Origin: Bacillota bacterium
GTDB lineage: Bacteria; Bacillota; Sulfobacillia; JAJZIM01
NCBI GenBank assembly: GCA_021810565.1
Contig: JAJZIM010000016.1
Location: 1 to 54,117 of the forward strand
DNA: 54,117 nucleotides
Reading direction: 5' to 3'
In this document: positions 1 to 54,117 of the stretch, piece after piece
Layout of the letters: the number at the start of each line of letters is the position of its first letter
Position numbering within the stretch: the stretch's first letter is position 1
The notes under the pieces: model-generated
What the model was told of the DNA's origin: nothing
Database searches by the model: none
What the model saw: only the letters and a program-made list of their open reading frames with translations
Made by a program: the position numbers and the translations under genes

Positions 1-130
1 GCCGTGCGGTCTTCGGGATCCTGCGACCTGAAGGACGCCGCCGGGAGGCGCGTTGCGCAGGGCATCCCCTGGCGGTGTTTTCAGCTCCTGCGGCACAACG
101 ACGGCTGGCAAATCGGAAGGAGGGAGGTGG

Positions 131-166
131 CCATTCCTCCCACCCCTGAAGGGGTGGGAGGAATGG
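131..166. repeat. Perfect 16-bp inverted repeat (hairpin)
   Basis: Two perfect 16-base arms (131-146 and 151-166) enclose a TGAA loop. No T-run follows on either strand, so it is not an ordinary intrinsic terminator. Hairpins of this look are common at the ends of IS200/IS605-type elements, but no transposase is recognisable in bases 1-130. The two open plus-strand frames there (ending at 148 and 180) match nothing I know. Real structure, origin uncertain. Confidence 0.6.
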
Positions 167-185
167 CCGTGATTCTGTGAAGAGG

Positions 186-216
186 CGCCCTCCGCAAGTC
201 GGAGGGCGTCTTATTT
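186..216 (+). terminator. Rho-independent terminator-like hairpin
   Basis: A 9-bp stem CGCCCTCCG/CGGAGGGCG (186-194 and 200-208) with a CAAGT loop is followed by TCTTATTT. It lies just upstream of the transglycosylase ribosome site and would end transcription from a gene lying to the left of the window. Confidence 0.6.
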
Positions 217-248
217 GGACGAGCCGCGTCGAGGGGGGAGGTGCCCAA

Positions 249-857
249 ATGATGCGTTCCCTGTCCCTGCCCTTGGGGTCCTTCCTGGCCGCGGGAGCGC
301 TGCTGATGCTTGCCCTGGGCGTGGTGCTGGCGGCGGCAGCGTTGCCCTGGACCTTCCTGACGGGTGCCGGCGCGGGGGGAGGCGCGGGACTGCCCTCCTT
401 GGTGGCGCGCTGGCTGCCCGTATTGCGACCGGCGGCCAGCCAGTGGGGGGTGCCTCCCGCTTTGGTGGAGGCGGTGATGCAGGAGGAGAGCGGCGGCAAC
501 CCCATGGCCCTGCGCCGCGACAGCAACGGCACGGTCGATGCGGGACTCATGCAGATCAACTCCGGCAACTGGGCCGCCTACGGGCTGACCGCCGACCCCT
601 TCGATCCGGCCCGCAACATCGCCGCGGGGGTGCAGATGCTGGCGGGCGACCTGCGCCGCTACGGGAACGTGGCCCTGGCTTTGGCGGCGTACAATGCCGG
701 TCCTGGAGCTGTGGCGCGCTGGCACGGCATTCCCCCCTACGCCGCAGGCTATGTGCAATCCGTGCTGGCCCTTTATGCGCGTTTTGTCGCCTTGAGCGGA
801 AATCCAACGGCGGGAGGCGGGAAAGGAGGAAAAACCGAAAAACTGACGAAACATTGA
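249..857 (+). CDS. Membrane-anchored lytic transglycosylase (SLT family)
   Basis: A 202-residue murein lytic transglycosylase that cleaves the MurNAc-GlcNAc bond of peptidoglycan. An N-terminal hydrophobic segment (about residues 10-37) serves as signal or anchor. The SLT fold follows with the catalytic glutamate in QEESGG (E80), the AGLMQIN motif and the AYNAGPGAV motif, in the order typical of Slt/MltE-like domains. The open frame extends upstream to 177, but that would run through the terminator hairpin. I chose ATG 249 because GGGGGGAGGTG lies 6-8 bases before it. The next gene is an M23 peptidase 21 bases downstream and then a membrane deacetylase, so this looks like a small envelope-remodelling operon. 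Confidence 0.88.
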   Translation: MMRSLSLPLGSFLAAGALLMLALGVVLAAAALPWTFLTGAGAGGGAGLPSLVARWLPVLRPAASQWGVPPALVEAVMQEESGGNPMALRRDSNGTVDAGLMQINSGNWAAYGLTADPFDPARNIAAGVQMLAGDLRRYGNVALALAAYNAGPGAVARWHGIPPYAAGYVQSVLALYARFVALSGNPTAGGGKGGKTEKLTKH

Positions 858-878
858 GTTAATCAGAACCTTCCGGGG

Positions 879-2003
879 GTGAGCGGCTTGCGGCCCGTTT
901 GGGGTGCGATGTTGGCCTTTCTCCTCTTGGTGGACGGTGTGGGCCATGCTTCGCCCCTCTCCCGGCAGCTGGCCCGCCAGCGTCAGGTCGCAACCCACAT
1001 CGGCCAGGTGCAAGAGCAGTTGCAAATCGATCAGGGACAGATGAAGGGCGTGCTGAGCCAGCTGTCGGGACTGGACCAGAGCCTGGCCGGCGCCCAGGCC
1101 CGGTTGGCCTCGGCGCAGGGGCAGGCTACCTCCGTGGCGCGGCAGGTGGCTTCGGATCAGAGCCGGGAGCAGGCCCTCCAGCGGCGGCTGCGCCAGCGCC
1201 GTGTCCTCTTGGGCCGGCGGCTGCGGGAGATCCAGGAGCAAGGCACCCTGGGCTATCTGGACGTGCTGCTGGGAGCCCACAGTTTCGCGACCTTCCTCAC
1301 TCGCCTGAGTTGGGTGGAGGAGGTGGTGGGCGGGGACGTCGCCTTCCTGCGCCGGACGCGCTCCGAGCAGCACAGCCTGCGCGCCGTGCAGGCCCAGCTG
1401 CAAGGGGAAGAGGGCCGGCTGCTGGCCCTGATCCGAGGGGAGACCCGACGGCGCCAGGAGTTGGCGGCCACGCAGGCTCAGCGGCGGCAGGTGCTGGCCA
1501 CCCTCGAGACGGATCACCGGCTGCGGGAGGCGGCGCTGGCGCAGCTGGAGCAGGAGCAGGCGCAGATATCGCAATTGGTGCAACGGCTGGAAACACGAGG
1601 CGGGACGGGCATCGGCGGCATCCGCTTCATCTGGCCCACCGCCGGCCCCATCACCTCGCCCTTCGGGATGCGCATCGATCCCATCCTGCACCGCCCCTAC
1701 TTCCATACCGGCATCGACATCGGCGCCCCCTACGGCCAGAAGGTGGTGGCCGCCGCGGCGGGCCGGGTGCTGGTGGCCGGCTGGGTGAACGGCTTCGGAA
1801 ACACGGTGATCATCGACGACGGCGGCGGGGTGACCACCCTGTATGGCCACGCGGAGAAGCTGCTGGTGCAAACCGGGGAAGAGGTGGCCCAGGGGCAGCC
1901 CATCAGCCTGGTGGGGGCCACGGGCTGGGCCACCGGACCCCACCTGCATTTCCAGATCATGATCGGAGGCCGGCCGGTGAATCCCCTCTTGTACCTGCCC
2001 TGA
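879..2003 (+). CDS. Coiled-coil M23 family metallopeptidase (EnvC/murein hydrolase type)
   Basis: A 374-residue secreted peptidoglycan endopeptidase or amidase activator. The N-terminus is hydrophobic (LAFLLLVDGVGHA). A long Gln/Arg/Leu-rich coiled coil follows (about residues 30-245), then a C-terminal LytM/M23 domain beginning near FIWPTAGPITSPFG. Zinc ligands are visible in HTGIDIG and HLHF, with YGH between them, so the domain looks catalytically intact. The coiled coil plus M23 layout resembles EnvC/PcsB-like division hydrolases. Start is ambiguous: GTG 879 is listed, but TTG 888 is better spaced from the GGGGGTGAG at 875-883, and ATG 909 is also in frame. It sits between the transglycosylase and the PIG-L gene on the same strand. 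Confidence 0.88.
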   Translation: MSGLRPVWGAMLAFLLLVDGVGHASPLSRQLARQRQVATHIGQVQEQLQIDQGQMKGVLSQLSGLDQSLAGAQARLASAQGQATSVARQVASDQSREQALQRRLRQRRVLLGRRLREIQEQGTLGYLDVLLGAHSFATFLTRLSWVEEVVGGDVAFLRRTRSEQHSLRAVQAQLQGEEGRLLALIRGETRRRQELAATQAQRRQVLATLETDHRLREAALAQLEQEQAQISQLVQRLETRGGTGIGGIRFIWPTAGPITSPFGMRIDPILHRPYFHTGIDIGAPYGQKVVAAAAGRVLVAGWVNGFGNTVIIDDGGGVTTLYGHAEKLLVQTGEEVAQGQPISLVGATGWATGPHLHFQIMIGGRPVNPLLYLP

Positions 2004-2044
2004 GCAAAGCATATACTTTGGTGTGCGAATTAGGAAAGCGGCAG

Positions 2045-3550
2045 GTGTTGCACATCCGGCGGCTGCACGTCTGGCACCTGACCCGGCGGCTGTGGCGATG
2101 GACGGTGGTCCTGGGCGCCCTAGCCCTGCTGGCTGTTTCCTTCGTCATCTACAACTTCAACCTATTCTACCCGCCGCAGCGGGTGGAGGCGGCCCTGCCG
2201 CCCCTCCCCGCCGCGCCGCGCGCGGGGGAGCGCATATTGGTGTTTGCGCCCCATCCCGACGACGCCACCCTGGGGGCGGGGGGTTACATCCACCAGGCGG
2301 TCCAGGCCGGCGCCCAGGTCTGGCTGGTGCAGGTGACTTCCGGAGACGCCTTCAAGGCCTCGGTGGAGCTGTGGTACAAGACGCCCGACCCGACTCCCCA
2401 GCAGTTCATCGACTACGGCTACACCCGGGAGCAGGAGACCCTGCGCTCCATGCGCCTATTGGGGGTGCCGGCCGATCACGTTTTCTTCCTCGGTTTCCCC
2501 GACCTGGGTACGGCGCAGCTGTGGCTGCATTACTGGAATCCCGACCATCCCTACCGCTCCCTGTACACCCGGGTGACCGCAGCGCCCTACCGCAACGCCT
2601 GGCGACCGGGGGCGAGCTACACCGCCCCCAGCGAGCTGTCCGAGCTGCGCGCCATCTTGGAGCAGGTCCGCCCTGACCTCCTCATCACCCTGCATCCCAA
2701 CGACGTGCATCCCGACCACTGGGCCACGGGGGTCTTCAGCCGCACGGCCCTGCAGGAGCTGCGCGACGCGGGTGAGCTTTGGGCGCGCAGGGTCCAGGTC
2801 TACACCTACCTGATCCACCGCGGCGAGTGGCCGCTGCCCAAGGGGTACCACCCCAGCCTGCCCCTGGTGCCGCCGCGCCAGCTCTTGCACACCGGAACCC
2901 GCTGGTACCGCTACCCGCTGACGGCGGCCACGGTGCGGCTGAAGCTGCAGGCCATTGAGGAGTTTCGCACCCAGACCATGATGATGAAGGACTTCCTGTT
3001 GAGCTTCGACCGCTCCAGCGAGCTGTTCGGGTACTATCCCGCCGGGGACGTGCCCCGGATACCCGCCGGGAGTCGGCCCGGGTCCGGACCGGGGCGCTGG
3101 CCCGGGATCGCGCCGGTGATCCTGGATCCCGTGGGGGACACGGTGCGCCGCGATTTGGACGGCGCGGGGGACTTCCGGGCGCTGTACCTGGCCCTGAACG
3201 ACGCCGAGCTGTACGTACGCGTGCAGGTGCGCACGCCGGTGGACTCCCAGGTGCGCTACCAGGTCAACTTCTATCGTTTTCTCGCCGTGCCGGGGGGCGA
3301 CCGGCTGCAGCCGCTGCGGGTGACGGCGGCCTTGGGCCAGCCCCTGCGGGTGTGGACCCCCACCCATAGCCGGATCCTGGCCGAGCGCCCGGTGGTTGCC
3401 GGCCGCTACCTGCAGTTTTCCCTGCCCGCCGCCTGGTTCCAGGGCGACCGGAGCTTTATGTTCTCGGCCACCAGCCACCAGGGCAAGGCCTTCGTGGACC
3501 AGACTGCCTATCGCAGGCTTCGCCTGGAACGACGAAGCGGGGAGGGCTGA
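2045..3550 (+). CDS. Membrane-anchored PIG-L/LmbE family deacetylase with C-terminal extension
   Basis: About 501 residues. An N-terminal transmembrane segment (about 19-37) places the rest outside the cell. Residues about 60-330 form a PIG-L (LmbE-like) zinc deacetylase with APHPDD (H70, D72, D73) and a second metal motif HPNDVHPDH, typical of N-acetylglucosamine-type de-N-acetylases. The last 150 residues are a separate beta-rich region of unknown role. The frame is open far upstream (to 899) in the shadow of the M23 gene, which would falsely suggest a fusion. I chose GTG 2045 because AGGAAAG (2032-2038) precedes it by 6 bases; TTG 2048 is equally possible. Likely acts on wall glycans or a glycolipid. 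The substrate cannot be told from sequence. Confidence 0.82.
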   Translation: MLHIRRLHVWHLTRRLWRWTVVLGALALLAVSFVIYNFNLFYPPQRVEAALPPLPAAPRAGERILVFAPHPDDATLGAGGYIHQAVQAGAQVWLVQVTSGDAFKASVELWYKTPDPTPQQFIDYGYTREQETLRSMRLLGVPADHVFFLGFPDLGTAQLWLHYWNPDHPYRSLYTRVTAAPYRNAWRPGASYTAPSELSELRAILEQVRPDLLITLHPNDVHPDHWATGVFSRTALQELRDAGELWARRVQVYTYLIHRGEWPLPKGYHPSLPLVPPRQLLHTGTRWYRYPLTAATVRLKLQAIEEFRTQTMMMKDFLLSFDRSSELFGYYPAGDVPRIPAGSRPGSGPGRWPGIAPVILDPVGDTVRRDLDGAGDFRALYLALNDAELYVRVQVRTPVDSQVRYQVNFYRFLAVPGGDRLQPLRVTAALGQPLRVWTPTHSRILAERPVVAGRYLQFSLPAAWFQGDRSFMFSATSHQGKAFVDQTAYRRLRLERRSGEG

Positions 3551-3561
3551 CCCTCCCCGCT
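3536..3561. terminator. Bidirectional terminator between convergent genes
   Basis: A perfect 11-bp stem AGCGGGGAGGG/CCCTCCCCGCT with a 4-base loop that contains the TGA stop of the PIG-L gene. It separates that gene from the convergent ferredoxin gene. The T-tract is weak on both strands. Confidence 0.65.
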
Positions 3562-3568
3562 CTTGGTC

Positions 3569-3859
3569 CTACTTCTCGGGCGCCTGCCAGCTGTCCAGCT
3601 TTTCCGGCGGGCGGCCGGGATGCAGCTGCTCATATTTGGCCATGAGCTGCTCCCTGGTCTCCGGATGGTCGGGATCCAGCGGGATGCAGTCCACGGGGCA
3701 AACATCCACGCATTGCTGGGTGTCGTAAAAACCGAGACACTCGGTGCACTTGGCAGCCTCGATGATGTAGATGTCCTCCGCCGCACTGATGGCCTCGTTG
3801 GGGCACTCGCCCTCGCACGCGCCGCAGTTGATGCATTCCTCGGTGATGATGAGCGACAT
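3569..3859 (-). CDS. 2[4Fe-4S] ferredoxin
   Basis: A 96-residue electron carrier. The first cluster motif is [12 protein letters not shown] (Cys 9, 12, 15, 19). The second has an enlarged spacing, C38-x2-C41-x8-C50-x3-C54-P, plus an extra Cys58. This is the layout of the Allochromatium/FdxN/YfhL ferredoxin type, whose clusters have unusually low and unequal potentials. The start ATG is well supported by AGAAGGGAGAG upstream. A canonical promoter (TTGACC-17-TATCAT) lies about 145 bases upstream, leaving a long leader. The gene is divergent from bluB. BluB needs reduced flavin and oxygen, but a functional link is only inference. Confidence 0.93.
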
Positions 3860-4009
3860 GGGTCACTCTCCCTTCTGAAAATGCGAGCAGGCAAAAAATC
3901 CCAGCCCAAAAGCCGTCTCGGGGCCTCACCTCCCGCCTACGCCGCGTTACGGCTTCGAGCTGCCAGCCTTGCTGCAGCCCGTTGCTGACCTAAACCCGAC
4001 CTCGCCGTT

Positions 4010-4038
4010 ATGATATCAGCCTGGCCGGGGAGGGTCAA
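4010..4038 (-). promoter_or_regulatory. Sigma-A-type promoter of the ferredoxin gene
   Basis: Reading the minus strand: -35 TTGACC at 4038-4033, a 17-base spacer, and -10 TATCAT at 4015-4010. Predicted start is near 4003, giving a leader of about 145 nt before the ferredoxin ATG. The leader can fold (GAAGCCGT pairs with ACGGCTT, followed by TTTTGGG and then TTTTTT), so attenuation is possible. Confidence 0.6.
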
Positions 4039-4138
4039 CACTTTCCGGGGGCGGCCGGAGGATTTTTGCCCAGGGCGTCGAAGCTAAGGCAGCGGACCGT
4101 TCGCGGCCGCAGATATCTTTCCCGTGGGGAGGAGACCT

Positions 4139-4849
4139 ATGTCTGACCAGGCGGCCGCTCGCCCCGGCCCTGACTTCACCGCGGCCGAACGGGACGCGGT
4201 GTACAAGGCGATCTATCGCCGGCGGGACATCCGCGTGTTCCTGCCCGACCCGGTGGACGACGCCCTCCTGTGGCGCCTGTTGGACGCGGCCCACCACGCC
4301 GGCTCCGTGGGCTTCATGCAGCCTTGGAACTTCCTGGTGGTGCGCGACGGTGCGGTCAAGGCCGCCTTGAAGGCGGCGGTGGACCGGGAGCGGCGAGCGA
4401 CCGCCTGCGTGTTCGAGGCGGATCCCGCCCGGGCCGAGAAGTTTCTTTCGTTGAAGGTAGAGGGGATAGTCGAGGCGCCGGTGTTGATATGCGTGACCTC
4501 CGATCCGACCCGGGAGGGGCCCCACGTCCTGGGCCGCAACAGCGACGCGGCCACGGATCTGTACAGCACCGCTTGTGCCATCCAGAACCTGTGGCTGGCG
4601 GCGCGGGTGGAGGGGGTGGCCGTGGGGTGGGTAAGCATCTTCCGCAAGGGGGACGTGCAGGAGATCTTGGGCATCCCGCCGCACGTGAACCCCATTGCCC
4701 TGCTTTGCATCGGCTATACGCCGTCCTTTCCCGCCCAGCCGGTGCTGGAGACGGTGGGCTGGGGTCGCCGCTATCCCCTGGAGCGGCTGGTGTACGCCGA
4801 GCGCTGGGGGGCCCGCTGGCGGGAGCACTCTGCCGCGGAGGGGGGATAG
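4139..4849 (+). CDS. bluB: 5,6-dimethylbenzimidazole synthase
   Basis: A 236-residue flavin-destructase of the nitroreductase fold. It converts reduced FMN plus O2 into 5,6-dimethylbenzimidazole, the lower ligand of cobalamin. Family hallmarks are RRRDIRVF near residues 27-34 (D30 is the likely catalytic Asp), GSVGFMQPWNF, EAPVLICVTSD and LYSTACAIQNLWLAAR, followed by VGWVSIF. These separate BluB from ordinary nitroreductases. I chose ATG 4139, preceded by GGGGAGGAG. The open frame starting at GTG 4124 would place the ribosome site inside the gene. It is followed 5 bases later by a TrkA gene. A cobalamin riboswitch and a Ni/Co transporter about 39 kb away fit a cell that makes B12. Confidence 0.9.
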   Translation: MSDQAAARPGPDFTAAERDAVYKAIYRRRDIRVFLPDPVDDALLWRLLDAAHHAGSVGFMQPWNFLVVRDGAVKAALKAAVDRERRATACVFEADPARAEKFLSLKVEGIVEAPVLICVTSDPTREGPHVLGRNSDAATDLYSTACAIQNLWLAARVEGVAVGWVSIFRKGDVQEILGIPPHVNPIALLCIGYTPSFPAQPVLETVGWGRRYPLERLVYAERWGARWREHSAAEGG

Positions 4850-4854
4850 GGGCG

Positions 4855-5265
4855 GTGTACGTGATCGTGGTGGGCTGCGGCCGCCTGGGCGCCGCGGTGG
4901 CCCAGGAACTGGCGGGAGAGGGTCACCAGGTGGCGGTGGTGGACCGGCGGGCCGAGTCCCTGGAGCGGCTGGGCCGGGACGCGCAAGTCCAGCGCATCGT
5001 CGGCACCGGCATCGACATCGACGTCCTGCGCCAGGCCGGCATCGATCGAGCCGAGGCGGTGGCCGCCCTCACCGACCTGGACAACGCCAACATCATGATC
5101 GCCCAGACCGCCCAGCAGATCTTTCAGGTGCCCCGCGTGGTGGCGCGGGTCAACGATCTGCGGGTGGAGTCGGTGTTCCAGGCCCTGGGGGTGCCCACCG
5201 TGTGCCCCACGCGCCTGGCGGTGCTGCCGGTCAAGGAGCAGCTGCTGGCCGGGGGGGGGGCCTAG
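4855..5265 (+). CDS. TrkA-N (RCK) domain protein, K+ uptake regulator
   Basis: A 136-residue single RCK_N domain that binds NAD(H) or nucleotides and gates Trk/Ktr potassium transporters at the inner membrane face. It has the GCGRLG nucleotide motif (G7, G9, G12) and an acidic residue after the second strand (VVDRR). No RCK_C domain is present. GTG start, with GGAGGGGGGA 8 bases upstream. The final codons include a run of ten G residues (5251-5260) immediately before the TAG stop. The next gene, two bases later, is a second RCK protein. A -1 slip on that run would fuse the two. No membrane subunit (TrkH/KtrB) is in the window. Confidence 0.85.
   Translation: MYVIVVGCGRLGAAVAQELAGEGHQVAVVDRRAESLERLGRDAQVQRIVGTGIDIDVLRQAGIDRAEAVAALTDLDNANIMIAQTAQQIFQVPRVVARVNDLRVESVFQALGVPTVCPTRLAVLPVKEQLLAGGGA
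5251..5260 (+). repeat. G10 homopolymer at the trkA-trkA junction
   Basis: Ten consecutive G bases lie in the last codons of the first RCK gene. The frame of the second RCK gene is open through this tract and far upstream, so a -1 change joins both proteins into one tandem-RCK polypeptide. Confidence 0.9.
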
Positions 5266-5267
5266 CC

Positions 5268-5933
5268 GTGTACGTCATCTTGGTGGGCGGCGGGAAGATC
5301 GGCTACTACCTGACCAAGACCCTGCTGCGCCAGGAGCGCGAGGTCACGGTGGTGGAGAAGAACCCGGTCAAGTGCGCCAAGCTGGAGGACGAGTTCGGAG
5401 ACATCGTGGTGTGCGGCGACGGAGCCAAGCCCCAGGTGCTGGAGGAGGCTGGCTGCGCCAGGGCCGACGTGGTGGTGGCCCTCACCGGCGAGGACGAGGA
5501 CAACTTCGTGATCTGCCAGCTGGCCCGCAAGAAATTCCACGTGGCCCGGGCCATCGCCCGGATCAACAACCCGCGCAACGAGCAGGTGTTCAGGGAGTTG
5601 GGGGCCGCCAGGACGGTCTCCAGCACCGCCGTGATCGCCAACCTGATCGAGATGGAGGTGGTGACGCGCAAGATCACCACCCTGCTCACCTTCCAAAGCG
5701 GGGAGATGACCATCCTGGAGGTGGTGCTGCCCCGCAGCTCCCCGGTGGCGGAGCACCAGGTGAAGGACGTCGCCTTTCCGGAGGGTTGTCTGTTGGTGTC
5801 CGTCCTGCGACGGGACAAGGTCATCGTGCCCCGGGGGGACACGGTGCTGCAGGGGGGAGACCGGCTGATCGCGCTTACCGCGGCGCAGCGTCGTTACGAT
5901 CTGCAGCGGGTGCTTTTGGGGGAGCAAAGTTGA
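5268..5933 (+). CDS. TrkA-type (RCK_N plus RCK_C) potassium uptake regulator
   Basis: A 221-residue cytosolic gating subunit of Trk/Ktr K+ transporters. RCK_N covers about residues 1-130, with the GGGKIG nucleotide loop (G7-G12) and VVEKN ending strand 2. A TrkA_C (RCK_C) domain covers about 135-221 (GEMTILEVVLP to VPRGDTVLQGGDRLIAL). This is the usual KtrA/TrkA single-unit length. GTG start two bases after the previous stop, so translation is probably coupled. A strong hairpin follows immediately. Confidence 0.88.
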   Translation: MYVILVGGGKIGYYLTKTLLRQEREVTVVEKNPVKCAKLEDEFGDIVVCGDGAKPQVLEEAGCARADVVVALTGEDEDNFVICQLARKKFHVARAIARINNPRNEQVFRELGAARTVSSTAVIANLIEMEVVTRKITTLLTFQSGEMTILEVVLPRSSPVAEHQVKDVAFPEGCLLVSVLRRDKVIVPRGDTVLQGGDRLIALTAAQRRYDLQRVLLGEQS

Positions 5934-5963
5934 GCGGCCCGGCGGGATGATCCGCCGGGCCGC
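5934..5963. terminator. Strong hairpin between convergent trkA and dnaI-like genes
   Basis: A perfect 12-bp stem GCGGCCCGGCGG/CCGCCGGGCCGC with loop GATGAT begins right after the trkA stop. No T-tract is present, but it sits between convergent genes and probably acts as a bidirectional terminator. Confidence 0.6.
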
Positions 5964-5976
5964 CGGTTCACAAGGC

Positions 5977-6792
5977 TCAGGAGACGGGGAGCGGGGGAGT
6001 GCGCAGGCTCTTGCCTCCGAAATCCAGCTGCTGCAGACAAGAGCGCAACCGATCGATGATCCGCTCGGCATACTTGTCCCGCAGCTTGTCCGTGCTGAGG
6101 TTGGTGGTGATCAAGGTGGAGCGCAGGTTGTTGTAGCGCTCGGCCATCAGGGCGTCCAGCTTGGCGTGGATCCAATCGTCGGGCTGTTCCGCCCCCAGGT
6201 CGTCCAAGATCAAGAGCGGCACGCGGCGCAGGCGCTGCTCGTAGCGGGCCCACTCCGCCGGGTTGGACGGCTTCAGGGAGAGGATGTTCTCCACCAGAGT
6301 GGCCATGGTTACAAAGAGCACCGGAGCGGAGCGTGGCTTGGCCCACAGGTCCAACAGCTCCGGCTCGCAGGACAGCTTCAGGAACTGCAGCGCCACCCCC
6401 ACGGCCACGGTGGTCTTGGAGGTTCCCACGTTGCCCTTGAGCAGTAGCCCCCGGCCTTGCGCCACCTGGACGGGCAGGTCTTCCAAGAACTCCCACACCT
6501 TCTGGTACAGCTTCTCCAAGCCGGCGGGGGGGCTGTACAAGAGTTGGTCTGCATCGTGGTAGCGGCGGGGAATACCGGCCAATACCAATAGCTCCTGCCA
6601 GTTGCGGGCGAAGGTGGGGCAACTTTGCACGGTGCGCTCCAGCCGGCAACTCAGGCAGCGGGACGGATCACAGGGGTGGTTCGTGTTCCCAGTCGACCTC
6701 GCTGGGTCGGTAAGCGGCCTGACTGGGAACGCGCTCGCGCCGGAGCGCCTTGCGCCGATGGCTATCCCCTCCCCGTGCGGCGAATTGCTCAT
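5977..6792 (-). CDS. DnaC/DnaI-like helicase-loader ATPase
   Basis: An AAA+ ATPase of the DnaC/DnaI/IstB group that loads the replicative helicase at the origin or at restarting forks. It has Walker A GNVGTSKTT (about residues 120-128), Walker B LLILDDLG and a sensor-like TTN. An N-terminal Cys cluster (Cys 41, 46, 49, 58) resembles the zinc-binding N-domain of DnaI. The 271-residue form starting at ATG 6792 overlaps the upstream DnaD-like gene by 125 bases and lacks a well-spaced ribosome site, so the real start may be further in, though the Cys cluster sets a limit. The DnaD-like neighbour supports a primosome role. IstB cannot be excluded, but no IS21 transposase is nearby. Confidence 0.8.
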   Translation of the reverse strand: MSNSPHGEGIAIGARRSGASAFPVRPLTDPARSTGNTNHPCDPSRCLSCRLERTVQSCPTFARNWQELLVLAGIPRRYHDADQLLYSPPAGLEKLYQKVWEFLEDLPVQVAQGRGLLLKGNVGTSKTTVAVGVALQFLKLSCEPELLDLWAKPRSAPVLFVTMATLVENILSLKPSNPAEWARYEQRLRRVPLLILDDLGAEQPDDWIHAKLDALMAERYNNLRSTLITTNLSTDKLRDKYAERIIDRLRSCLQQLDFGGKSLRTPPLPVS

Positions 6793-7309
6793 CCAGGTTG
6801 CGCACGTCCTCCAGCGAGCGCACCTGGCTCTTGGACCAGCTCACCAGGATCCGGTCCATGTAGCGCAGATTTCGGGCGCCGGCCTGGACCGCCCGCCGCA
6901 GGGCTTCCTGCACCAGCTCCGGAGGCCACGCGCTCAGCCATTCCCGGATGGTCTCCCGCTCGTAAGGGGTGAGGATGCCCCACGGCCCGCCCAGCTCCAC
7001 CTCGAAGGCGCCGACCACCTCCCGGCAGCGCTCCTCCGCCAGCGGGTCGCAAACCGCCGCCAGGGTGAGGCGGGCCTCGCCGGACAGCGTGCAAGCCACC
7101 TCACCGGGGGAGCAGTGCAGCGCGGTGATGCCGTCCAGAGGGAGGCTAAGGTGCAGCGTGTTCATGACCTGGTCCCGCAGCTCCAGGACGCCGTCTTGCA
7201 CCTGGGCCAGGCTGCTCAGGTCCAGGCTCAGGGAACCCGGCCCGACCGGGCAGGTCAGCCTCAACCGCACCCGGGGGTTGCGGCGGATGAAATCCAGCAG
7301 TTCCTCCAA
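6668..7309 (-). CDS. DnaD/DnaB-like primosomal protein
   Basis: A 213-residue protein with a C-terminal DnaD/DnaB_2-type helical domain: GILTPYERETIREWL and then NLRYMDRILVSW, the conserved Y-x-x-I-L-x-x-W signature. Such proteins remodel origin DNA and recruit the helicase loader in low-GC Gram-positives. The N-terminal 100 residues are unlike the usual winged helix and I do not recognise them. TTG start with GGGGAGGGGG 10 bases upstream. It overlaps the downstream DnaI-like ATPase, as expected for a translationally coupled primosome pair. Confidence 0.7.
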   Translation of the reverse strand: MEELLDFIRRNPRVRLRLTCPVGPGSLSLDLSSLAQVQDGVLELRDQVMNTLHLSLPLDGITALHCSPGEVACTLSGEARLTLAAVCDPLAEERCREVVGAFEVELGGPWGILTPYERETIREWLSAWPPELVQEALRRAVQAGARNLRYMDRILVSWSKSQVRSLEDVRNLDEQFAARGGDSHRRKALRRERVPSQAAYRPSEVDWEHEPPL

Positions 7310-7370
7310 AGGCTCCGCCCCCCTCCCCGATAGTTTCGGCGCAGGGTGGCGCTGCTCCTGCCGAAAGACG

Positions 7371-7399
7371 AAGCGGGATCGATGATCCGATCCCGCCTT
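7371..7399 (-). terminator. Terminator after veg
   Basis: On the minus strand GCGGGATCG pairs with CGATCCCGC (7389-7397 and 7373-7381), followed by CTTCGTCTTTC. The hairpin overlaps the veg stop codon. Confidence 0.6.
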
Positions 7400-7670
7400 A
7401 GGACAGGGCGCCCTCGATTTCCTCCGTCTCCCGGTGCACTTCCAATTCCACGCTGGAGGTGAGAATGTCGGTGTAGCTGTAGGACACCAGCCGCTCCTGG
7501 CCCGGCTGGTCCAAAACCCTGATCAGAAAAATGTGCGGATAGGTCTTCTCCAAGACCCCTTCCTGCTCGTCAACCTTCTTGCGTCCTCGGTTGGCCTTCA
7601 CCCGGATCTTCTCGCCCACCAGGGCGTCCAGGTCCTCCCGAATCTTGTTCAGGACCTGCTTGGCGGCCAA
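7398..7670 (-). CDS. veg: Veg family protein
   Basis: A 90-residue small protein of the Veg (DUF1021) family, recognised by VGEKIRVKANRGRKKV, GVLEKTYPHIFLI and RLVSYSYTDILT. In Bacillus subtilis Veg stimulates biofilm matrix genes by interfering with SinR, and it is one of the most highly transcribed vegetative genes. It starts at TTG 7670. A strong promoter lies 45-75 bases upstream and a terminator follows, so it is monocistronic. In Bacillus it lies beside ksgA, and here only ykuK intervenes. Confidence 0.9.
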   Translation of the reverse strand: MAAKQVLNKIREDLDALVGEKIRVKANRGRKKVDEQEGVLEKTYPHIFLIRVLDQPGQERLVSYSYTDILTSSVELEVHRETEEIEGALS

Positions 7671-7713
7671 GCTCCCATCACTTCCTCTCCCGCATACCTC
7701 CCTAATCCGATCT

Positions 7714-7743
7714 ATAATATCATCTATGGACGGTTTCTGTCAA
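7714..7743 (-). promoter_or_regulatory. Promoter of veg
   Basis: Minus strand: consensus -35 TTGACA (7743-7738), an 18-base spacer, -10 TATTAT (7719-7714). This agrees with the strong vegetative promoter known for veg in Bacillus. Confidence 0.7.
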
Positions 7744-7808
7744 GATTCACCCCAGGCCAACCCGGACACCCAAAGGCGCCCCCGGTCAGATTCGGCGGGG
7801 CGGGCGGC

Positions 7809-8276
7809 TCACTTGCTGTGCTTGTCGGCCACCTTGGAGGCGCCGTAGGATTCGGGCTTGATCTTGGCGTCGAAGCCGCTGCCCACCACCATGCCCACGA
7901 TCTCGCGGATCAGCTCGCGGGTCTCCCCCGACTGGCCGATGTCCAGGTGGATCTCCACGTTCAGGTCGGAGCCGTTGGCGGACAGCAGCTCGGCCAGTCG
8001 GCTCGCCACCTCCAGGCTTCGGGACGCCTCGTGGTAGATCCGCTGGCGCAAGCTGTACATCCGCCGCTGGTGATGGCGCTGGTAGTAGTAGCGGGCGCCC
8101 TTGCCGACCCGGTGGATCACCACGGCGGTGACGAAGCACAGGTCGTCCCGGGTGTGGGAGTCGCTGCCGATGATCAGCTTGTACCCGGCCTCAGGATCCG
8201 CGGCCACGAAAGCCAGGATGTCTTGGAACATGGTGTTGAGGGACATCTCGCCCCGGGTGGGACTGATGAAATTCAT
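7809..8276 (-). CDS. YkuK-like RNase H-fold protein (DUF458)
   Basis: A 155-residue protein of the DUF458/YkuK family, predicted to have a ribonuclease H-like fold of unknown substrate. Acidic and histidine residues in IIGSDSHT, the HLDIGQSGETRELIREIVGMV region and the C-terminal YGASKVADKHSK are the family hallmarks. The ATG (8276) overlaps the ksgA stop by ATGA and has GGGAGGTAG upstream, so the two are translationally coupled. Co-expression with the rRNA dimethyltransferase hints at an RNA-related role, but that is inference. The open frame extends far upstream only because it shadows ksgA. Confidence 0.82.
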   Translation of the reverse strand: MNFISPTRGEMSLNTMFQDILAFVAADPEAGYKLIIGSDSHTRDDLCFVTAVVIHRVGKGARYYYQRHHQRRMYSLRQRIYHEASRSLEVASRLAELLSANGSDLNVEIHLDIGQSGETRELIREIVGMVVGSGFDAKIKPESYGASKVADKHSK

Positions 8277-9127
8277 CCCGGGTCTACCTCCCGTCGGGAA
8301 AGGGCTGCGGCCAGCATGGCGAACTCCTCCAGGGTCAACGTCTCCCCCCGGCGTTCCCCGTCGATGGCGGCGGCGGCGAGCAGGGAGCGCACCTTTTCCG
8401 CCGGGAGGGAGAGACCCTGGGCCAGGGCGGTGCGCAGCGTCTTGCGCCGGTGTCCGAAGGCGGCCCGGACCACCGCGAAGAGCGCCGCCTCGTCCACCGC
8501 GACGGGCGGCACCGGACGGCGAGTCAAGCGCACCACGGCCGAGGCCACCTCCGGCCGCGGATAGAAGGCGCCGGGGGAGACCCGGGCGATGATTTCTCCC
8601 GTGGCGTGGTACGCCACGCGCACGGACAGGCTGCCGTAGTCCGCCTGTCCGGGACGGGCCAGCAAGCGATGGGCCACCTCCTGCTGCACCAGGAGCACCA
8701 GCAGCGGGAAGCGGTCCGCCAGGAGGCGCCCCAAAAGCGGGGAGATCAGGTAGTAGGGCAGGTTGGAAACCACCTTGGTGCGCTCCGGGGCCAGGTGCTC
8801 GCTCCACGGCCAAGTCAGGATGTCCGCCTGCACCGGGTGCACCTGGGGATAGGCGGCGGTGGTCTCGGCCAACACGCCCATCAGGCGCGGATCCAGCTCC
8901 ACGGCCCAGACCCGGGCGCCCGCCTGGGCCAGGGCCACGGTCAGGGCTCCGGGTCCCGGCCCCACCTCCAGCACCTCATCCCCGGGGGCGATCTGGGCCG
9001 CCCGAGGGATCTTGCGCAGGATGTTCTCGTCGATGAGGAAGTTCTGGCCCCAACGCCGGCGAGGCGTGACACCATGCCGCCTCAAGAGTTCATGCAACAC
9101 CGAGGGAGAGGTCAGCTTACCGGACAA
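8273..9127 (-). CDS. ksgA: 16S rRNA (adenine1518/1519-N6)-dimethyltransferase
   Basis: A 284-residue S-adenosylmethionine-dependent enzyme that dimethylates the two adjacent adenines of helix 45 in 16S rRNA, a late 30S maturation step. Motifs are GQNFLIDENIL at the N-terminus, the SAM loop LEVGPGPGALT, ELD for ribose binding and the catalytic NLPYYLISPLL. Length fits KsgA. I chose TTG 9127, which has GGAAGGAT 6 bases upstream and lies just after a consensus promoter. The open frame continues upstream through the promoter and the next gene and cannot be coding there. The stop overlaps the ykuK start. Confidence 0.93.
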   Translation of the reverse strand: MSGKLTSPSVLHELLRRHGVTPRRRWGQNFLIDENILRKIPRAAQIAPGDEVLEVGPGPGALTVALAQAGARVWAVELDPRLMGVLAETTAAYPQVHPVQADILTWPWSEHLAPERTKVVSNLPYYLISPLLGRLLADRFPLLVLLVQQEVAHRLLARPGQADYGSLSVRVAYHATGEIIARVSPGAFYPRPEVASAVVRLTRRPVPPVAVDEAALFAVVRAAFGHRRKTLRTALAQGLSLPAEKVRSLLAAAAIDGERRGETLTLEEFAMLAAALSRREVDPG

Positions 9128-9160
9128 GAGCAGATCCTTCCGCGGAGCATCGTTGCCTCG

Positions 9161-9189
9161 ATTATACGCCCGGCGCGCTCCCCGGTCAA
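9161..9189 (-). promoter_or_regulatory. Promoter of ksgA-ykuK
   Basis: Minus strand: -35 TTGACC (9189-9184), a 17-base spacer, perfect -10 TATAAT (9166-9161). Predicted start is about 26 bases before the ksgA TTG. Confidence 0.75.
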
Positions 9190-9210
9190 TCGAGGTCCCG
9201 GCCGGACAGG

Positions 9211-9245
9211 GAAAGGCCGCCGGCGAAAGTGTCCCGCCGACGGCC
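9211..9245 (-). terminator. Terminator after the 3D-domain gene
   Basis: Minus strand: GGCCGTCGGCG pairs with CGCCGGCGGCC (one G-U pair), loop GGACACTTT, followed by TTTCCC. It separates the 3D gene from the ksgA promoter. Confidence 0.6.
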
Positions 9246-9258
9246 TCGCTCCCGCGCC

Positions 9259-10143
9259 CTAGCCCCAGCTCAGCACGTACACCCGCATCTCGCGCACCCC
9301 CCAGTCCAGGGCCTGCTGCTCCGAGTCGAAGCACAGGTCGATGCGGTTCCCCACGATGGCGCCGCCGGTGTCGGCGGCCAAGGCGTAGCCGTAGCCGGGG
9401 ATGTACAACCGACTGCCCAGGGGGATCACCGAGGGGTCCACGGCGACGATGCCGAAGGTGGCGCGCACGCCGGTGGCGGTGTAGCCATTGGACCAGGTCG
9501 GGCTCGGATAGTAGCCTGTGGAGAGCATGTTCAGAGCCTTGCTGAAGCGCAAGGGCGAGCCGCCGCGGTACAGGACGTGCAGCGTGCCGACGGCCAGCAC
9601 GGCGTTTACCGGGGGCCTGAGCACCCGCTGGGAGAGGATCTGGCTGGCCGCGGCCTTGCCGTTCACGTAGGTGGTGACGATGCGCTCCAGGGCCAGGCCG
9701 TCCTGGCCGTAGGAGACGGGGTGGGAGAAGCCGGCGAAGAGGCTGGGGTCGCTCTGGGTGGTGGTCTGGTAGGGCAGGGGCACCCGGCGGTTGGTGACCA
9801 GCTTTTGCACCTGGGTGATGTGCACTGCGGCGTCCGCCACCAGGGTCGTTCCGGGAGCGGGAGCGATGCGGTCCAGGGGCGAGGGGGCGAAGCCCCACTC
9901 GGCCAGGGTGCCGGACACCGTGGGAGCCGTGGTCCAGCGGCCCAGGCGCTGACCGGCCAGGTCCAGCACCACCGGACGAGCGCCCGCGGCCACCGGCCAC
10001 ACCCCGGGGCGCAGGGCCTCCTGGGGTCCGGAAGCCTGGGTCTTCGCCCCCGTGCGGTTCGTCTTGCCGACCGCGGCCGCCCCCGCCGCCGCCGCGGCGG
10101 CGAGGACCAGGACCACGGCCAGCACACTGATGGTCTTCTGCAT
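9259..10143 (-). CDS. Secreted G5/3D-domain muralytic protein (YabE/Rpf-like)
   Basis: A 294-residue exported protein. A signal peptide or anchor covers about 1-25. A DUF348/G5-like beta region lies at about 55-195. A C-terminal 3D domain (about 205-294) carries STGYYP, GIVAVDPSVIPLGSRLYIPGYG and AADTGGAIVGNRIDL, with the three conserved Asp residues that give the domain its name. In Firmicutes these Sps/YabE proteins replace Rpf as peptidoglycan hydrolases in growth resumption or spore germination. The start is well supported by AAGGAGG. In Bacillus yabE lies between tatD (yabD) and rnmV/ksgA. Here the same order holds but rnmV is missing. Confidence 0.88.
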   Translation of the reverse strand: MQKTISVLAVVLVLAAAAAAGAAAVGKTNRTGAKTQASGPQEALRPGVWPVAAGARPVVLDLAGQRLGRWTTAPTVSGTLAEWGFAPSPLDRIAPAPGTTLVADAAVHITQVQKLVTNRRVPLPYQTTTQSDPSLFAGFSHPVSYGQDGLALERIVTTYVNGKAAASQILSQRVLRPPVNAVLAVGTLHVLYRGGSPLRFSKALNMLSTGYYPSPTWSNGYTATGVRATFGIVAVDPSVIPLGSRLYIPGYGYALAADTGGAIVGNRIDLCFDSEQQALDWGVREMRVYVLSWG

Positions 10144-10185
10144 GCGGCCTCCTTCTGAGGACCCGTTTCAAAAACGGCCGCACCC

Positions 10186-10215
10186 ATCCTATCAGCCGGC
10201 AACCTAACTTGTCAA
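10186..10215 (-). promoter_or_regulatory. Promoter of the 3D-domain gene
   Basis: Minus strand: consensus -35 TTGACA (10215-10210, overlapping the tatD stop), an 18-base spacer, -10 TAGGAT (10191-10186). Confidence 0.5.
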
Positions 10216-10991
10216 AGGAGATGCGGCAACCTGAAAAGGCGTGCGGCGTTGCTGGTGGTCCTGGAAGCCGTCTCTTCCGGGCTGATACCCCGTAGGGTAG
10301 CCAGACGGTCTCTAACGAACGTAATGAAGGCCGGCTCGTTGCGCCGGCCCCGTAGGGGCACGGGGGTTAGATAGGGGGCGTCGGTCTCGAGCAGCGTCCG
10401 GTCCAGGGGGGTCCAGCGGGCCACCTCCCGCAATTCCTGGGCCCGGGGGAAGGTGAGCATGCCGCCCAACCCGAGGTGCAATCCCAGGTCCAACAAGGCC
10501 CCGGCGAAGGCGAGGTCGCCGGTGAAGGCGTGGACCACGCCCCCTGCGGCAGGCAGGCCCTCCCGGCGCAGGATGGCCAGAAAGTCCGCCGCCGCATCCC
10601 GGTGGTGCAGGAGCACGGGCAGGTTCAGGCGGCGGGCCAGGGAGAGCTGACCGGCCAGGGCCTCCCGCTGGAGCTCCCGCGGGGCCAGGTCGTAGTGGTA
10701 GTCCAGGCCGATCTCCCCGATGGCCACCACCTCCGGGGCGCGGGCCAGCTCGGCCAACTCGCCTGCCGTGTGCCGCCAGGCGGCGGCTTCGTGGGGGTGC
10801 ATCCCGACGCCGGCCCGGAACAACTCGTCGGCGCGGGAAAGGGCTACGGCGCGTCGGGAGGAGTCCAGATCCGCGCCGGGGTTCAAAAGCACTCCCAGCC
10901 CGGCCTGCCGGGCGCGCTCCACCACCTGGGGCAGGTCCGCGGCGAAGGCGGGCAGGTCCAGGTGGCAATGGGTGTCGGCCAGGGGGGTCAC
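10212..10991 (-). CDS. tatD: TatD family DNase/metal-dependent hydrolase
   Basis: A 259-residue TIM-barrel hydrolase of the TatD/YcfH (YabD) family, a 3'-5' DNA exonuclease in characterised members. Metal ligands: HCHLD at the N-terminus, EIGLDYH, HHRDA, HAFTG and TDAPYLTP near the C-terminus. GTG start four bases after the metG stop with no separate ribosome site, so it is probably translationally coupled to metG. The metG-tatD pairing is conserved in Firmicutes. Confidence 0.92.
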   Translation of the reverse strand: MTPLADTHCHLDLPAFAADLPQVVERARQAGLGVLLNPGADLDSSRRAVALSRADELFRAGVGMHPHEAAAWRHTAGELAELARAPEVVAIGEIGLDYHYDLAPRELQREALAGQLSLARRLNLPVLLHHRDAAADFLAILRREGLPAAGGVVHAFTGDLAFAGALLDLGLHLGLGGMLTFPRAQELREVARWTPLDRTLLETDAPYLTPVPLRGRRNEPAFITFVRDRLATLRGISPEETASRTTSNAARLFRLPHLL

Positions 10992-10995
10992 CGGG

Positions 10996-12867
<1,872 letters not shown>

Positions 12868-12904
12868 TAAATCTCCTCCTGTCGCGCTTTCGGCTGACAG
12901 CGCC

Positions 12905-12932
12905 ATTATAGCGCCCGGCGGGCCAAAGGCAA
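12905..12932 (-). promoter_or_regulatory. Likely promoter of metG-tatD
   Basis: Minus strand: perfect -10 TATAAT (12910-12905) with a weak -35 TTGCCT (12932-12927) at 16 bases. Predicted leader is about 30 nt, with no sign of a T-box. Confidence 0.5.
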
Positions 12933-13090
12933 AGGGGCAGCCGGATGGTTCCGTGCCACTTTGGGGACAATTTATTCCAGCGGCAGGAGATCCGCCAAAC
13001 AATCGCGAAGGAAATCGGTCCACGGACAAAAACCGACCGCAACCGTGCGAAGAGATTTGCCGAAAACACAATTACCCGGAAGGAAGTTAA

Positions 13091-13993
13091 ATGACCAAGA
13101 GAGGCTTTACACTGCTGATCGTTCCCCATGCCGGGGCCCAGGCGCGGCGGCTGCTGGTGCAGCCGCGCGCTATGTTGGCCTTGGGGATCACCGTGCTCCT
13201 GTTTGTGGGCGGACTGGTCTATCTGGGCCTGCTCTACCGGGCCGTATCCCAGAAAGCCGCCGAGCTTGAGGCCCTGAAGGCGGCCAACCGCCACCAGGCG
13301 GCGCAGCTGGCGCATCTGCACCGCGAGGCTCAGTCCATCGCCGGCACGGTGCAGCACTTGAAGGCCCAAGAGGGAGAGATCAGCACCCTGCTGCGCCAGC
13401 AGAAGCAGGGGCTGCCCATCGGGCCCTTCGTGCCGGCCCAGGGCAGCCTGCCGGTGCTGTCCCGGGGCGGCATCAGCCGCACCCGGGACCTGGAGCTGAC
13501 CCTGGCCTCCCTGCGCCAGACCCTGCCCCAGGCGGAGCAGGCCGCCCGCGCGCTGCACGGAACGCTCCTGAGCGACGCCAGCTTCCTGCGGTCGGTGCCT
13601 TCCATTTGGCCGACCCAGGGGGTGATCACCTCGCCCTTCGGCTGGCGCAACTCGCCGCTGGGCTGGGGCCGGGAATTCCACGAGGGGGTGGACATCGGGG
13701 CACCGCTGGGCACGCCCATCGTGGCCACGGCCTACGGCACCGTGGAGCACGCCGGGTGGGAGACCGGCTACGGCAACGTGGTGGAGCTGGCCGACGGCAA
13801 CGGCTTCTCCACCCTCTACGCCCACATGTCCAGCATCGGCGTGCGGGTGGGCCAGCAGGTCACGCGGGGCCAGGTCATCGGCTACGTGGGAGACACCGGC
13901 TGGTCCACGGGTCCCCACGTGCATTACCAGGTGATGTACCACGGGACGCCGATGAACCCGGCCCCCTATCTGGACCTGAGTCGACGAATCTGA
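13091..13993 (+). CDS. M23 family metallopeptidase
   Basis: A 300-residue membrane-anchored peptidoglycan endopeptidase. A transmembrane segment lies at about 27-48, then a short coiled coil (about 50-105), then a C-terminal LytM/M23 domain starting at SIWPTQGVITSPFGWR. Zinc motifs FHEGVDIG and HVHY plus YAHMS are present, so it should be active. The ATG is preceded by GGAAGGAAG. It lies 10 bases upstream of a bactofilin gene. M23 plus bactofilin pairs recur in many bacteria and link a cytoskeletal scaffold to local wall cutting. Confidence 0.9.
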   Translation: MTKRGFTLLIVPHAGAQARRLLVQPRAMLALGITVLLFVGGLVYLGLLYRAVSQKAAELEALKAANRHQAAQLAHLHREAQSIAGTVQHLKAQEGEISTLLRQQKQGLPIGPFVPAQGSLPVLSRGGISRTRDLELTLASLRQTLPQAEQAARALHGTLLSDASFLRSVPSIWPTQGVITSPFGWRNSPLGWGREFHEGVDIGAPLGTPIVATAYGTVEHAGWETGYGNVVELADGNGFSTLYAHMSSIGVRVGQQVTRGQVIGYVGDTGWSTGPHVHYQVMYHGTPMNPAPYLDLSRRI

Positions 13994-14003
13994 GGGGGAG
14001 GCG

Positions 14004-14390
14004 ATGGGGATGTTCGGCAGAAAGCGGCTGCACACGGTGGACACCGTCATCGGCAAGGAGTGCGCGGTGGAGGGCGACCTCACCGGCGGCATGTCCATGC
14101 GGGTGGACGGGCGGGTGAGCGGGAGCATCCGGCTGGAGGGCGACCTGTTCATCGGCGAGGGCGCCCAGGTGCGGGCCAGGATCCAAGCCCGCAACGTCTT
14201 CGTGGCGGGGGAGGTGACCGGCGACGTGGAGGCGGGGGGCGAGCTGGAACTGGCCCCCAGCGGCAAGGTCTACGGGGACGTGGTGGTGGCCAAGCTGGCG
14301 GTGGCCGACGGGGCGATGCTGCAGGGCAATTGCCGCATGTCCCAGCGGGAGGTGGTCGCCGGCGTGGCGCACCCCAGCGGCCAGGACTAA
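14004..14390 (+). CDS. Bactofilin (polymer-forming cytoskeletal protein)
   Basis: 128 residues. A right-handed beta-helix with repeating short strands rich in G and V (VDTVIGKECAVEGDL, then VRVSGSIRLEGDL-like turns) is the bactofilin signature. Bactofilins self-assemble without nucleotide into filaments that recruit wall enzymes. The start may be ATG 14004 or, with better spacing from GGGGGAGG, ATG 14010. Directly downstream of an M23 peptidase and probably co-transcribed, so a shape-determining pair is likely. Confidence 0.9.
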   Translation: MGMFGRKRLHTVDTVIGKECAVEGDLTGGMSMRVDGRVSGSIRLEGDLFIGEGAQVRARIQARNVFVAGEVTGDVEAGGELELAPSGKVYGDVVVAKLAVADGAMLQGNCRMSQREVVAGVAHPSGQD

Positions 14391-14488
14391 GGCTGGGACG
14401 GCTCCTTTCCGGCCCCTCCCGGAAGGGGAAAGGGAAAGCGGCGGCGAACACAAACATAGGAACGCTGCCGCGGAAAGGGGCCGGGAAC

Positions 14489-15790
14489 TTGCAGGTGCGG
14501 GTGTGGCGCGAGCTGGCGGAGGCGGAGCGCACGGCGGTGCTTCGCCGTTCGGAGGTGGATATCGCCTCCCACTGGGAACTGGTGCGGGAAGTGGTGGAGC
14601 GGGTGCGCCGGGAGGGGGATGCCGCCCTCTTGGAATATACCCGCCGCTGGGACGGGGTGGACCTGACGGGGGTGCCCCTGCGGGTTGGGCCGGAGGAGAT
14701 CCGCGCCGCCTACGAGGGTTTGGACCGGGAATTGCGGGACACCCTGCGCCTGGCCGCGCGCAACATCGAGGCTTTTCACCGGGCGCAAATGCCCGTTCCC
14801 CTGTGGTTTTTGCCCGAGGAGCACGGCGTGCTGGTGGGGGAGAAGGTGTCCCCCATCCCCGACGTGGCCCTGTACGTGCCGCGGGGCAAGGGCAGCTTCC
14901 CCTCGGTGCTCCTGATGCTGGCGATCCCGGCCCGGGTGGCGGGAGTGGAGCGGGTGGTGGTGCTGACGCCCCCCAACCCGCAGGGCGGGGTGGATCCGGC
15001 GGTGCTGGCGGCCGCCCACCTGACCGGGGTGACGGAGCTGTACCGGGTGGGGGGCATCCAGGCGGTGGCCGCCGTGGCCTTCGGCACCGAGAGCGTGCCG
15101 CGCTGCGGCAAGATCCTGGGCCCGGGCAGCGGCTACGTCACCGCCGCCAAGCGCTACCTGTTCGGACAGCTGGACGTGGGGGTGCCGGCGGGGCCCAGCG
15201 AGGCGGTCATCCTGGCCGACGAGACGGTCGACCCGGCGGTGGCCGCCCTGGATCTGTGCATCGAGGCCGAGCACGGCCCCGACTCCGCCGCCCTGCTGGT
15301 TACCCCCTCCCGGGAGCTGGCCCGCTCGGTCGGCCGGGAGGTGGATCGCCTGGTGGAGAATCTTTCCCCCTATCGGCGGGGGTTCGTGGAGGCGGTGCTG
15401 GGCGGCGCCCGGGGCGGGGCGATCTTGACCGAGGACCTGGACGCGGCGGTGGAGTTCGTCAACGCCTTCGCTCCCGAGCACATGGAGGTGCTGGTGCGCG
15501 ACCCCTGGGAACTCTTGCCGCGGCTGCACCACGCCGGGGAGATCCTGCTGGGGGAGCACACCCCCATCACCCTGGCGAACTTCCTTTTGGGGCCCAACGC
15601 CATCCTGCCCACGGGCGGCTTCGCGCGCACCTACTCGGCCCTGTCGGTGCACGACTTTCTCAAGCGCTCCTCGGTGGCCTACGTTTCCGCCCAGGGGTTT
15701 GCGCACCTTGGTCCCCACGCCCGGCGCTTCGCGGCGGCGGAGGGCTTCGAGGCGCACGCCCGGGCGGTGGAGGGGAGGACAAAACCATGA
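14489..15790 (+). CDS. HisD-superfamily dehydrogenase (divergent, possibly not histidinol dehydrogenase)
   Basis: A 433-residue member of the histidinol dehydrogenase family, with the scaffold motifs GGIQAVAAVAFGTESVP, GPGSGYVTAAKR, AGPSE, AEHGPDS, APEHMEV and LPTGG. By alignment from memory with E. coli HisD, H262 and H419 (here H423) of the zinc site and the catalytic Glu-His pair in APEH are kept. The ligand Gln259 is Glu259, the ligand Asp360 is Asn364, and the histidinol-contacting His367 is Ala371. These changes suggest a different substrate. TTG 14489 is the most likely start. It overlaps a HisB-like gene, then a HAD phosphatase, forming a tight trio. A degenerate true HisD is the alternative. 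Confidence 0.8.
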   Translation: MQVRVWRELAEAERTAVLRRSEVDIASHWELVREVVERVRREGDAALLEYTRRWDGVDLTGVPLRVGPEEIRAAYEGLDRELRDTLRLAARNIEAFHRAQMPVPLWFLPEEHGVLVGEKVSPIPDVALYVPRGKGSFPSVLLMLAIPARVAGVERVVVLTPPNPQGGVDPAVLAAAHLTGVTELYRVGGIQAVAAVAFGTESVPRCGKILGPGSGYVTAAKRYLFGQLDVGVPAGPSEAVILADETVDPAVAALDLCIEAEHGPDSAALLVTPSRELARSVGREVDRLVENLSPYRRGFVEAVLGGARGGAILTEDLDAAVEFVNAFAPEHMEVLVRDPWELLPRLHHAGEILLGEHTPITLANFLLGPNAILPTGGFARTYSALSVHDFLKRSSVAYVSAQGFAHLGPHARRFAAAEGFEAHARAVEGRTKP

Positions 15791-16425
15791 TGAGCGAGGG
15801 TCTGGTGCGGGTCAGCCGACGGACCACCGAGTCCGAGATCGAGGTGGCCCTGAACCTGGGGCCGCGGGATCCCAAGCTGCGCGACAGGATCGAGACGCCC
15901 CTGCCCTTCTTCAACCACCTTTTGGAGCACATCGCCTGGCGCGCCGAGGTCAACCTGGAGGTGGCGGTGCGCTTGACTTCCTTCCAGCTGGCCCACGTGG
16001 TCCTGGAGGACGTGGGGGATGCCTTGGGCCGGGCCGTGGCCACCTACCTGGCCCGCACCCGGGAGCACGGCGCCGTGGGCTACGGTTGGGCCCTGAGCAC
16101 CATCGACGAGGCCTTGTCCCGGGTGGTGGTGAGCTTCGAGGGCCGTGCCCTCCTGGCCATGGACCACCAGGTGGGGCTGCCGGAGCGGGTGGAGGGGATG
16201 CAGTCGGAGGACATCGCCGCCTTCTTCGAGGGTTTCGTGCAGGGCGGCGGCTGCACCCTGCACGCCGACGTCCTGAAGGGCAAGAACGGCCACCACATGT
16301 GGGAGAGCCTCTTTCGCGCCTTGGGGGAGAGCCTGGGGGCGGCCATGGCCCGCCGGCCGTGGCGGGAGGGCATCACGCCGGGGGTGGCGGGTCCCCGGGA
16401 GCTCGAGGTGGACGTCCAGCTTTGA
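15787..16425 (+). CDS. HisB-like imidazoleglycerol-phosphate dehydratase homologue (divergent)
   Basis: A 212-residue protein of the IGP dehydratase fold, which uses two Mn ions in the canonical enzyme. It keeps His44 (of FFNHLLEH), His70 and Glu74 of the first metal motif and the whole second motif HHMWE (H169, H170, E173), plus TLH. The second His of the first HHxxE motif is Val71, and the canonical DH before the first helix is NH. One of eight ligands is therefore missing. The ATG overlaps the HisD-like stop (ATGATG) with GGGGAGGA upstream. Its 3' end overlaps the HAD gene. It could be a functional but variant IGPD, or an enzyme on another substrate acting with its two neighbours. Confidence 0.78.
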   Translation: MMSEGLVRVSRRTTESEIEVALNLGPRDPKLRDRIETPLPFFNHLLEHIAWRAEVNLEVAVRLTSFQLAHVVLEDVGDALGRAVATYLARTREHGAVGYGWALSTIDEALSRVVVSFEGRALLAMDHQVGLPERVEGMQSEDIAAFFEGFVQGGGCTLHADVLKGKNGHHMWESLFRALGESLGAAMARRPWREGITPGVAGPRELEVDVQL

Positions 16426-17471
16426 TCCGGGGGGTGCGCCGGGTGGTGTTGGACCTGGACGGGGTGCTCACCAGCGAGGAGCGCTACTGGGAGGCCGCGG
16501 TGCTCACGGTGTGGGAGCTGGTGGCCTCCCCCCGCTACCTGGGCCTTGGGCGGGGCTTTCGGCCCGATCCGCCGCCCGCCCAGGTGGCCGGCCTTCGCCG
16601 GCGGTTCCTGGAGGAGGGCCGGGTGCTGCGGGCGGTGAAGGCCGGCGGCGTCAACAGCAACTGGGACCTGGCCTACGTCCTGGCGGCCTTCCAGCTGGCG
16701 GCGGCGGGGGCGGGGCCGGATTGGTCCCCCGAGGGACTGGCCAAGCTGGGACGCCGCTGGGGGCGGGGCCCCGCCACGGGCTTGGCGACGCGTTTTCGCA
16801 AGGAGCCGACCGAGCCGCTGCACGCCTACCTGACCCGGGAACTGGACTTCCCCTGCCGGCCGGGGGATCCCCTGGAGACCTGGTGCCGGGGGGTGTTCCA
16901 GGAGTGGTACCTGGGAGACGCCCTCTTTGAGCAAACCTACGGTCGTCCACCCTCCCAGCCCGGCAAGGAGGGCCTCCTCCGGCGGGAGCGGCTGCTCTTG
17001 AGTCCCCCCGAGGCCCGGCGGGTGCTGGAGGAGGTGGCCCGGGGCCGGGTGCTGGGCATCGCCACGGGGCGTCCGGCCCTGGAGGCGCGCCGCCCCCTGG
17101 AGGAGGCGGGGCTTTGGGAGCTCTTCGCTCCCGAGGCGGTGGTGACCCACGACGCGGTGGCCGCGGCGGAGGCGGCGGCGGGCCTTGCTCCCGGCGCTTT
17201 GGGCAAGCCCCACCCCTACCCCTTCCTGAAGGCCTTCCTGGGCCGGGACTTCCCCGACGCGCAGATCCTGGCGGGGCGGCTGGATGAGGCCGCCAAGCTG
17301 GGATGGCTGGCGGTGGGGGACTCGCCGGCGGATCTCGTTGCCGCCCGGCGGGGCGGCTTTCCCCTGGTGGTGGTGGGGCAAGGCTTCGGGAACTGGCCCC
17401 CGGGTCCTCCCCCCGCGGCGGCGCTGGAGGACCTCACCGGATTGCCACAGCTTTTGGAATGCGCCAGCTGA
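16422..17471 (+). CDS. HAD superfamily hydrolase (phosphatase-like)
   Basis: A 349-residue HAD-fold protein. Motif I is VVLDLDGVLT (nucleophile D11, acid D13), motif II IATGRP, motif III the Lys in GKPHPYPF and motif IV VGDSPAD, all intact. A large cap insert of about 180 residues lies between motifs I and II and includes NSNWDLAYVLAAF. The substrate is unknown. TTG 16422 overlaps the HisB-like stop (TTGA). GTG 16434 is an alternative. The 3' end overlaps ispE by 13 bases. In the histidine pathway the phosphatase can be a HAD protein (N-terminal half of E. coli HisB), which makes the HisD-like/HisB-like/HAD grouping notable. Confidence 0.8.
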   Translation: MIRGVRRVVLDLDGVLTSEERYWEAAVLTVWELVASPRYLGLGRGFRPDPPPAQVAGLRRRFLEEGRVLRAVKAGGVNSNWDLAYVLAAFQLAAAGAGPDWSPEGLAKLGRRWGRGPATGLATRFRKEPTEPLHAYLTRELDFPCRPGDPLETWCRGVFQEWYLGDALFEQTYGRPPSQPGKEGLLRRERLLLSPPEARRVLEEVARGRVLGIATGRPALEARRPLEEAGLWELFAPEAVVTHDAVAAAEAAAGLAPGALGKPHPYPFLKAFLGRDFPDAQILAGRLDEAAKLGWLAVGDSPADLVAARRGGFPLVVVGQGFGNWPPGPPPAAALEDLTGLPQLLECAS

Positions 17472-18349
17472 CGCTCTTGGCCCGGGCCAAGATCAACCTC
17501 AGCCTGGACGTGCTGGGCCGCCTCCCCGACGGCTACCATGCCGTGGAAACCGTGCTGCAATCGGTGGACCTGGCGGATCGGGTGACCCTCCGGGAGGCGC
17601 CAGCCAAGGTGACCGTGCGCTGCGACCACCCGGGAGTGCCCCCGGGCGAGGGCAACCTGGCCGTGTGCGCGGCGGAACTCTTGCGGCGGACCGCGGGGGA
17701 GCGGCGGGGAGTGGTGATCGAGATCGTGAAGGCCATCCCGGTGGCCGCCGGCCTGGCGGGGGGCAGCGCCGACGCAGCCGCCGTGCTGTGGGGGCTGAAC
17801 CGCCTGTGGGAGCTGGGCCTGTCCGACGGGGCCTTGCTCCGGCTGGCCGGGGAGCTGGGCGCCGACGTGCCCTTCGCCCTGGAGGGCGGCACGGCCCTGG
17901 GCCGGGGCCGGGGAGAGCGGCTCACCTCCCTGCCGCTGCCGCGGGGCTTGGGGGTGGTGCTGGTGCATCCGCCTGCGTCTTTGGCCACGGCGGCGGTCTA
18001 CCGGGGCTGGGACGCCGCGCCCTCGCCCAGTGCGCGGCACACGCCCGGGGTGGTGCGGGCTCTGACCGCGGGGGACCGGCAGGAGCTGGCCTGCGCGGTG
18101 GGCAACGACCTGGAGCCGGTGGCCCGTCGGCTGCAGCCTGAGGTGGCGGCGGCCCGCGGGATGCTCCTGGCGGCGGGGGCGACGGGAGTGGCCATGTCCG
18201 GCAGCGGCCCCACGGTTTTTGCCCTGGCGGCGGACCGGGAGGCGGCGCGGCGGCTGGCCGCGTCCCTCTCCCCCGCTCCCGGCTGGTCCGTGCTTCCCTG
18301 CCGGGTGGCCCGGAGAGGAATCTGCGTTCCGGAGGCGAATATAGGCTAG
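17459..18349 (+). CDS. ispE: 4-diphosphocytidyl-2-C-methyl-D-erythritol kinase
   Basis: A 296-residue GHMP kinase of the MEP isoprenoid pathway, phosphorylating CDP-ME at the 2-hydroxyl. Motifs: LARAKINLSLDV at the N-terminus, the ATP loop PVAAGLAGGSADAA and the C-terminal MSGSGPTVFAL. The ATG lies inside the end of the HAD gene (13-base overlap). In Bacillus ispE lies in the same ksgA-to-glmU neighbourhood, so this is the ancestral core position. Confidence 0.95.
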   Translation: MRQLTLLARAKINLSLDVLGRLPDGYHAVETVLQSVDLADRVTLREAPAKVTVRCDHPGVPPGEGNLAVCAAELLRRTAGERRGVVIEIVKAIPVAAGLAGGSADAAAVLWGLNRLWELGLSDGALLRLAGELGADVPFALEGGTALGRGRGERLTSLPLPRGLGVVLVHPPASLATAAVYRGWDAAPSPSARHTPGVVRALTAGDRQELACAVGNDLEPVARRLQPEVAAARGMLLAAGATGVAMSGSGPTVFALAADREAARRLAASLSPAPGWSVLPCRVARRGICVPEANIG

Positions 18350-18372
18350 GGAGAGCAAGAGGGGGTTTGCGC

Positions 18373-19122
18373 GTGCCGGTGGATGCCGTGGTGCTGGCCG
18401 GGCGTCTCAACCAGGGGGCGTTCCGGGAGGTCAGCGACGTCCCCTACGAGGCCCTGTTGGACGTGGGGGGGCGGCCCATGGTCAGCTACGTGCTGGCGGC
18501 CCTGGCCGCAGCCCAGGAAGTGGGACGCGTCGCCGTGGTGGGCCCGCCCCAGTTGGGGGAGCTGGTCCGGGAGCACCCCTTCCTGCTGGTGCCCATGGGG
18601 GAGACGGTCTTCGACAACGTGCAAGCGGGGCTGGCGGCCCTGGAGCCCGCGGGCAAGGTTCTCATCGCCACCTCGGACATCCCCCTGATCAGCGGGCCCA
18701 TGGTCGACCGGTTCCTGAAGCAGTGCGCGGCGCGGCCGGCCCGCCTGCACTATCCCGTGGTGCGCCGGGAGCTGGCGGAGGCCAAGTACCCCCTGGTGCG
18801 GCGCACCTACGTGACCCTGGCCGACGGGACTTTCACCGGGGGCAACCTGTTTCTGGCGGAGCCCGCGGCCGTAGCGGCCGCCCTGGAGCAGGGCCGGCGG
18901 GTCTTCGCCTACCGCAAGCGACCCTGGAAGCTGCTCGGGCTTTTGGGGTGGACCTTCGTGCTGCGCTACCTCACCCACCGGTTGACCCTGGGGCAGGTGG
19001 AGGCCCGGGCCTCCGAGCTTTTGGGTTTTCCGGGCGCGGCGGTGGTCAGCCCCGATCCCGAGGTGGGCGTGGACGTGGATTGGCCCCAGGACCTGCAGCT
19101 GGTGCGGGCGGCGCTGGGTTGA
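18373..19122 (+). CDS. MobA-like NTP transferase domain protein
   Basis: A 249-residue protein of the nucleotidyltransferase (NTP_transf_3) fold. The N-terminal loop reads VVLAGRLNQG instead of the usual AAGxGxRM, but DVGGRPMVSYVL, ATSDIPLI and GGNLFL follow the family plan. A hydrophobic stretch near residues 183-196 (LLGLLGWTFVLRYL) is odd for a soluble enzyme. Substrate unknown. GTG 18373 has AGAGGGGG at a proper distance; TTG 18367 is the alternative. It lies between ispE and glmU, and its stop overlaps the glmU start, so it may serve wall-precursor or cofactor synthesis. Confidence 0.75.
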   Translation: MPVDAVVLAGRLNQGAFREVSDVPYEALLDVGGRPMVSYVLAALAAAQEVGRVAVVGPPQLGELVREHPFLLVPMGETVFDNVQAGLAALEPAGKVLIATSDIPLISGPMVDRFLKQCAARPARLHYPVVRRELAEAKYPLVRRTYVTLADGTFTGGNLFLAEPAAVAAALEQGRRVFAYRKRPWKLLGLLGWTFVLRYLTHRLTLGQVEARASELLGFPGAAVVSPDPEVGVDVDWPQDLQLVRAALG

Positions 19123-20108
19123 GCGGTGCGGGGGATGCCGTCCGGGCGCTGATCCTGGCGGCGGGGCAGGGCAAGCGGATGCGCTCCCGGCTGCCCAAGG
19201 TGCTGCATCCCCTGGCGGGGCGGCCGATGATCCGCTACGTGCTGGACGCGGTGGCCGAGCTCGGCATGGGGCGAGCGGTGGTGGTCATCCCCGCCGAGGA
19301 CCGAGCGGTGCGCCGCGCCCTGGGGGAGACGGTGGACTGGGCGGTGCAGGAGGCTCCCCGGGGGACCGCCGACGCGGTGGCGGCGGCGGCGCGGTTCCTC
19401 CCCGGCGGCGGCCACGCTCTGGTGCTGTGCGGCGACACCCCGCTGGTGACGGCGGCCCAGCTCACTCCTCTGCTGGCGGCCCACCTGGCCGGGCCGGCGG
19501 CGGCCACCCTCCTCACGGCCCGTCCGGCCGATCCCACGGGCTACGGGCGGGTGGTGCGGGACGCGGCGGGTCAGGTGGCGCGCATCGTGGAGGAGTCCGA
19601 TGCCACCCCCGCCGAGGCGGCCATCGGGGAGGTGAACACGGGGATCTACTGTTTCCGGACCCAGCCCTTGCTCCGGGCCCTGGGGCGGGTACGGCCCGAC
19701 AACGCCCAGGGCGAGTACTACCTGACGGATTGCGTGGCGGCGATGGTGGCGGCGGGGGAGACGGTGGCGGCGGTGGCATCCCCCGACGCGCCGGCCCTGG
19801 AGGGGGTCAACGACCGCCGCCAACTGGCGCGGGCCGAGGCGGCCCTGCGGGGGCGCATCCTGGAGCGGCTGCAGGGGGCGGGAGTGCGGGTGGAGGAGCC
19901 CGGCGCCGTGGTCCTGGACTGGGAGGCGGCCGCGGGGGCGGACACCCGGCTGGGCTTGGGCGTCACCCTGGCGGGGCGCACCCGGCTGGGGCGGGACTGC
20001 CGCGTGGGGGCGGGGACGTTTCTGCGGGGCGTGACGGCGGGCGACAGGGTGCGGCTGGGGCCGCACACCGTCCTGGATTCCGGCCGCGGGAAGGGGACTT
20101 GGACTTGA
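19119..20108 (+). CDS. glmU: GlmU-type UDP-GlcNAc pyrophosphorylase lacking the acetyltransferase domain
   Basis: A 329-residue protein. Residues about 8-235 form the uridylyltransferase domain: ALILAAGQGKRMRS, PKVLHPLAGRPM, GTADAV, LCGDTPLV and EVNTGIYCF. It then keeps the linker helix and only the first few left-handed beta-helix turns, and stops near VLDSGRGKGTWT. Bifunctional GlmU is about 455 residues, and its acetyltransferase active site lies in the missing part. The stop is directly overlapped by prs (TTGA), so there is no room for a frameshifted remainder. The cell would need another way to make GlcNAc-1-phosphate. TTG start overlapping the preceding stop. Confidence 0.88.
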   Translation: MSGAGDAVRALILAAGQGKRMRSRLPKVLHPLAGRPMIRYVLDAVAELGMGRAVVVIPAEDRAVRRALGETVDWAVQEAPRGTADAVAAAARFLPGGGHALVLCGDTPLVTAAQLTPLLAAHLAGPAAATLLTARPADPTGYGRVVRDAAGQVARIVEESDATPAEAAIGEVNTGIYCFRTQPLLRALGRVRPDNAQGEYYLTDCVAAMVAAGETVAAVASPDAPALEGVNDRRQLARAEAALRGRILERLQGAGVRVEEPGAVVLDWEAAAGADTRLGLGVTLAGRTRLGRDCRVGAGTFLRGVTAGDRVRLGPHTVLDSGRGKGTWT

Positions 20109-21070
20109 TCGGGTACCGGGACGCGACTTTGAAGTTGTTCACGGGCACCGCCAACCGGCCCCTGGCGGAGGCCATCGCCGCCCACCTGGGGATCAGGGTT
20201 GGGGAGGCGGAGGCCGGGCGGTTCTCCAACGGGGAGATCCAGGTGATCATTCGGGAGAACGTCCGCGGCACGGACGCCTTCGTGGTCCAGCCGCTGTGCG
20301 CTCAGGTGAACGAGTCCCTGATGGAGCTGCTGGTGATGATCGACGCCCTGCGCCGGGCCTCGGCGCGGCGGATCACGGCGGTGGTCCCCTATTTCGCCTA
20401 CGCCCGCCAGGACCGCAAGGCCCGGGGCCGCGAGCCCATCTCGGCCAAGCTGGTGGCCAACCTGGTTACCACCGCCGGGGCCGGGCGGGTGCTGACCATG
20501 GATCTGCACGCGCCCCAGATCCAAGGCTTCTTCGACATCCCCCTGGACCACCTGACGGGCACCTTCATCCTGGGGGAGTACTTCGCGGGCAAGCACCTGG
20601 AGAACCCCATGGTCTTCTCCCCCGACGCGGGCGGCGTGGCCCGGGCCCGGGTGCTGGCCGAGTGGCTGGGGGTGCCCCTGGGCTTCATCGACAAGCGGCG
20701 TCCCGAGCCGGGGGTAGCCGAGGTGATGAACATCATCGGCAAGGTCCAGGGGCGGCGGGTGATCATGATGGACGACATGATCGACACGGCGGGCACGGTC
20801 ACCCGGGGGGCCGAGGCGCTGCTGGCGGCAGGCGCGGTGGAGGTCTACGCCTGCTGCAGCCACGCCGTGCTCTCCGGTCCCGGGGTGGCGCGGCTTTTGG
20901 CCTCGTCCGTCCGGGAGGTGGTGGTGACGGACACCATCCCCCTGTCTCAGGCGGCGACCCAAAGCGGCCGCTTCACCGTGCTGTCGGTTGCGCCTCTTTT
21001 GGGGGAGGCTATAATAAGGATACACGAGGACCTCTCCGTGAGTAGGCTGTTCGAGGGCCCCGCGGTTTAG
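20105..21070 (+). CDS. prs: Ribose-phosphate pyrophosphokinase
   Basis: A 321-residue PRPP synthetase making 5-phosphoribosyl diphosphate for nucleotides, histidine and NAD. Motifs: RFSNGEIQV, YFAYARQDRK, the metal site MDLHAPQIQGFFDIP and the PRPP loop VIMMDDMIDTAGT. Length is that of class I enzymes. TTG 20105 overlaps the glmU stop and has AAGGGGAC upstream; TTG 20099 is an alternative. The glmU-prs-ctc order is as in Bacillus. Confidence 0.95.
   Translation: MIGYRDATLKLFTGTANRPLAEAIAAHLGIRVGEAEAGRFSNGEIQVIIRENVRGTDAFVVQPLCAQVNESLMELLVMIDALRRASARRITAVVPYFAYARQDRKARGREPISAKLVANLVTTAGAGRVLTMDLHAPQIQGFFDIPLDHLTGTFILGEYFAGKHLENPMVFSPDAGGVARARVLAEWLGVPLGFIDKRRPEPGVAEVMNIIGKVQGRRVIMMDDMIDTAGTVTRGAEALLAAGAVEVYACCSHAVLSGPGVARLLASSVREVVVTDTIPLSQAATQSGRFTVLSVAPLLGEAIIRIHEDLSVSRLFEGPAV
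20988..21015 (+). promoter_or_regulatory. Internal promoter for ctc-pth-mfd
   Basis: Within the end of prs: -35 TTGCGC (20988-20993), a 16-base spacer, perfect -10 TATAAT (21010-21015). Placed 70 bases before the ctc ATG. Confidence 0.5.
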
Positions 21071-21087
21071 AAAGGGGTTGGGAGAAG

Positions 21088-21696
21088 ATGGCGCAGACCT
21101 TGTCGGCCCAGGAGCGGGAGACGGGCAAGGGGGCCGCCCGGCGCGTGCGCTCCGGCGGCTATCTGCCGGCGGTGGTGTACGGGCACAAGCGTCCGCCCCG
21201 GCCCATCCAGATCCACCTGCATCGCTTCGAGCGGCTGCTGGAGGAGGGGTCGTCCGGCCACGGCTGGCTTTTCACCCTGGAGTTGCCGGGAGAGGCCCGT
21301 CCGGTGCCGGCGGTGCTCAAGGAGCTGCAGCGCGATCCGGTGACGGGCCGCATGATCCACGTCGACTTCCTGGCGGTGGACCTCGAGGAGCAGGTGCGCG
21401 CCCGGGTGCCCCTGGTGGCCCGGGGGGAGGAGGAGCTCAGCCGCCGGGGCGGCATCGTGCAGCTCTTGGTGCGGGAGCTGGCCGTGGAGGGGCTGCCGGA
21501 AAAGCTGCCGAACCACTTGGAGGTGGATGTGGGCGCCCTGGAGGTGGGGCGGCACCTGGCGGCGGGGGACTTGACCCTGCCCGAGGGGGTGCGCCTGGCC
21601 GGAGATCCGGCGGAGGCGGTGCTGTCCGTGACCCATCCGCGGGTGGAGGAGCCCGTTGCGGCTGCGCCGGCGGGCGGTGAGACCAGCCAGCCCTGA
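21088..21696 (+). CDS. rplY: 50S ribosomal protein bL25, Ctc form
   Basis: A 202-residue two-domain bL25 (Ctc/TL5 type) binding 5S rRNA. The N-terminal domain has ARRVRSGGYLPAVVYGH and a strand ending IHVDFLAVD. The long C-terminal beta domain ends in an Ala/Pro/Glu-rich tail (EEPVAAAPAGG). Ctc is a general-stress protein in Bacillus, and an internal promoter just upstream could allow separate control. GGGAGAAG precedes the ATG. Confidence 0.93.
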   Translation: MAQTLSAQERETGKGAARRVRSGGYLPAVVYGHKRPPRPIQIHLHRFERLLEEGSSGHGWLFTLELPGEARPVPAVLKELQRDPVTGRMIHVDFLAVDLEEQVRARVPLVARGEEELSRRGGIVQLLVRELAVEGLPEKLPNHLEVDVGALEVGRHLAAGDLTLPEGVRLAGDPAEAVLSVTHPRVEEPVAAAPAGGETSQP

Positions 21697-21701
21697 GCGA
21701 G

Positions 21702-22283
21702 ATGGCGGTGCGGCTGGTGGTGGGCCTGGGCAATCCCGGTTTCCGGTACGTGGGCACGCGGCACAACCTGGGTTTTCAGGTGGTGGAGCGCCTGGTGCGC
21801 CGGGGCGGCGGCCGGTGGCGGGTGCGGGGCCCCGGCCGGGAGGCCGAGGCCCTGGGGGTGTGCCTCTTGGAGCCCCTTACCTACATGAATTTGAGCGGCG
21901 TCGCCGTGCGGGAGGCCGCGCGCCGGCGCGGCGTGAGCCCGGAGGAGATCCTGGTGGTCTGCGACGACCTGGACCTTCCCTTGGGAAGGTTGCGGCTGCG
22001 CGCCGCGGGGGGAGCCGGCGGGCATCGGGGCCTCGCCTCGCTGATCCAGGAGCTGGGCAGCCGGGAATTTCCGCGCCTGCGCCTGGGGATCGGACGCCCC
22101 GCCCAATGGGAGGACCCCGCCGCCTATGTGCTCTCCGGCTTCCCGCTCCGGGAGCGCCGGGTGGTGGAGCGGATGCTGGGCGTGGCCTGCGAGGCGGTGG
22201 AGATGGTAGTGCGCGACGGCGTCGCTCCGGCCATGAACCGCATAAACGCCCCTGAGGCCGCGGAGGGGGGGGAGGGGCCTTAA
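21702..22283 (+). CDS. pth: Peptidyl-tRNA hydrolase
   Basis: A 193-residue enzyme releasing tRNA from prematurely terminated peptidyl-tRNAs. Motifs: GLGNPG, the catalytic His in TRHNLGF, PLTYMNLSG, VVCDDLDLP and GGHRGLASL. It starts six bases after the ctc stop and is followed by mfd, the conserved Firmicutes order (spoVC-mfd). Confidence 0.95.
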   Translation: MAVRLVVGLGNPGFRYVGTRHNLGFQVVERLVRRGGGRWRVRGPGREAEALGVCLLEPLTYMNLSGVAVREAARRRGVSPEEILVVCDDLDLPLGRLRLRAAGGAGGHRGLASLIQELGSREFPRLRLGIGRPAQWEDPAAYVLSGFPLRERRVVERMLGVACEAVEMVVRDGVAPAMNRINAPEAAEGGEGP

Positions 22284-22288
22284 GCCTG

Positions 22289-25200
22289 TTGGAGCTTTGG
22301 CGCGACGCGCCGGATTTCCGGGCGCTGGAGCAGTCCCTGGTCCGGTCCGAAACGGTGCAGGTCAACGGCCTGTCCGGATCCGCCCGGATCTTTCTCCTGG
22401 CCGCCCTGGCCGGGGAGCGGCCCACGGCCCTGGTGGTGGTGAGCGGCCTGGGGCAGGCGGAGAAGCTGCGCGAGGAGTTGGCGGCCTGGCTGAGCGCCGA
22501 GCGGTTGCTGGTCTTCCCGGCCCTGGAACTGCTGCCCTATGAAGTGTTGGCCCGCAACCCGGAACCTTTGAGCCAGCGTCTGAAGGTGTTCGAGCGGCTG
22601 GTGAGCGGGGAGGGCGGCGTGATCATCGCCCCCGTGGCGGCCGCGCTGGGGCGGGTGCCGCCCTTCGGACTTTTGCGCTCCGGCTGCTTTGTCCTGCGCC
22701 GCGGCGAGGAGGTCGAGCCCCAGGCTCTGCTGCGCCGTCTGGCGGATCTGGGCTACGAGCGCCGACCGGTGGTGGAGGGCCGCGGTCAGTGCGCCCTGCG
22801 CGGGGACATCCTGGACCTCTTCGTCCCCACGGCGGCGCATCCTTGGCGCTTGGAGCTCTTCGACCGGACGGTGGAGTCCCTCCGGGGCTTGGATCCGGAG
22901 ACGCAGCGGTCGACGGACCAGGACGCGGCCCAGATCCTGGTCTCGCCGGCCGTGGAGACGGTGCTGGACGCTCCGACGCGGGAGCGGGGCCTGACGGCGG
23001 TGCGCCAAGCCCTGGTCCAGGCGGTGCGGCAGCTCACCCGCACCGGTCGGGGGCGGGAAGCCCACCAGTTGGAGGAGCGCGTGGAGGAGGACCTGCTGCG
23101 CCTGGAGGCGGGCCGCAGCGAGGGACTGGAGCGCTACGCCCGCTACTTCTACCCGGCGGGGACCCTCCTGATCGACTACCTGCCGCCCCAGGCCCCGGTG
23201 TTCCTGGACGAGCCGCGCCGGCTGGAGCAGGCCGCCGAGGCGTACACCGCCGAGGTGACGGGCCGCTACCTGCACCAGGTGCGCTCCGGCCAGCTCCTGC
23301 CGGGCCAATCCGATCCCGGCGCCTCCTTCGGGGAGTTTTCCGAGCGGCTGGCCGGCCGCGCCGTGTGCTCCCTGGCCGCCCTGCCGGGGCAGGGGGAGGG
23401 CCGGGTGGTGTCCTTCGTGGGGCGGGGGTCGGAGGCCTTCCACGGCCAGTGGGACGTCTTCCTGGAGGAGTTGCGCCGCCACCTGCGCACGGGCCATCGG
23501 GTGCTGGTGGCGGCCTCCGACGCCGGCCGCCGACGGCGGCTGGGAGAGGCCCTGGCGGAGGAGGGCATGGCCGTCGGCGCGGGGGTGCCCGGACCGGGGG
23601 AGCTGGCCCTGACCGAGGCCAGCATCGAGGGCGGGTTCTACCTGGCGGACCTGTCCCTCTGGGTGGTCACCGACGCGGAGATCTTCGGGCGGCCGCGCCG
23701 GCACCGGCGTGCCCAGGGGCAAAGCGCGGGCATCAGCATCACCCGCCACGAGGACCTGAAACCCGGGGACTTCGTGGTGCACGAGAGCCACGGCGTCGCC
23801 CGCTACCTGGGGATCCGCACCCTGGAGGTGGGCGGGCTGCAGCGGGACTACCTGTCCCTGGCCTACCAGGGGGAGGATCGGCTGTACGTCCCCACGGACC
23901 AGATCGGACTGATCCAGAAGTACGTGGGGGGCGAGGATCGCGAGCCCAAGCTGTCCCGGCTGGGTGGCGGCGAGTGGACGCGGGTGAAGAACCGGGTCCG
24001 CGAGTCGGTGCGGGAGATGGCCCAGGAGCTTTTGCGCCTCTACGCCCTGCGGGAGGCCCTGCCCGGGCACGCCTTCCCGCCGGACACCCCCTGGCAGAAG
24101 GAGTTCGAGGACGCCTTCCCCTACGAGGAGACCCCCGACCAGCAGCGGTCGGTGGCGGAGATCAAGGCGGACATGGAGAAAAGCCGGCCCATGGACCGCC
24201 TGCTGTGCGGCGACGTGGGCTTCGGCAAGACGGAGGTGGCGCTGCGGGCGGCCTTCAAGGCCATTCAGGACGGCAAGCAGGTGGCCTTCCTGGTGCCCAC
24301 CACCATCCTGGCCCAGCAGCACCTGGCCACCTGCCGGAGCCGCTTCGCGGGGTGGCCGGTGCGGGTGGACATGCTGAGCCGCTTTCGTTCCCCCGCCGAG
24401 CAGCGCGCCGTGCGCCGGGCCGTGCGCGAGGGTGAGGTGGATCTCTTGATCGGCACCCACCGCATGGTGCAGCGGGACGTGCGCTTCCGCGACCTGGGGC
24501 TTTTGATCATCGACGAGGAGCAGCGCTTCGGGGTGGAGCACAAGGAGCGGCTGAAGAGGCTCAGGGAGAACGTGGACTGCCTGACCCTCACCGCCACCCC
24601 CATTCCGCGCACCCTGCACATGTCCCTGGCCGGCATGCGGGACATGAGCATCATCGAGACGCCGCCCGAGGGGCGCTTCCCGATCCAGACCTATGTGGTG
24701 GAGCACAACGACGAGCTGGTGCGCGACGCCCTGCTGCGGGAGATGAACCGGGGCGGTCAGGCCTACTACGTCCACAATCGGGTGCAGACGATCGAGCGGG
24801 TGCACCGGCGGCTGCGGGAGCTTTTGCCCGAGGCCCGCGTCGCCCTGGCCCACGGCCAGATGCCCGAGGATGAGCTGGAGCGGACCATGCTGGACTTCCT
24901 GGACGGGGCCTACGACGTGCTCCTTTGCACCACCATTGTGGAGTCGGGCCTGGACATGCCGCGGGTCAACACCCTGGTGGCGGAGGATGCGGACCGGCTG
25001 GGGCTCGCCCAGCTGTACCAGCTGCGGGGGCGCATCGGCCGCTCCCACCGCCTGGCCTACGCCTACTTCACCTACCGGCGCGACAAGGCGCTGACGGAGG
25101 TGGCCCAAAAAAGGCTGGAGGCGGTGCGGGAGTTCACCGAGCTCGGGTCGGGCTTCCGCATCGCCATGCGCGACCTGGAGCTTAGGGGGGCGGGCAACAT

Positions 25201-25771
25201 CCTGGGGCCGGAGCAGCACGGCTTCATCGTCTCCGTGGGGTTCGAGCTGTACCGGCAGCTTTTGGAGGAGGCGGTGGCCGAGGTGCGGGGCGCGCCGCGG
25301 GAGGGGGCGGCGGTCGCTACCGTGGTGGAGCTGCCTGTGGACGCCTACATCCCCGACCAGTACGTGGGCGACTCGGCGCAGAAGATCGAGGCCTACAAGC
25401 ACATCGCCGCCCTGCGCACCCTGGAGGAGGCCGCCGAGTTGGCCGAGGAGCTGCGGGACCGCTTCGGACCCCTCCCGCCGCCGGTGGAGAACCTGCTGCG
25501 GGTGGCCAGGATCCGCATCCGCGGCGAGACCTTGGGCCTGTCCGCGGTGGCGGCGGAGGGGGAACAGGTGGTGCTGCGCCTGGCCACTCTGGAGCGGTTG
25601 CCGGGGGAGAAGCTGCGCGGCGCGGGCGGAGCCTTCCGCGGGCGGGTCTCCTTCCACGCCGGCAAGGCGCCCTTCTTCGCCCTGCGGGTGGCGGGTCTGG
25701 AGCCGGGGGAGCTTTTGGCCACGGTGGAGGAGTTCCTGGGGTTTCTGGGGGAGGAGGCGCGTAGCGCCTAG
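22289..25771 (+). CDS. mfd: Transcription-repair coupling factor
   Basis: A 1160-residue Mfd that removes RNA polymerase stalled at lesions and recruits UvrA. In order: UvrB-homology N-terminal modules (about 1-350), the CarD-like RNAP-interaction domain (LKPGDFVVHESHGVARYLG), a RecG-like translocase with Walker A GDVGFGKTE (about residue 640), IIDEEQRFGVEHKE, TATPIPRTL and QLRGRIGRS, and a TRCF C-terminal domain. TTG start five bases after pth. Its last 30 codons are duplicated about 1 kb downstream (26718-26838), where the copy continues past the present stop, so the current C-terminus may have been altered by the rearrangement. Confidence 0.95.
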   Translation: MELWRDAPDFRALEQSLVRSETVQVNGLSGSARIFLLAALAGERPTALVVVSGLGQAEKLREELAAWLSAERLLVFPALELLPYEVLARNPEPLSQRLKVFERLVSGEGGVIIAPVAAALGRVPPFGLLRSGCFVLRRGEEVEPQALLRRLADLGYERRPVVEGRGQCALRGDILDLFVPTAAHPWRLELFDRTVESLRGLDPETQRSTDQDAAQILVSPAVETVLDAPTRERGLTAVRQALVQAVRQLTRTGRGREAHQLEERVEEDLLRLEAGRSEGLERYARYFYPAGTLLIDYLPPQAPVFLDEPRRLEQAAEAYTAEVTGRYLHQVRSGQLLPGQSDPGASFGEFSERLAGRAVCSLAALPGQGEGRVVSFVGRGSEAFHGQWDVFLEELRRHLRTGHRVLVAASDAGRRRRLGEALAEEGMAVGAGVPGPGELALTEASIEGGFYLADLSLWVVTDAEIFGRPRRHRRAQGQSAGISITRHEDLKPGDFVVHESHGVARYLGIRTLEVGGLQRDYLSLAYQGEDRLYVPTDQIGLIQKYVGGEDREPKLSRLGGGEWTRVKNRVRESVREMAQELLRLYALREALPGHAFPPDTPWQKEFEDAFPYEETPDQQRSVAEIKADMEKSRPMDRLLCGDVGFGKTEVALRAAFKAIQDGKQVAFLVPTTILAQQHLATCRSRFAGWPVRVDMLSRFRSPAEQRAVRRAVREGEVDLLIGTHRMVQRDVRFRDLGLLIIDEEQRFGVEHKERLKRLRENVDCLTLTATPIPRTLHMSLAGMRDMSIIETPPEGRFPIQTYVVEHNDELVRDALLREMNRGGQAYYVHNRVQTIERVHRRLRELLPEARVALAHGQMPEDELERTMLDFLDGAYDVLLCTTIVESGLDMPRVNTLVAEDADRLGLAQLYQLRGRIGRSHRLAYAYFTYRRDKALTEVAQKRLEAVREFTELGSGFRIAMRDLELRGAGNILGPEQHGFIVSVGFELYRQLLEEAVAEVRGAPREGAAVATVVELPVDAYIPDQYVGDSAQKIEAYKHIAALRTLEEAAELAEELRDRFGPLPPPVENLLRVARIRIRGETLGLSAVAAEGEQVVLRLATLERLPGEKLRGAGGAFRGRVSFHAGKAPFFALRVAGLEPGELLATVEEFLGFLGEEARSA

Positions 25772-25818
25772 GGGGGCGAGCAGTTTTCACCGGCGGTTTT
25801 CCTCCCCGCGGTTAAGTG
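25679..25818. repeat. Long direct repeat, copy A (mfd 3' end)
   Basis: About 120 matched bases shared with 26718-26838: the last mfd codons plus the segment CAGTTTTCACCGGCGGTTTT to GCGGTTAAGTG. Copy A carries about 19 extra bases containing the mfd TAG stop. The two copies bracket MazEF and a transposase remnant. Confidence 0.85.
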
Positions 25819-25849
25819 CCGTAAAGCCTGGCGGGGGGGGCAAGTGCCG

Positions 25850-26173
25850 CTAGGACAAGCCGATCCACAGCGCCAATGCCCGGGTGACTTCGAGCATGGT
25901 CCGGTGGTCCAAGGTGCCGATGACGAGCCGAAGCTTCTCGCGAGGAACCGTCAAGATCTTGTCAACCATGATTTGAGACGGCTTCTGCAGACCGTTGGTA
26001 GCTGCGGGTTGTATGGCGACGCGGAACAAGGGAGCATCTCGCAAGTCGGAAGTGATCAAGCACAGCGTAACGCTGGGATGGGAGGGAAAGAAATCGGATT
26101 GGATGACCAGCGCTGGTCGGGGCTTTCCGTAATTGCCTGGAGCGGCTACAACAACGATGTCGCCCCGTTTCAC
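25850..26173 (-). CDS. MazF/PemK-like endoribonuclease toxin
   Basis: A 107-residue type II toxin of the MazF/PemK family (mRNA interferase). It begins MKRGDIVVVAAPGNYGKPRPALVIQSD, the family's RGD and KPRP signatures, followed by LRDAPLFRV and the C-terminal VDKILTVPREKL. Its start overlaps the end of the antitoxin gene by four bases (ATGA), the usual antitoxin-first order. It lies in the segment inserted between two copies of the mfd tail. Confidence 0.88.
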   Translation of the reverse strand: MKRGDIVVVAAPGNYGKPRPALVIQSDFFPSHPSVTLCLITSDLRDAPLFRVAIQPAATNGLQKPSQIMVDKILTVPREKLRLVIGTLDHRTMLEVTRALALWIGLS

Positions 26174-26382
26174 CCCTGGTCATCTCCCCAATCGCTCACG
26201 CGCTCCATGAAGTCCAATGCCGCCCGCTCCGCGGGATCCATCAGCAATTGGTCGGACTGTCGTCGACAAGTCTCCGCAAAGCCAGGTCGGCGTGTATCTG
26301 CCACCCAAATTTGGATAGGTCGGAGGCCCGCCTCCCGCAACCGCTGACGGTGACTCGCGACGCGCTTGTGGATGGGTTCCAT
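26170..26382 (-). CDS. MazE-like antitoxin (DUF3018 family)
   Basis: A 70-residue antitoxin: RVASHRQRLREAGLRPIQIWVADTR, PGFAETCRRQ and DFMERVSDWGD are typical of the antitoxin MazE-like family that pairs with PemK/MazF toxins. The frame opens at ATG 26397, but GGAGGTGAGG lies between that codon and ATG 26382, so I chose the latter. A promoter with a palindrome over the -10 lies directly upstream, suggesting autoregulation. Confidence 0.85.
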   Translation of the reverse strand: MEPIHKRVASHRQRLREAGLRPIQIWVADTRRPGFAETCRRQSDQLLMDPAERAALDFMERVSDWGDDQG

Positions 26383-26400
26383 CTTCCTCACCTCCATGCG

Positions 26401-26433
26401 TTACATGTAACACATTCGGGGCGATGTTGTCAA
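26401..26433 (-). promoter_or_regulatory. mazEF promoter with palindromic operator
   Basis: Minus strand: consensus -35 TTGACA (26433-26428), a 17-base spacer, -10 TTACAT inside the perfect 10-bp palindrome TTACATGTAA (26401-26410). A repressor bound there would block the promoter, as type II antitoxins do. Confidence 0.6.
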
Positions 26434-26462
26434 GCGGAGCTGAGAACTAACCATTGGCAATA

Positions 26463-26717
26463 TGGCATGGATGTCCACGACGGCTTGTCTCCCCAGACCT
26501 GCAAGTACCAAAGCCACACCAGGGAGTAGATCCAAAACGACAGGCCCACTACCTGCTCCGGCCCGCGGTGCTTCCAGCACTGTGGGTCCTCCCCGTGCAG
26601 AAACTGCTTGGTGTTGCGAAAGCTGTCCTCGATGGCCCAGCGCTAGGCGTACCAGCTCACCACGTCCTCCGGTTTGGCGGCCGGATCGGTGGTGCAGAAG
26701 AAGTCATCCCGCTCCTT
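26463..26717 (-). pseudogene. DDE transposase fragment (IS4/IS701-like), with amber stop
   Basis: Minus-strand translation gives KERDDFFCTTDPAAKPEDV, then SWYA-stop-RWAIEDSFRNTKQFL, then a hydrophobic C-terminal part (FWIYSLVWLWYLQVW). The W-Y-x-x-R-W-x-I-E-x-x-F core is the C1-region signature of IS4-superfamily transposases. Both ends of the gene are missing and a TAG interrupts the core, so it is dead. Its 5' edge abuts copy B of the mfd repeat. Confidence 0.7.
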
Positions 26718-26838
26718 GCCCTGCGGGTGGCGGGCCTGGAGCGGGGGGAGCTGTTGACCACGGTGGAGGAGTTCCTGGGCTTTCTGGGGGAGGAGGCGCG
26801 CAGTTTTCACCGGCGGTTTTCCTCTCCGCGGTTAAGTG
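26718..26838. repeat. Long direct repeat, copy B (mfd 3' end)
   Basis: Second copy of the mfd tail. It encodes LRVAGLERGELLTTVEEF like mfd, then runs on through SFHRRF without the extra bases found in copy A. It ends in the promoter of the arginine decarboxylase gene. Confidence 0.85.
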
Positions 26839-26839
26839 A

Positions 26840-26845
26840 TATAAT
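26840..26845 (+). promoter_or_regulatory. -10 element upstream of pvlArgDC-speE-speB
   Basis: A perfect TATAAT, 36 bases before the GTG start, directly after copy B of the repeat. The -35 region (TTTTCC at 17 bases) is weak. Copy A has lost this element. Confidence 0.45.
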
Positions 26846-26881
26846 GCGTCGTGCCAATTTCGCGAAAGGGGAAGATGCCGC

Positions 26882-27346
26882 GTGCTGGCCACCCCCAAGA
26901 AGTACACCCTGGTCGGAGCGACCGCCGAGGGCGGCACCCGGCTTAACGCCTTCGACCACGCCCTTTTGGCCGCCGGCGTGGGCAACCTGAACCTGCTGCG
27001 CGTCTCGAGCATCCTGCCGCCCGGGGCCGAGCGCACCGAGCGCCTGGAGGTGCCGCCCGGGGCGCTTTTGCCCATCGCCTACGGGTCCATCGAGAGCGAC
27101 GAGCCGGGGGAGCTCATCGCCGCGGCGGTGGCGGTGGGCCTGGCCACCGAGGAGGACGGCTTCGGGGTGATCATGGAGTTCTCCGGCCGCGGGAGCGCCC
27201 GGGAAGCGGAGGCGCGGGTGCGGGCCATGGCCGAGGAGGCCTTCGCCACCCGGGGCATCCCCCTGCGGCGGGTGCTCACCCGCTCGGTGGAGCACCGCGT
27301 GGTGCGCGCCGGGTGCGCCTTCGCCGCCGTGGCGCTTTGGTACTGA
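26882..27346 (+). CDS. Pyruvoyl-dependent arginine decarboxylase
   Basis: A 154-residue PvlArgDC proenzyme that decarboxylates arginine to agmatine. It cleaves itself between the two serines of LRVSSILPP (S42-S43) to create the pyruvoyl cofactor. GNLNLLRVSSILPPGAE and GFGVIMEFSG are the family core. GTG start with GGGGAAG 8 bases upstream. It is followed by spermidine synthase and agmatinase, so it takes the place that PLP-dependent SpeA has in Bacillus polyamine synthesis. This family is best known in archaea and chlamydiae. Confidence 0.92.
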   Translation: MLATPKKYTLVGATAEGGTRLNAFDHALLAAGVGNLNLLRVSSILPPGAERTERLEVPPGALLPIAYGSIESDEPGELIAAAVAVGLATEEDGFGVIMEFSGRGSAREAEARVRAMAEEAFATRGIPLRRVLTRSVEHRVVRAGCAFAAVALWY

Positions 27347-27349
27347 GGA

Positions 27350-27361
27350 GGGGGGGGGGGG
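27350..27361 (+). repeat. G12 homopolymer in the speE ribosome-binding region
   Basis: Twelve G bases, directly preceded by GA, form the only Shine-Dalgarno sequence of speE. Length changes would alter the spacing to GTG 27367. Confidence 0.85.
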
Positions 27362-27366
27362 CGGCT

Positions 27367-28194
27367 GTGGAGCTATGGTTCACCGAGCGGCAGAACGAGG
27401 CCATGTCCTTCTCGCTGCGGGTGCGCGCCACTTTACATCATGAAAAGACCCCGTATCAGCGGTTGGACGTGTTGGACACCGAGCAGTACGGACGAGTGCT
27501 GACCCTGGACGGGATGGTGATGACCACCGAGGCCGATGAGTTCGTCTACCACGAGATGATCGTCCACGTGCCCCTTTGCATTCATCCCCGCCCGCGCCGG
27601 GTATTGATCGTGGGCGGCGGGGACGGCGGAGCGGTGCGGGAGGCGTTGCGCCACCCGGAGGTGGAGCGGGTGGACTTGGTGGAGATCGACCGGGCGGTGG
27701 TGGAGGCCAGCCGCCGCTTCTTTCCCCAGCTCAGCGCAGGCCTGTCCGACCCCAAGGTGCGGGTGGTGGAGGCGGACGGCATCGCCTTCGTGGCGGAGCA
27801 TTCCGCGGCGTACGACTGCGTGCTGGTGGACTCCACCGAGCCGGTGGGGCCGGCGGTGGGGCTGTTTGAGCCGGCCTTCTTCCGGTCGGTGGAGCGGGCC
27901 CTGGCGCCGGGGGGGATCATGGTCGCCCAGACGGAATCGCCCTTCGTCAATGGGGAGCTGATCCGCCGGGTGCAGCGAGGGCTGCGGGAGATCTTTCCCG
28001 TGGTCCGCCTCTATCTGGCCAGCGTCCCCACCTATCCCAGCGGGCTTTGGAGCTTCTCCCTGGCCGGCCGCGAGGTGGATCCGGAACGCTTCCGGGAGCC
28101 GACCCTAAATACCCGCTACTACTCCCCCCAGGTGCACCGGGCCGCCTTCGCCCTGCCGCCCTTCGTGCGGGAGCTCACGGAGGCGGCGCCGTGA
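27367..28194 (+). CDS. speE: Spermidine synthase (polyamine aminopropyltransferase)
   Basis: A 275-residue enzyme transferring the aminopropyl group of decarboxylated SAM to putrescine. Very close to the Bacillus SpeE pattern: ELWFTERQ at the N-terminus, LDGMVMTTEADEFVYHEMI, VLIVGGGDGGAVRE, DSTEPVGPA and IPTYPSGLW-like (VPTYPSGLWSFSLAG). I chose GTG 27367, as the first codons match SpeE; the nearby ATG is out of frame. Its TGA overlaps the agmatinase GTG. No SAM decarboxylase is in the window. Confidence 0.95.
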   Translation: MELWFTERQNEAMSFSLRVRATLHHEKTPYQRLDVLDTEQYGRVLTLDGMVMTTEADEFVYHEMIVHVPLCIHPRPRRVLIVGGGDGGAVREALRHPEVERVDLVEIDRAVVEASRRFFPQLSAGLSDPKVRVVEADGIAFVAEHSAAYDCVLVDSTEPVGPAVGLFEPAFFRSVERALAPGGIMVAQTESPFVNGELIRRVQRGLREIFPVVRLYLASVPTYPSGLWSFSLAGREVDPERFREPTLNTRYYSPQVHRAAFALPPFVRELTEAAP

Positions 28195-29036
28195 GCCTGC
28201 CCCCCCTGTTTCGGCCGGGCCGCTTCCTGGGCGCGGGGGAGACGGGACGCATCTGCCTCTTGGGTGCTCCCCTGGACGTCACCGCCAGCTACCGTCCCGG
28301 CTCCCGCTTTGCTCCCGGGGCCATCCGGGAGGCGTCCAACTCCCTGGAGGAGTACAGCCTGGCCCTGGACCGGGAGCTGGGGGAGTTGGCCTACGGGGAT
28401 CTGGGGGATCTGGAGCTGGCGCCGGGAGAGGTGGGGCGCTCCCTGGCGGCCATCGAGGCGGCGGTCGGCACCCTGACCGAGGAGGGCCGGCTGCCCTTTC
28501 TCCTGGGAGGGGAGCACCTGGTGACCTTGCCGGCGGTGCGGGCGGTGCACCGGCACCATGCGGACCTGGTCGTTTTGCACCTGGATGCCCACGCCGATCT
28601 GCGGGAGGAGTACGGGGGGGAGACCCTGTCCCATGCCACGGTGCTGCGGCGGGTGGCGGAACTGTTGGGCACCGGACGGGTGCACCACTTCGGAATCCGC
28701 TCGGCCACCCGCTCGGAGGCGGCCTTCGCCCGGGAGCACACCCACCCCTTCCGTCCGGTGGCGGAACTGGGGGCGGTGGCGCGGGACCTGGCGGGGCAGC
28801 CCTGCTACCTGACGGTGGACATCGACGTCCTGGACCCGGCCTACGCGCCGGGGACCGGCACGCCGGAGCCGGGCGGGATATCCTCCGCGGCGCTGCTGGA
28901 GGCCTTTGCAGGGCTGGCCGGGATCAACCTGGCGGGCCTGGACCTGGTGGAGGTGCTCCCGGCCTCGGATCCCTCGGGGCGCACGGCGGTGTTGGCGGCG
29001 AAGATCCTGCGGGAGGCCATCCTGCTCTTCGGCTAG
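28191..29036 (+). CDS. speB: Agmatinase
   Basis: A 281-residue ureohydrolase converting agmatine to putrescine plus urea. The binuclear Mn site is visible in GGEHLV, LDAHADL and TVDIDVLDPAYAPGTGTPEPGG. GTG start overlapping the speE stop (GTGA). With the decarboxylase and SpeE it completes arginine to agmatine to putrescine to spermidine in one operon, as speE-speB in Bacillus. Confidence 0.94.
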   Translation: MSLPPLFRPGRFLGAGETGRICLLGAPLDVTASYRPGSRFAPGAIREASNSLEEYSLALDRELGELAYGDLGDLELAPGEVGRSLAAIEAAVGTLTEEGRLPFLLGGEHLVTLPAVRAVHRHHADLVVLHLDAHADLREEYGGETLSHATVLRRVAELLGTGRVHHFGIRSATRSEAAFAREHTHPFRPVAELGAVARDLAGQPCYLTVDIDVLDPAYAPGTGTPEPGGISSAALLEAFAGLAGINLAGLDLVEVLPASDPSGRTAVLAAKILREAILLFG

Positions 29037-29083
29037 GGATGGCCGGCGGGGGGCGGCAGGTCGTTGGGAGAGGTGTGTTTTTC

Positions 29084-30748
29084 ATGAGCGTGCGGGCGCG
29101 TTTGGTGGAGACCTTGCGGGAGAGACTGGTCGCGGCCTTTGGAGCGGCGGTGGCCGCCGGAGAGCTGCCGTCGGTGGCGGGACCCGAGCCGGTGGTGGAG
29201 ATGCCGCGGGAGAGCGGCCATGGGGAGTTGGCCAGCCCCTACGCCATGCAGCTGGCAAGGGCCTTGCGGGTACCACCTAGGGTCGTGGCCGAGCGTCTGG
29301 CCGCGCATCTGGGAGGGCTGCCCCCCGGGGTGCGGGTGGTGGTGGCGAACCCGGGCTTCCTGAACTTCTACCTGGACGACGCGTGGCTGGCCCAGGCCCT
29401 GGCGGAGGTGCTGGAGCGGGGGCCGGACTACGGCGGCAGCGATGTCGGCGGGGGCCGGCGGGTGCTGATCGAGTTCGTCAGTGCCAATCCCACCGGCCCG
29501 CTGAACGTGGTGAACGCCCGGGCGGCGGCGGTGGGGGATTCCCTGGCGCGCCTGCTGGCGGCGGTGGGCTATCGCGTGGAGCGGGAGTTCTACGTCAACG
29601 ACGCCGGTGGGCAGGTGGGGAACCTGGCCCTGTCCCTGGAGGTCAGGCTGCGCCAGCTTTTGGGGGAGGCGGCCGAGCTGCCCCCCGACGGTTATCCCGG
29701 GGAGTACCTGGTGGACCTGGCCCGGGGCTATCTGGAGGAGCACGGGGCGGCGGTGTTGGAGCTGCCCGAGGAGGAGCGTCTGGCGCTCCTGCGGGACTTC
29801 GCCGTGGAGCGCATCCGCGCGCAGCAGGAGGCGTCGTGTGAGCGCTACGGGGTACACTTCGACCGCTTTTTCTCCGAGCGGCGGCTGCATGAGACCGGGG
29901 CCGTGGACAAGGTGGTCGGGCTCTTGCGGGAGCGGGGGCACACCTACCAGGAGGAGGGCGCCACCTGGCTCGCCGCGCGCGAGTTCGGCGACGACAAGGA
30001 CCGGGTGCTGGTCAAAAGCGACGGCGCCTACACCTACGTGGTGCCGGACGTCGCCTACCACCTGGACAAGCTGCGCCGCGGCCACGACCTGCTCATCGAC
30101 CTCTTGGGTCCGGACCACCACGGCTACGTGGCGCGGATGCGGGCGGCGCTGGAGGCCCTGGGCTATCCCCCCGGGGTGCTGGAGGTGCATCTGATCCAGC
30201 AGGTGCGCCTGCTGCGGGAGGGCCGGGCGGTGACCATGTCCAAGCGGGCGGGGGAGTTCGTGACCATGGACCAACTGGTGGCGGAGGTGGGCTGTGACGC
30301 GGCCCGCTTCTTCTTTCTGCAGCGCAGCCCGGAGAGCCCGCTGGACTTCGACCTGGACCTGGCCAAGCTTGAGACCAGCGAGAACCCGGTGTTCTACGTG
30401 CAATATGCCCACGCCCGCATCTGCAGCCTATTTCGCCAGGCGGGGGAGAATTGGCCGGAGGGGGCCGACCTGACCTTGCTGACCCAGCCCGAGGAGCGGG
30501 AGCTGATGCGCCAGCTCAGCCGTTTTCCCGAGGAGGTGCTGGCCGCGGCGCAGGAGCGCGCGCCCCACCGCGTGGCGCGCTACTGCCTGGAGCTGGCGGG
30601 ACTCTTCCACTCCTTCTACAACCGGCATCGGGTGCTGGGAAGCGCGCCCCCCACGGCGGCGGCCCGCCTCAGTCTTGCCCGGGCCGTGGGGGCGGTGCTG
30701 GCCCGGGGGCTGGATCTTTTGGGGGTGACGGCGCCCGAGCGCATGTGA
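29084..30748 (+). CDS. argS: Arginine--tRNA ligase with atypical HIGH motif
   Basis: A 554-residue class I synthetase. It has the ArgRS N-terminal additional domain, the catalytic core starting FVSANPTGPL, the KMSKS-type loop TMSKRAGEF (about residue 384) and a DALR anticodon-binding domain (YVQYAHARICS onward). The HIGH motif, normally PLHVGH, here reads PLNVVN, losing both histidines. The rest of the core looks intact, and argS follows the polyamine genes, which also use arginine. ATG 29084 has GGGAGAGGTG upstream. Confidence 0.93.
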   Translation: MSVRARLVETLRERLVAAFGAAVAAGELPSVAGPEPVVEMPRESGHGELASPYAMQLARALRVPPRVVAERLAAHLGGLPPGVRVVVANPGFLNFYLDDAWLAQALAEVLERGPDYGGSDVGGGRRVLIEFVSANPTGPLNVVNARAAAVGDSLARLLAAVGYRVEREFYVNDAGGQVGNLALSLEVRLRQLLGEAAELPPDGYPGEYLVDLARGYLEEHGAAVLELPEEERLALLRDFAVERIRAQQEASCERYGVHFDRFFSERRLHETGAVDKVVGLLRERGHTYQEEGATWLAAREFGDDKDRVLVKSDGAYTYVVPDVAYHLDKLRRGHDLLIDLLGPDHHGYVARMRAALEALGYPPGVLEVHLIQQVRLLREGRAVTMSKRAGEFVTMDQLVAEVGCDAARFFFLQRSPESPLDFDLDLAKLETSENPVFYVQYAHARICSLFRQAGENWPEGADLTLLTQPEERELMRQLSRFPEEVLAAAQERAPHRVARYCLELAGLFHSFYNRHRVLGSAPPTAAARLSLARAVGAVLARGLDLLGVTAPERM

Positions 30749-30857
30749 GTGCTTTTTTCCGACCCTCCCCGGTGCTATATTGGGAGGGGGAAGGAAGGGC
30801 GGCGGTGCTGGAGGAGAGTTGACGGAGGGGCGACAAAATTCAGGAAGGGGAACGGAC

Positions 30858-31391
30858 ATGGGCGAGTTGGCTGCGATCCGCAAGATCTTGGATGGGGTGC
30901 GCCGCGGGGTGGAGGAGACGGTGGCGGGGGTAGCGCCGGGGGAGACCTGGCGGCCCAGTCCGGCGGCCCATCCCGACGACGAGGCCGCCTACCGCAGCGG
31001 CATGGCCGAAGAGGAGCTGAACTGGTCGCCTGCCCGGGGGGTCAACTCGGCGGGGGCCCTGCTGGTCCACCTGGCGGCGGCTCAGCGCTACTGGATCGGG
31101 CAGGTCATCGGCGGCAGGGATTCCCATCGGGACCGGCCGGCGGAGTTCGTGCCCCGGATCTTGGAGCAGGCGGCGGTGCTGCGGGAGTACCGGGAGACGA
31201 ACGCTGCGGCCGATGGGGTGCTGGAGGGATTGAGCGATGCCGACCTGGACCGCGAGGTGGAGGGAGCCGGCGGGCGGACCACGGTGCGGGAGGTGCTGCT
31301 GCGGTTGATCGCGCATTTTGCCCACCACCGGGGGCAGCTGTTGCTCCTGAAGCGCCTGCTGCATCCTGCCCAGTCATCCGCCCAGGGCTGA
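30858..31391 (+). CDS. DinB-like four-helix metalloprotein
   Basis: A 177-residue DinB/YfiT-type protein. The three metal-binding histidines are visible: LLVHLAAAQ in the first part and HFAHHRGQ near the C-terminus. Characterised relatives are thiol S-transferases (bacillithiol or mycothiol) or maleylpyruvate isomerase-like. ATG 30858 has AAGGGGAA 7 bases upstream. The longer open frame beginning at 30780 would include a TATATT box and a hairpin. Lone gene, role unknown. Confidence 0.82.
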   Translation: MGELAAIRKILDGVRRGVEETVAGVAPGETWRPSPAAHPDDEAAYRSGMAEEELNWSPARGVNSAGALLVHLAAAQRYWIGQVIGGRDSHRDRPAEFVPRILEQAAVLREYRETNAAADGVLEGLSDADLDREVEGAGGRTTVREVLLRLIAHFAHHRGQLLLLKRLLHPAQSSAQG

Positions 31392-31512
31392 AGCCGCGGG
31401 CGGGAGGGACGCCCACCGTGTTCCTGGGTCGCGGAGCGCTGCGCTTGCCGACCGGGCTGGCGGCGGTGGTGACGGCACGGCGCCAGCGGGTTGGGAACTG
31501 CTCACGACTTTA

Positions 31513-31541
31513 TTGACAAGCTGTACATAGCATATTAAGAT
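31513..31541 (+). promoter_or_regulatory. Promoter of the IS607-type tnpA
   Basis: Consensus -35 TTGACA (31513-31518), a 17-base spacer, -10 TAAGAT (31536-31541), immediately before the transposase ATG. It probably lies inside the element's left end. Confidence 0.55.
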
Positions 31542-31547
31542 GATACC

Positions 31548-32159
31548 ATGAAGCTGAGTCAGTGGGCCAAGGAGCAGGGAGTGAGTTACCGCACGGCCTG
31601 GCGGTGGTTCCGGGACGGCAAGCTACCGGTGGCCGCCGAGCAGTTTCCCACCGGGACCATTCTGGTGAAGGAGGCCAAGCCCGCGGCGAACACCGCTGCC
31701 ATATACGCCCGGGTGTCTTCGACCGATCAGGCGGGGGATCTGGACCGGCAGGTCGCCCGGGTGTTGGAACACCTCAACACGCAGGGGATTGCCGTGATCC
31801 GGACGGTGCGGGAAGTGGGGTCCGGTCTGAACGGACACCGGCCGAAGCTGCTGCGCCTTCTGGCCGATCCCAAGATATCCGTGGTAGCCGTGGAGCACCG
31901 GGACCGCCTCATGCGCCTGGGCGCGGAATACGTGGAGGCGGCGCTAGCCGCCCAGGGAAGAAAGCTGTTGGTGGTGGATCCCGAGGAAATGAAGGACGAC
32001 CTGGTGCAGGACATGATCGACGTGCTGACCGGTTTCTGCGCCAGGCTTTACGGCCGCAGATCAGCCAAGAACCGGGCCAAACGGGCGGTTGCCGCCACGG
32101 CGGAGGGGGCTTTGGGCGATGCAGGCGACGTACCAGGCGAAAATTCCCGATCCCGATAA
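31548..32159 (+). CDS. IS607-family serine recombinase (TnpA)
   Basis: A 203-residue transposase. An N-terminal MerR-like helix-turn-helix (LSQWAKEQGVSYRTAWRWFRDG) comes first and a serine-recombinase catalytic domain follows: IYARVSSTDQ with the nucleophile Ser, REVGSGLNG, and AVEHRDRLMRLG. HTH-first order is diagnostic for IS607, unlike phage integrases and resolvases. The domain looks intact, so it could still act. The partner TnpB starts inside its 3' end and is broken. Confidence 0.88.
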   Translation: MKLSQWAKEQGVSYRTAWRWFRDGKLPVAAEQFPTGTILVKEAKPAANTAAIYARVSSTDQAGDLDRQVARVLEHLNTQGIAVIRTVREVGSGLNGHRPKLLRLLADPKISVVAVEHRDRLMRLGAEYVEAALAAQGRKLLVVDPEEMKDDLVQDMIDVLTGFCARLYGRRSAKNRAKRAVAATAEGALGDAGDVPGENSRSR

Positions 32160-33600
32160 GGACATCTACCCGCTCCTGGATGCCATGGCCGCCCTGTACG
32201 GTCGGGCGGAGCGCGCCCTCTTCGTGGACCTTCATGTGCGCTGCCGCGCGCTTTCGGAATGCAAGCGGGAGTACATCCGGAATTTCGGTCTGAGCGCGCG
32301 GCAGTTCAACGCCCTTCGGGCAAACCTGGACGGCAAGGTGGAGGCGGCGCGGGAAGGCCAATAGAACCGCATCGCCCACCTGCAAAATGCCATCGCCGCG
32401 GCGGCAAAAGCGGTGAAGAAGGCCGAGCGGGACCTGGCAAAGCTCCGGAACAAGAAGGTACGTGCGGCGCAGGCGGCGGAGCAAAGGCACCGGCTGCGCT
32501 TCACCCTGCACCAGAAGAGGCGGCGCCTTTACGCATTGAAACGACGCCTTGCTGCCGCCCAGGCGGATCACCAGGCGGGGCGGGTACGCCTCTGCTTCGG
32601 CGGGAAGAAGCTTTTCCATGCCCAATTCCACCGGGAGGCCAACGGCTTCGCGGACTTGGCCGCATGGCAGGCGGCGTGGCGCAAGCGGCGCTCCTCCCAG
32701 TTCCTTTGCCTGGGGTCCAAGGACGAGCTGGCGGGCAACCAGACCTGCACCCGAGTGCCGGACGGCACGCTTCGTTTGCGGGTGCCGCCTCAGTTGGAGG
32801 CGGCCTTCGGAAAGCACGTCCTGGTCAAGAACGTCAAGTTCGCCTACGGCCAAGCGGAGATCGACGCCGCCCTGCGTCGCGGGGAGGCGGTGACCTATCG
32901 TTTCCTGCGGCGCGACGACCAGGAGGCTTGGTACGTGCGCCTCGGTGGAGCGTCCGGAGGCGAAGCTCACCACGGATCGGCGCCTGGGAGCCCTGGGGGT
33001 GGATTTCAACCCGGCCCGCGTGGACGTGGGCGAGATCGACCGCTTCGGGAATCCCGTGGGTGTCCGGTCCTTTCCGCTGGACCTGGCCAAGAAGACCGAA
33101 GTCAAGGCTACGGCTATCCTCGCGGAGGTGGCGGCGGACATCGTGGACAGGGCCCGGCTTTCCGGCAAGCCCCTGGTGGTGGAGGAGCTGGACTTTCGGA
33201 AGAAGAAGGCAGCCCTGCGGGAGAGGTCGCCCCGCTACGCTCTGATGCTGTCCGCCTTCGCCTATCGGAAGTTCTTCCAGCTGCTGTTCTCCCGGGCGGC
33301 CCGGGATGGCGTGGAGGTGATCGGCGAGGGGGGAAAGCCGGGGGTGAACCCGGCCTTCACCGGCGTGATCGGCGAGGTCAAGTTTGCCTCGGGTTACGGG
33401 CTGTCGTCGCACTGCGCGGCGGCGGTGGCGATAGCCCCTCCCCGGCCTTGCCGGCCTGAGGCACGGGAACGTCTTCGGTCCAGAGCCGCCTTTCCGCTAC
33501 CTGGAAGGAATCGCGGGAAGCACGTCTGGAGCGACTGGAGGCGTGTGGTCCAGAGGCTGCGGGCCGAAAGGGTCCGTGGTCGGTGTCCCTCCGAGGGAGG
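32119..33600 (+). pseudogene. TnpB-like RuvC nuclease of the IS607 element, multiply disrupted
   Basis: The OrfB/TnpB-type accessory protein begins at ATG 32119, overlapping tnpA. An in-frame amber TAG lies at 32362-32364, after EAAREGQ, and the frame continues behind it as NRIAHLQNAI. A frameshift near 32942 moves to the frame reading VERPEAKLTTDRR and GVDFNPARVDVGEIDRFGN (first RuvC Asp), LVVEELDFRKKKAAL (Glu) and VIGEVKFASGYGLSSH. A further shift near 33430-33460 is needed for the typical tail RHGNVFGPEPPFRYLEG. Such nucleases are RNA-guided ancestors of Cas12. This copy is dead. The 3' limit is approximate. Confidence 0.75.
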
Positions 33601-33810
33601 CCGCGGCAGGGGGAAACCCCTATCCTCGGCGGCACCTATCCGGGCTCCTGCCGGACAAGGCCCGTCGTGGGATGGTTTTGCCGCGGTACCGGGGCGCGAT
33701 ACCCCGGCGCAAACGGTCGGGAAAACTGTTCGCCCGGCCTACATGGTATAAAAGGCCATGGTTTCAGGAACGGTGTGAGAAGCTGCAAGGTGCTTACCCC
33801 AAATGGGTAG

Positions 33811-33889
33811 ACTGCCGGAGGAGCCGTGTAGGAGGCACATACGATCGGTTGTGCGAGAGGGGCGGTCACCCGCCCCTACTCGATTTACG
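33811..33889 (+). ncRNA. Degenerate group II intron 3' end (domain V/VI-like)
   Basis: ACTGCCGGAGGAGCCGTGTA followed by CGATCGGTTGTGCGAGAG resembles intron domain V (GAGCCGU...CGGUUC). The hairpin GGGGCGG-TCAC-CCGCCCC and CTACTCGAT resemble domain VI with its branch site. The domain V stem tip and one closing pair are aberrant. A related, more degraded copy lies at 36724-36800. Confidence 0.5.
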
Positions 33890-33940
33890 AGGGCACCGTG
33901 GGGCGGCCTACCGGCCCTGTTGCTCGTGAAGCGGCTTCGG

Positions 33941-34366
33941 CTACCGCAGCGGCCCCGGCAGCACCGGCACTCCTGCCAGCGCCAGATGGTGGTCGAAACC
34001 GAAGATGCCCTGCAGGGCGCACTTTTGCACCGCCACCAGGGACAAGGCGTCGGTGTAGGACAGGGTTTGGTCAGCGAAACGCCGGATCAGGTTGCGAGCC
34101 TGTCCGTCGTCGTCTTGGTCGGCATAGAGCAGCACTAGGTGGCCGGTACCCTGAGCGCGATCGAGAAAGTCCAGCCAGCACAGGGCCGCCGAACCGCCTT
34201 GGTTGTAGCGGAGGAAGGTGTACGTTTCCGCGACTATCGCCTGGGTGGTGAAGCGGCGGGTCTGCGTCGGCAGCGTTTCAAAGAAATCCACCGCCCGGGA
34301 ATGCAGCTCATCGCCCTTGTCGGCCAGGGCGATGAAGGCGCCGGTGTCGAACAGGAGGCTGGTCAT
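33941..34366 (-). CDS. VapC-like PIN-domain ribonuclease toxin
   Basis: A 141-residue PIN-domain toxin. The acidic metal cluster is complete: D in LLFDTGAFIALAD, E in IVAETYTFLRY, D in LSYTDALS and D in FGFDHHL. Characterised VapC toxins cleave tRNA or rRNA. Starts with an ATGA overlap onto the antitoxin gene. Autorepression is suggested by the operator upstream of vapB. Confidence 0.87.
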   Translation of the reverse strand: MTSLLFDTGAFIALADKGDELHSRAVDFFETLPTQTRRFTTQAIVAETYTFLRYNQGGSAALCWLDFLDRAQGTGHLVLLYADQDDDGQARNLIRRFADQTLSYTDALSLVAVQKCALQGIFGFDHHLALAGVPVLPGPLR

Positions 34367-34590
34367 GGCGTGACGCCGTAGATGTACCGGTCATGATTTT
34401 CTGCGCCGTGGGTGGGCCCGGCATCGCACATGCCGATCAAGATTCGGAAAGGATCTTCCGAGGCATGGCGGGCAAAGGCTTCCAGAGCCTGTCGCATGAC
34501 CTCCGCCTCGCTGGTGTTCGCCTGCCGGGCCAGTGTGCGCAGCAATTGGGCCTGGGCCTCGGACATGTAGACGAGCTTTTTTACGGCCAT
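34363..34590 (-). CDS. VapB-like ribbon-helix-helix antitoxin
   Basis: A 75-residue protein with an N-terminal RHH fold: KKLVYMSEAQAQLLRTLA, then TSEAEVMRQALEAFARH. The C-terminal half would wrap the toxin. ATG with AAGGAGG 9 bases upstream. Co-transcribed with the PIN toxin (four-base overlap). A perfect inverted repeat covers its -10 element. Confidence 0.82.
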   Translation of the reverse strand: MAVKKLVYMSEAQAQLLRTLARQANTSEAEVMRQALEAFARHASEDPFRILIGMCDAGPTHGAENHDRYIYGVTP

Positions 34591-34605
34591 GGAACAATTC
34601 CTCCT

Positions 34606-34643
34606 TATATCATGATTATAACATCATGATATATAGACCACAA
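34606..34643 (-). promoter_or_regulatory. vapBC promoter with 28-bp operator
   Basis: Perfect 11-base arms TATATCATGAT and ATCATGATATA (34606-34616 and 34623-34633) enclose a 6-base centre. On the minus strand the -10 TATAAT (34620-34615) lies within the operator, and -35 TTGTGG (34643-34638) is 17 bases away. Confidence 0.75.
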
Positions 34644-34691
34644 GAGGAATGATACCGGTGGCTTCCAAGGAGTTTTTCGCACCGGAAGGGA

Positions 34692-35120
34692 TTGCGGCCC
34701 GGGGTGAAGCTCCACGCCCGGGTCCAGGAAGAGACCTGGCCCACCCTGCGCCGAGCGGGGCGGCTCCATCGCCCCAGGGGGGAGCTCATCGATCTGGCGG
34801 TGACCTGGTGGCTCAAGTCCCAGGCGGCCGAAGAGAGCGAGGGGTTCGCGCTCGGCGCCCTCAATCTGCTTGGGTCAGCGGTGGTACCTACCGTCGGGGT
34901 GGGGCTGCTGCCGGTCCTGCCGAACTACACCCCCTGGGGGTATTCCGCTTCGGTGGGCTGCCGGACCGCTCTTTTCGCCGAGACGGTGCGCATGGGAACC
35001 GGCAGGCGCAGGGAGCCGCCGGTGCCGGCCTCCGCCTTGGGCCTCGTGCCGCCTCCCTCCTGGCGGTTGCCGGCCCGGCAAGGCTTGCCGCCGTGGCCTC
35101 ACCGCCGACGGCCGCCATGA
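34692..35120 (+). CDS. Hypothetical protein
   Basis: A possible 142-residue protein that I do not recognise. The N-terminal part (KLHARVQEETWPTLRRAG, ELIDLAVTWWL) is amphipathic and could be a small DNA-binding or helical domain. The C-terminal half is Pro/Arg-rich and looks like non-coding drift. Start uncertain (TTG 34692 or GTG 34704). The interval 34634-35282 otherwise shows no gene. Treat as doubtful. Confidence 0.3.
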   Translation: MRPGVKLHARVQEETWPTLRRAGRLHRPRGELIDLAVTWWLKSQAAEESEGFALGALNLLGSAVVPTVGVGLLPVLPNYTPWGYSASVGCRTALFAETVRMGTGRRREPPVPASALGLVPPPSWRLPARQGLPPWPHRRRPP

Positions 35121-35282
35121 GCCTCTTGCCGCCGGTGCTGCCGCGATCCGCCCTGGCCCCGTTCGTGTCGTCCGCCGCTGTCCGCAGACTGATTTTGACG
35201 GTGGTTTTTTCCGGCGGCCAGGGTGCGGCATCGGGGGAAGATCCGCTGCGGGTGAGGGCCCTCAGGCGGCAGGCGGGCGCCT

Positions 35283-36419
35283 TCACGGGCCGTCCGTCTC
35301 CCGCAGGAGATAAGCTTGGAACATGGCCTCGCAGAAGTCGAAGCTGCCCTTGGCCCTGCGGCGGATTATGCCCTGGTTGATCAGGTGCTGCAGTGCTCGG
35401 CGCACGGCGGTGGGATCTGCCTTGGCGGCGTAAGGCGGCTGTTCCCGGGCCAGACGCAGCACGGTCTCTTGGGCCAAGGAGCGTGCTGCCAGGGAGCGGT
35501 ACAGTTCGTCATAGGTGGCACCAAGATCGTCCAGGGCGGCGTCGTATGCCGCAGCGAGCAGCAGATGCTGCGGCAGGTCGCGGCGGGAAAACAAAGCCAA
35601 GAGGAACTGGTTCGCCAGCACCATGGTGCAATGGGGGTGGCCACCGGAGCGGGCGGCCATTTCTTCAGCGATCACGTGGTCGATGGGATGCCCGAACTCG
35701 GTGAATTTGCGCTGCAGGTACGCCGCCCAGGAGGCGGGGCGCACTTGTGGAAGCGCCCGCACCACGGCGAAGTTCCAAAAAGGTGATCCCACCCGGGTGA
35801 ATTGCTGCTCGAGGAGCGTGCCCTGAGACCCCAGGAACATGTACACCGCTCGTTGATGGTGCTGCAGGACGGAGCGGATGAAGGCATAGGCGTCGGGCCG
35901 CAGCTGGGGAGCACGCTGGAATTCGTCGAAGGCGATGCAGATGGTGCGGTTTGTGCGCTCCGCCAGGTTGTTTCCGGCCTCCAAGGCGGCTTCCAAGTCG
36001 GGTGGCGTTGCGGCGTATGCCAAGGCCAACTCCAGTCCTTCCTTGGTCTGGGCCTTGAGCTCCAGTTTTCCGGCGATGTGGGAGGTGAGTTGGCGAAGTT
36101 TGGACAAGGTGCGCCGCACGCCGGTTTCATTTTCCAACACCGCGTCCAGCAACTGCTCTGCCAGCTGCGCCTCGTTGGGGGAGCGCAGCAGGTCCACATG
36201 GGCCACCAACCAGCCTTCCGATCTGAGGCGGCGCAATGCCTCCAGGGTCAGGGAGGTCTTCCCTGTGCGCCGGGGTGCAGAAATCACCACGCCTTCCCCG
36301 GCACGAATCCTGGCCAGGATCTCCTGCAGAAACTCCTCCCTGCCCACCAGATCGGCAGCTGGGACGATGCGGCCTACTGGAAACCAAAGGGATGTCGACA
36401 ATGGGCTCACCTCGCCCAT
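35283..36419 (-). CDS. AAA/STAND-type ATPase with C-terminal winged helix
   Basis: A 378-residue NTPase of the archaeal-ATPase/STAND group. LVGREEFLQEIL leads into Walker A APRRTGKTS (about residues 48-56), Walker B is CIAFDEF, and a sensor region YMFLGSQ follows. The last 80 residues look like a winged-helix domain (VRRALQHLINQGIIRRRAKGSF). Such proteins are common in mobile or defence-rich regions of thermophiles, mostly with unknown roles. ATG 36419 has no ribosome site; TTG 36401 lies 4 bases after GAGGTGAG and may be the real start. A -35 TTGACC (36451-36446) with TACCAT at 18 bases precedes it. Confidence 0.75.
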   Translation of the reverse strand: MGEVSPLSTSLWFPVGRIVPAADLVGREEFLQEILARIRAGEGVVISAPRRTGKTSLTLEALRRLRSEGWLVAHVDLLRSPNEAQLAEQLLDAVLENETGVRRTLSKLRQLTSHIAGKLELKAQTKEGLELALAYAATPPDLEAALEAGNNLAERTNRTICIAFDEFQRAPQLRPDAYAFIRSVLQHHQRAVYMFLGSQGTLLEQQFTRVGSPFWNFAVVRALPQVRPASWAAYLQRKFTEFGHPIDHVIAEEMAARSGGHPHCTMVLANQFLLALFSRRDLPQHLLLAAAYDAALDDLGATYDELYRSLAARSLAQETVLRLAREQPPYAAKADPTAVRRALQHLINQGIIRRRAKGSFDFCEAMFQAYLLRETDGP

Positions 36420-36723
36420 TAATGGTACATCATTTGTCGCTTATTGGTCAACAGATGTCCAATGGGCGAGGCCGAGGAGCGATCAGGCTCCCTCGGGTTG
36501 CCTGCTCAAGGCAGCGTGCGTTGTACACCGGGCAGTTCCATCGGGGTGGGCATGAAAGTCTCCTGCCCACCGGACCGGCGCAAGTGCCAGCCAGAGGACA
36601 GGGCGCGCCGCGAGGCGGGATCTGAAGGATGCATGCCGCCTCTTGAACAACACCCGGCTGAGATCGAAGGAGTGTCGGAGCCTGCCGGACGTCTATACCA
36701 AGCGGCTGTCCCCCGCGAGGAGT

Positions 36724-36800
36724 GGACTGCCGGGGGCGTCGTGGGCGAGGCCGGAGCGTACGGTTTGGTGAGCGGGGCCCTCATCCGCCCCTACCAGAGT
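36724..36800 (+). ncRNA. Degraded group II intron-like 3' end, second copy
   Basis: GGACTGCCGGGGG and GCGTACGGTTTGGTGAGCGGGG followed by CCGCCCCTACCAG align with the domain V/VI-like segment at 33811-33889. A GTGCG at about 36517, like an intron 5' end, lies about 280 bases upstream, but that is far too short for a full ribozyme. The interval 36420-36825 contains no convincing gene. Confidence 0.35.
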
Positions 36801-36825
36801 GCTTTGGTCGACCGACACCTGCGGG

Positions 36826-38187
36826 TCACCCGGAACTGGCCGGATTGCCCGTGCTGGTGGAGCCGGTGACGCTGAAGGCATAGGAGTTGCTGGGCGGGGC
36901 GCCGGGGGTCTCCACCAGGACGATGTAGGCGCCGGGGGGGAGGTTGGGCACCGTGGCGGTCACGGCGGCGGTGTTCCAGCTTTTCACCGGAGCGTCGGTC
37001 AAGGCGCCGCTGCTGCCGTTGGCCGGGGAAAAAACGACGTTTCCCGCTTGGGCGGGGAAGCTGCCCAAGAGGGTCAGGGTGGTGCCGGGCGGCCCTTGGA
37101 CTGGCGCCATCTGCCGCACGGCGATGGAGGTGCCGCCGGTCTTGGTCTTACCGGTGGCGGGCTTTTTACCGTACACCTTCTGGGTCACGGTGGTGGTGGG
37201 AGGCGCGGTGTTAAGGGAGGTGGTGCCGCCCAAGGCTCGGGCGGCGGCCTCGGCCCCGGGGTCCATCAGGGGCAGGGTCTTGCCCTGCAGCAGGTCTTGC
37301 CAGGCCCGGTGGGCGTCGGCGGGCACCACCTCCCAGTAGCTGGCGTCGGGCAGGTTGAGGAAGGCCCCCGGGAGGGTCTCGTGGATGATGCGGTTGTGCT
37401 CCAACTGGCGGGCCTCCACGGCCATGGCCAAGAGCCGGTCTTGGGGCACGTTGGTCTGCACCGCGCGGTCCAGTTGCGGGATCAGCGTAGGCAGGTGCAA
37501 TAGCGTGCTGGGGCGGAGGATGGTGTGCGACAGGTCCAGGAGGAAGGCTTGCTGATCCAGGGTGCGCTGAATGTCCCCCAGGGGGAACTCCCGGTAGCGC
37601 ACGAACTCCAAAGACTGCTGGCCGTTGAGGCAGTGGGTGCCGGCCGGCAGGTTTATCCGCGTGTTGGGACCGCCCGAGTAGTGCATGGGGCTCTTGATGT
37701 CCACGTTGACGCAGCCCAGGGTGTTGACCACGGACACGAAGCCGGTGAAGTTCACCAGCACGTAGTCTTTGATGTGGGAGCCCAAGAGTTTGTTAACGGT
37801 CGCGAGGGCCAACTGGGGCCCACCGAAAGCGTTGGCGGTGTTTAGCTTGGTCCAGCCGTGACCGGGAAGGTGCACCCGGGAATCCCGAGGCACCGACAGC
37901 ATCACGATGCGGTGGTTCTGGGGATCCAGGTGGACCACGATCAGGGAGTCGGTGAGGCTGGACCCGCCGCTGCCGTAGGGGGTGTAGGCCAGGTTGCCCC
38001 GCTCGCCCAGGAGCAGGAAGGTCTGGTCCTGCGGGGCGGCGTGGCCAGTGACGGCGGTTACCACCGCCGGGGCCACCAGCCGGCCCACGTAGAGGACCCC
38101 GGCCGCCACGGCCGCCGCCAAGGTTAGAAGCACCGCCAGCTTGGCCTTGTTCAGCTTGCGCCGCGGGCCGTCGGTGTGTCGTGCCAT
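36826..38187 (-). CDS. LytR-CpsA-Psr (LCP) family wall-polymer transferase
   Basis: A 453-residue membrane enzyme that attaches anionic polymers to peptidoglycan. A transmembrane segment lies at about 17-37. The LCP domain (about 55-260) has LTDSLIVVHLDPQNHRIVMLSVPRDSRV, LNTANAFGG and FVRYREFPLGDIQRT, with the Arg/Asp residues that hold the polyprenyl phosphate. After a Thr/Lys-rich linker, the last 85 residues look like an IPT/TIG immunoglobulin-like domain (GPPGTTLTLLGSFPAQ to LPPGAYIVLVETP), an unusual addition. ATG with GGGAGGTGGAG upstream and TATAAT at 38219-38214. Confidence 0.9.
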   Translation of the reverse strand: MARHTDGPRRKLNKAKLAVLLTLAAAVAAGVLYVGRLVAPAVVTAVTGHAAPQDQTFLLLGERGNLAYTPYGSGGSSLTDSLIVVHLDPQNHRIVMLSVPRDSRVHLPGHGWTKLNTANAFGGPQLALATVNKLLGSHIKDYVLVNFTGFVSVVNTLGCVNVDIKSPMHYSGGPNTRINLPAGTHCLNGQQSLEFVRYREFPLGDIQRTLDQQAFLLDLSHTILRPSTLLHLPTLIPQLDRAVQTNVPQDRLLAMAVEARQLEHNRIIHETLPGAFLNLPDASYWEVVPADAHRAWQDLLQGKTLPLMDPGAEAAARALGGTTSLNTAPPTTTVTQKVYGKKPATGKTKTGGTSIAVRQMAPVQGPPGTTLTLLGSFPAQAGNVVFSPANGSSGALTDAPVKSWNTAAVTATVPNLPPGAYIVLVETPGAPPSNSYAFSVTGSTSTGNPASSG

Positions 38188-38213
38188 GCTCCACCTCCCA
38201 AGTTCGACTTATG

Positions 38214-38219
38214 ATTATA
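38214..38219 (-). promoter_or_regulatory. -10 element of the LCP gene
   Basis: TATAAT on the minus strand, 27 bases before the ATG. No convincing -35 is seen at 16-18 bases. Confidence 0.4.
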
Positions 38220-38342
38220 GCAGATGCGGAGGACAAAAGGCACACCGGCAAGTTACAGAAAAATTAACGTTTCGTCTTTCCCCGGAGCCCCCGAGGGAAA
38301 GCCCAGAAAGTTTCAGAAAATATTGGGCCATCACGGGAGGGA

Positions 38343-38358
38343 ACACTGACGTCAGTGT
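38343..38358. promoter_or_regulatory. Perfect 16-bp palindrome upstream of the CMD-like gene
   Basis: ACACTGACGTCAGTGT, immediately followed by CTAATAATCC. Its size and symmetry suit a dimeric repressor such as a TetR-type protein. It lies in the 38188-38461 gap, which also has a G-rich run (38391-38428) but no gene. Confidence 0.5.
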
Positions 38359-38461
38359 CTAATAATCCAGGGAGGTTCTCGTCCGCCGCCGGGGGAGGGG
38401 GGAGCAGGGCGCCGCGGGGGCGGGGGGACCGCATACGGCAAAAGGAGGCTGGTGTCGCGTT

Positions 38462-38881
38462 ATGAAACCCGAGGAGACCAACCGGTACATGGAGGAGAAG
38501 ATGGGGTTCGTGCCCCGCATGTTTCAGACCATCAACCAGGTTACGGATCAGCCGGGGAAGACCTTCGCCGATTTCTACAACTCCATCTGGGCCGACGGGG
38601 CGCTTTCCCGCAAGCACAAGGAGCTGATCTTCACCGCCATCGGGGTCTCTTGGAAGTCGCCGCGCTGCCTGATCCACGTGATCCCGGCCGTCAAGGCGGG
38701 CGCCACCCAGGAGGAGATCTTCGAGGCGGTTTCGGTGGCCATGATTGCCGCCGGGTTCGTGCCGGGCGGTCCCGGCATCCCCTACGCCTTCGAGTACGCC
38801 CTGAAGGTGCTGGAGATGGCGGAGAAGTACCGCAGGGGGGAGCCCTGGGAGTACCTGCAGCCGCCGGAGTTTCGCGGCTAG
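38462..38881 (+). CDS. Carboxymuconolactone decarboxylase/AhpD-like protein
   Basis: A 139-residue all-helical CMD-domain protein: GALSRKHKELIFTAIGVSW, GATQEEIFEAVSVAMIAAG and the C-terminal helix FEYALKVLEMA. AhpD relatives use a CxxC pair plus His in peroxide defence. Here the site reads SPRCLIH, so the first Cys is replaced and only one remains, making a peroxidase role doubtful. AAGGAGG lies 13 bases before the ATG, a long gap. Followed by an MFS transporter on the same strand, which might handle the same small molecule. Confidence 0.8.
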   Translation: MKPEETNRYMEEKMGFVPRMFQTINQVTDQPGKTFADFYNSIWADGALSRKHKELIFTAIGVSWKSPRCLIHVIPAVKAGATQEEIFEAVSVAMIAAGFVPGGPGIPYAFEYALKVLEMAEKYRRGEPWEYLQPPEFRG

Positions 38882-38952
38882 CCAGGCCGGTGGGGGGAGG
38901 GCGCAGGCCCTTCCCCGCCCAAAAACGACGGCCATTCGGGGGGGAATGAACT

Positions 38953-40227
38953 TTGCCGCGGCGTTATTGGATCCTGACCCTGCTCACCGTCGCCTATTTC
39001 GTCAACTACCTGGACCGGGGGGCCATCAGCGTGGCCATCCCCTTCATCGGGCGTGACCTGTCCCTGGACCACACCCAGATGGGACTAGCCATGAGCGCCT
39101 TCTTCCTGGGCTTCGTGCTCTTGGAGCTGCCGGCGGGCTGGCTGGCCGACCGCATCGGCTGCCGGGTGCTGGTGCCGGCGGGCATCCTGTGGTGGAGCGT
39201 GTTCAGCTTCCTCACCGGCACGGTGGGCAGCCTGGGATCGCTCCTGGCGGTGCGGGTGGCCTTCGGCCTGGGGGAGGGGATCTACCCGCCCACCTCGCTC
39301 AAGGCCCTGTCCCTTTGGATGCCGCGGCGGGAGCGGGCGCGGGCCAACGGGATCATGCTGGCGGCCACCAACCTGGGGCTGGCGGTGTCGGTGCTCTTGG
39401 GGGCGGGGATCATCTACCTTTGGGGCTGGCGGGCGCTTTTCTACCTCATCGCCCTGCCCGGCGCGGCGGTGGCCTGGCTGCTGTACCGCTACTACCGCGA
39501 TCCCGTGCCCTGCGGGGAGAAGCGCACCGGCTCCCTGGGACAGCTGGTGCGCCTGCCGGCGGTGTGGGTGTGGTCCGTGGCCTGGCTGGCCATGTTCATC
39601 GCCTTCTGGGGGCTGTCCAGCTGGCTGCCCACCTACCTGCTGCAGGGCCGCCACTTCCCCCTGGCGGTGATGGGGGTGGTGGGGTCGGTGCCTTACGTCC
39701 TGGGCGTCGTGGGGATGCTGCTGGGCGGCTATCTGTCCGACCGGCTGCGCCGGCGCGCGGTAACCATTGTGCCGGCCCTGGGGCTGGGGGCCGTGGCCAT
39801 CGGGCTGGGCTACCTCTTGCCCGGCTTCTGGCCGGCTCTTTTGGGCTTCGGCCTGGGTAACCTGTGCATCAGCATGGTGCCCTCCGCCTTCTATTCCCTG
39901 CCCATGGACAGCCTGCCGCCGGAGCAGGTGGGCGCCGCCCTGGGCCTGGTGAACAGCGTGGGGATGCTCTCGGGGCTGGTGGCGCCCACCCTCATCGGCT
40001 ACACCATCGACCGCACGGGGGGCTTCGGGGGCGGCTTCCTGATCATCGTGGGGAGTCTGGTGCTCTCGGCGGTTCTGGTGCTGGCGGTGCGGGAGCGCCG
40101 GCTGATCTGGCCGGCGGCCCGGGAGGCCTTCGGGCCCGCGTCCGGCTGGCCGAGCCTGCCCGCGGACTGGCCGCGCCTGGCCCCCTGCCGGGGCGGCCTG
40201 CCCTGCGACGGCGCCTTGGAGCACTAG
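38953..40227 (+). CDS. MFS transporter (anion:cation symporter-like)
   Basis: A 424-residue permease with 12 predicted membrane helices. It has NYLDRGAISVAIPFI in helix 1, GWLADRIGCRVLV in loop 2-3 and GLGEGIYPPTSLKALSLWMPRRERARANG in loops 4-5, the pattern of the ACS family (organic anion uptake such as hexuronate, glucarate or phthalate). The substrate is not predictable. TTG start with GGGGGGGAA upstream. It lies after the CMD-like gene, and 2 bases separate its stop from a convergent flavoprotein gene. Confidence 0.88.
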   Translation: MPRRYWILTLLTVAYFVNYLDRGAISVAIPFIGRDLSLDHTQMGLAMSAFFLGFVLLELPAGWLADRIGCRVLVPAGILWWSVFSFLTGTVGSLGSLLAVRVAFGLGEGIYPPTSLKALSLWMPRRERARANGIMLAATNLGLAVSVLLGAGIIYLWGWRALFYLIALPGAAVAWLLYRYYRDPVPCGEKRTGSLGQLVRLPAVWVWSVAWLAMFIAFWGLSSWLPTYLLQGRHFPLAVMGVVGSVPYVLGVVGMLLGGYLSDRLRRRAVTIVPALGLGAVAIGLGYLLPGFWPALLGFGLGNLCISMVPSAFYSLPMDSLPPEQVGAALGLVNSVGMLSGLVAPTLIGYTIDRTGGFGGGFLIIVGSLVLSAVLVLAVRERRLIWPAAREAFGPASGWPSLPADWPRLAPCRGGLPCDGALEH

Positions 40228-40229
40228 CG

Positions 40230-40676
40230 TCAGTCGCCGCGCAGTTCCCGATAGACGGCTTGTTCCACCGCCTGGCGGTAGCGATGGGCGGCGTCGAAGT
40301 CGTAGCGGGGGCCTACCAGGCGCAGCCCCGCCACCCCATGGTCGCGCAGCTGCTCCACCTGGAGCTCCACCAAGGCGCTGGGGAAGGGGGAGCTTTCCAT
40401 CTCCTCCCGGACGATGCGGGTGGGACCGGTCAGGCGCACCGCCAGGTCGTCCCCCAGCACCTCCAAGGCACCGCGGGGATTCTCCCGCAGGTTGACTAGG
40501 TGCCGGCTGCGGCTGTCCAAGGCCAGGGCCACGATGTCCTCGTCCCGGGCCAGGGCCCAGCTGACCACCGAGGTATGGGGCTCACCCTGGGGGCTGGCGC
40601 TGGCGAAGATGCACACGCGGCCTCCCTGCAGGAAGGCGCGTACCCGGCGGCGAAGTTCCGGTTGGCGATCGTCCAT
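40230..40676 (-). CDS. Pyridoxamine 5'-phosphate oxidase-family (FMN split-barrel) protein
   Basis: A 148-residue split beta-barrel of the PNPOx-like type binding FMN or F420. It shows VCIFASASPQGEPHTSVVSW at the N-terminus and SRHLVNLRENPRGALEVL in the middle, the usual flavin-phosphate contacts. Substrate unknown. ATG with AAGGAGCC upstream. Its promoter (TATAAT, 40703-40698) overlaps the TATATT of the divergent quinone reductase gene, so the two may be co-regulated. Confidence 0.82.
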   Translation of the reverse strand: MDDRQPELRRRVRAFLQGGRVCIFASASPQGEPHTSVVSWALARDEDIVALALDSRSRHLVNLRENPRGALEVLGDDLAVRLTGPTRIVREEMESSPFPSALVELQVEQLRDHGVAGLRLVGPRYDFDAAHRYRQAVEQAVYRELRGD

Positions 40677-40725
40677 GGGCAGGGCTCCTTTCGGAAGATT
40701 ATATTGGGAGGAGGTTGGCGCTCGG

Positions 40726-41325
40726 ATGAAAGTGGCGGTGATCTACTACTCCATGACCGGGTCGGTGTACCGGTTGGCCCGCTCGGTGGAGGAGGGAGCG
40801 GCCGAGGCGGGGGCCACGGTGCGCCTGCGCCGGGCGGCCGAGCTCATCCCCCAGGCGGTGATCGATGCCCGGCCGGAGCTGCGCCGGGCCCAGGAGGAGC
40901 AGCGCTCGGTGGAGACGGCCACCGTGGAGGACTTGGTCTGGGCCGACGGTGTCGCCCTGGGCTCGCCCACCCGCTTCGGCAACATTACGGCGCAGCTGAA
41001 GAACTTCCTGGACCAGACGGGGGGGCTTTGGGCCCAGGGCACCTTGGTGGGCAAGGCGGTGGGCTTCTTCACCGGGGCCAACACCATGCACGGCGGGCAC
41101 GAGACCACCATCCTCACCATGTCCACCTTCGCCTATCACCACGGGATGGTCATCGTGCCGGCCGGCTATGCCATCCCGCAGGTCGGCACCACCCGCACCG
41201 GCGGCAGCCCCTACGGCCCCTCGGAGTTCAGCGGCAAGGGCGTGGAGCTGTCCGAGGAGGAGGCGATCATCGCCCGCGCCTTCGGCGCCCGCTTGGCCCA
41301 GGTGGCCGGCAAGTTGGCCCGCTAG
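40726..41325 (+). CDS. wrbA: NAD(P)H:quinone oxidoreductase, WrbA-type flavodoxin
   Basis: A 199-residue flavodoxin-fold enzyme doing two-electron quinone reduction. The FMN loop is YYSMTGSVYRLA. GSPTRFGNITAQLKNFLDQTGGLW and TGANTMHGGHETTILTMSTFAYHHGMVIVPAGYA are characteristic of WrbA. ATG 40726 lies 11 bases after GGGAGGAGG, and a TATATT -10 is at 40700-40705. Part of this gene (40810-41155) is repeated at 43103-43447, showing a rearrangement downstream. Confidence 0.92.
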   Translation: MKVAVIYYSMTGSVYRLARSVEEGAAEAGATVRLRRAAELIPQAVIDARPELRRAQEEQRSVETATVEDLVWADGVALGSPTRFGNITAQLKNFLDQTGGLWAQGTLVGKAVGFFTGANTMHGGHETTILTMSTFAYHHGMVIVPAGYAIPQVGTTRTGGSPYGPSEFSGKGVELSEEEAIIARAFGARLAQVAGKLAR

Positions 41326-41338
41326 CCGGGCCTTGCCG

Positions 41339-41387
41339 TCAGCTGGGGGAGGAGGGCGCCTCGCGCTCCTAGCCCAGCTCCCCGAAG
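41339..41387. repeat. Remnant of the Ni/Co transporter 3' end next to wrbA
   Basis: Bases 41339-41368 equal 43449-43478 (end of the transporter gene) and 41369-41387 equal 43546-43563, with the 67 bases between them deleted. This shows that wrbA and the transporter were once direct neighbours and that the junction was duplicated. Confidence 0.85.
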
Positions 41388-41694
41388 TTGTATACTCGGC
41401 GGCAGGCCGCGCTGCCCAGAGGAAGGGGTGGCAACGGTGGCCGGCCCGGCTGCCACGCCGGAAATTGCGGTGAGGGCCAACCGGCTCGTCGGTAACAAAG
41501 AACTGCAGCTACTCCGAAGGACGGGAATTTGCGTGCGGTTTATCCGGGTTTATCGAGGCATACATAGCGTAAATATCGACAAGCGCCTACATATTTAGAT
41601 TAATCTAGATGATTGATCGCTTCAATCAAATATGGCTAGACAGCCCCCTCCCAACTGACCGAATTCAGGGATTTAAGGGGCCGGGCCTCGGTCC

Positions 41695-41790
41695 CCGCTG
41701 CTTGCGAACATCTATCTTCACTATGTGCTGGACCGGTGGTTCGAGTGGGTGGTGCGTCCCCGCTGCCGGCGGGAGGCGAAGCTGGTCCGC
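41695..41790 (+). pseudogene. Group II intron reverse transcriptase fragment
   Basis: Thirty-two codons read PLLANIYLHYVLDRWFEWVV and RPRCRREAKLVR, the block just before the catalytic YADD of group II intron-encoded proteins. The YADD itself is lost, and the sequence runs directly into a DUF4338 fragment. The AT-rich interval 41400-41690 shows nothing recognisable. Confidence 0.7.
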
Positions 41791-41794
41791 TTGG

Positions 41795-42066
41795 CGGCTG
41801 GGGCAACTGGCTCGGCGGGTGGCGGACGATGGGGAGTGCCGCTACGCCTTCCGTCCAGTACTGCTGGAGACCTTTGTGGAGCGGGACCGGTTCCGGGGTA
41901 CCAGCTACCAGGCGGCCAACTGGGTCCTGCGGGCCATACCCAGGGCCGGGGCAAGCTTGACCGCTACAAACGGTATGACCAACCGGTGCAGGAGATCTTC
42001 CTCAACCCGTTGGCGGGCAACTTCCGGGAAGTCCTGGCAGAAGATCCTGAAGGCTTCACCGAATAA
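41795..42066 (+). pseudogene. DUF4338-type (transposase-associated) fragment, frameshifted
   Basis: One frame gives LARRVADDGECRYAFRPV followed by LLETFVERDRFRGTSYQAAN. The continuation TQGRGKLDRYKRYDQPV and then FLNPLAGNFREVL is in another frame, so a frameshift lies near 41925. This matches the DUF4338 domain found in some transposase-like proteins and in the Druantia defence system. 5' truncated and not functional. Confidence 0.6.
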
Positions 42067-42096
42067 TTACGAGTGTCAACATGAAACCCGTTGTAG

Positions 42097-42327
42097 CTAT
42101 AGATATTTCCGCAAATCATCGACGCTCCACCGTGCTTGTTCCAGTATGTTTTCAACAACCCTGCGTTTCAATGACTACCCCTTGTGGACGGGTACCGTCA
42201 CTCTTCGGGAAGGATCTTGCGGCAAGGCTAGACGGTAGTGACTGCCGCGTATTCTCACAATAGAAAACCCTCCGCGTTGGAGGGCGCTCAACATCTGTTG
42301 GCCGGTAACCGTGGGTAGCTTGCTCAC
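42097..42327 (-). pseudogene. HicA-like toxin with an internal amber stop
   Basis: Reading GTG 42327: SKLPTVTGQQMLSALQRGGF, then RIRGSHYRLALP with the catalytic His30 and VTVPVHKG, then TAG (42177-42175). It resumes in frame as SLKRRVVENILEQARWSVDD to a stop at 42099-42097. Full length without the amber would be 76 residues, normal for HicA mRNA interferases. Either a one-base nonsense mutation inactivated the toxin or readthrough makes it at low level. GTG overlaps the hicB stop. Confidence 0.75.
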
Positions 42328-42548
42328 ACCGCCACCTCAACTTCAGCCACAACCACATCATCTTCGGGGAGCTGATTTCCTTGTTCAGCCATATCCTCAA
42401 GGACCAGTTCTATGGCCTCCCTAGCATTGGTTAAGGCTTCTTCGATGCTTTCCCCTTGGGTCATGCAGCCGGGAAGGGCAGGCACCTTGGCGACATAGCC
42501 ACCTGCTTCGTGATCGGGTTCCAGAACCACCTTGAACCGCCGAACCAT
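42324..42548 (-). CDS. HicB family antitoxin
   Basis: A 74-residue HicB-fold antitoxin: FKVVLEPDHEAGGYVAKVPALPG and CMTQGESIEEALTNAREAIEL are the family core, and the C-terminus is acidic. I chose ATG 42548, which has GAGGGGTGAC upstream, rather than GTG 42557. The usual order (hicB then hicA, overlapping by GTGA) is kept, but hicA has an amber codon. If the toxin is dead, this antitoxin is an orphan. Confidence 0.85.
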   Translation of the reverse strand: MVRRFKVVLEPDHEAGGYVAKVPALPGCMTQGESIEEALTNAREAIELVLEDMAEQGNQLPEDDVVVAEVEVAV

Positions 42549-42572
42549 GGGCGTCACCCCTCGAGTAGTATA

Positions 42573-43068
42573 TCACAAACCACTCCGCACCAGAAGGTCG
42601 TGTATGGTCAAGGGGTGTAAAAGCCGTCTGTGGTTGGTGGCACCGGGGCTGGGGCCAGCAGGCGCAGGGTCTGCAGGATCCCCATCCTTGCTCGTCATGA
42701 GTGCGGCTAGCGTGCGGTGGCTCATGTAACGCCGTGAGACCATCCAGTCCTCATGCTGCCGCACCGGGATGATGCCGATGAGCCGCAGCACGGCGGCTTG
42801 GTGGGGGAAGCTCCCGACCACGTCAGGGCGGCGCTTGATCTCCCGGTTCAGCCACTCCAGGGGGGTTGGTGGGGCTGATCTTGCTCCAGGGCTCCTTGGG
42901 GAGGGTCACGGGGTCCTTCCCCTGCTCCAGCACCGCCGCGGCCTTCGGATGGCGGTACGCGAGCTCAGTCACCACCGGGCGCGGCTGCCGGCGCGCGGTC
43001 ACCTGATCCAGCCGGCGGAAGATGGACGGAAGCCTCCGTACCAATGTCTGCCTACCGTACCTTGGCAC
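42573..43068 (-). pseudogene. IS256-family transposase C-terminal fragment, frameshifted
   Basis: First frame: ELAYRHPKAAAVLEQGKD, LPKEPWSKISPTNP. Second frame: LNREIKRRPDVVGSFPHQAA followed by VLRLIGIIP and the RRYMS end. Together these give the NPLExxNREIKRRxxVVGxFP signature of IS256/Mutator transposases. A run of six C (one extra) near 42866 causes the frameshift, and the N-terminal two-thirds is missing. Confidence 0.75.
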
Positions 43069-43102
43069 GTGAGCCGAGACGTTGCGGCTCAGGCGTGTCC
43101 GC

Positions 43103-43447
43103 GGGGACCACGGTGCGCCTGCGCCGGGTGCCCGAGCTCATCCCCCAGGCGGTGATCGATGCCCGGCCGGAGCTGCGCCGGGCCCAGGAGGAGCAGCGCG
43201 CGGTGGAGACGGCCACGGTGGACGACCTGCTCTGGGCGGACGGCATCGCCCTGGGCTCCCCCACCCGGTTCGGCAACATTACGGCGCAGCTGAAGAACTT
43301 CCTGGACCAGACGGGGGGGCTTTGGGCCCAGGGGAGCCTGGTGGGCAAGGCGGTGGGCCTCTTCACCGGCGCCAACACCATGCACGGCGGGCACGAGGCC
43401 ACCATCCTCACCAGGTCCACCTTCGCCTATCGCCACGGCATGGTCAT
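43103..43447 (+). pseudogene. Truncated second copy of wrbA
   Basis: Encodes TVRLRRVPELIPQAVIDARP through GSPTRFGNITAQLKNF to FAYRHGMVI, about 93% like residues 29-143 of the intact wrbA at 40726-41325. The FMN-loop start and the C-terminus are missing. It abuts the stop of the Ni/Co transporter gene, the same neighbour the intact copy has in remnant form. Confidence 0.88.
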
Positions 43448-43448
43448 C

Positions 43449-44471
43449 TCAGCTGGGGGAGGAGGGCGCCTCGCGCTCGTAGCCCCGCAGCCGGTAGACC
43501 AGGATGGCGAGGGCCCAGCTGACCAAGAGGATGCCGACGATGACGTAGCCCAGCTCCCCGAAGCTGAGGTTTTGCAGGGTGTCCCAGAAGCGGCCGTGCC
43601 AGGAGAACTCCGAGCCCAGCACCTGCAACAGCTCCACCGTGCCGATGATCAGGGCGATGGCCACGGAGATGGTGGTGATCACCAGGTTGTAAAACACCTT
43701 GCGGATGGGCTTGCGGAAGGCCCAGGCGTAAGCGTGGAGCATCACCACCCCGTCGGTGGTGTCCATCAGGGTCATGCCGCCGGCGAAGAGCAGGGGCAGG
43801 ATCACGATGTAGTCCAGGGGCAGGTGGCGGGTGGCGGCCAGGGCGGCCATGCCGATGACGGCCATCTCAGTGGCCGTGTCGAAGCCCAGGCCGAAGAGGA
43901 AGCCCACCAGGTACATCTGGGAGCTCTTCCGGATGGTGCGGAACAGCCGGCCGAAGTAGCGGTTCATGAAACCCCGCCGGGCCAACAGCTCCTCCAGTTG
44001 GGCGGGGTCGTAGCCGCCCAGGCGCACGCGGCGGAAGGCGTCGTAGATCCCTATCAGCACCACCAGATTCAGGGCGGCGATGAAGTACAGGAACACGGCG
44101 GAGACGCCGGTGCCCACCACCCCGCTGACGTTTTCCGCCCCCTGGATGCCGTGCTGCACCAAGCCGGCGGCCAGGGCCAGCCCCATGGCCAGGATGAACA
44201 CGATGGTGGAGTGGCCCAGGGAGAAGTAGAAGCCCACTCCCAGGGGCCGCTGGCCGTCGTTCATCAGCTTGCGGGTGGTGTTGTCGATGGCGGCGATATG
44301 GTCGGCGTCGAAGGCGTGCTTCAGGCCCAGCACGAAGGCCAGGAGGCCCAGGGGGATCAGGCCGGGGAATTGGCTGGACAGCCGCCCCAGGTCCGCCCAC
44401 ACCAGGAGGTTGTAGGCGAGGATGACCCCGTACAAAAGCGCCATGCGGCGGCGGGAGCGCAGCCAGCTCAC
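43449..44471 (-). CDS. NiCoT-family nickel/cobalt transporter
   Basis: A 340-residue inner-membrane permease with about eight helices. Signature motifs: HAFDADHIAAIDN (residues 52-64), FSLGHSTIVF, LGFDTATE and GMTLMDTTDG. I chose GTG 44471, just after GTGGGGGGGTGG. The longer open frame to 44684 runs through a cobalamin riboswitch and hairpins. Riboswitch control indicates cobalt uptake for B12 rather than nickel. BluB at 4.1 kb fits this. Its 3' end is partly duplicated at 41339-41387. Confidence 0.92.
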   Translation of the reverse strand: MSWLRSRRRMALLYGVILAYNLLVWADLGRLSSQFPGLIPLGLLAFVLGLKHAFDADHIAAIDNTTRKLMNDGQRPLGVGFYFSLGHSTIVFILAMGLALAAGLVQHGIQGAENVSGVVGTGVSAVFLYFIAALNLVVLIGIYDAFRRVRLGGYDPAQLEELLARRGFMNRYFGRLFRTIRKSSQMYLVGFLFGLGFDTATEMAVIGMAALAATRHLPLDYIVILPLLFAGGMTLMDTTDGVVMLHAYAWAFRKPIRKVFYNLVITTISVAIALIIGTVELLQVLGSEFSWHGRFWDTLQNLSFGELGYVIVGILLVSWALAILVYRLRGYEREAPSSPS

Positions 44472-44490
44472 CGGGACCACCCCCCCACGC

Positions 44491-44561
44491 CTTCGGTGCG
44501 CCGATCTCCCGGGCGCACCGTCCGAAGACACGCCGAGGGGATCCCTGCCCGGGATCCCCTC
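44491..44561 (-). promoter_or_regulatory. Hairpins between riboswitch and NiCoT start (expression platform)
   Basis: Two strong stems: 44535-44545/44551-44561 (11 bp, GAGGGGATCCC) and 44491-44502/44512-44527 (CTTCGGTGCGCC type). They lie between aptamer and ribosome site, so control may be by sequestering GTGGGGGGGTGG. On the plus strand the first hairpin is followed by CAATTTTTG and could terminate antisense transcripts. Confidence 0.5.
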
Positions 44562-44609
44562 CAATTTTTGTTCACCTGACATTCCTCCTGTCCGCGCAAG
44601 AGTGGATCG

Positions 44610-44770
44610 CCTCGCGCACGGGCAGGTATCCTGGCTCAGGTTCCTCGCCGGTACCGGCCTTCCCAGGCGGCTGCCCGGTGGCATAATCGGCCCGGCTCCC
44701 CATCACAGTTGCGGGACAGCGGCAGCTTTGCACTGCCTTCCCTGACTCCGTTCGCTATGCAATTGCCCTT
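44610..44770 (-). ncRNA. Cobalamin riboswitch
   Basis: Minus-strand landmarks of the B12 aptamer in order: AGTCAGGGAAGGCAGTG, GCTGCCGCTGTCCCGCAACTGTGA, GGGGAGCC, CCACCGGGCAGCC and the B12 box GAGCCAGGATACCTGCCC. These are the conserved core of the adenosylcobalamin riboswitch. It lies in the leader of the NiCoT transporter and should repress it when B12 is plentiful. Confidence 0.93.
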
Positions 44771-44859
44771 TTGTCTTCGACGCTCTCCCCGGGCATTCCT
44801 GCTGCCAAGAGAAGGAAATGTGCTCCCGATGAAGAAGAAGGAGGTGGAGAAGGGAGGCG

Positions 44860-45537
44860 GTGGCGACGGAGCGGGCGGCGGTCATCTGGAGTCTGGAGGA
44901 GCCCGAACGGCGGGTGCTGGCGGCCCTGGCGGTACTGCGGGTCATGGCGGGAGGGCAACTGGCACGCCTCTTGGCGCCGGAGGGGATCGGGCGGCTGGTG
45001 GCGGCGGATCTCTTGCGAGGGGGCGCACGCCCGGAGCGCTTCGCGCCCACCCCCTGGGGAGAGCGCCTGGGGCTTTTTTTGCGGGGGGTCGCACCGGTGC
45101 GCCGCCCGGCCTTGGCGACGGCAGCCTTGCCGCACGCCCTGGCCGTGGCCGAGGCCTACACCGGTCTGGAGGAGGCCCGGCGGGCGGGAAAGGTGCCGAA
45201 TGTGGACTGGCTGGGACCGGCGGAGGCGGGCCGCCTCCTGGGAGTCCGGGGAGAACGGGGGCCGCGCCTTTGGCCCGACGCCGCCTTCTTTCCCCGTCCG
45301 GACGTGCCGGTGTTCCTGGAGGTGGACCGGGGAAAGGTCACTCTGGGCACCCTGCGGGCCAAGCTCTTCGACTACGACGAGGGGCTGGGGCGCCATCCCG
45401 GCGGCTGGCTGGCCTTCCTGGTGGAACGCCCCGGACGGGCGCGCTCGGTGCGGGGCCTCGTGGTGGGCTGGGGGCATCCCGCCGCGGTGCTCGAAGGCCC
45501 CGAGGAGCTCGTGCGCTTTGCGGCGGGTCTGGCATGA
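44860..45537 (+). CDS. Replication-relaxation-like protein 1
   Basis: A 225-residue protein. The N-terminal winged-helix part (RRVLAALAVLRVMAGGQLARLL) is followed by the typical restriction-nuclease-like core: WPDAAFFPRPDVPVFLEVDRGKVTLGTLRAKLFDY, then GWLAFLVE. The F-L-E-V-D-R-G-x-x-T-L pattern is the hallmark of the replication-relaxation family found on Gram-positive plasmids and integrative elements. GTG start closely following GGGAGG. It overlaps a second, divergent copy by ATGA. Function poorly known. Confidence 0.65.
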   Translation: MATERAAVIWSLEEPERRVLAALAVLRVMAGGQLARLLAPEGIGRLVAADLLRGGARPERFAPTPWGERLGLFLRGVAPVRRPALATAALPHALAVAEAYTGLEEARRAGKVPNVDWLGPAEAGRLLGVRGERGPRLWPDAAFFPRPDVPVFLEVDRGKVTLGTLRAKLFDYDEGLGRHPGGWLAFLVERPGRARSVRGLVVGWGHPAAVLEGPEELVRFAAGLA

Positions 45538-46262
45538 GCCGCGCGGCGGACCTGGCCCTCCTGGGCGAGGGGGAGCGGGCCCTGTTGGACGGCCTGTATC
45601 GGCTGCGCCTGGCCAGCGCCGCCCAGTTGGGGGAGCTTTTCCGACCCGAGGAGCCGGAGGGGGTCGCCGACCTTTTGGCCAAGCTCGCCGCCGCGGGGCT
45701 GGCGGCGCGGGTGCCGGAGGAGGGGGAGCCCGCCGGGTGGCACCTGCCGGCCTGGGGGCTGCAGGTGGCCGAGGCCCTGGGGGGAGTGCAGCCTGCCCAG
45801 CGGCGCCGGCCGGGAGAGGAGCTGTTGGAGCTTTTGTTCCTGCGGGAGCGCCTGGCCCTGAACGACCTGTGGGTGGCCCTGGAGCGCTCCCGCCGGGCGG
45901 GACGGCTGGAGGAAGTGGGCTGGGAGGTGCCGCCCCGCAACGCGCGGCGCTTCTACGCCTTCGTGGCGGAGGGGGACGTGCTGCTCACGGCGGACGCGGC
46001 GGTGCAGGTGGTCGACGGGGCGGGACGGCGCGTCCGGCTGATCTTCTTCGATCGGCCTTCCTGGCCCCTGGCGCGCTGGCAGGCGGAGTTCAAGCTCTGG
46101 GCGGAGTTCGCGGTGGAAACCGGGCGGGCCGAGCCCATCCTGCTTTTTTGCTCCGACCCCGCTCGGCAGCCCCTGCTGGCGGCCCAGGTTACCGAGCGGC
46201 ACAACACCGAGGTGGTGGACGCCGCGGGGGCCCTGGCCAGGCTGGGCGTCCCGCCCGGCTAA
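45534..46262 (+). CDS. Replication-relaxation-like protein 2 (divergent partner)
   Basis: A 242-residue protein with the same plan: an N-terminal helix-turn-helix (LLDGLYRLRLASAAQLGELF) and a C-terminal domain (RRFYAFVAEGDVLLTADAAV, RRVRLIFFDRPSWPLARWQAEFKLWAEF). The acidic EVD motif of its neighbour is not evident, so it may be a non-catalytic partner. ATG overlaps the previous stop. Its last 4 bases overlap the convergent GH18 gene. Confidence 0.5.
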   Translation: MSRAADLALLGEGERALLDGLYRLRLASAAQLGELFRPEEPEGVADLLAKLAAAGLAARVPEEGEPAGWHLPAWGLQVAEALGGVQPAQRRRPGEELLELLFLRERLALNDLWVALERSRRAGRLEEVGWEVPPRNARRFYAFVAEGDVLLTADAAVQVVDGAGRRVRLIFFDRPSWPLARWQAEFKLWAEFAVETGRAEPILLFCSDPARQPLLAAQVTERHNTEVVDAAGALARLGVPPG

Positions 46263-47497
46263 AAGCCCAGGCGGTGGAAGAAGCCCGGGTCCTCGCCGCC
46301 CAGGTGCCAAAGGCCCGCCCCGGCCAGACCAGCTTGTCGGAACAGGTGCAGCTTGAAGGTCACGGACCAGCTGTCCTCGAACCACACTTGGTGCAGGTTG
46401 CCCCTCGGGCCGGTGTAGGAGAAGTGGGGTTCCTGGGCGGTGGAGCTCCAGGCGATGGGTACGCCCTCCCTTTGGGCCAAGGCGATGGCCTGGGCGGCCG
46501 ACAGGCTGCGGGTGGCGCCGCCGCTGGACCAGTCGTAGCCGTAGTCGGCGATCCCCAAGATCAGCTTGTTCGCCGGCATTCGGGTGAGGGCGTAGCCCAC
46601 CACTTGGCGCACCCAGGCCAGGGAGGCCACGGGCCCGGGGGCGGTGCCGGGGGAGTGCTGGTCGTAGGCCATGATCACCACGCCGTCCGAGGCCTGGGCC
46701 AGGGCGGCGTAGTCGTAGGCGGCGCCGGGGGGATCGAGGTACCAGTGGTCGGAAGTCTTGGCCCCTACGGCCACGGTGGTCGAAAGGCCCCGGGCGGCCA
46801 AGAGCCGGTGCAGCTGCTGCACGAAGGCGGTGAGATCGGCCCGGTCGGCGGGGCCCAGACCCTCGAAATCCACGTTGACCCCGTCCAGGCCCAGGGACTG
46901 CACCGCGCCCAGGAGGTTGGCGACGGCCCGCTGCCGGTCGGCGGGGTCGCGCAGGAACCGGTCGGTGCCGCCCTGGTTGGTCACCATGGCCAGCACTCGC
47001 ACGTGCTCTCGATGGGCCTGGGCCACCAGGGCGGCCTCCCCCTGGCCGCGGTTGACCAGGGTGCCGTCGGGGGCTAACGAGAACCAGTAGGGGGAGACCT
47101 GCTGCAACTGGGCGGCGTGGCGGGCGAAGGAGGCGGCCGAGCCGGAGCCCGCCCACCCGGCGTAGTAGCCCAGGAGGAGGCGCTGCGGGGGGGCCGGGGC
47201 GGGATCCAGGGCGCGGCGCAGGGCGGCGCTGGTCTGCGGCCCGTCCACGCCGTCCACGGCCAGGCCCTGGGCGCTTTGGAAACGCGCCAGGGCGGCCAGG
47301 GTGTCGGGACCGAACACGCCGTCGGCGGGACCGGGGGCGTAGCCCAGGGCGGAAAGGTCCCGTTGCAAGGCGGTGACGGCGGTACCCCGGTCGCCGTAGG
47401 ACAAGAGCGGGGCGGCCAGGACCGGCACGGACACGGCCAACAGACCGGCCAGGGCCAGCGCCGGCCCGCTCAGGAACCGAGAAAACAAGAGGATCAC
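46259..47497 (-). CDS. Secreted GH18 glycosidase with peptidoglycan-binding domain (YaaH/SleL-like)
   Basis: A 412-residue exported hydrolase. A signal peptide covers about 1-30. A PG_binding_1 domain covers about 32-100 (GDRGTAVTALQRDLSALGY, DGVFGPDTLAALARFQ). A GH18 barrel covers about 110-412, with LGYYAGW, the catalytic DGVNVDFE (final Glu as acid) and VVIMAYDQH. This layout matches spore-cortex N-acetylglucosaminidases of the YaaH/SleL group. GTG 47497 follows GGGAAGGA closely; TTG 47488 is an alternative start. Suggests endospore formation or wall turnover. Confidence 0.9.
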   Translation of the reverse strand: MILLFSRFLSGPALALAGLLAVSVPVLAAPLLSYGDRGTAVTALQRDLSALGYAPGPADGVFGPDTLAALARFQSAQGLAVDGVDGPQTSAALRRALDPAPAPPQRLLLGYYAGWAGSGSAASFARHAAQLQQVSPYWFSLAPDGTLVNRGQGEAALVAQAHREHVRVLAMVTNQGGTDRFLRDPADRQRAVANLLGAVQSLGLDGVNVDFEGLGPADRADLTAFVQQLHRLLAARGLSTTVAVGAKTSDHWYLDPPGAAYDYAALAQASDGVVIMAYDQHSPGTAPGPVASLAWVRQVVGYALTRMPANKLILGIADYGYDWSSGGATRSLSAAQAIALAQREGVPIAWSSTAQEPHFSYTGPRGNLHQVWFEDSWSVTFKLHLFRQAGLAGAGLWHLGGEDPGFFHRLGF

Positions 47498-47791
47498 ACT
47501 CCTTCCCTGATCGCCTCCGGAGTTAGTTGACGGGTTCGGGCCCGGGAAGCGGCCCTGCCACCGGATGGTGGGTTCACCCCAGTTTTTGTCCTCCGTACCC
47601 AAAAAGGGATTCAGCGAGGCAAGTTTAGCATGGCCAGGGCGATCAGGTCACCCCTGGAGAGAAAGGCTCAGTCAGGACGAGCCATCCTCAGGCGCGACGG
47701 GTGCCAGCTGCCGGTTCGGGGCGCAGGATGCGGCGCACTTCGGGAGGAAGAAGGGGCGATCCCAAGCCCTGGCAGGTTGGCGGGCATAAGG
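47498..47791. other. Intergenic interval, no gene seen
   Basis: Between the GH18 start and the terminator of the PfpI gene I see only scattered short open frames without ribosome sites or known motifs. A minus-strand GH18 promoter could not be identified. Confidence 0.5.
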
Positions 47792-47824
47792 AAAGGGAGC
47801 CTGCGGATGCTCCGGCAGGCTCCC
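47792..47824 (-). terminator. Terminator after the PfpI gene
   Basis: Minus strand: perfect 10-bp stem GGGAGCCTGC/GCAGGCTCCC with a 10-base loop, followed by TTTC. Confidence 0.65.
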
Positions 47825-47838
47825 CGGCGGGTCGGGAC

Positions 47839-48426
47839 TCAGATCTCGATCCGGGCGCCCAACAGCTCCACGAATTTGCGCAGCCACTCGGGATGCCCCG
47901 GCCAGGCGGAGGCGGTGACCAGGTTGCCGTCCACATAGGCGTTGGAGAAGGTGGCATTGACCTCGCCCCAGCGGGCCCCGGCGCCCACGCAGTCGGGGCC
48001 CACCGCCGGGTAGGAGGTGCAAAGCCTCCCCTGGAGGACCCCCGCCGCCGCCAGGATCTGCGGCCCGTGGCAGATGGCCGCCACCGGCTTGCCGGCGGTG
48101 AAAAAGGCGCGCACGATCTCCAAAAGCCGCGGGTTGAGGCGCAGGTACTCCGGGGCGCGGCCACCGGGGATCACCAGTCCGGCGTAGGCGGCCGGGTCGA
48201 CCTCGTCGAAGGTGGCGGTGAGGGCGAAGTTGTGGCCCGGCTTCTCGCTGTAGGTCTGATCACCCTCGAAGTCGTGGATCGCGGTGCGCACCTTCTCCCC
48301 CGCGCGCTTTCCCGGGCACACGGCGTCCACCTGGTAGCCCAGCATGGACAGGGCCTGGAACGGCACCATCACCTCGTAGTCCTCCACGAAGTCACCCGCC
48401 AGCATCAGGAGCCGCTTGTCGGCCAT
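47839..48426 (-). CDS. DJ-1/PfpI family protein
   Basis: A 195-residue class I glutamine amidotransferase-like fold of the PfpI group. The nucleophile Cys is in [14 protein letters not shown], with an upstream Glu (DYEVMVPF) and [13 protein letters not shown]. Members are described as proteases, deglycases or chaperones; the true role is debated. ATG 48426 has GGGGAGGGGAC upstream. The frame stays open upstream into a nucleotidyltransferase fragment, but the ribosome site argues for separate translation. Confidence 0.88.
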
Positions 48427-48843
48427 GATGTCCCCTCCCCTTTCTGGTGTGCGCGGCACGACCGGTTCCCAGAGTGCTTCGCCGCCCCGGGTGCCGGGAC
48501 CTGCCGCCAATGGCTGGGTGCGGACACTCACGATACCGGCCGCACGGGCAAGGGCCTCTCGGGTCTGCTCCGGGGAGAACCGCTCCGCCGGGATGGCAGC
48601 CGGCCAAGCGTCCGGATGGCGGGCGGTGCGCTGGGGGAACGGCAGGTCGCGAAGCGACGGGATGATGGCTGCCAGGTCGATGCCGCTGTTGAAGGTGTCG
48701 GTGCCCTGGGCCACGGAGCCAAACAGGACTGCATCGGTGGTGCCCCACTCAGCCAGCTCCGCTGCCAGTCGCTCGGCCTCCGCGTGGTGCCGGGCGCGGA
48801 TCACGACCAACTTCCGGTGCTGCGCGACCGCGAGGGCTGCCAA
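48427..48843 (-). pseudogene. Degraded MNT-like nucleotidyltransferase fragment
   Basis: In frame with and directly upstream of the PfpI gene. It encodes [24 protein letters not shown] followed by [10 protein letters not shown], the minimal nucleotidyltransferase motif G-S-x10-D-x-D, but the first Asp is Gly (SGIDL for SDIDL), so catalysis should be lost. MNT domains usually pair with HEPN toxins, and none is seen here. The following 60 residues match nothing. Low certainty whether any protein is made. Confidence 0.5.
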
Positions 48844-49063
48844 GGTGGAGCGGGCGGCGGGGGGAGAATCGGGGACGGGTGGGCGGCGTATCGAAGCACT
48901 TCCCTGTCCGGGGGCCGTCGCTCTTGGGGCATCCGGCCCGGCGTTGCCGAGGGACCGGGTCGGGCCTGCGAACGCTGCAGGCGCGGACTTCCTCTCAGCA
49001 ATGTGGGCTGTTGCGCTTTACGATGCGTGGGCGCATGTGGGAGCGCGGCTTGCTGGTTCGGTA

Positions 49064-49092
49064 TTGACAACACGAAGGGCACCTGCTATCAT
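49064..49092 (+). promoter_or_regulatory. Strong promoter of the small RNA at 49.1 kb
   Basis: Consensus -35 TTGACA (49064-49069), a 17-base spacer, -10 TATCAT (49087-49092). The predicted start (about 49099) coincides with the first base pairs of a structured RNA. Confidence 0.75.
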
Positions 49093-49097
49093 AAACA

Positions 49098-49173
49098 CGA
49101 CCGAGAGGGCAACGCGCGACTGCCCGTGTCCAGTTAACGCAGTTAACGGGGCCTCGGTCGCGCTTTATTTTTT
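49098..49173 (+). ncRNA. Putative small structured RNA with intrinsic terminator
   Basis: The outer stem CGACCGAG/CTCGGTCG (49098-49105 and 49153-49160) closes a three-way junction. It holds hairpin GGGCA/TGCCC (49107-49111 and 49121-49125) and hairpin GTTAAC-GCA-GTTAAC (49133-49147). The outer stem is followed by CGCTTTATTTTTTG, a good U-tract. The transcript would be about 75 nt. It could be an independent RNA or an attenuator for the DUF3800 gene that starts 33 bases after the U-tract. I know no family match. Confidence 0.6.
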
Positions 49174-49205
49174 GATGAAAACTTAAGGTGAGGGGGTGAA
49201 TATGC

Positions 49206-49951
49206 ATGCATCTTTTGTATTTGGATGAATCAGGTCAGCATAAAGGTCGTTATTTTGTTCTGGGTGGCCTTGCTGTACACGAGAAGCAGACGTATTTTCT
49301 AGGAAAGGAGTTAGATGACATACAAGCAGAAACATTTCCAGATATGAATGAGGCAATTCCCTTTCATGCTGCCGAAATCCGGGCAGGCTCGAAGGAGCCA
49401 TGGAAAGCTTTACCTCAGAAAAAACGGTGGGCGATACTAGATAGGTTGTCGGATGTCATTGCAGGCGGAAGAAACACGCTTTTTGCTGAAGTGATAGAAC
49501 GCGGATCCCTACCGGAAAAGAAAATGAATATTTGTATGCATTTGAAGAAATCATAAACAGGTTCGACATATACCTGAAAAGACTAGGGAAAGAAGCTGGA
49601 TATTTTGAAAAGGGCATGATAATTATTGCTCACTCCGAATTTCGGCAAAGCATAGAGGTATTAGCCAAACAAATCGAAAAATAAGGAACAAGGTGGGGTG
49701 ACTTACGTAATCTTGTAGATATACCGTTCTTTACTCTTTCAAAAAACTCCCGGTTACTGCAAGCGGCCGATTTTATTGCTAATACTGTATATGGTCGCTA
49801 TGAAAACGGTCAAGCTAGACATTTTGATAAAATAATCTGCAAGTTTGACAACGATGATGGCATTATTCACGGACTTTATCATCGATCTATTAACAATTAC
49901 CACAATTGCATGTGCCCGGCCTGCCTTTCTCGGAGGCAAAATAGGGCTTAG
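49206..49951 (+). pseudogene. DUF3800-domain protein, broken by frameshift and stop
   Basis: Begins MHLLYLDESGQHKGRYFVLGG, the N-terminal signature of DUF3800 (LDESG), a predicted RNase H-like nuclease family of mobile and defence loci. A frameshift near 49520 truncates it. The other frame continues NEYLYAFEEIINRFDIYLKRL to a TAA (about 49682), and then SRLLQAADFIANTVYGRYE and IIHGLYH follow to the end. The base composition is clearly AT-richer than the surroundings, so it was acquired. An IS630-type element sits at its very 3' end. Confidence 0.7.
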
Positions 49952-51229
49952 TGGGCAGGAACAGAATTACGTTGATATATTTTCGGGTCCGTTCAGGCTA
50001 CGGCTCGGGCGCTGCTCTTGGGATCGGAAATCCTGGCGAGTAACTTGGTCAGATCATCGCGGGTGAACCGCCAATCAAATGGTTTGGCAATGGCTTGATA
50101 TCTTTCCTGGAAGCTGAGCAGCCGATCTTCCACCTCGGCAAGGGATGTGAAATCATCTGGAGTCAGCACTTTGCGCTGGACAATGGAGAAATAGATTTCG
50201 ATCTGGTTGAGCCAACTGGCGTGAACGGGAAGATGTACCGGTACAATCGTTGGCCACCTTGCCTGAAGTCGTTAGACAGAGTGGCTCCCCCTATGGGATG
50301 ATCCGTTGTCCATGATCCAAAACACTCTATCGGCCGAGACATATGGCTCGAGGCTCATAACCTGATCCACTAACCGTTCAAAAGCCGCTATCCCGGTCGT
50401 GAGGTCACAACGCCCGAAAATCCTGGCCCGATGTACATCCCATGCCGCAAGATATGCCCATGCCCCATCCCGCTTGTATTCGTGCTCAACCCGCATTACT
50501 TCCCCAGCCTGCGGGGGAAGGGTGGGATGCCGACGATGTCGAGCCTGGATGCTGGTTTTCTCATCAGTCGACAACAGATATTCCCTTGGCCCCAAAGGCA
50601 CTCCCTCCCAGGTGGCTTCATACAGGTCCAAAACCGGCCCCGCCTTCTCGGTGAAGTTCGGAGCCCGGGGAAAGATCCAACTGCGGTGGCGCCAAGGCCG
50701 AATGGCGTCCTCCGCCAGCCAACGCCACAGAGTCGCCCCGCTGATCTTGGCTACGATACCCCGATGGATGATCTCCCTCCGCAGCTCCTCCACGGAGAAG
50801 GGGGAAAGGGGCACGCCCACCCTGCTCGGCAATTCACAGGCCAGAGCCTTTATCTCCACCACCACCGCTGGGGGAAAAAGAACCGGGCCGCCCGCCGCGA
50901 GGCAGATCTTGAAGACCTGCCAACCCCAACTCATAAAACCGCTTGCGCCACTTGCTAACCACCTGCCGTGGCAGATCCAGCCGGGTCGCGATCTCTTCAT
51001 TGCTTCGCCCTTCAGCCGCCTGGAGGATAATCTTGGCCCGGATCACCTCGCAATACGGTGACTTATATTTATGGGTACCGGCTTCGAGGACGGCCCGTTG
51101 CTCAGGCGAAAGGTCGATACGGAAAGGGCTTTCTCTCGGCATCACAGCCTTACCTCCGAGACCATCATACCTCAGTGCGGCCCAAAAGGCAAGTCAGCAT
51201 ACGTCATCGTATTTATGATTTTGACCACT
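49951..51229. mobile_element. IS630-type insertion sequence
   Basis: Imperfect terminal inverted repeats of about 30 bases: left GTGGGCAGGAACAGAATTAC (from 49951) against the reverse complement of the right end GTGGTCAAAATCATAAATAC (to 51229), each flanked by TA, as expected for IS630/Tc1 elements. It carries one disrupted transposase gene on the minus strand. Exact ends are approximate. Confidence 0.6.
49993..51142 (-). pseudogene. IS630-family transposase, frameshift plus stop
   Basis: The N-terminal HTH part (LSPEQRAVLEAGTHKYKSPY, EGRSNEEIATRLDLPRQVVSKWRKRF) is in one frame. After TTTTTCCCCC near 50875 the DDE part continues in another frame with STDEKTSIQARHR and WIMDNGSSHRG. Then a TAA (about 50271) interrupts before WPTIVPVHLPVHASWLNQIE, which holds the last catalytic Glu. 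The first shift might be programmed, as some IS630 elements use frameshifting, but the TAA makes this copy inactive. ATG 51142 has GGAGGTAAG upstream. Confidence 0.78.
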
Positions 51230-51367
51230 TAGCATTCCCATGGTTCCACCTGCACCAGGTTGGTGTGGAAGCCGGAACTGGAAATCGGACAGGAGGCACA
51301 AGAGCCGCGAAGCCTTGATTCTAGCGGGTCGGGCGGGGATCGGCCTCGCGGTTTGCTTCCATCTTTC

Positions 51368-51389
51368 GCGGCCTTTTAGGCCGCTTTTT
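51368..51389 (+). terminator. Rho-independent terminator
   Basis: GCGGCC-TTTTA-GGCCGC followed by TTTTT: a textbook terminator. No gene is recognisable just upstream (51233-51367), so it may belong to a transcript cut off by the IS630 insertion. Confidence 0.7.
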
Positions 51390-51569
51390 CATGGTTTTCG
51401 TGATGGCGTGTGAGAGAATTGAGGGAGAATTCGCGGCCGAAGCACGAGTGGCACGAGCGTCACCTAAAGTAGCCGATAAGTGACAATATTAGCAGGCATG
51501 GGGGTGACTGCTCAGCCCCGGGAAACTCACATCCGAAAAGATGACGAGGCAAATGGCGGACCCGAAAGC

Positions 51570-51815
51570 CGTTGCCAAAGTGGAACCACGGGCGGACCTC
51601 CAGGGGGCGAACCTTGCGGAGGCAGACCCGGGAGGCGCGGATGTCGGGGGGCAGATCTCTGTGAGGCGAAACTCCGAAGAGCAAACCCCTACGACGCAAA
51701 AAACTGCGCATTGCCTGCTTGTGGCAGGTGCACGTCGAAGATGACGATCCGCCCGGCGCTGATCTGCGCAGGGCAAACCTGCAGGCTGACCTGCAAGGGG
51801 GTGGCAGGAACGGGA
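51570..51815 (+). pseudogene. Pentapeptide-repeat gene remnant
   Basis: Pentapeptide-like A(D/N)LxX units appear in three different frames: RADLQGANLAEADPGGADVG, then GADLCEAKLRRAN, then GADLRRANLQADL. This pattern suggests a decayed pentapeptide-repeat protein gene with several frameshifts. The N-terminal and C-terminal limits are unclear. Confidence 0.4.
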
Positions 51816-51835
51816 GCGTGCGTGGTACAATGCGG

Positions 51836-51850
51836 AAAGGAACCGATTGG
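51836..51850. promoter_or_regulatory. Operator-like motif AAAGGAACCGATTGG
   Basis: Related to AAAGGAACCAATAGG (52547-52561), AAAGGAACCAAGAAG (52571-52585), TAGGAACCGAAAAG (52221-52234) and a looser GGCACCGATAGG (52192-52203). Here it lies just before the Xre gene's ribosome site, suggesting autoregulation. Confidence 0.45.
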
Positions 51851-51866
51851 AGCGGGAGGAGACGGC

Positions 51867-52151
51867 ATGCAGCGGGCATACATCGGCCGCGTGCTGCGGG
51901 AGATGCTGGCCGAGCGCGGGATGACGCAGGCGGAGGCGGCGCGGCTGGCGGGTATGAGCCGGGTGCAGCTTGGCCGTTTGGCGCGGGACGTGGAGAGCCC
52001 GACTCTGGGCTACGTGCTGGCGCTGGAGCGCGCATTGGGGCTGCCATGCGGCACGTTGGCCTGCCGGGGGTACGGGGAGGAGGAGCGGCTGCCCCAGGGC
52101 GTCGCGCGCATCGGACGCCCGCCGGGGGCAGGCAGGCGGCGCGGCGGGTAG
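51867..52151 (+). CDS. Xre-type helix-turn-helix regulator
   Basis: A 94-residue DNA-binding protein. The HTH_3 fold covers about residues 5-60: VLREMLAERGMTQAEAARLAGMSRVQLGRLARDVESPTLG, followed by an Arg/Gly-rich tail. ATG with GGGAGGAG 6 bases upstream. A GGAACCGATTGG motif just before the gene recurs in the promoter of the downstream module, so it is probably the module's repressor. Confidence 0.8.
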   Translation: MQRAYIGRVLREMLAERGMTQAEAARLAGMSRVQLGRLARDVESPTLGYVLALERALGLPCGTLACRGYGEEERLPQGVARIGRPPGAGRRRGG

Positions 52152-52241
52152 ACGGCTTTCTTCTTGCACCGAAGAAACTGCGAAGGAGAAAAGGCACCGA
52201 TAGGTACCTTTGTCTTAACATAGGAACCGAAAAGTGACAAT

Positions 52242-52415
52242 ATGCCGGGGAGGGACGCGGCGGTGCACGAGTGCCGCGATTGGAGGTTGGGGCATCAGGG
52301 GGACAGGTCCAGTCAAAGACCCGACTACGAGGCTTGGTGCCAGCTGAACCCGGGGGAGGGGAGGCGCAACGCTGCCCCGGCGTGCTGTAGGCACTGCTGG
52401 CACTGCGGCCCATGA
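52242..52415 (+). CDS. Small Cys-rich protein
   Basis: A 57-residue open frame ending CCRHCWHCGP. Closely spaced Cys/His suggest a small zinc-binding fold. No good ribosome site precedes ATG 52242. Its stop overlaps the next ATG (ATGA), the arrangement used throughout this module, which is the main support for it being real. Function unknown. Confidence 0.35.
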   Translation: MPGRDAAVHECRDWRLGHQGDRSSQRPDYEAWCQLNPGEGRRNAAPACCRHCWHCGP

Positions 52416-52543
52416 CGGGCGTCGTGGCGCTGTCCCTGGCGCGGAACGCGCCTGGCGGCTACGTGGTCTGCGCTCGGCAGGACTGCGGCGGCAAGGGCCT
52501 CTTGAGGCGCTGGGGTTTGGAGACCAACAGCCACACCTCTTGA
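52412..52543 (+). CDS. Small zinc-ribbon-like protein
   Basis: A 43-residue open frame with CARQDCGG in the middle, reminiscent of half a zinc ribbon. It overlaps the preceding small ORF by ATGA, and its stop overlaps the -35 of the next promoter. Very short, so the call is tentative. Confidence 0.35.
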   Translation: MTGVVALSLARNAPGGYVVCARQDCGGKGLLRRWGLETNSHTS

Positions 52544-52585
52544 CAAAAAGGAACCAATAGGTTATATTATAAAGGAACCAAGAAG
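52540..52585 (+). promoter_or_regulatory. Promoter with two operator-like repeats (HNH module)
   Basis: Consensus -35 TTGACA (52540-52545), a 17-base spacer, -10 TATATT (52563-52568). Two copies of AAAGGAACCAANAGN lie at 52547-52561 (in the spacer) and 52571-52585 (after the -10), ideal for repression by the Xre protein. Confidence 0.65.
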
Positions 52586-52604
52586 TAGCAAGGAGGTGTG
52601 AGAG

Positions 52605-52823
52605 ATGGGAAAGCTGATCCAGTTCCCGGCGACGAGGGCGGAAGACAGGCGTGTAGCAGCGGAAGGCGCCTTGGCACGACGGGACGCATGGGAGTGGGCG
52701 CACCCGGGGTGTAGCCACGAGATGGGTGCGGACCAGTTGCTGACGGAGAGTGCCGCCACGGGCATGGTGCAGGATGATTCTTGGGCGGCGGTCACGGACC
52801 CAGAGGCGGTACAGCGGCAATGA
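52605..52823 (+). CDS. Small hypothetical protein of the HNH module
   Basis: A 72-residue protein starting MGKLIQFPATRAEDRR; I do not recognise the family. AAGGAGGTG lies 6 bases upstream of the ATG, and the gene directly follows the repressed-type promoter, so it is very likely expressed. Its stop overlaps the HNH gene's ATG. Confidence 0.6.
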   Translation: MGKLIQFPATRAEDRRVAAEGALARRDAWEWAHPGCSHEMGADQLLTESAATGMVQDDSWAAVTDPEAVQRQ

Positions 52824-53128
52824 GCGCGGCGGACATCCGACACATGGCGTCGGTGCTGGCGACGGATCCGGTGCTGGGCCGGACGCGCAGGAACAGCCTC
52901 CAGCGGGAGCGGCTATGGCACCTGCAAGGCGGCCGGTGCGCGTATTGCGGCCGGCCGACCAGGTTGCACGCGCGCGAAACCGATGAGGACTGCGCCACGG
53001 TGGAGCACGTGGTCCCGGCAAGCCGTGGGGGGCCGCGGAGGGCGGGGAACATAGTGCTGGCGTGCAGGAAGTGCAACCACGGACGCGGAAGCCGAGTGCT
53101 GGCGGAGTTCCTGGTGGCGATGACATGA
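52820..53128 (+). CDS. HNH endonuclease
   Basis: A 102-residue nuclease with a structural zinc site CAYCGRP and CRKCNHGRGS around the catalytic TVEHVVPASRGG and N-IVLAC, the HNH core. Such small HNH proteins in phages and integrative elements work in packaging, homing or defence. ATG overlaps the preceding stop (ATGA). Confidence 0.88.
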   Translation: MSAADIRHMASVLATDPVLGRTRRNSLQRERLWHLQGGRCAYCGRPTRLHARETDEDCATVEHVVPASRGGPRRAGNIVLACRKCNHGRGSRVLAEFLVAMT

Positions 53129-53250
53129 GGGAGGCGGACGGATACAGGCATGCCTCCGCACGGCGCGGCCGGAGCGGGGCGATCCGGGGTTGCGATGCGC
53201 TGCTGGCGGCGGCGCGGGAGGAGATATCGCCGCGGGCAAAGATCCGATGA
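53125..53250 (+). CDS. Very small hypothetical protein
   Basis: A 41-residue open frame (MREADGYRHASARRG onward) bridging the HNH and DUF5348-like genes with ATGA overlaps at both ends. It may serve mainly to couple translation. No recognisable motif. Confidence 0.4.
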   Translation: MREADGYRHASARRGRSGAIRGCDALLAAAREEISPRAKIR

Positions 53251-53570
53251 CCGTATTGGAGGAGGTGGTGGATGGACTGCTGGCCGGTGCCCGGCGGGCG
53301 GTGCTGGGGGACGCGGCGATCGCGGCGGACATGGAGCGGCTGGGACGGGCTGCCGGCGGCAGGCTGACCATGACCGGCCGGGGGCTGCACTGCGGCGAGA
53401 CGCTGCGCCTCCTGGTGGCCGGGCGGGTGCTCCCGGCGCGGTTGGAGTGGCGCGAGGAGACGGGGTGGTATCTCGTGGCCGACCAGGAGCCCGGAGACGA
53501 GGCGCTGGCGGTGCCGGCGCGGCCGGGGCTCCTGGTCGGCGCCGGAGGGAAGGGGGAGGACGGGGGATGA
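53247..53570 (+). CDS. DUF5348-like protein
   Basis: A 107-residue protein. The centre (GRGLHCGETLRLLV, LEWREETGWYLV) resembles the DUF5348 pattern of small beta-rich proteins found near integrative-element and phage genes. N-terminal helix MTVLEEVVDGLLAGARR. Function unknown. Overlaps its neighbours by ATGA. Confidence 0.55.
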   Translation: MTVLEEVVDGLLAGARRAVLGDAAIAADMERLGRAAGGRLTMTGRGLHCGETLRLLVAGRVLPARLEWREETGWYLVADQEPGDEALAVPARPGLLVGAGGKGEDGG

Positions 53571-54052
53571 TGGCAATAACGGTGACGCTGGCGCTGGTGT
53601 TCGGCCTGACGACCGGCGTGTTATACGGCGTGGCGCTGCCCGTGCGCCTGGGCGGGTGGGCGGCGCGGCGGTATCTGGCGATGGAGAAGGCCGGCCACGG
53701 CCAGAAGACGCGGGAACAGCTAATGGCAAGGGCGCAGAGGCCGGCGCTGATGGCGGCGGTGCTGGCCACCCTGCCGTGGAGCTGGTCGTCGATAGGGCTC
53801 GCCTGGGTGCTGGGCCACGGCCAGCCGTGGTGGGGCTTCGTCATGCCGATCTGGCCGCATTCGGCCAACGTCCTGCTGCCGCTGCGCTTCGTGCCCGCCA
53901 CGTTCGGAACCAGCCTGCTGGCCGACAGCCTATTGCCTACGGTGCTGGGCGTGCGCCTGGGGCTGCAGACGCAAGAGTTCACCCTTGCATCCCACATTCC
54001 GCACGTAAAATTTGGTAGCGAGCTCATTTATCTGTTGCGCCGCATGGGGTAG
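53567..54052 (+). CDS. Integral membrane protein, unknown function
   Basis: A 161-residue protein with a first hydrophobic segment at about 3-25 (AITVTLALVFGLTTGVLYGVA), a charged segment, and two or three further hydrophobic stretches (about 60-80, 90-110, 112-125). I do not recognise the family. Last gene of the ATGA-linked module. Confidence 0.6.
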   Translation: MMAITVTLALVFGLTTGVLYGVALPVRLGGWAARRYLAMEKAGHGQKTREQLMARAQRPALMAAVLATLPWSWSSIGLAWVLGHGQPWWGFVMPIWPHSANVLLPLRFVPATFGTSLLADSLLPTVLGVRLGLQTQEFTLASHIPHVKFGSELIYLLRRMG

Positions 54053-54062
54053 TATGGCGCAA
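54035..54062. repeat. Short inverted repeat at the window end
   Basis: TTGCGCC (54035-54041) and GGCGCAA (54056-54062) flank 14 bases and overlap the end of the membrane-protein gene. It could be a weak hairpin or operator. A TATAAT lies in the last bases of the window. Confidence 0.3.
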
Positions 54063-54117
54063 TGCTGCGACAGACGCTGGTATCCGAAGCTATCTTGCCA
54101 CAGTCTATAATTTAGGC

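Follow-up and report, generated by a model that had tools for sequence, protein, structure and literature searches.

A predicted small-RNA gene beside a decaying DUF3800 gene in a Bacillota bacterium: a divergent DUF3800-associated three-way-junction RNA

Locus organization and predicted RNA

The window, a 54,117-nt stretch of contig JAJZIM010000016.1 of a Bacillota bacterium (GCA_021810565.1), carries a compact element at positions 49064 to 49173. On the forward strand, a sigma-70-type promoter with an extended −10 region (49064-49092) matches the consensus at 11 of 12 positions, with TTGACA at 49064-49069, a 17-nt spacer, TATCAT at 49087-49092 and a TG one base 5′ of the −10 box. The −10 box ends 5 nt 5′ of the first stem of a predicted small RNA of about 75 nt; the predicted transcript, delimited by the promoter position and a T-tract, runs from 49097 to 49173 (77 nt, forward strand).

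In the predicted fold, a three-way-junction core occupies 49098-49160 (forward strand). Stem P1 (8 bp; 49098-49105/49153-49160) closes two hairpins, P2 (5 bp with a 9-nt loop; 49107-49111/49121-49125) and P3 (10 pairs; 49128-49131 and 49133-49138 with 49142-49147 and 49149-49152). P1 and P2 are joined by a single A (J12, 49106) and P2 and P3 by GU (J23, 49126-49127), while P3 abuts P1 with no intervening base (J31, 0 nt). P3 contains a GTTAAC/GTTAAC helix, the two units pairing mutually because GTTAAC is palindromic, identical to its reverse complement. Following P1 and three further bases (CGC), the T-tract TTTATTTTTT (49164-49173) completes a predicted intrinsic terminator of which P1 is the stem.

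The stretch 49097-49173 folded at −30.5 kcal/mol with a minimum free energy structure frequency of 0.54. Equal or greater stability was obtained in 55 of 2000 dinucleotide shuffles, a modest value (z = −1.9). Any three-way junction with a P1 of at least 7 bp arose in 40 of 2000 such shuffles, and the exact junction with 1, 2 and 0 unpaired bases in none. These results bear out the initial annotation in its description of an 8-bp stem enclosing two hairpins, one of them built from GTTAAC, and followed by a T-tract. The minus strand was considered as an alternative RNA and rejected: its fold is more stable, but an A-tract takes the place of the terminator and the orientation conserved among homologues contradicts it.

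The adjoining DUF3800 gene

Downstream of the T-tract, a broken DUF3800 gene was located at 49206-49951 on the forward strand, its reading frame starting 32 nt 3′ of the RNA/T-tract site. PF12686 was matched above gathering score in both halves. A frameshift near 49520 and an in-frame TAA at 49682-49684 interrupt the gene, which is otherwise full length; when conceptually read through, it aligned end to end with a Chloroflexi protein (L033, the closest protein relative) at 48% identity. The gene is a pseudogene in this genome, and the RNA is therefore likely to be either a relic or a partner left orphaned.

G+C content drops from about 70% to about 40% at the RNA/DUF3800 unit, and an IS630-family transposase is encoded downstream on the minus strand (50272-51145) in two frames, an HTH part and a DDE part, which probably reflect a frameshift or programmed frameshifting. 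In 398 other genomes from the phylum, neither this type of DUF3800 gene nor its RNA could be found, the latter with the model R1 (see below). Because of these three features the unit looks acquired. Thus the initial annotation, which had placed the element at the edge of an acquired DUF3800 gene, was right about the acquisition and the leader position and had missed that the gene is a pseudogene.

A second, distant DUF3800 gene of the same genome (contig C106, L123, 1300-2352) lies 3′ of an RNA methyltransferase-like gene; the three-way-junction RNA was not found there. Other features of the region, all on the minus strand, are a weak NTP_transf_2 (nucleotidyltransferase) remnant at 48435-48843, in frame ahead of a DJ-1/PfpI gene, a c-di-AMP (ydaO/yuaA) riboswitch at 47497-47626, preceding a peptidoglycan-binding/glycosidase-like reading frame, and a cobalamin riboswitch at 44605-44765, both riboswitches scoring far over the Rfam gathering score.

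Homologous RNAs and covariance models

DUF3800 relatives were collected from plasmids, phages, viral contigs and one genome per species. The same RNA was present in the same place in most of 80 DUF3800 loci of public genomes, and in phage and plasmid loci besides; the loci came from Chloroflexota, Cyanobacteria, Bacteroidota, Verrucomicrobiota, Acidobacteriota, Proteobacteria, Bathyarchaeia and phages. The Rfam family RF02915 (DUF3800-VI) was matched at gathering score directly 5′ of DUF3800 in 6 of the first 10 loci and in 7 of a further 20. An eighth match among the further 20, in a Gemmatimonadota metagenome-assembled genome (L038), lies 545 nt before the DUF3800 start; the RNA hit there, at 904-956, is a strong one (43.6 bits). 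This locus and its near-duplicate L100 are the only clear exceptions to the close spacing of RNA and gene.

Since an energy-only structure scan yielded wrong junctions in many loci, covariance models were used instead. R1 was built from a structural alignment of 22 relatives and R2, a wider model, from 26 sequences, the window copy being left out of both. Across 90 DUF3800 loci, R1 gave 78 matches, each of them on the strand of the gene and 5′ of it, with E-values down to 1e-13; R2 added four (L024, L031, L037 and L040), each at the expected place. Among whole genomes or records with a match, the RNA occurred once, at the DUF3800 locus, in 21 of 21. The initial annotation had proposed a covariance search, especially next to DUF3800 genes, and would have been contradicted by homologues without compensatory changes in the stems; the homologues recovered do show such changes. 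In that of R1, 96% of cells were paired and changes on both sides were seen in 16 of 19 pairs, which none of 500 shuffles matched, and sliding the pairing partners out of register abolished the pairing; over both alignments, the values were 96-98% and 16-17 of 19 pairs.

The RNA is also retained beside broken or truncated DUF3800 frames (L043, L058, L102, L103, L105 and L108), which fits a costly protein being lost first and could also be assembly error. On small cryptic plasmids of Enterobacteriaceae (3.6-5 kb; L024 and L031), DUF3800 is accompanied by a variant RNA that escapes detection by Rfam. A blastn search with the 117 nt against 100 relatives returned chance matches only, and blastn in plasmids returned no match. 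PADLOC models matched the relatives weakly. Over the 398 phylum genomes, R1 produced two matches with equal scores (L113 and L114); L113 was considered as a homologue and read as chance, as it sits within a coding region.

Assignment of the window RNA

Both models were run over the whole 54-kb window with filters off, the E-values being rough by the tool's own statement. The best site was 49098-49160 in each case, at 19.6 bits and E = 0.006 for R1 (runner-up 12.7 bits) and at 22.0 bits and E = 0.0044 for R2 (runner-up 14.4 bits). Held-out relatives ahead of DUF3800 scored alike under R2 (L031, 23.8; L037, 22.4; L024, 20.6). The R2 score of the window copy (22 bits, E 0.004 over 54 kb) is modest and becomes convincing only in combination with its position before DUF3800. 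Compared with the RNA of L033, every change in P1 and P2 is a double one, five in all with none on one side only, and the junction A and GU are identical.

We delineate here a group of DUF3800-linked three-way-junction RNAs, which takes in the RF02915 matches and has a conserved junction of A, GY and 0 nt (J12, J23 and J31). The window RNA has a J12 of 1 nt, a J23 of 2 nt (GU, within the group's pattern of G followed by U or C), no J31 and a P1 of 8 bp, lies directly 5′ of a DUF3800 gene on the same strand, and is recovered by models built without it. With DUF3800-VI it has in common the three-way junction with these stem and junction lengths, the place and strand relative to DUF3800, and a T-tract right after P1, as in the RF02915 matches L034, L066, L072 and L103. 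It differs in its score, which is under the Rfam gathering threshold, in the broken host gene, in its P2 of 5 bp with a 9-nt loop and in the 10 pairs of P3 with the GTTAAC/GTTAAC helix. An Rfam search for the window RNA, at gathering score and at E ≤ 10, gave nothing relevant, and RF02915 (gathering threshold 35 bits) has no match anywhere in the window, the RNA included, even at E ≤ 10; no formal Rfam membership is therefore claimed.

That hairpins, promoter and T-tract have come together by chance, bearing no relation to the DUF3800 RNAs, is most improbable: an Rfam score below noise and the fold z-score would suit such an origin, but the exact junction is absent from the shuffles, the top model match of 54 kb falls on the predicted site, and the comparison with L033 gives double changes without single ones. 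The case is strong in its comparative evidence and modest in fold stability on its own. We thus read the 110 bases, from their sequence, as a real, self-contained small-RNA gene made up of a promoter, a three-armed RNA and a stop signal, with predicted transcription; the free-standing RNA of about 75 nt postulated by the initial annotation agrees with this anatomy and with the homologues. Its statement that no matching family was known has to be revised. By sequence comparison, the window RNA is classed with the DUF3800-associated three-way-junction RNAs as a divergent copy, a new member of a kind already described, with RF02915 as the closest Rfam family. Weinberg et al. 2017 is the reference given in the FLSHclust paper (PMC10910872) for the association of such RNAs with DUF3800.

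Layout of the loci and promoter register

Layouts were tabulated for 55 loci, and in each the best promoter within 70 nt was counted if 9 or more of its 12 positions matched. Of the 29 loci with such a promoter, 28 have a −10 box that stops 5-9 nt short of P1, a register held across phyla and shared by the window, where the near-consensus promoter had already been described as starting transcription at P1. A score of at least 9 in this register was found in 51% of loci and in 0.3% of shuffles. Two layouts were distinguished. In the Proteobacteria, the junction is followed by a separate terminator hairpin; in the other layout (the window, L033, L034, L041, L048, L056, L066, L072, L103 and others), the T-tract comes straight after the junction, and it directly follows P1 in about 19 of the 55 loci.

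The distance from RNA end to start codon is 7-77 nt in 54 of 55 loci (108 nt in L039). In the direct-T-tract layout, the gap leaves no room for a second promoter, and DUF3800 would therefore have to be expressed by read-through past the terminator. Given the 7-77 nt spacing, the RNA would be a terminated transcript and at the same time the leader of the gene: the initial annotation had offered a small RNA or an attenuator, of which both parts would hold, with no need to choose between them. Anatomy, homology, covariation and the register of the promoter are read from the sequences, and so are the absence of space for a second promoter and the arrangement of promoter, RNA, terminator and gene as one putative transcription unit.

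The position in the 5′ leader, the use of P1 as terminator stem in about one third of tabulated loci and the Rfam type of DUF3800-VI (Cis-reg) would all accord with an autoregulatory leader only, in which termination shifts when the junction is bound or cut, be it by the DUF3800 protein or by some other factor, the short RNA itself being functionless. We consider this rather unlikely: a conserved alternative pairing partner that would dissolve P1 was not seen, and the Proteobacteria have a separate terminator hairpin 3′ of the junction, so that the junction is conserved beyond the needs of termination. Still less can be said for a metabolite riboswitch or attenuator controlling DUF3800. A structured leader with a terminator ahead of a gene has that appearance, but the genes are mobile, belong to a single protein family and are spread over phages, plasmids, bacteria and archaea, sequence conservation is slight beyond the junction, and an alternative expression platform is lacking, which makes this explanation very unlikely.

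DUF3800 protein

A structure model of the intact relative L033 (pLDDT 94.7) had RNase HII (1eke) as its best fold in the PDB (E = 3e-4, probability 1.00), with moderate TM-scores of about 0.4; a PDB search by sequence gave nothing useful. According to the model, DUF3800 has an RNase HII-like fold, and an RNase H fold was also predicted for it in PMC10910872 and PMC12669027. DUF3800 proteins also adjoin CRISPR effectors, for example Cas12a2 (PMC10910872). The modelled RNase H-type fold and this neighbourhood might suggest that the RNA is a cofactor or guide directing the protein to nucleic acid targets, but the predicted direct-T-tract transcript runs from P1 to the U-tract without a free single strand to act as guide, and its loops measure 3-10 nt. 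A guide function is less likely for that reason, and we regard it as improbable.

Discussion

The reading we prefer, at what we judge an even balance of probability, is that of a divergent DUF3800-VI-like RNA, made as a terminated transcript, with an RNase HII-like protein produced by read-through and likely restrained by the RNA. In short, a single promoter would initiate transcription at the first pair of P1, and P1 with the U-tract would halt most polymerases, leaving a structured RNA, about 75 nt long, to accumulate. A minority of polymerases, depending on the termination efficiency, would read through the terminator and yield the DUF3800 mRNA. The RNA would most likely bind its own DUF3800 protein, presumed to be toxic, and hold it in check as an RNA antitoxin or inhibitor, the terminator keeping RNA in excess over protein, in the manner of AbiF/RCd22 and of type III toxin-antitoxin loci.

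The antitoxin role is suggested by analogy with these systems. In AbiF/RCd22 of Clostridioides difficile (PMC12373285), promoter, ncRNA, terminator and gene follow in this order, the gene is reached by read-through, and the RNA neutralises the protein by binding. A Sigma-A type promoter, a short structured ncRNA, a Rho-independent terminator, read-through into the protein gene and a mobile setting are shared, as predicted from sequence, with the DUF3800 loci. The protein is of the Abi_2/AbiF type, whereas DUF3800 is RNase-H-like; RCd22 has two repeated motifs, with no three-way junction reported, whereas the DUF3800 RNA is a three-way junction; and the function of AbiF/RCd22 was demonstrated (PMC12373285), the DUF3800 locus being known from sequence. 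Type III toxin-antitoxin loci (ToxIN, CptIN and TenpIN) likewise have an RNA gene, a terminator and a nuclease gene transcribed as a single unit (PMC8860590), and the DUF3800 loci have, as far as their sequences tell, the terminator between RNA and gene and the shared promoter of type III. Their antitoxins are tandem repeat arrays (PMC8860590), however, whereas the DUF3800 RNA is present as one copy per locus, and the type III toxin fold is unrelated to that of DUF3800.

More tentatively, and with some doubt, DUF3800 and the three-way-junction RNA may together constitute an RNA-antitoxin module, as yet uncharacterised, whose effector is an RNase HII-like nuclease and in which the closing stem of the folded RNA doubles as the terminator that meters this nuclease; the module would extend across bacteria, archaea and phages. 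An explanation of DUF3800 RNA function was not found in the literature searched. A promoter in conserved register, a gap that cannot hold a second one and an RNase HII-like fold would turn the association into a testable circuit of a terminated RNA and a read-through nuclease. The window copy extends the DUF3800 RNAs to a further lineage and to a structural extreme, and it offers a natural case in which the RNA has been retained while the protein gene is decaying.
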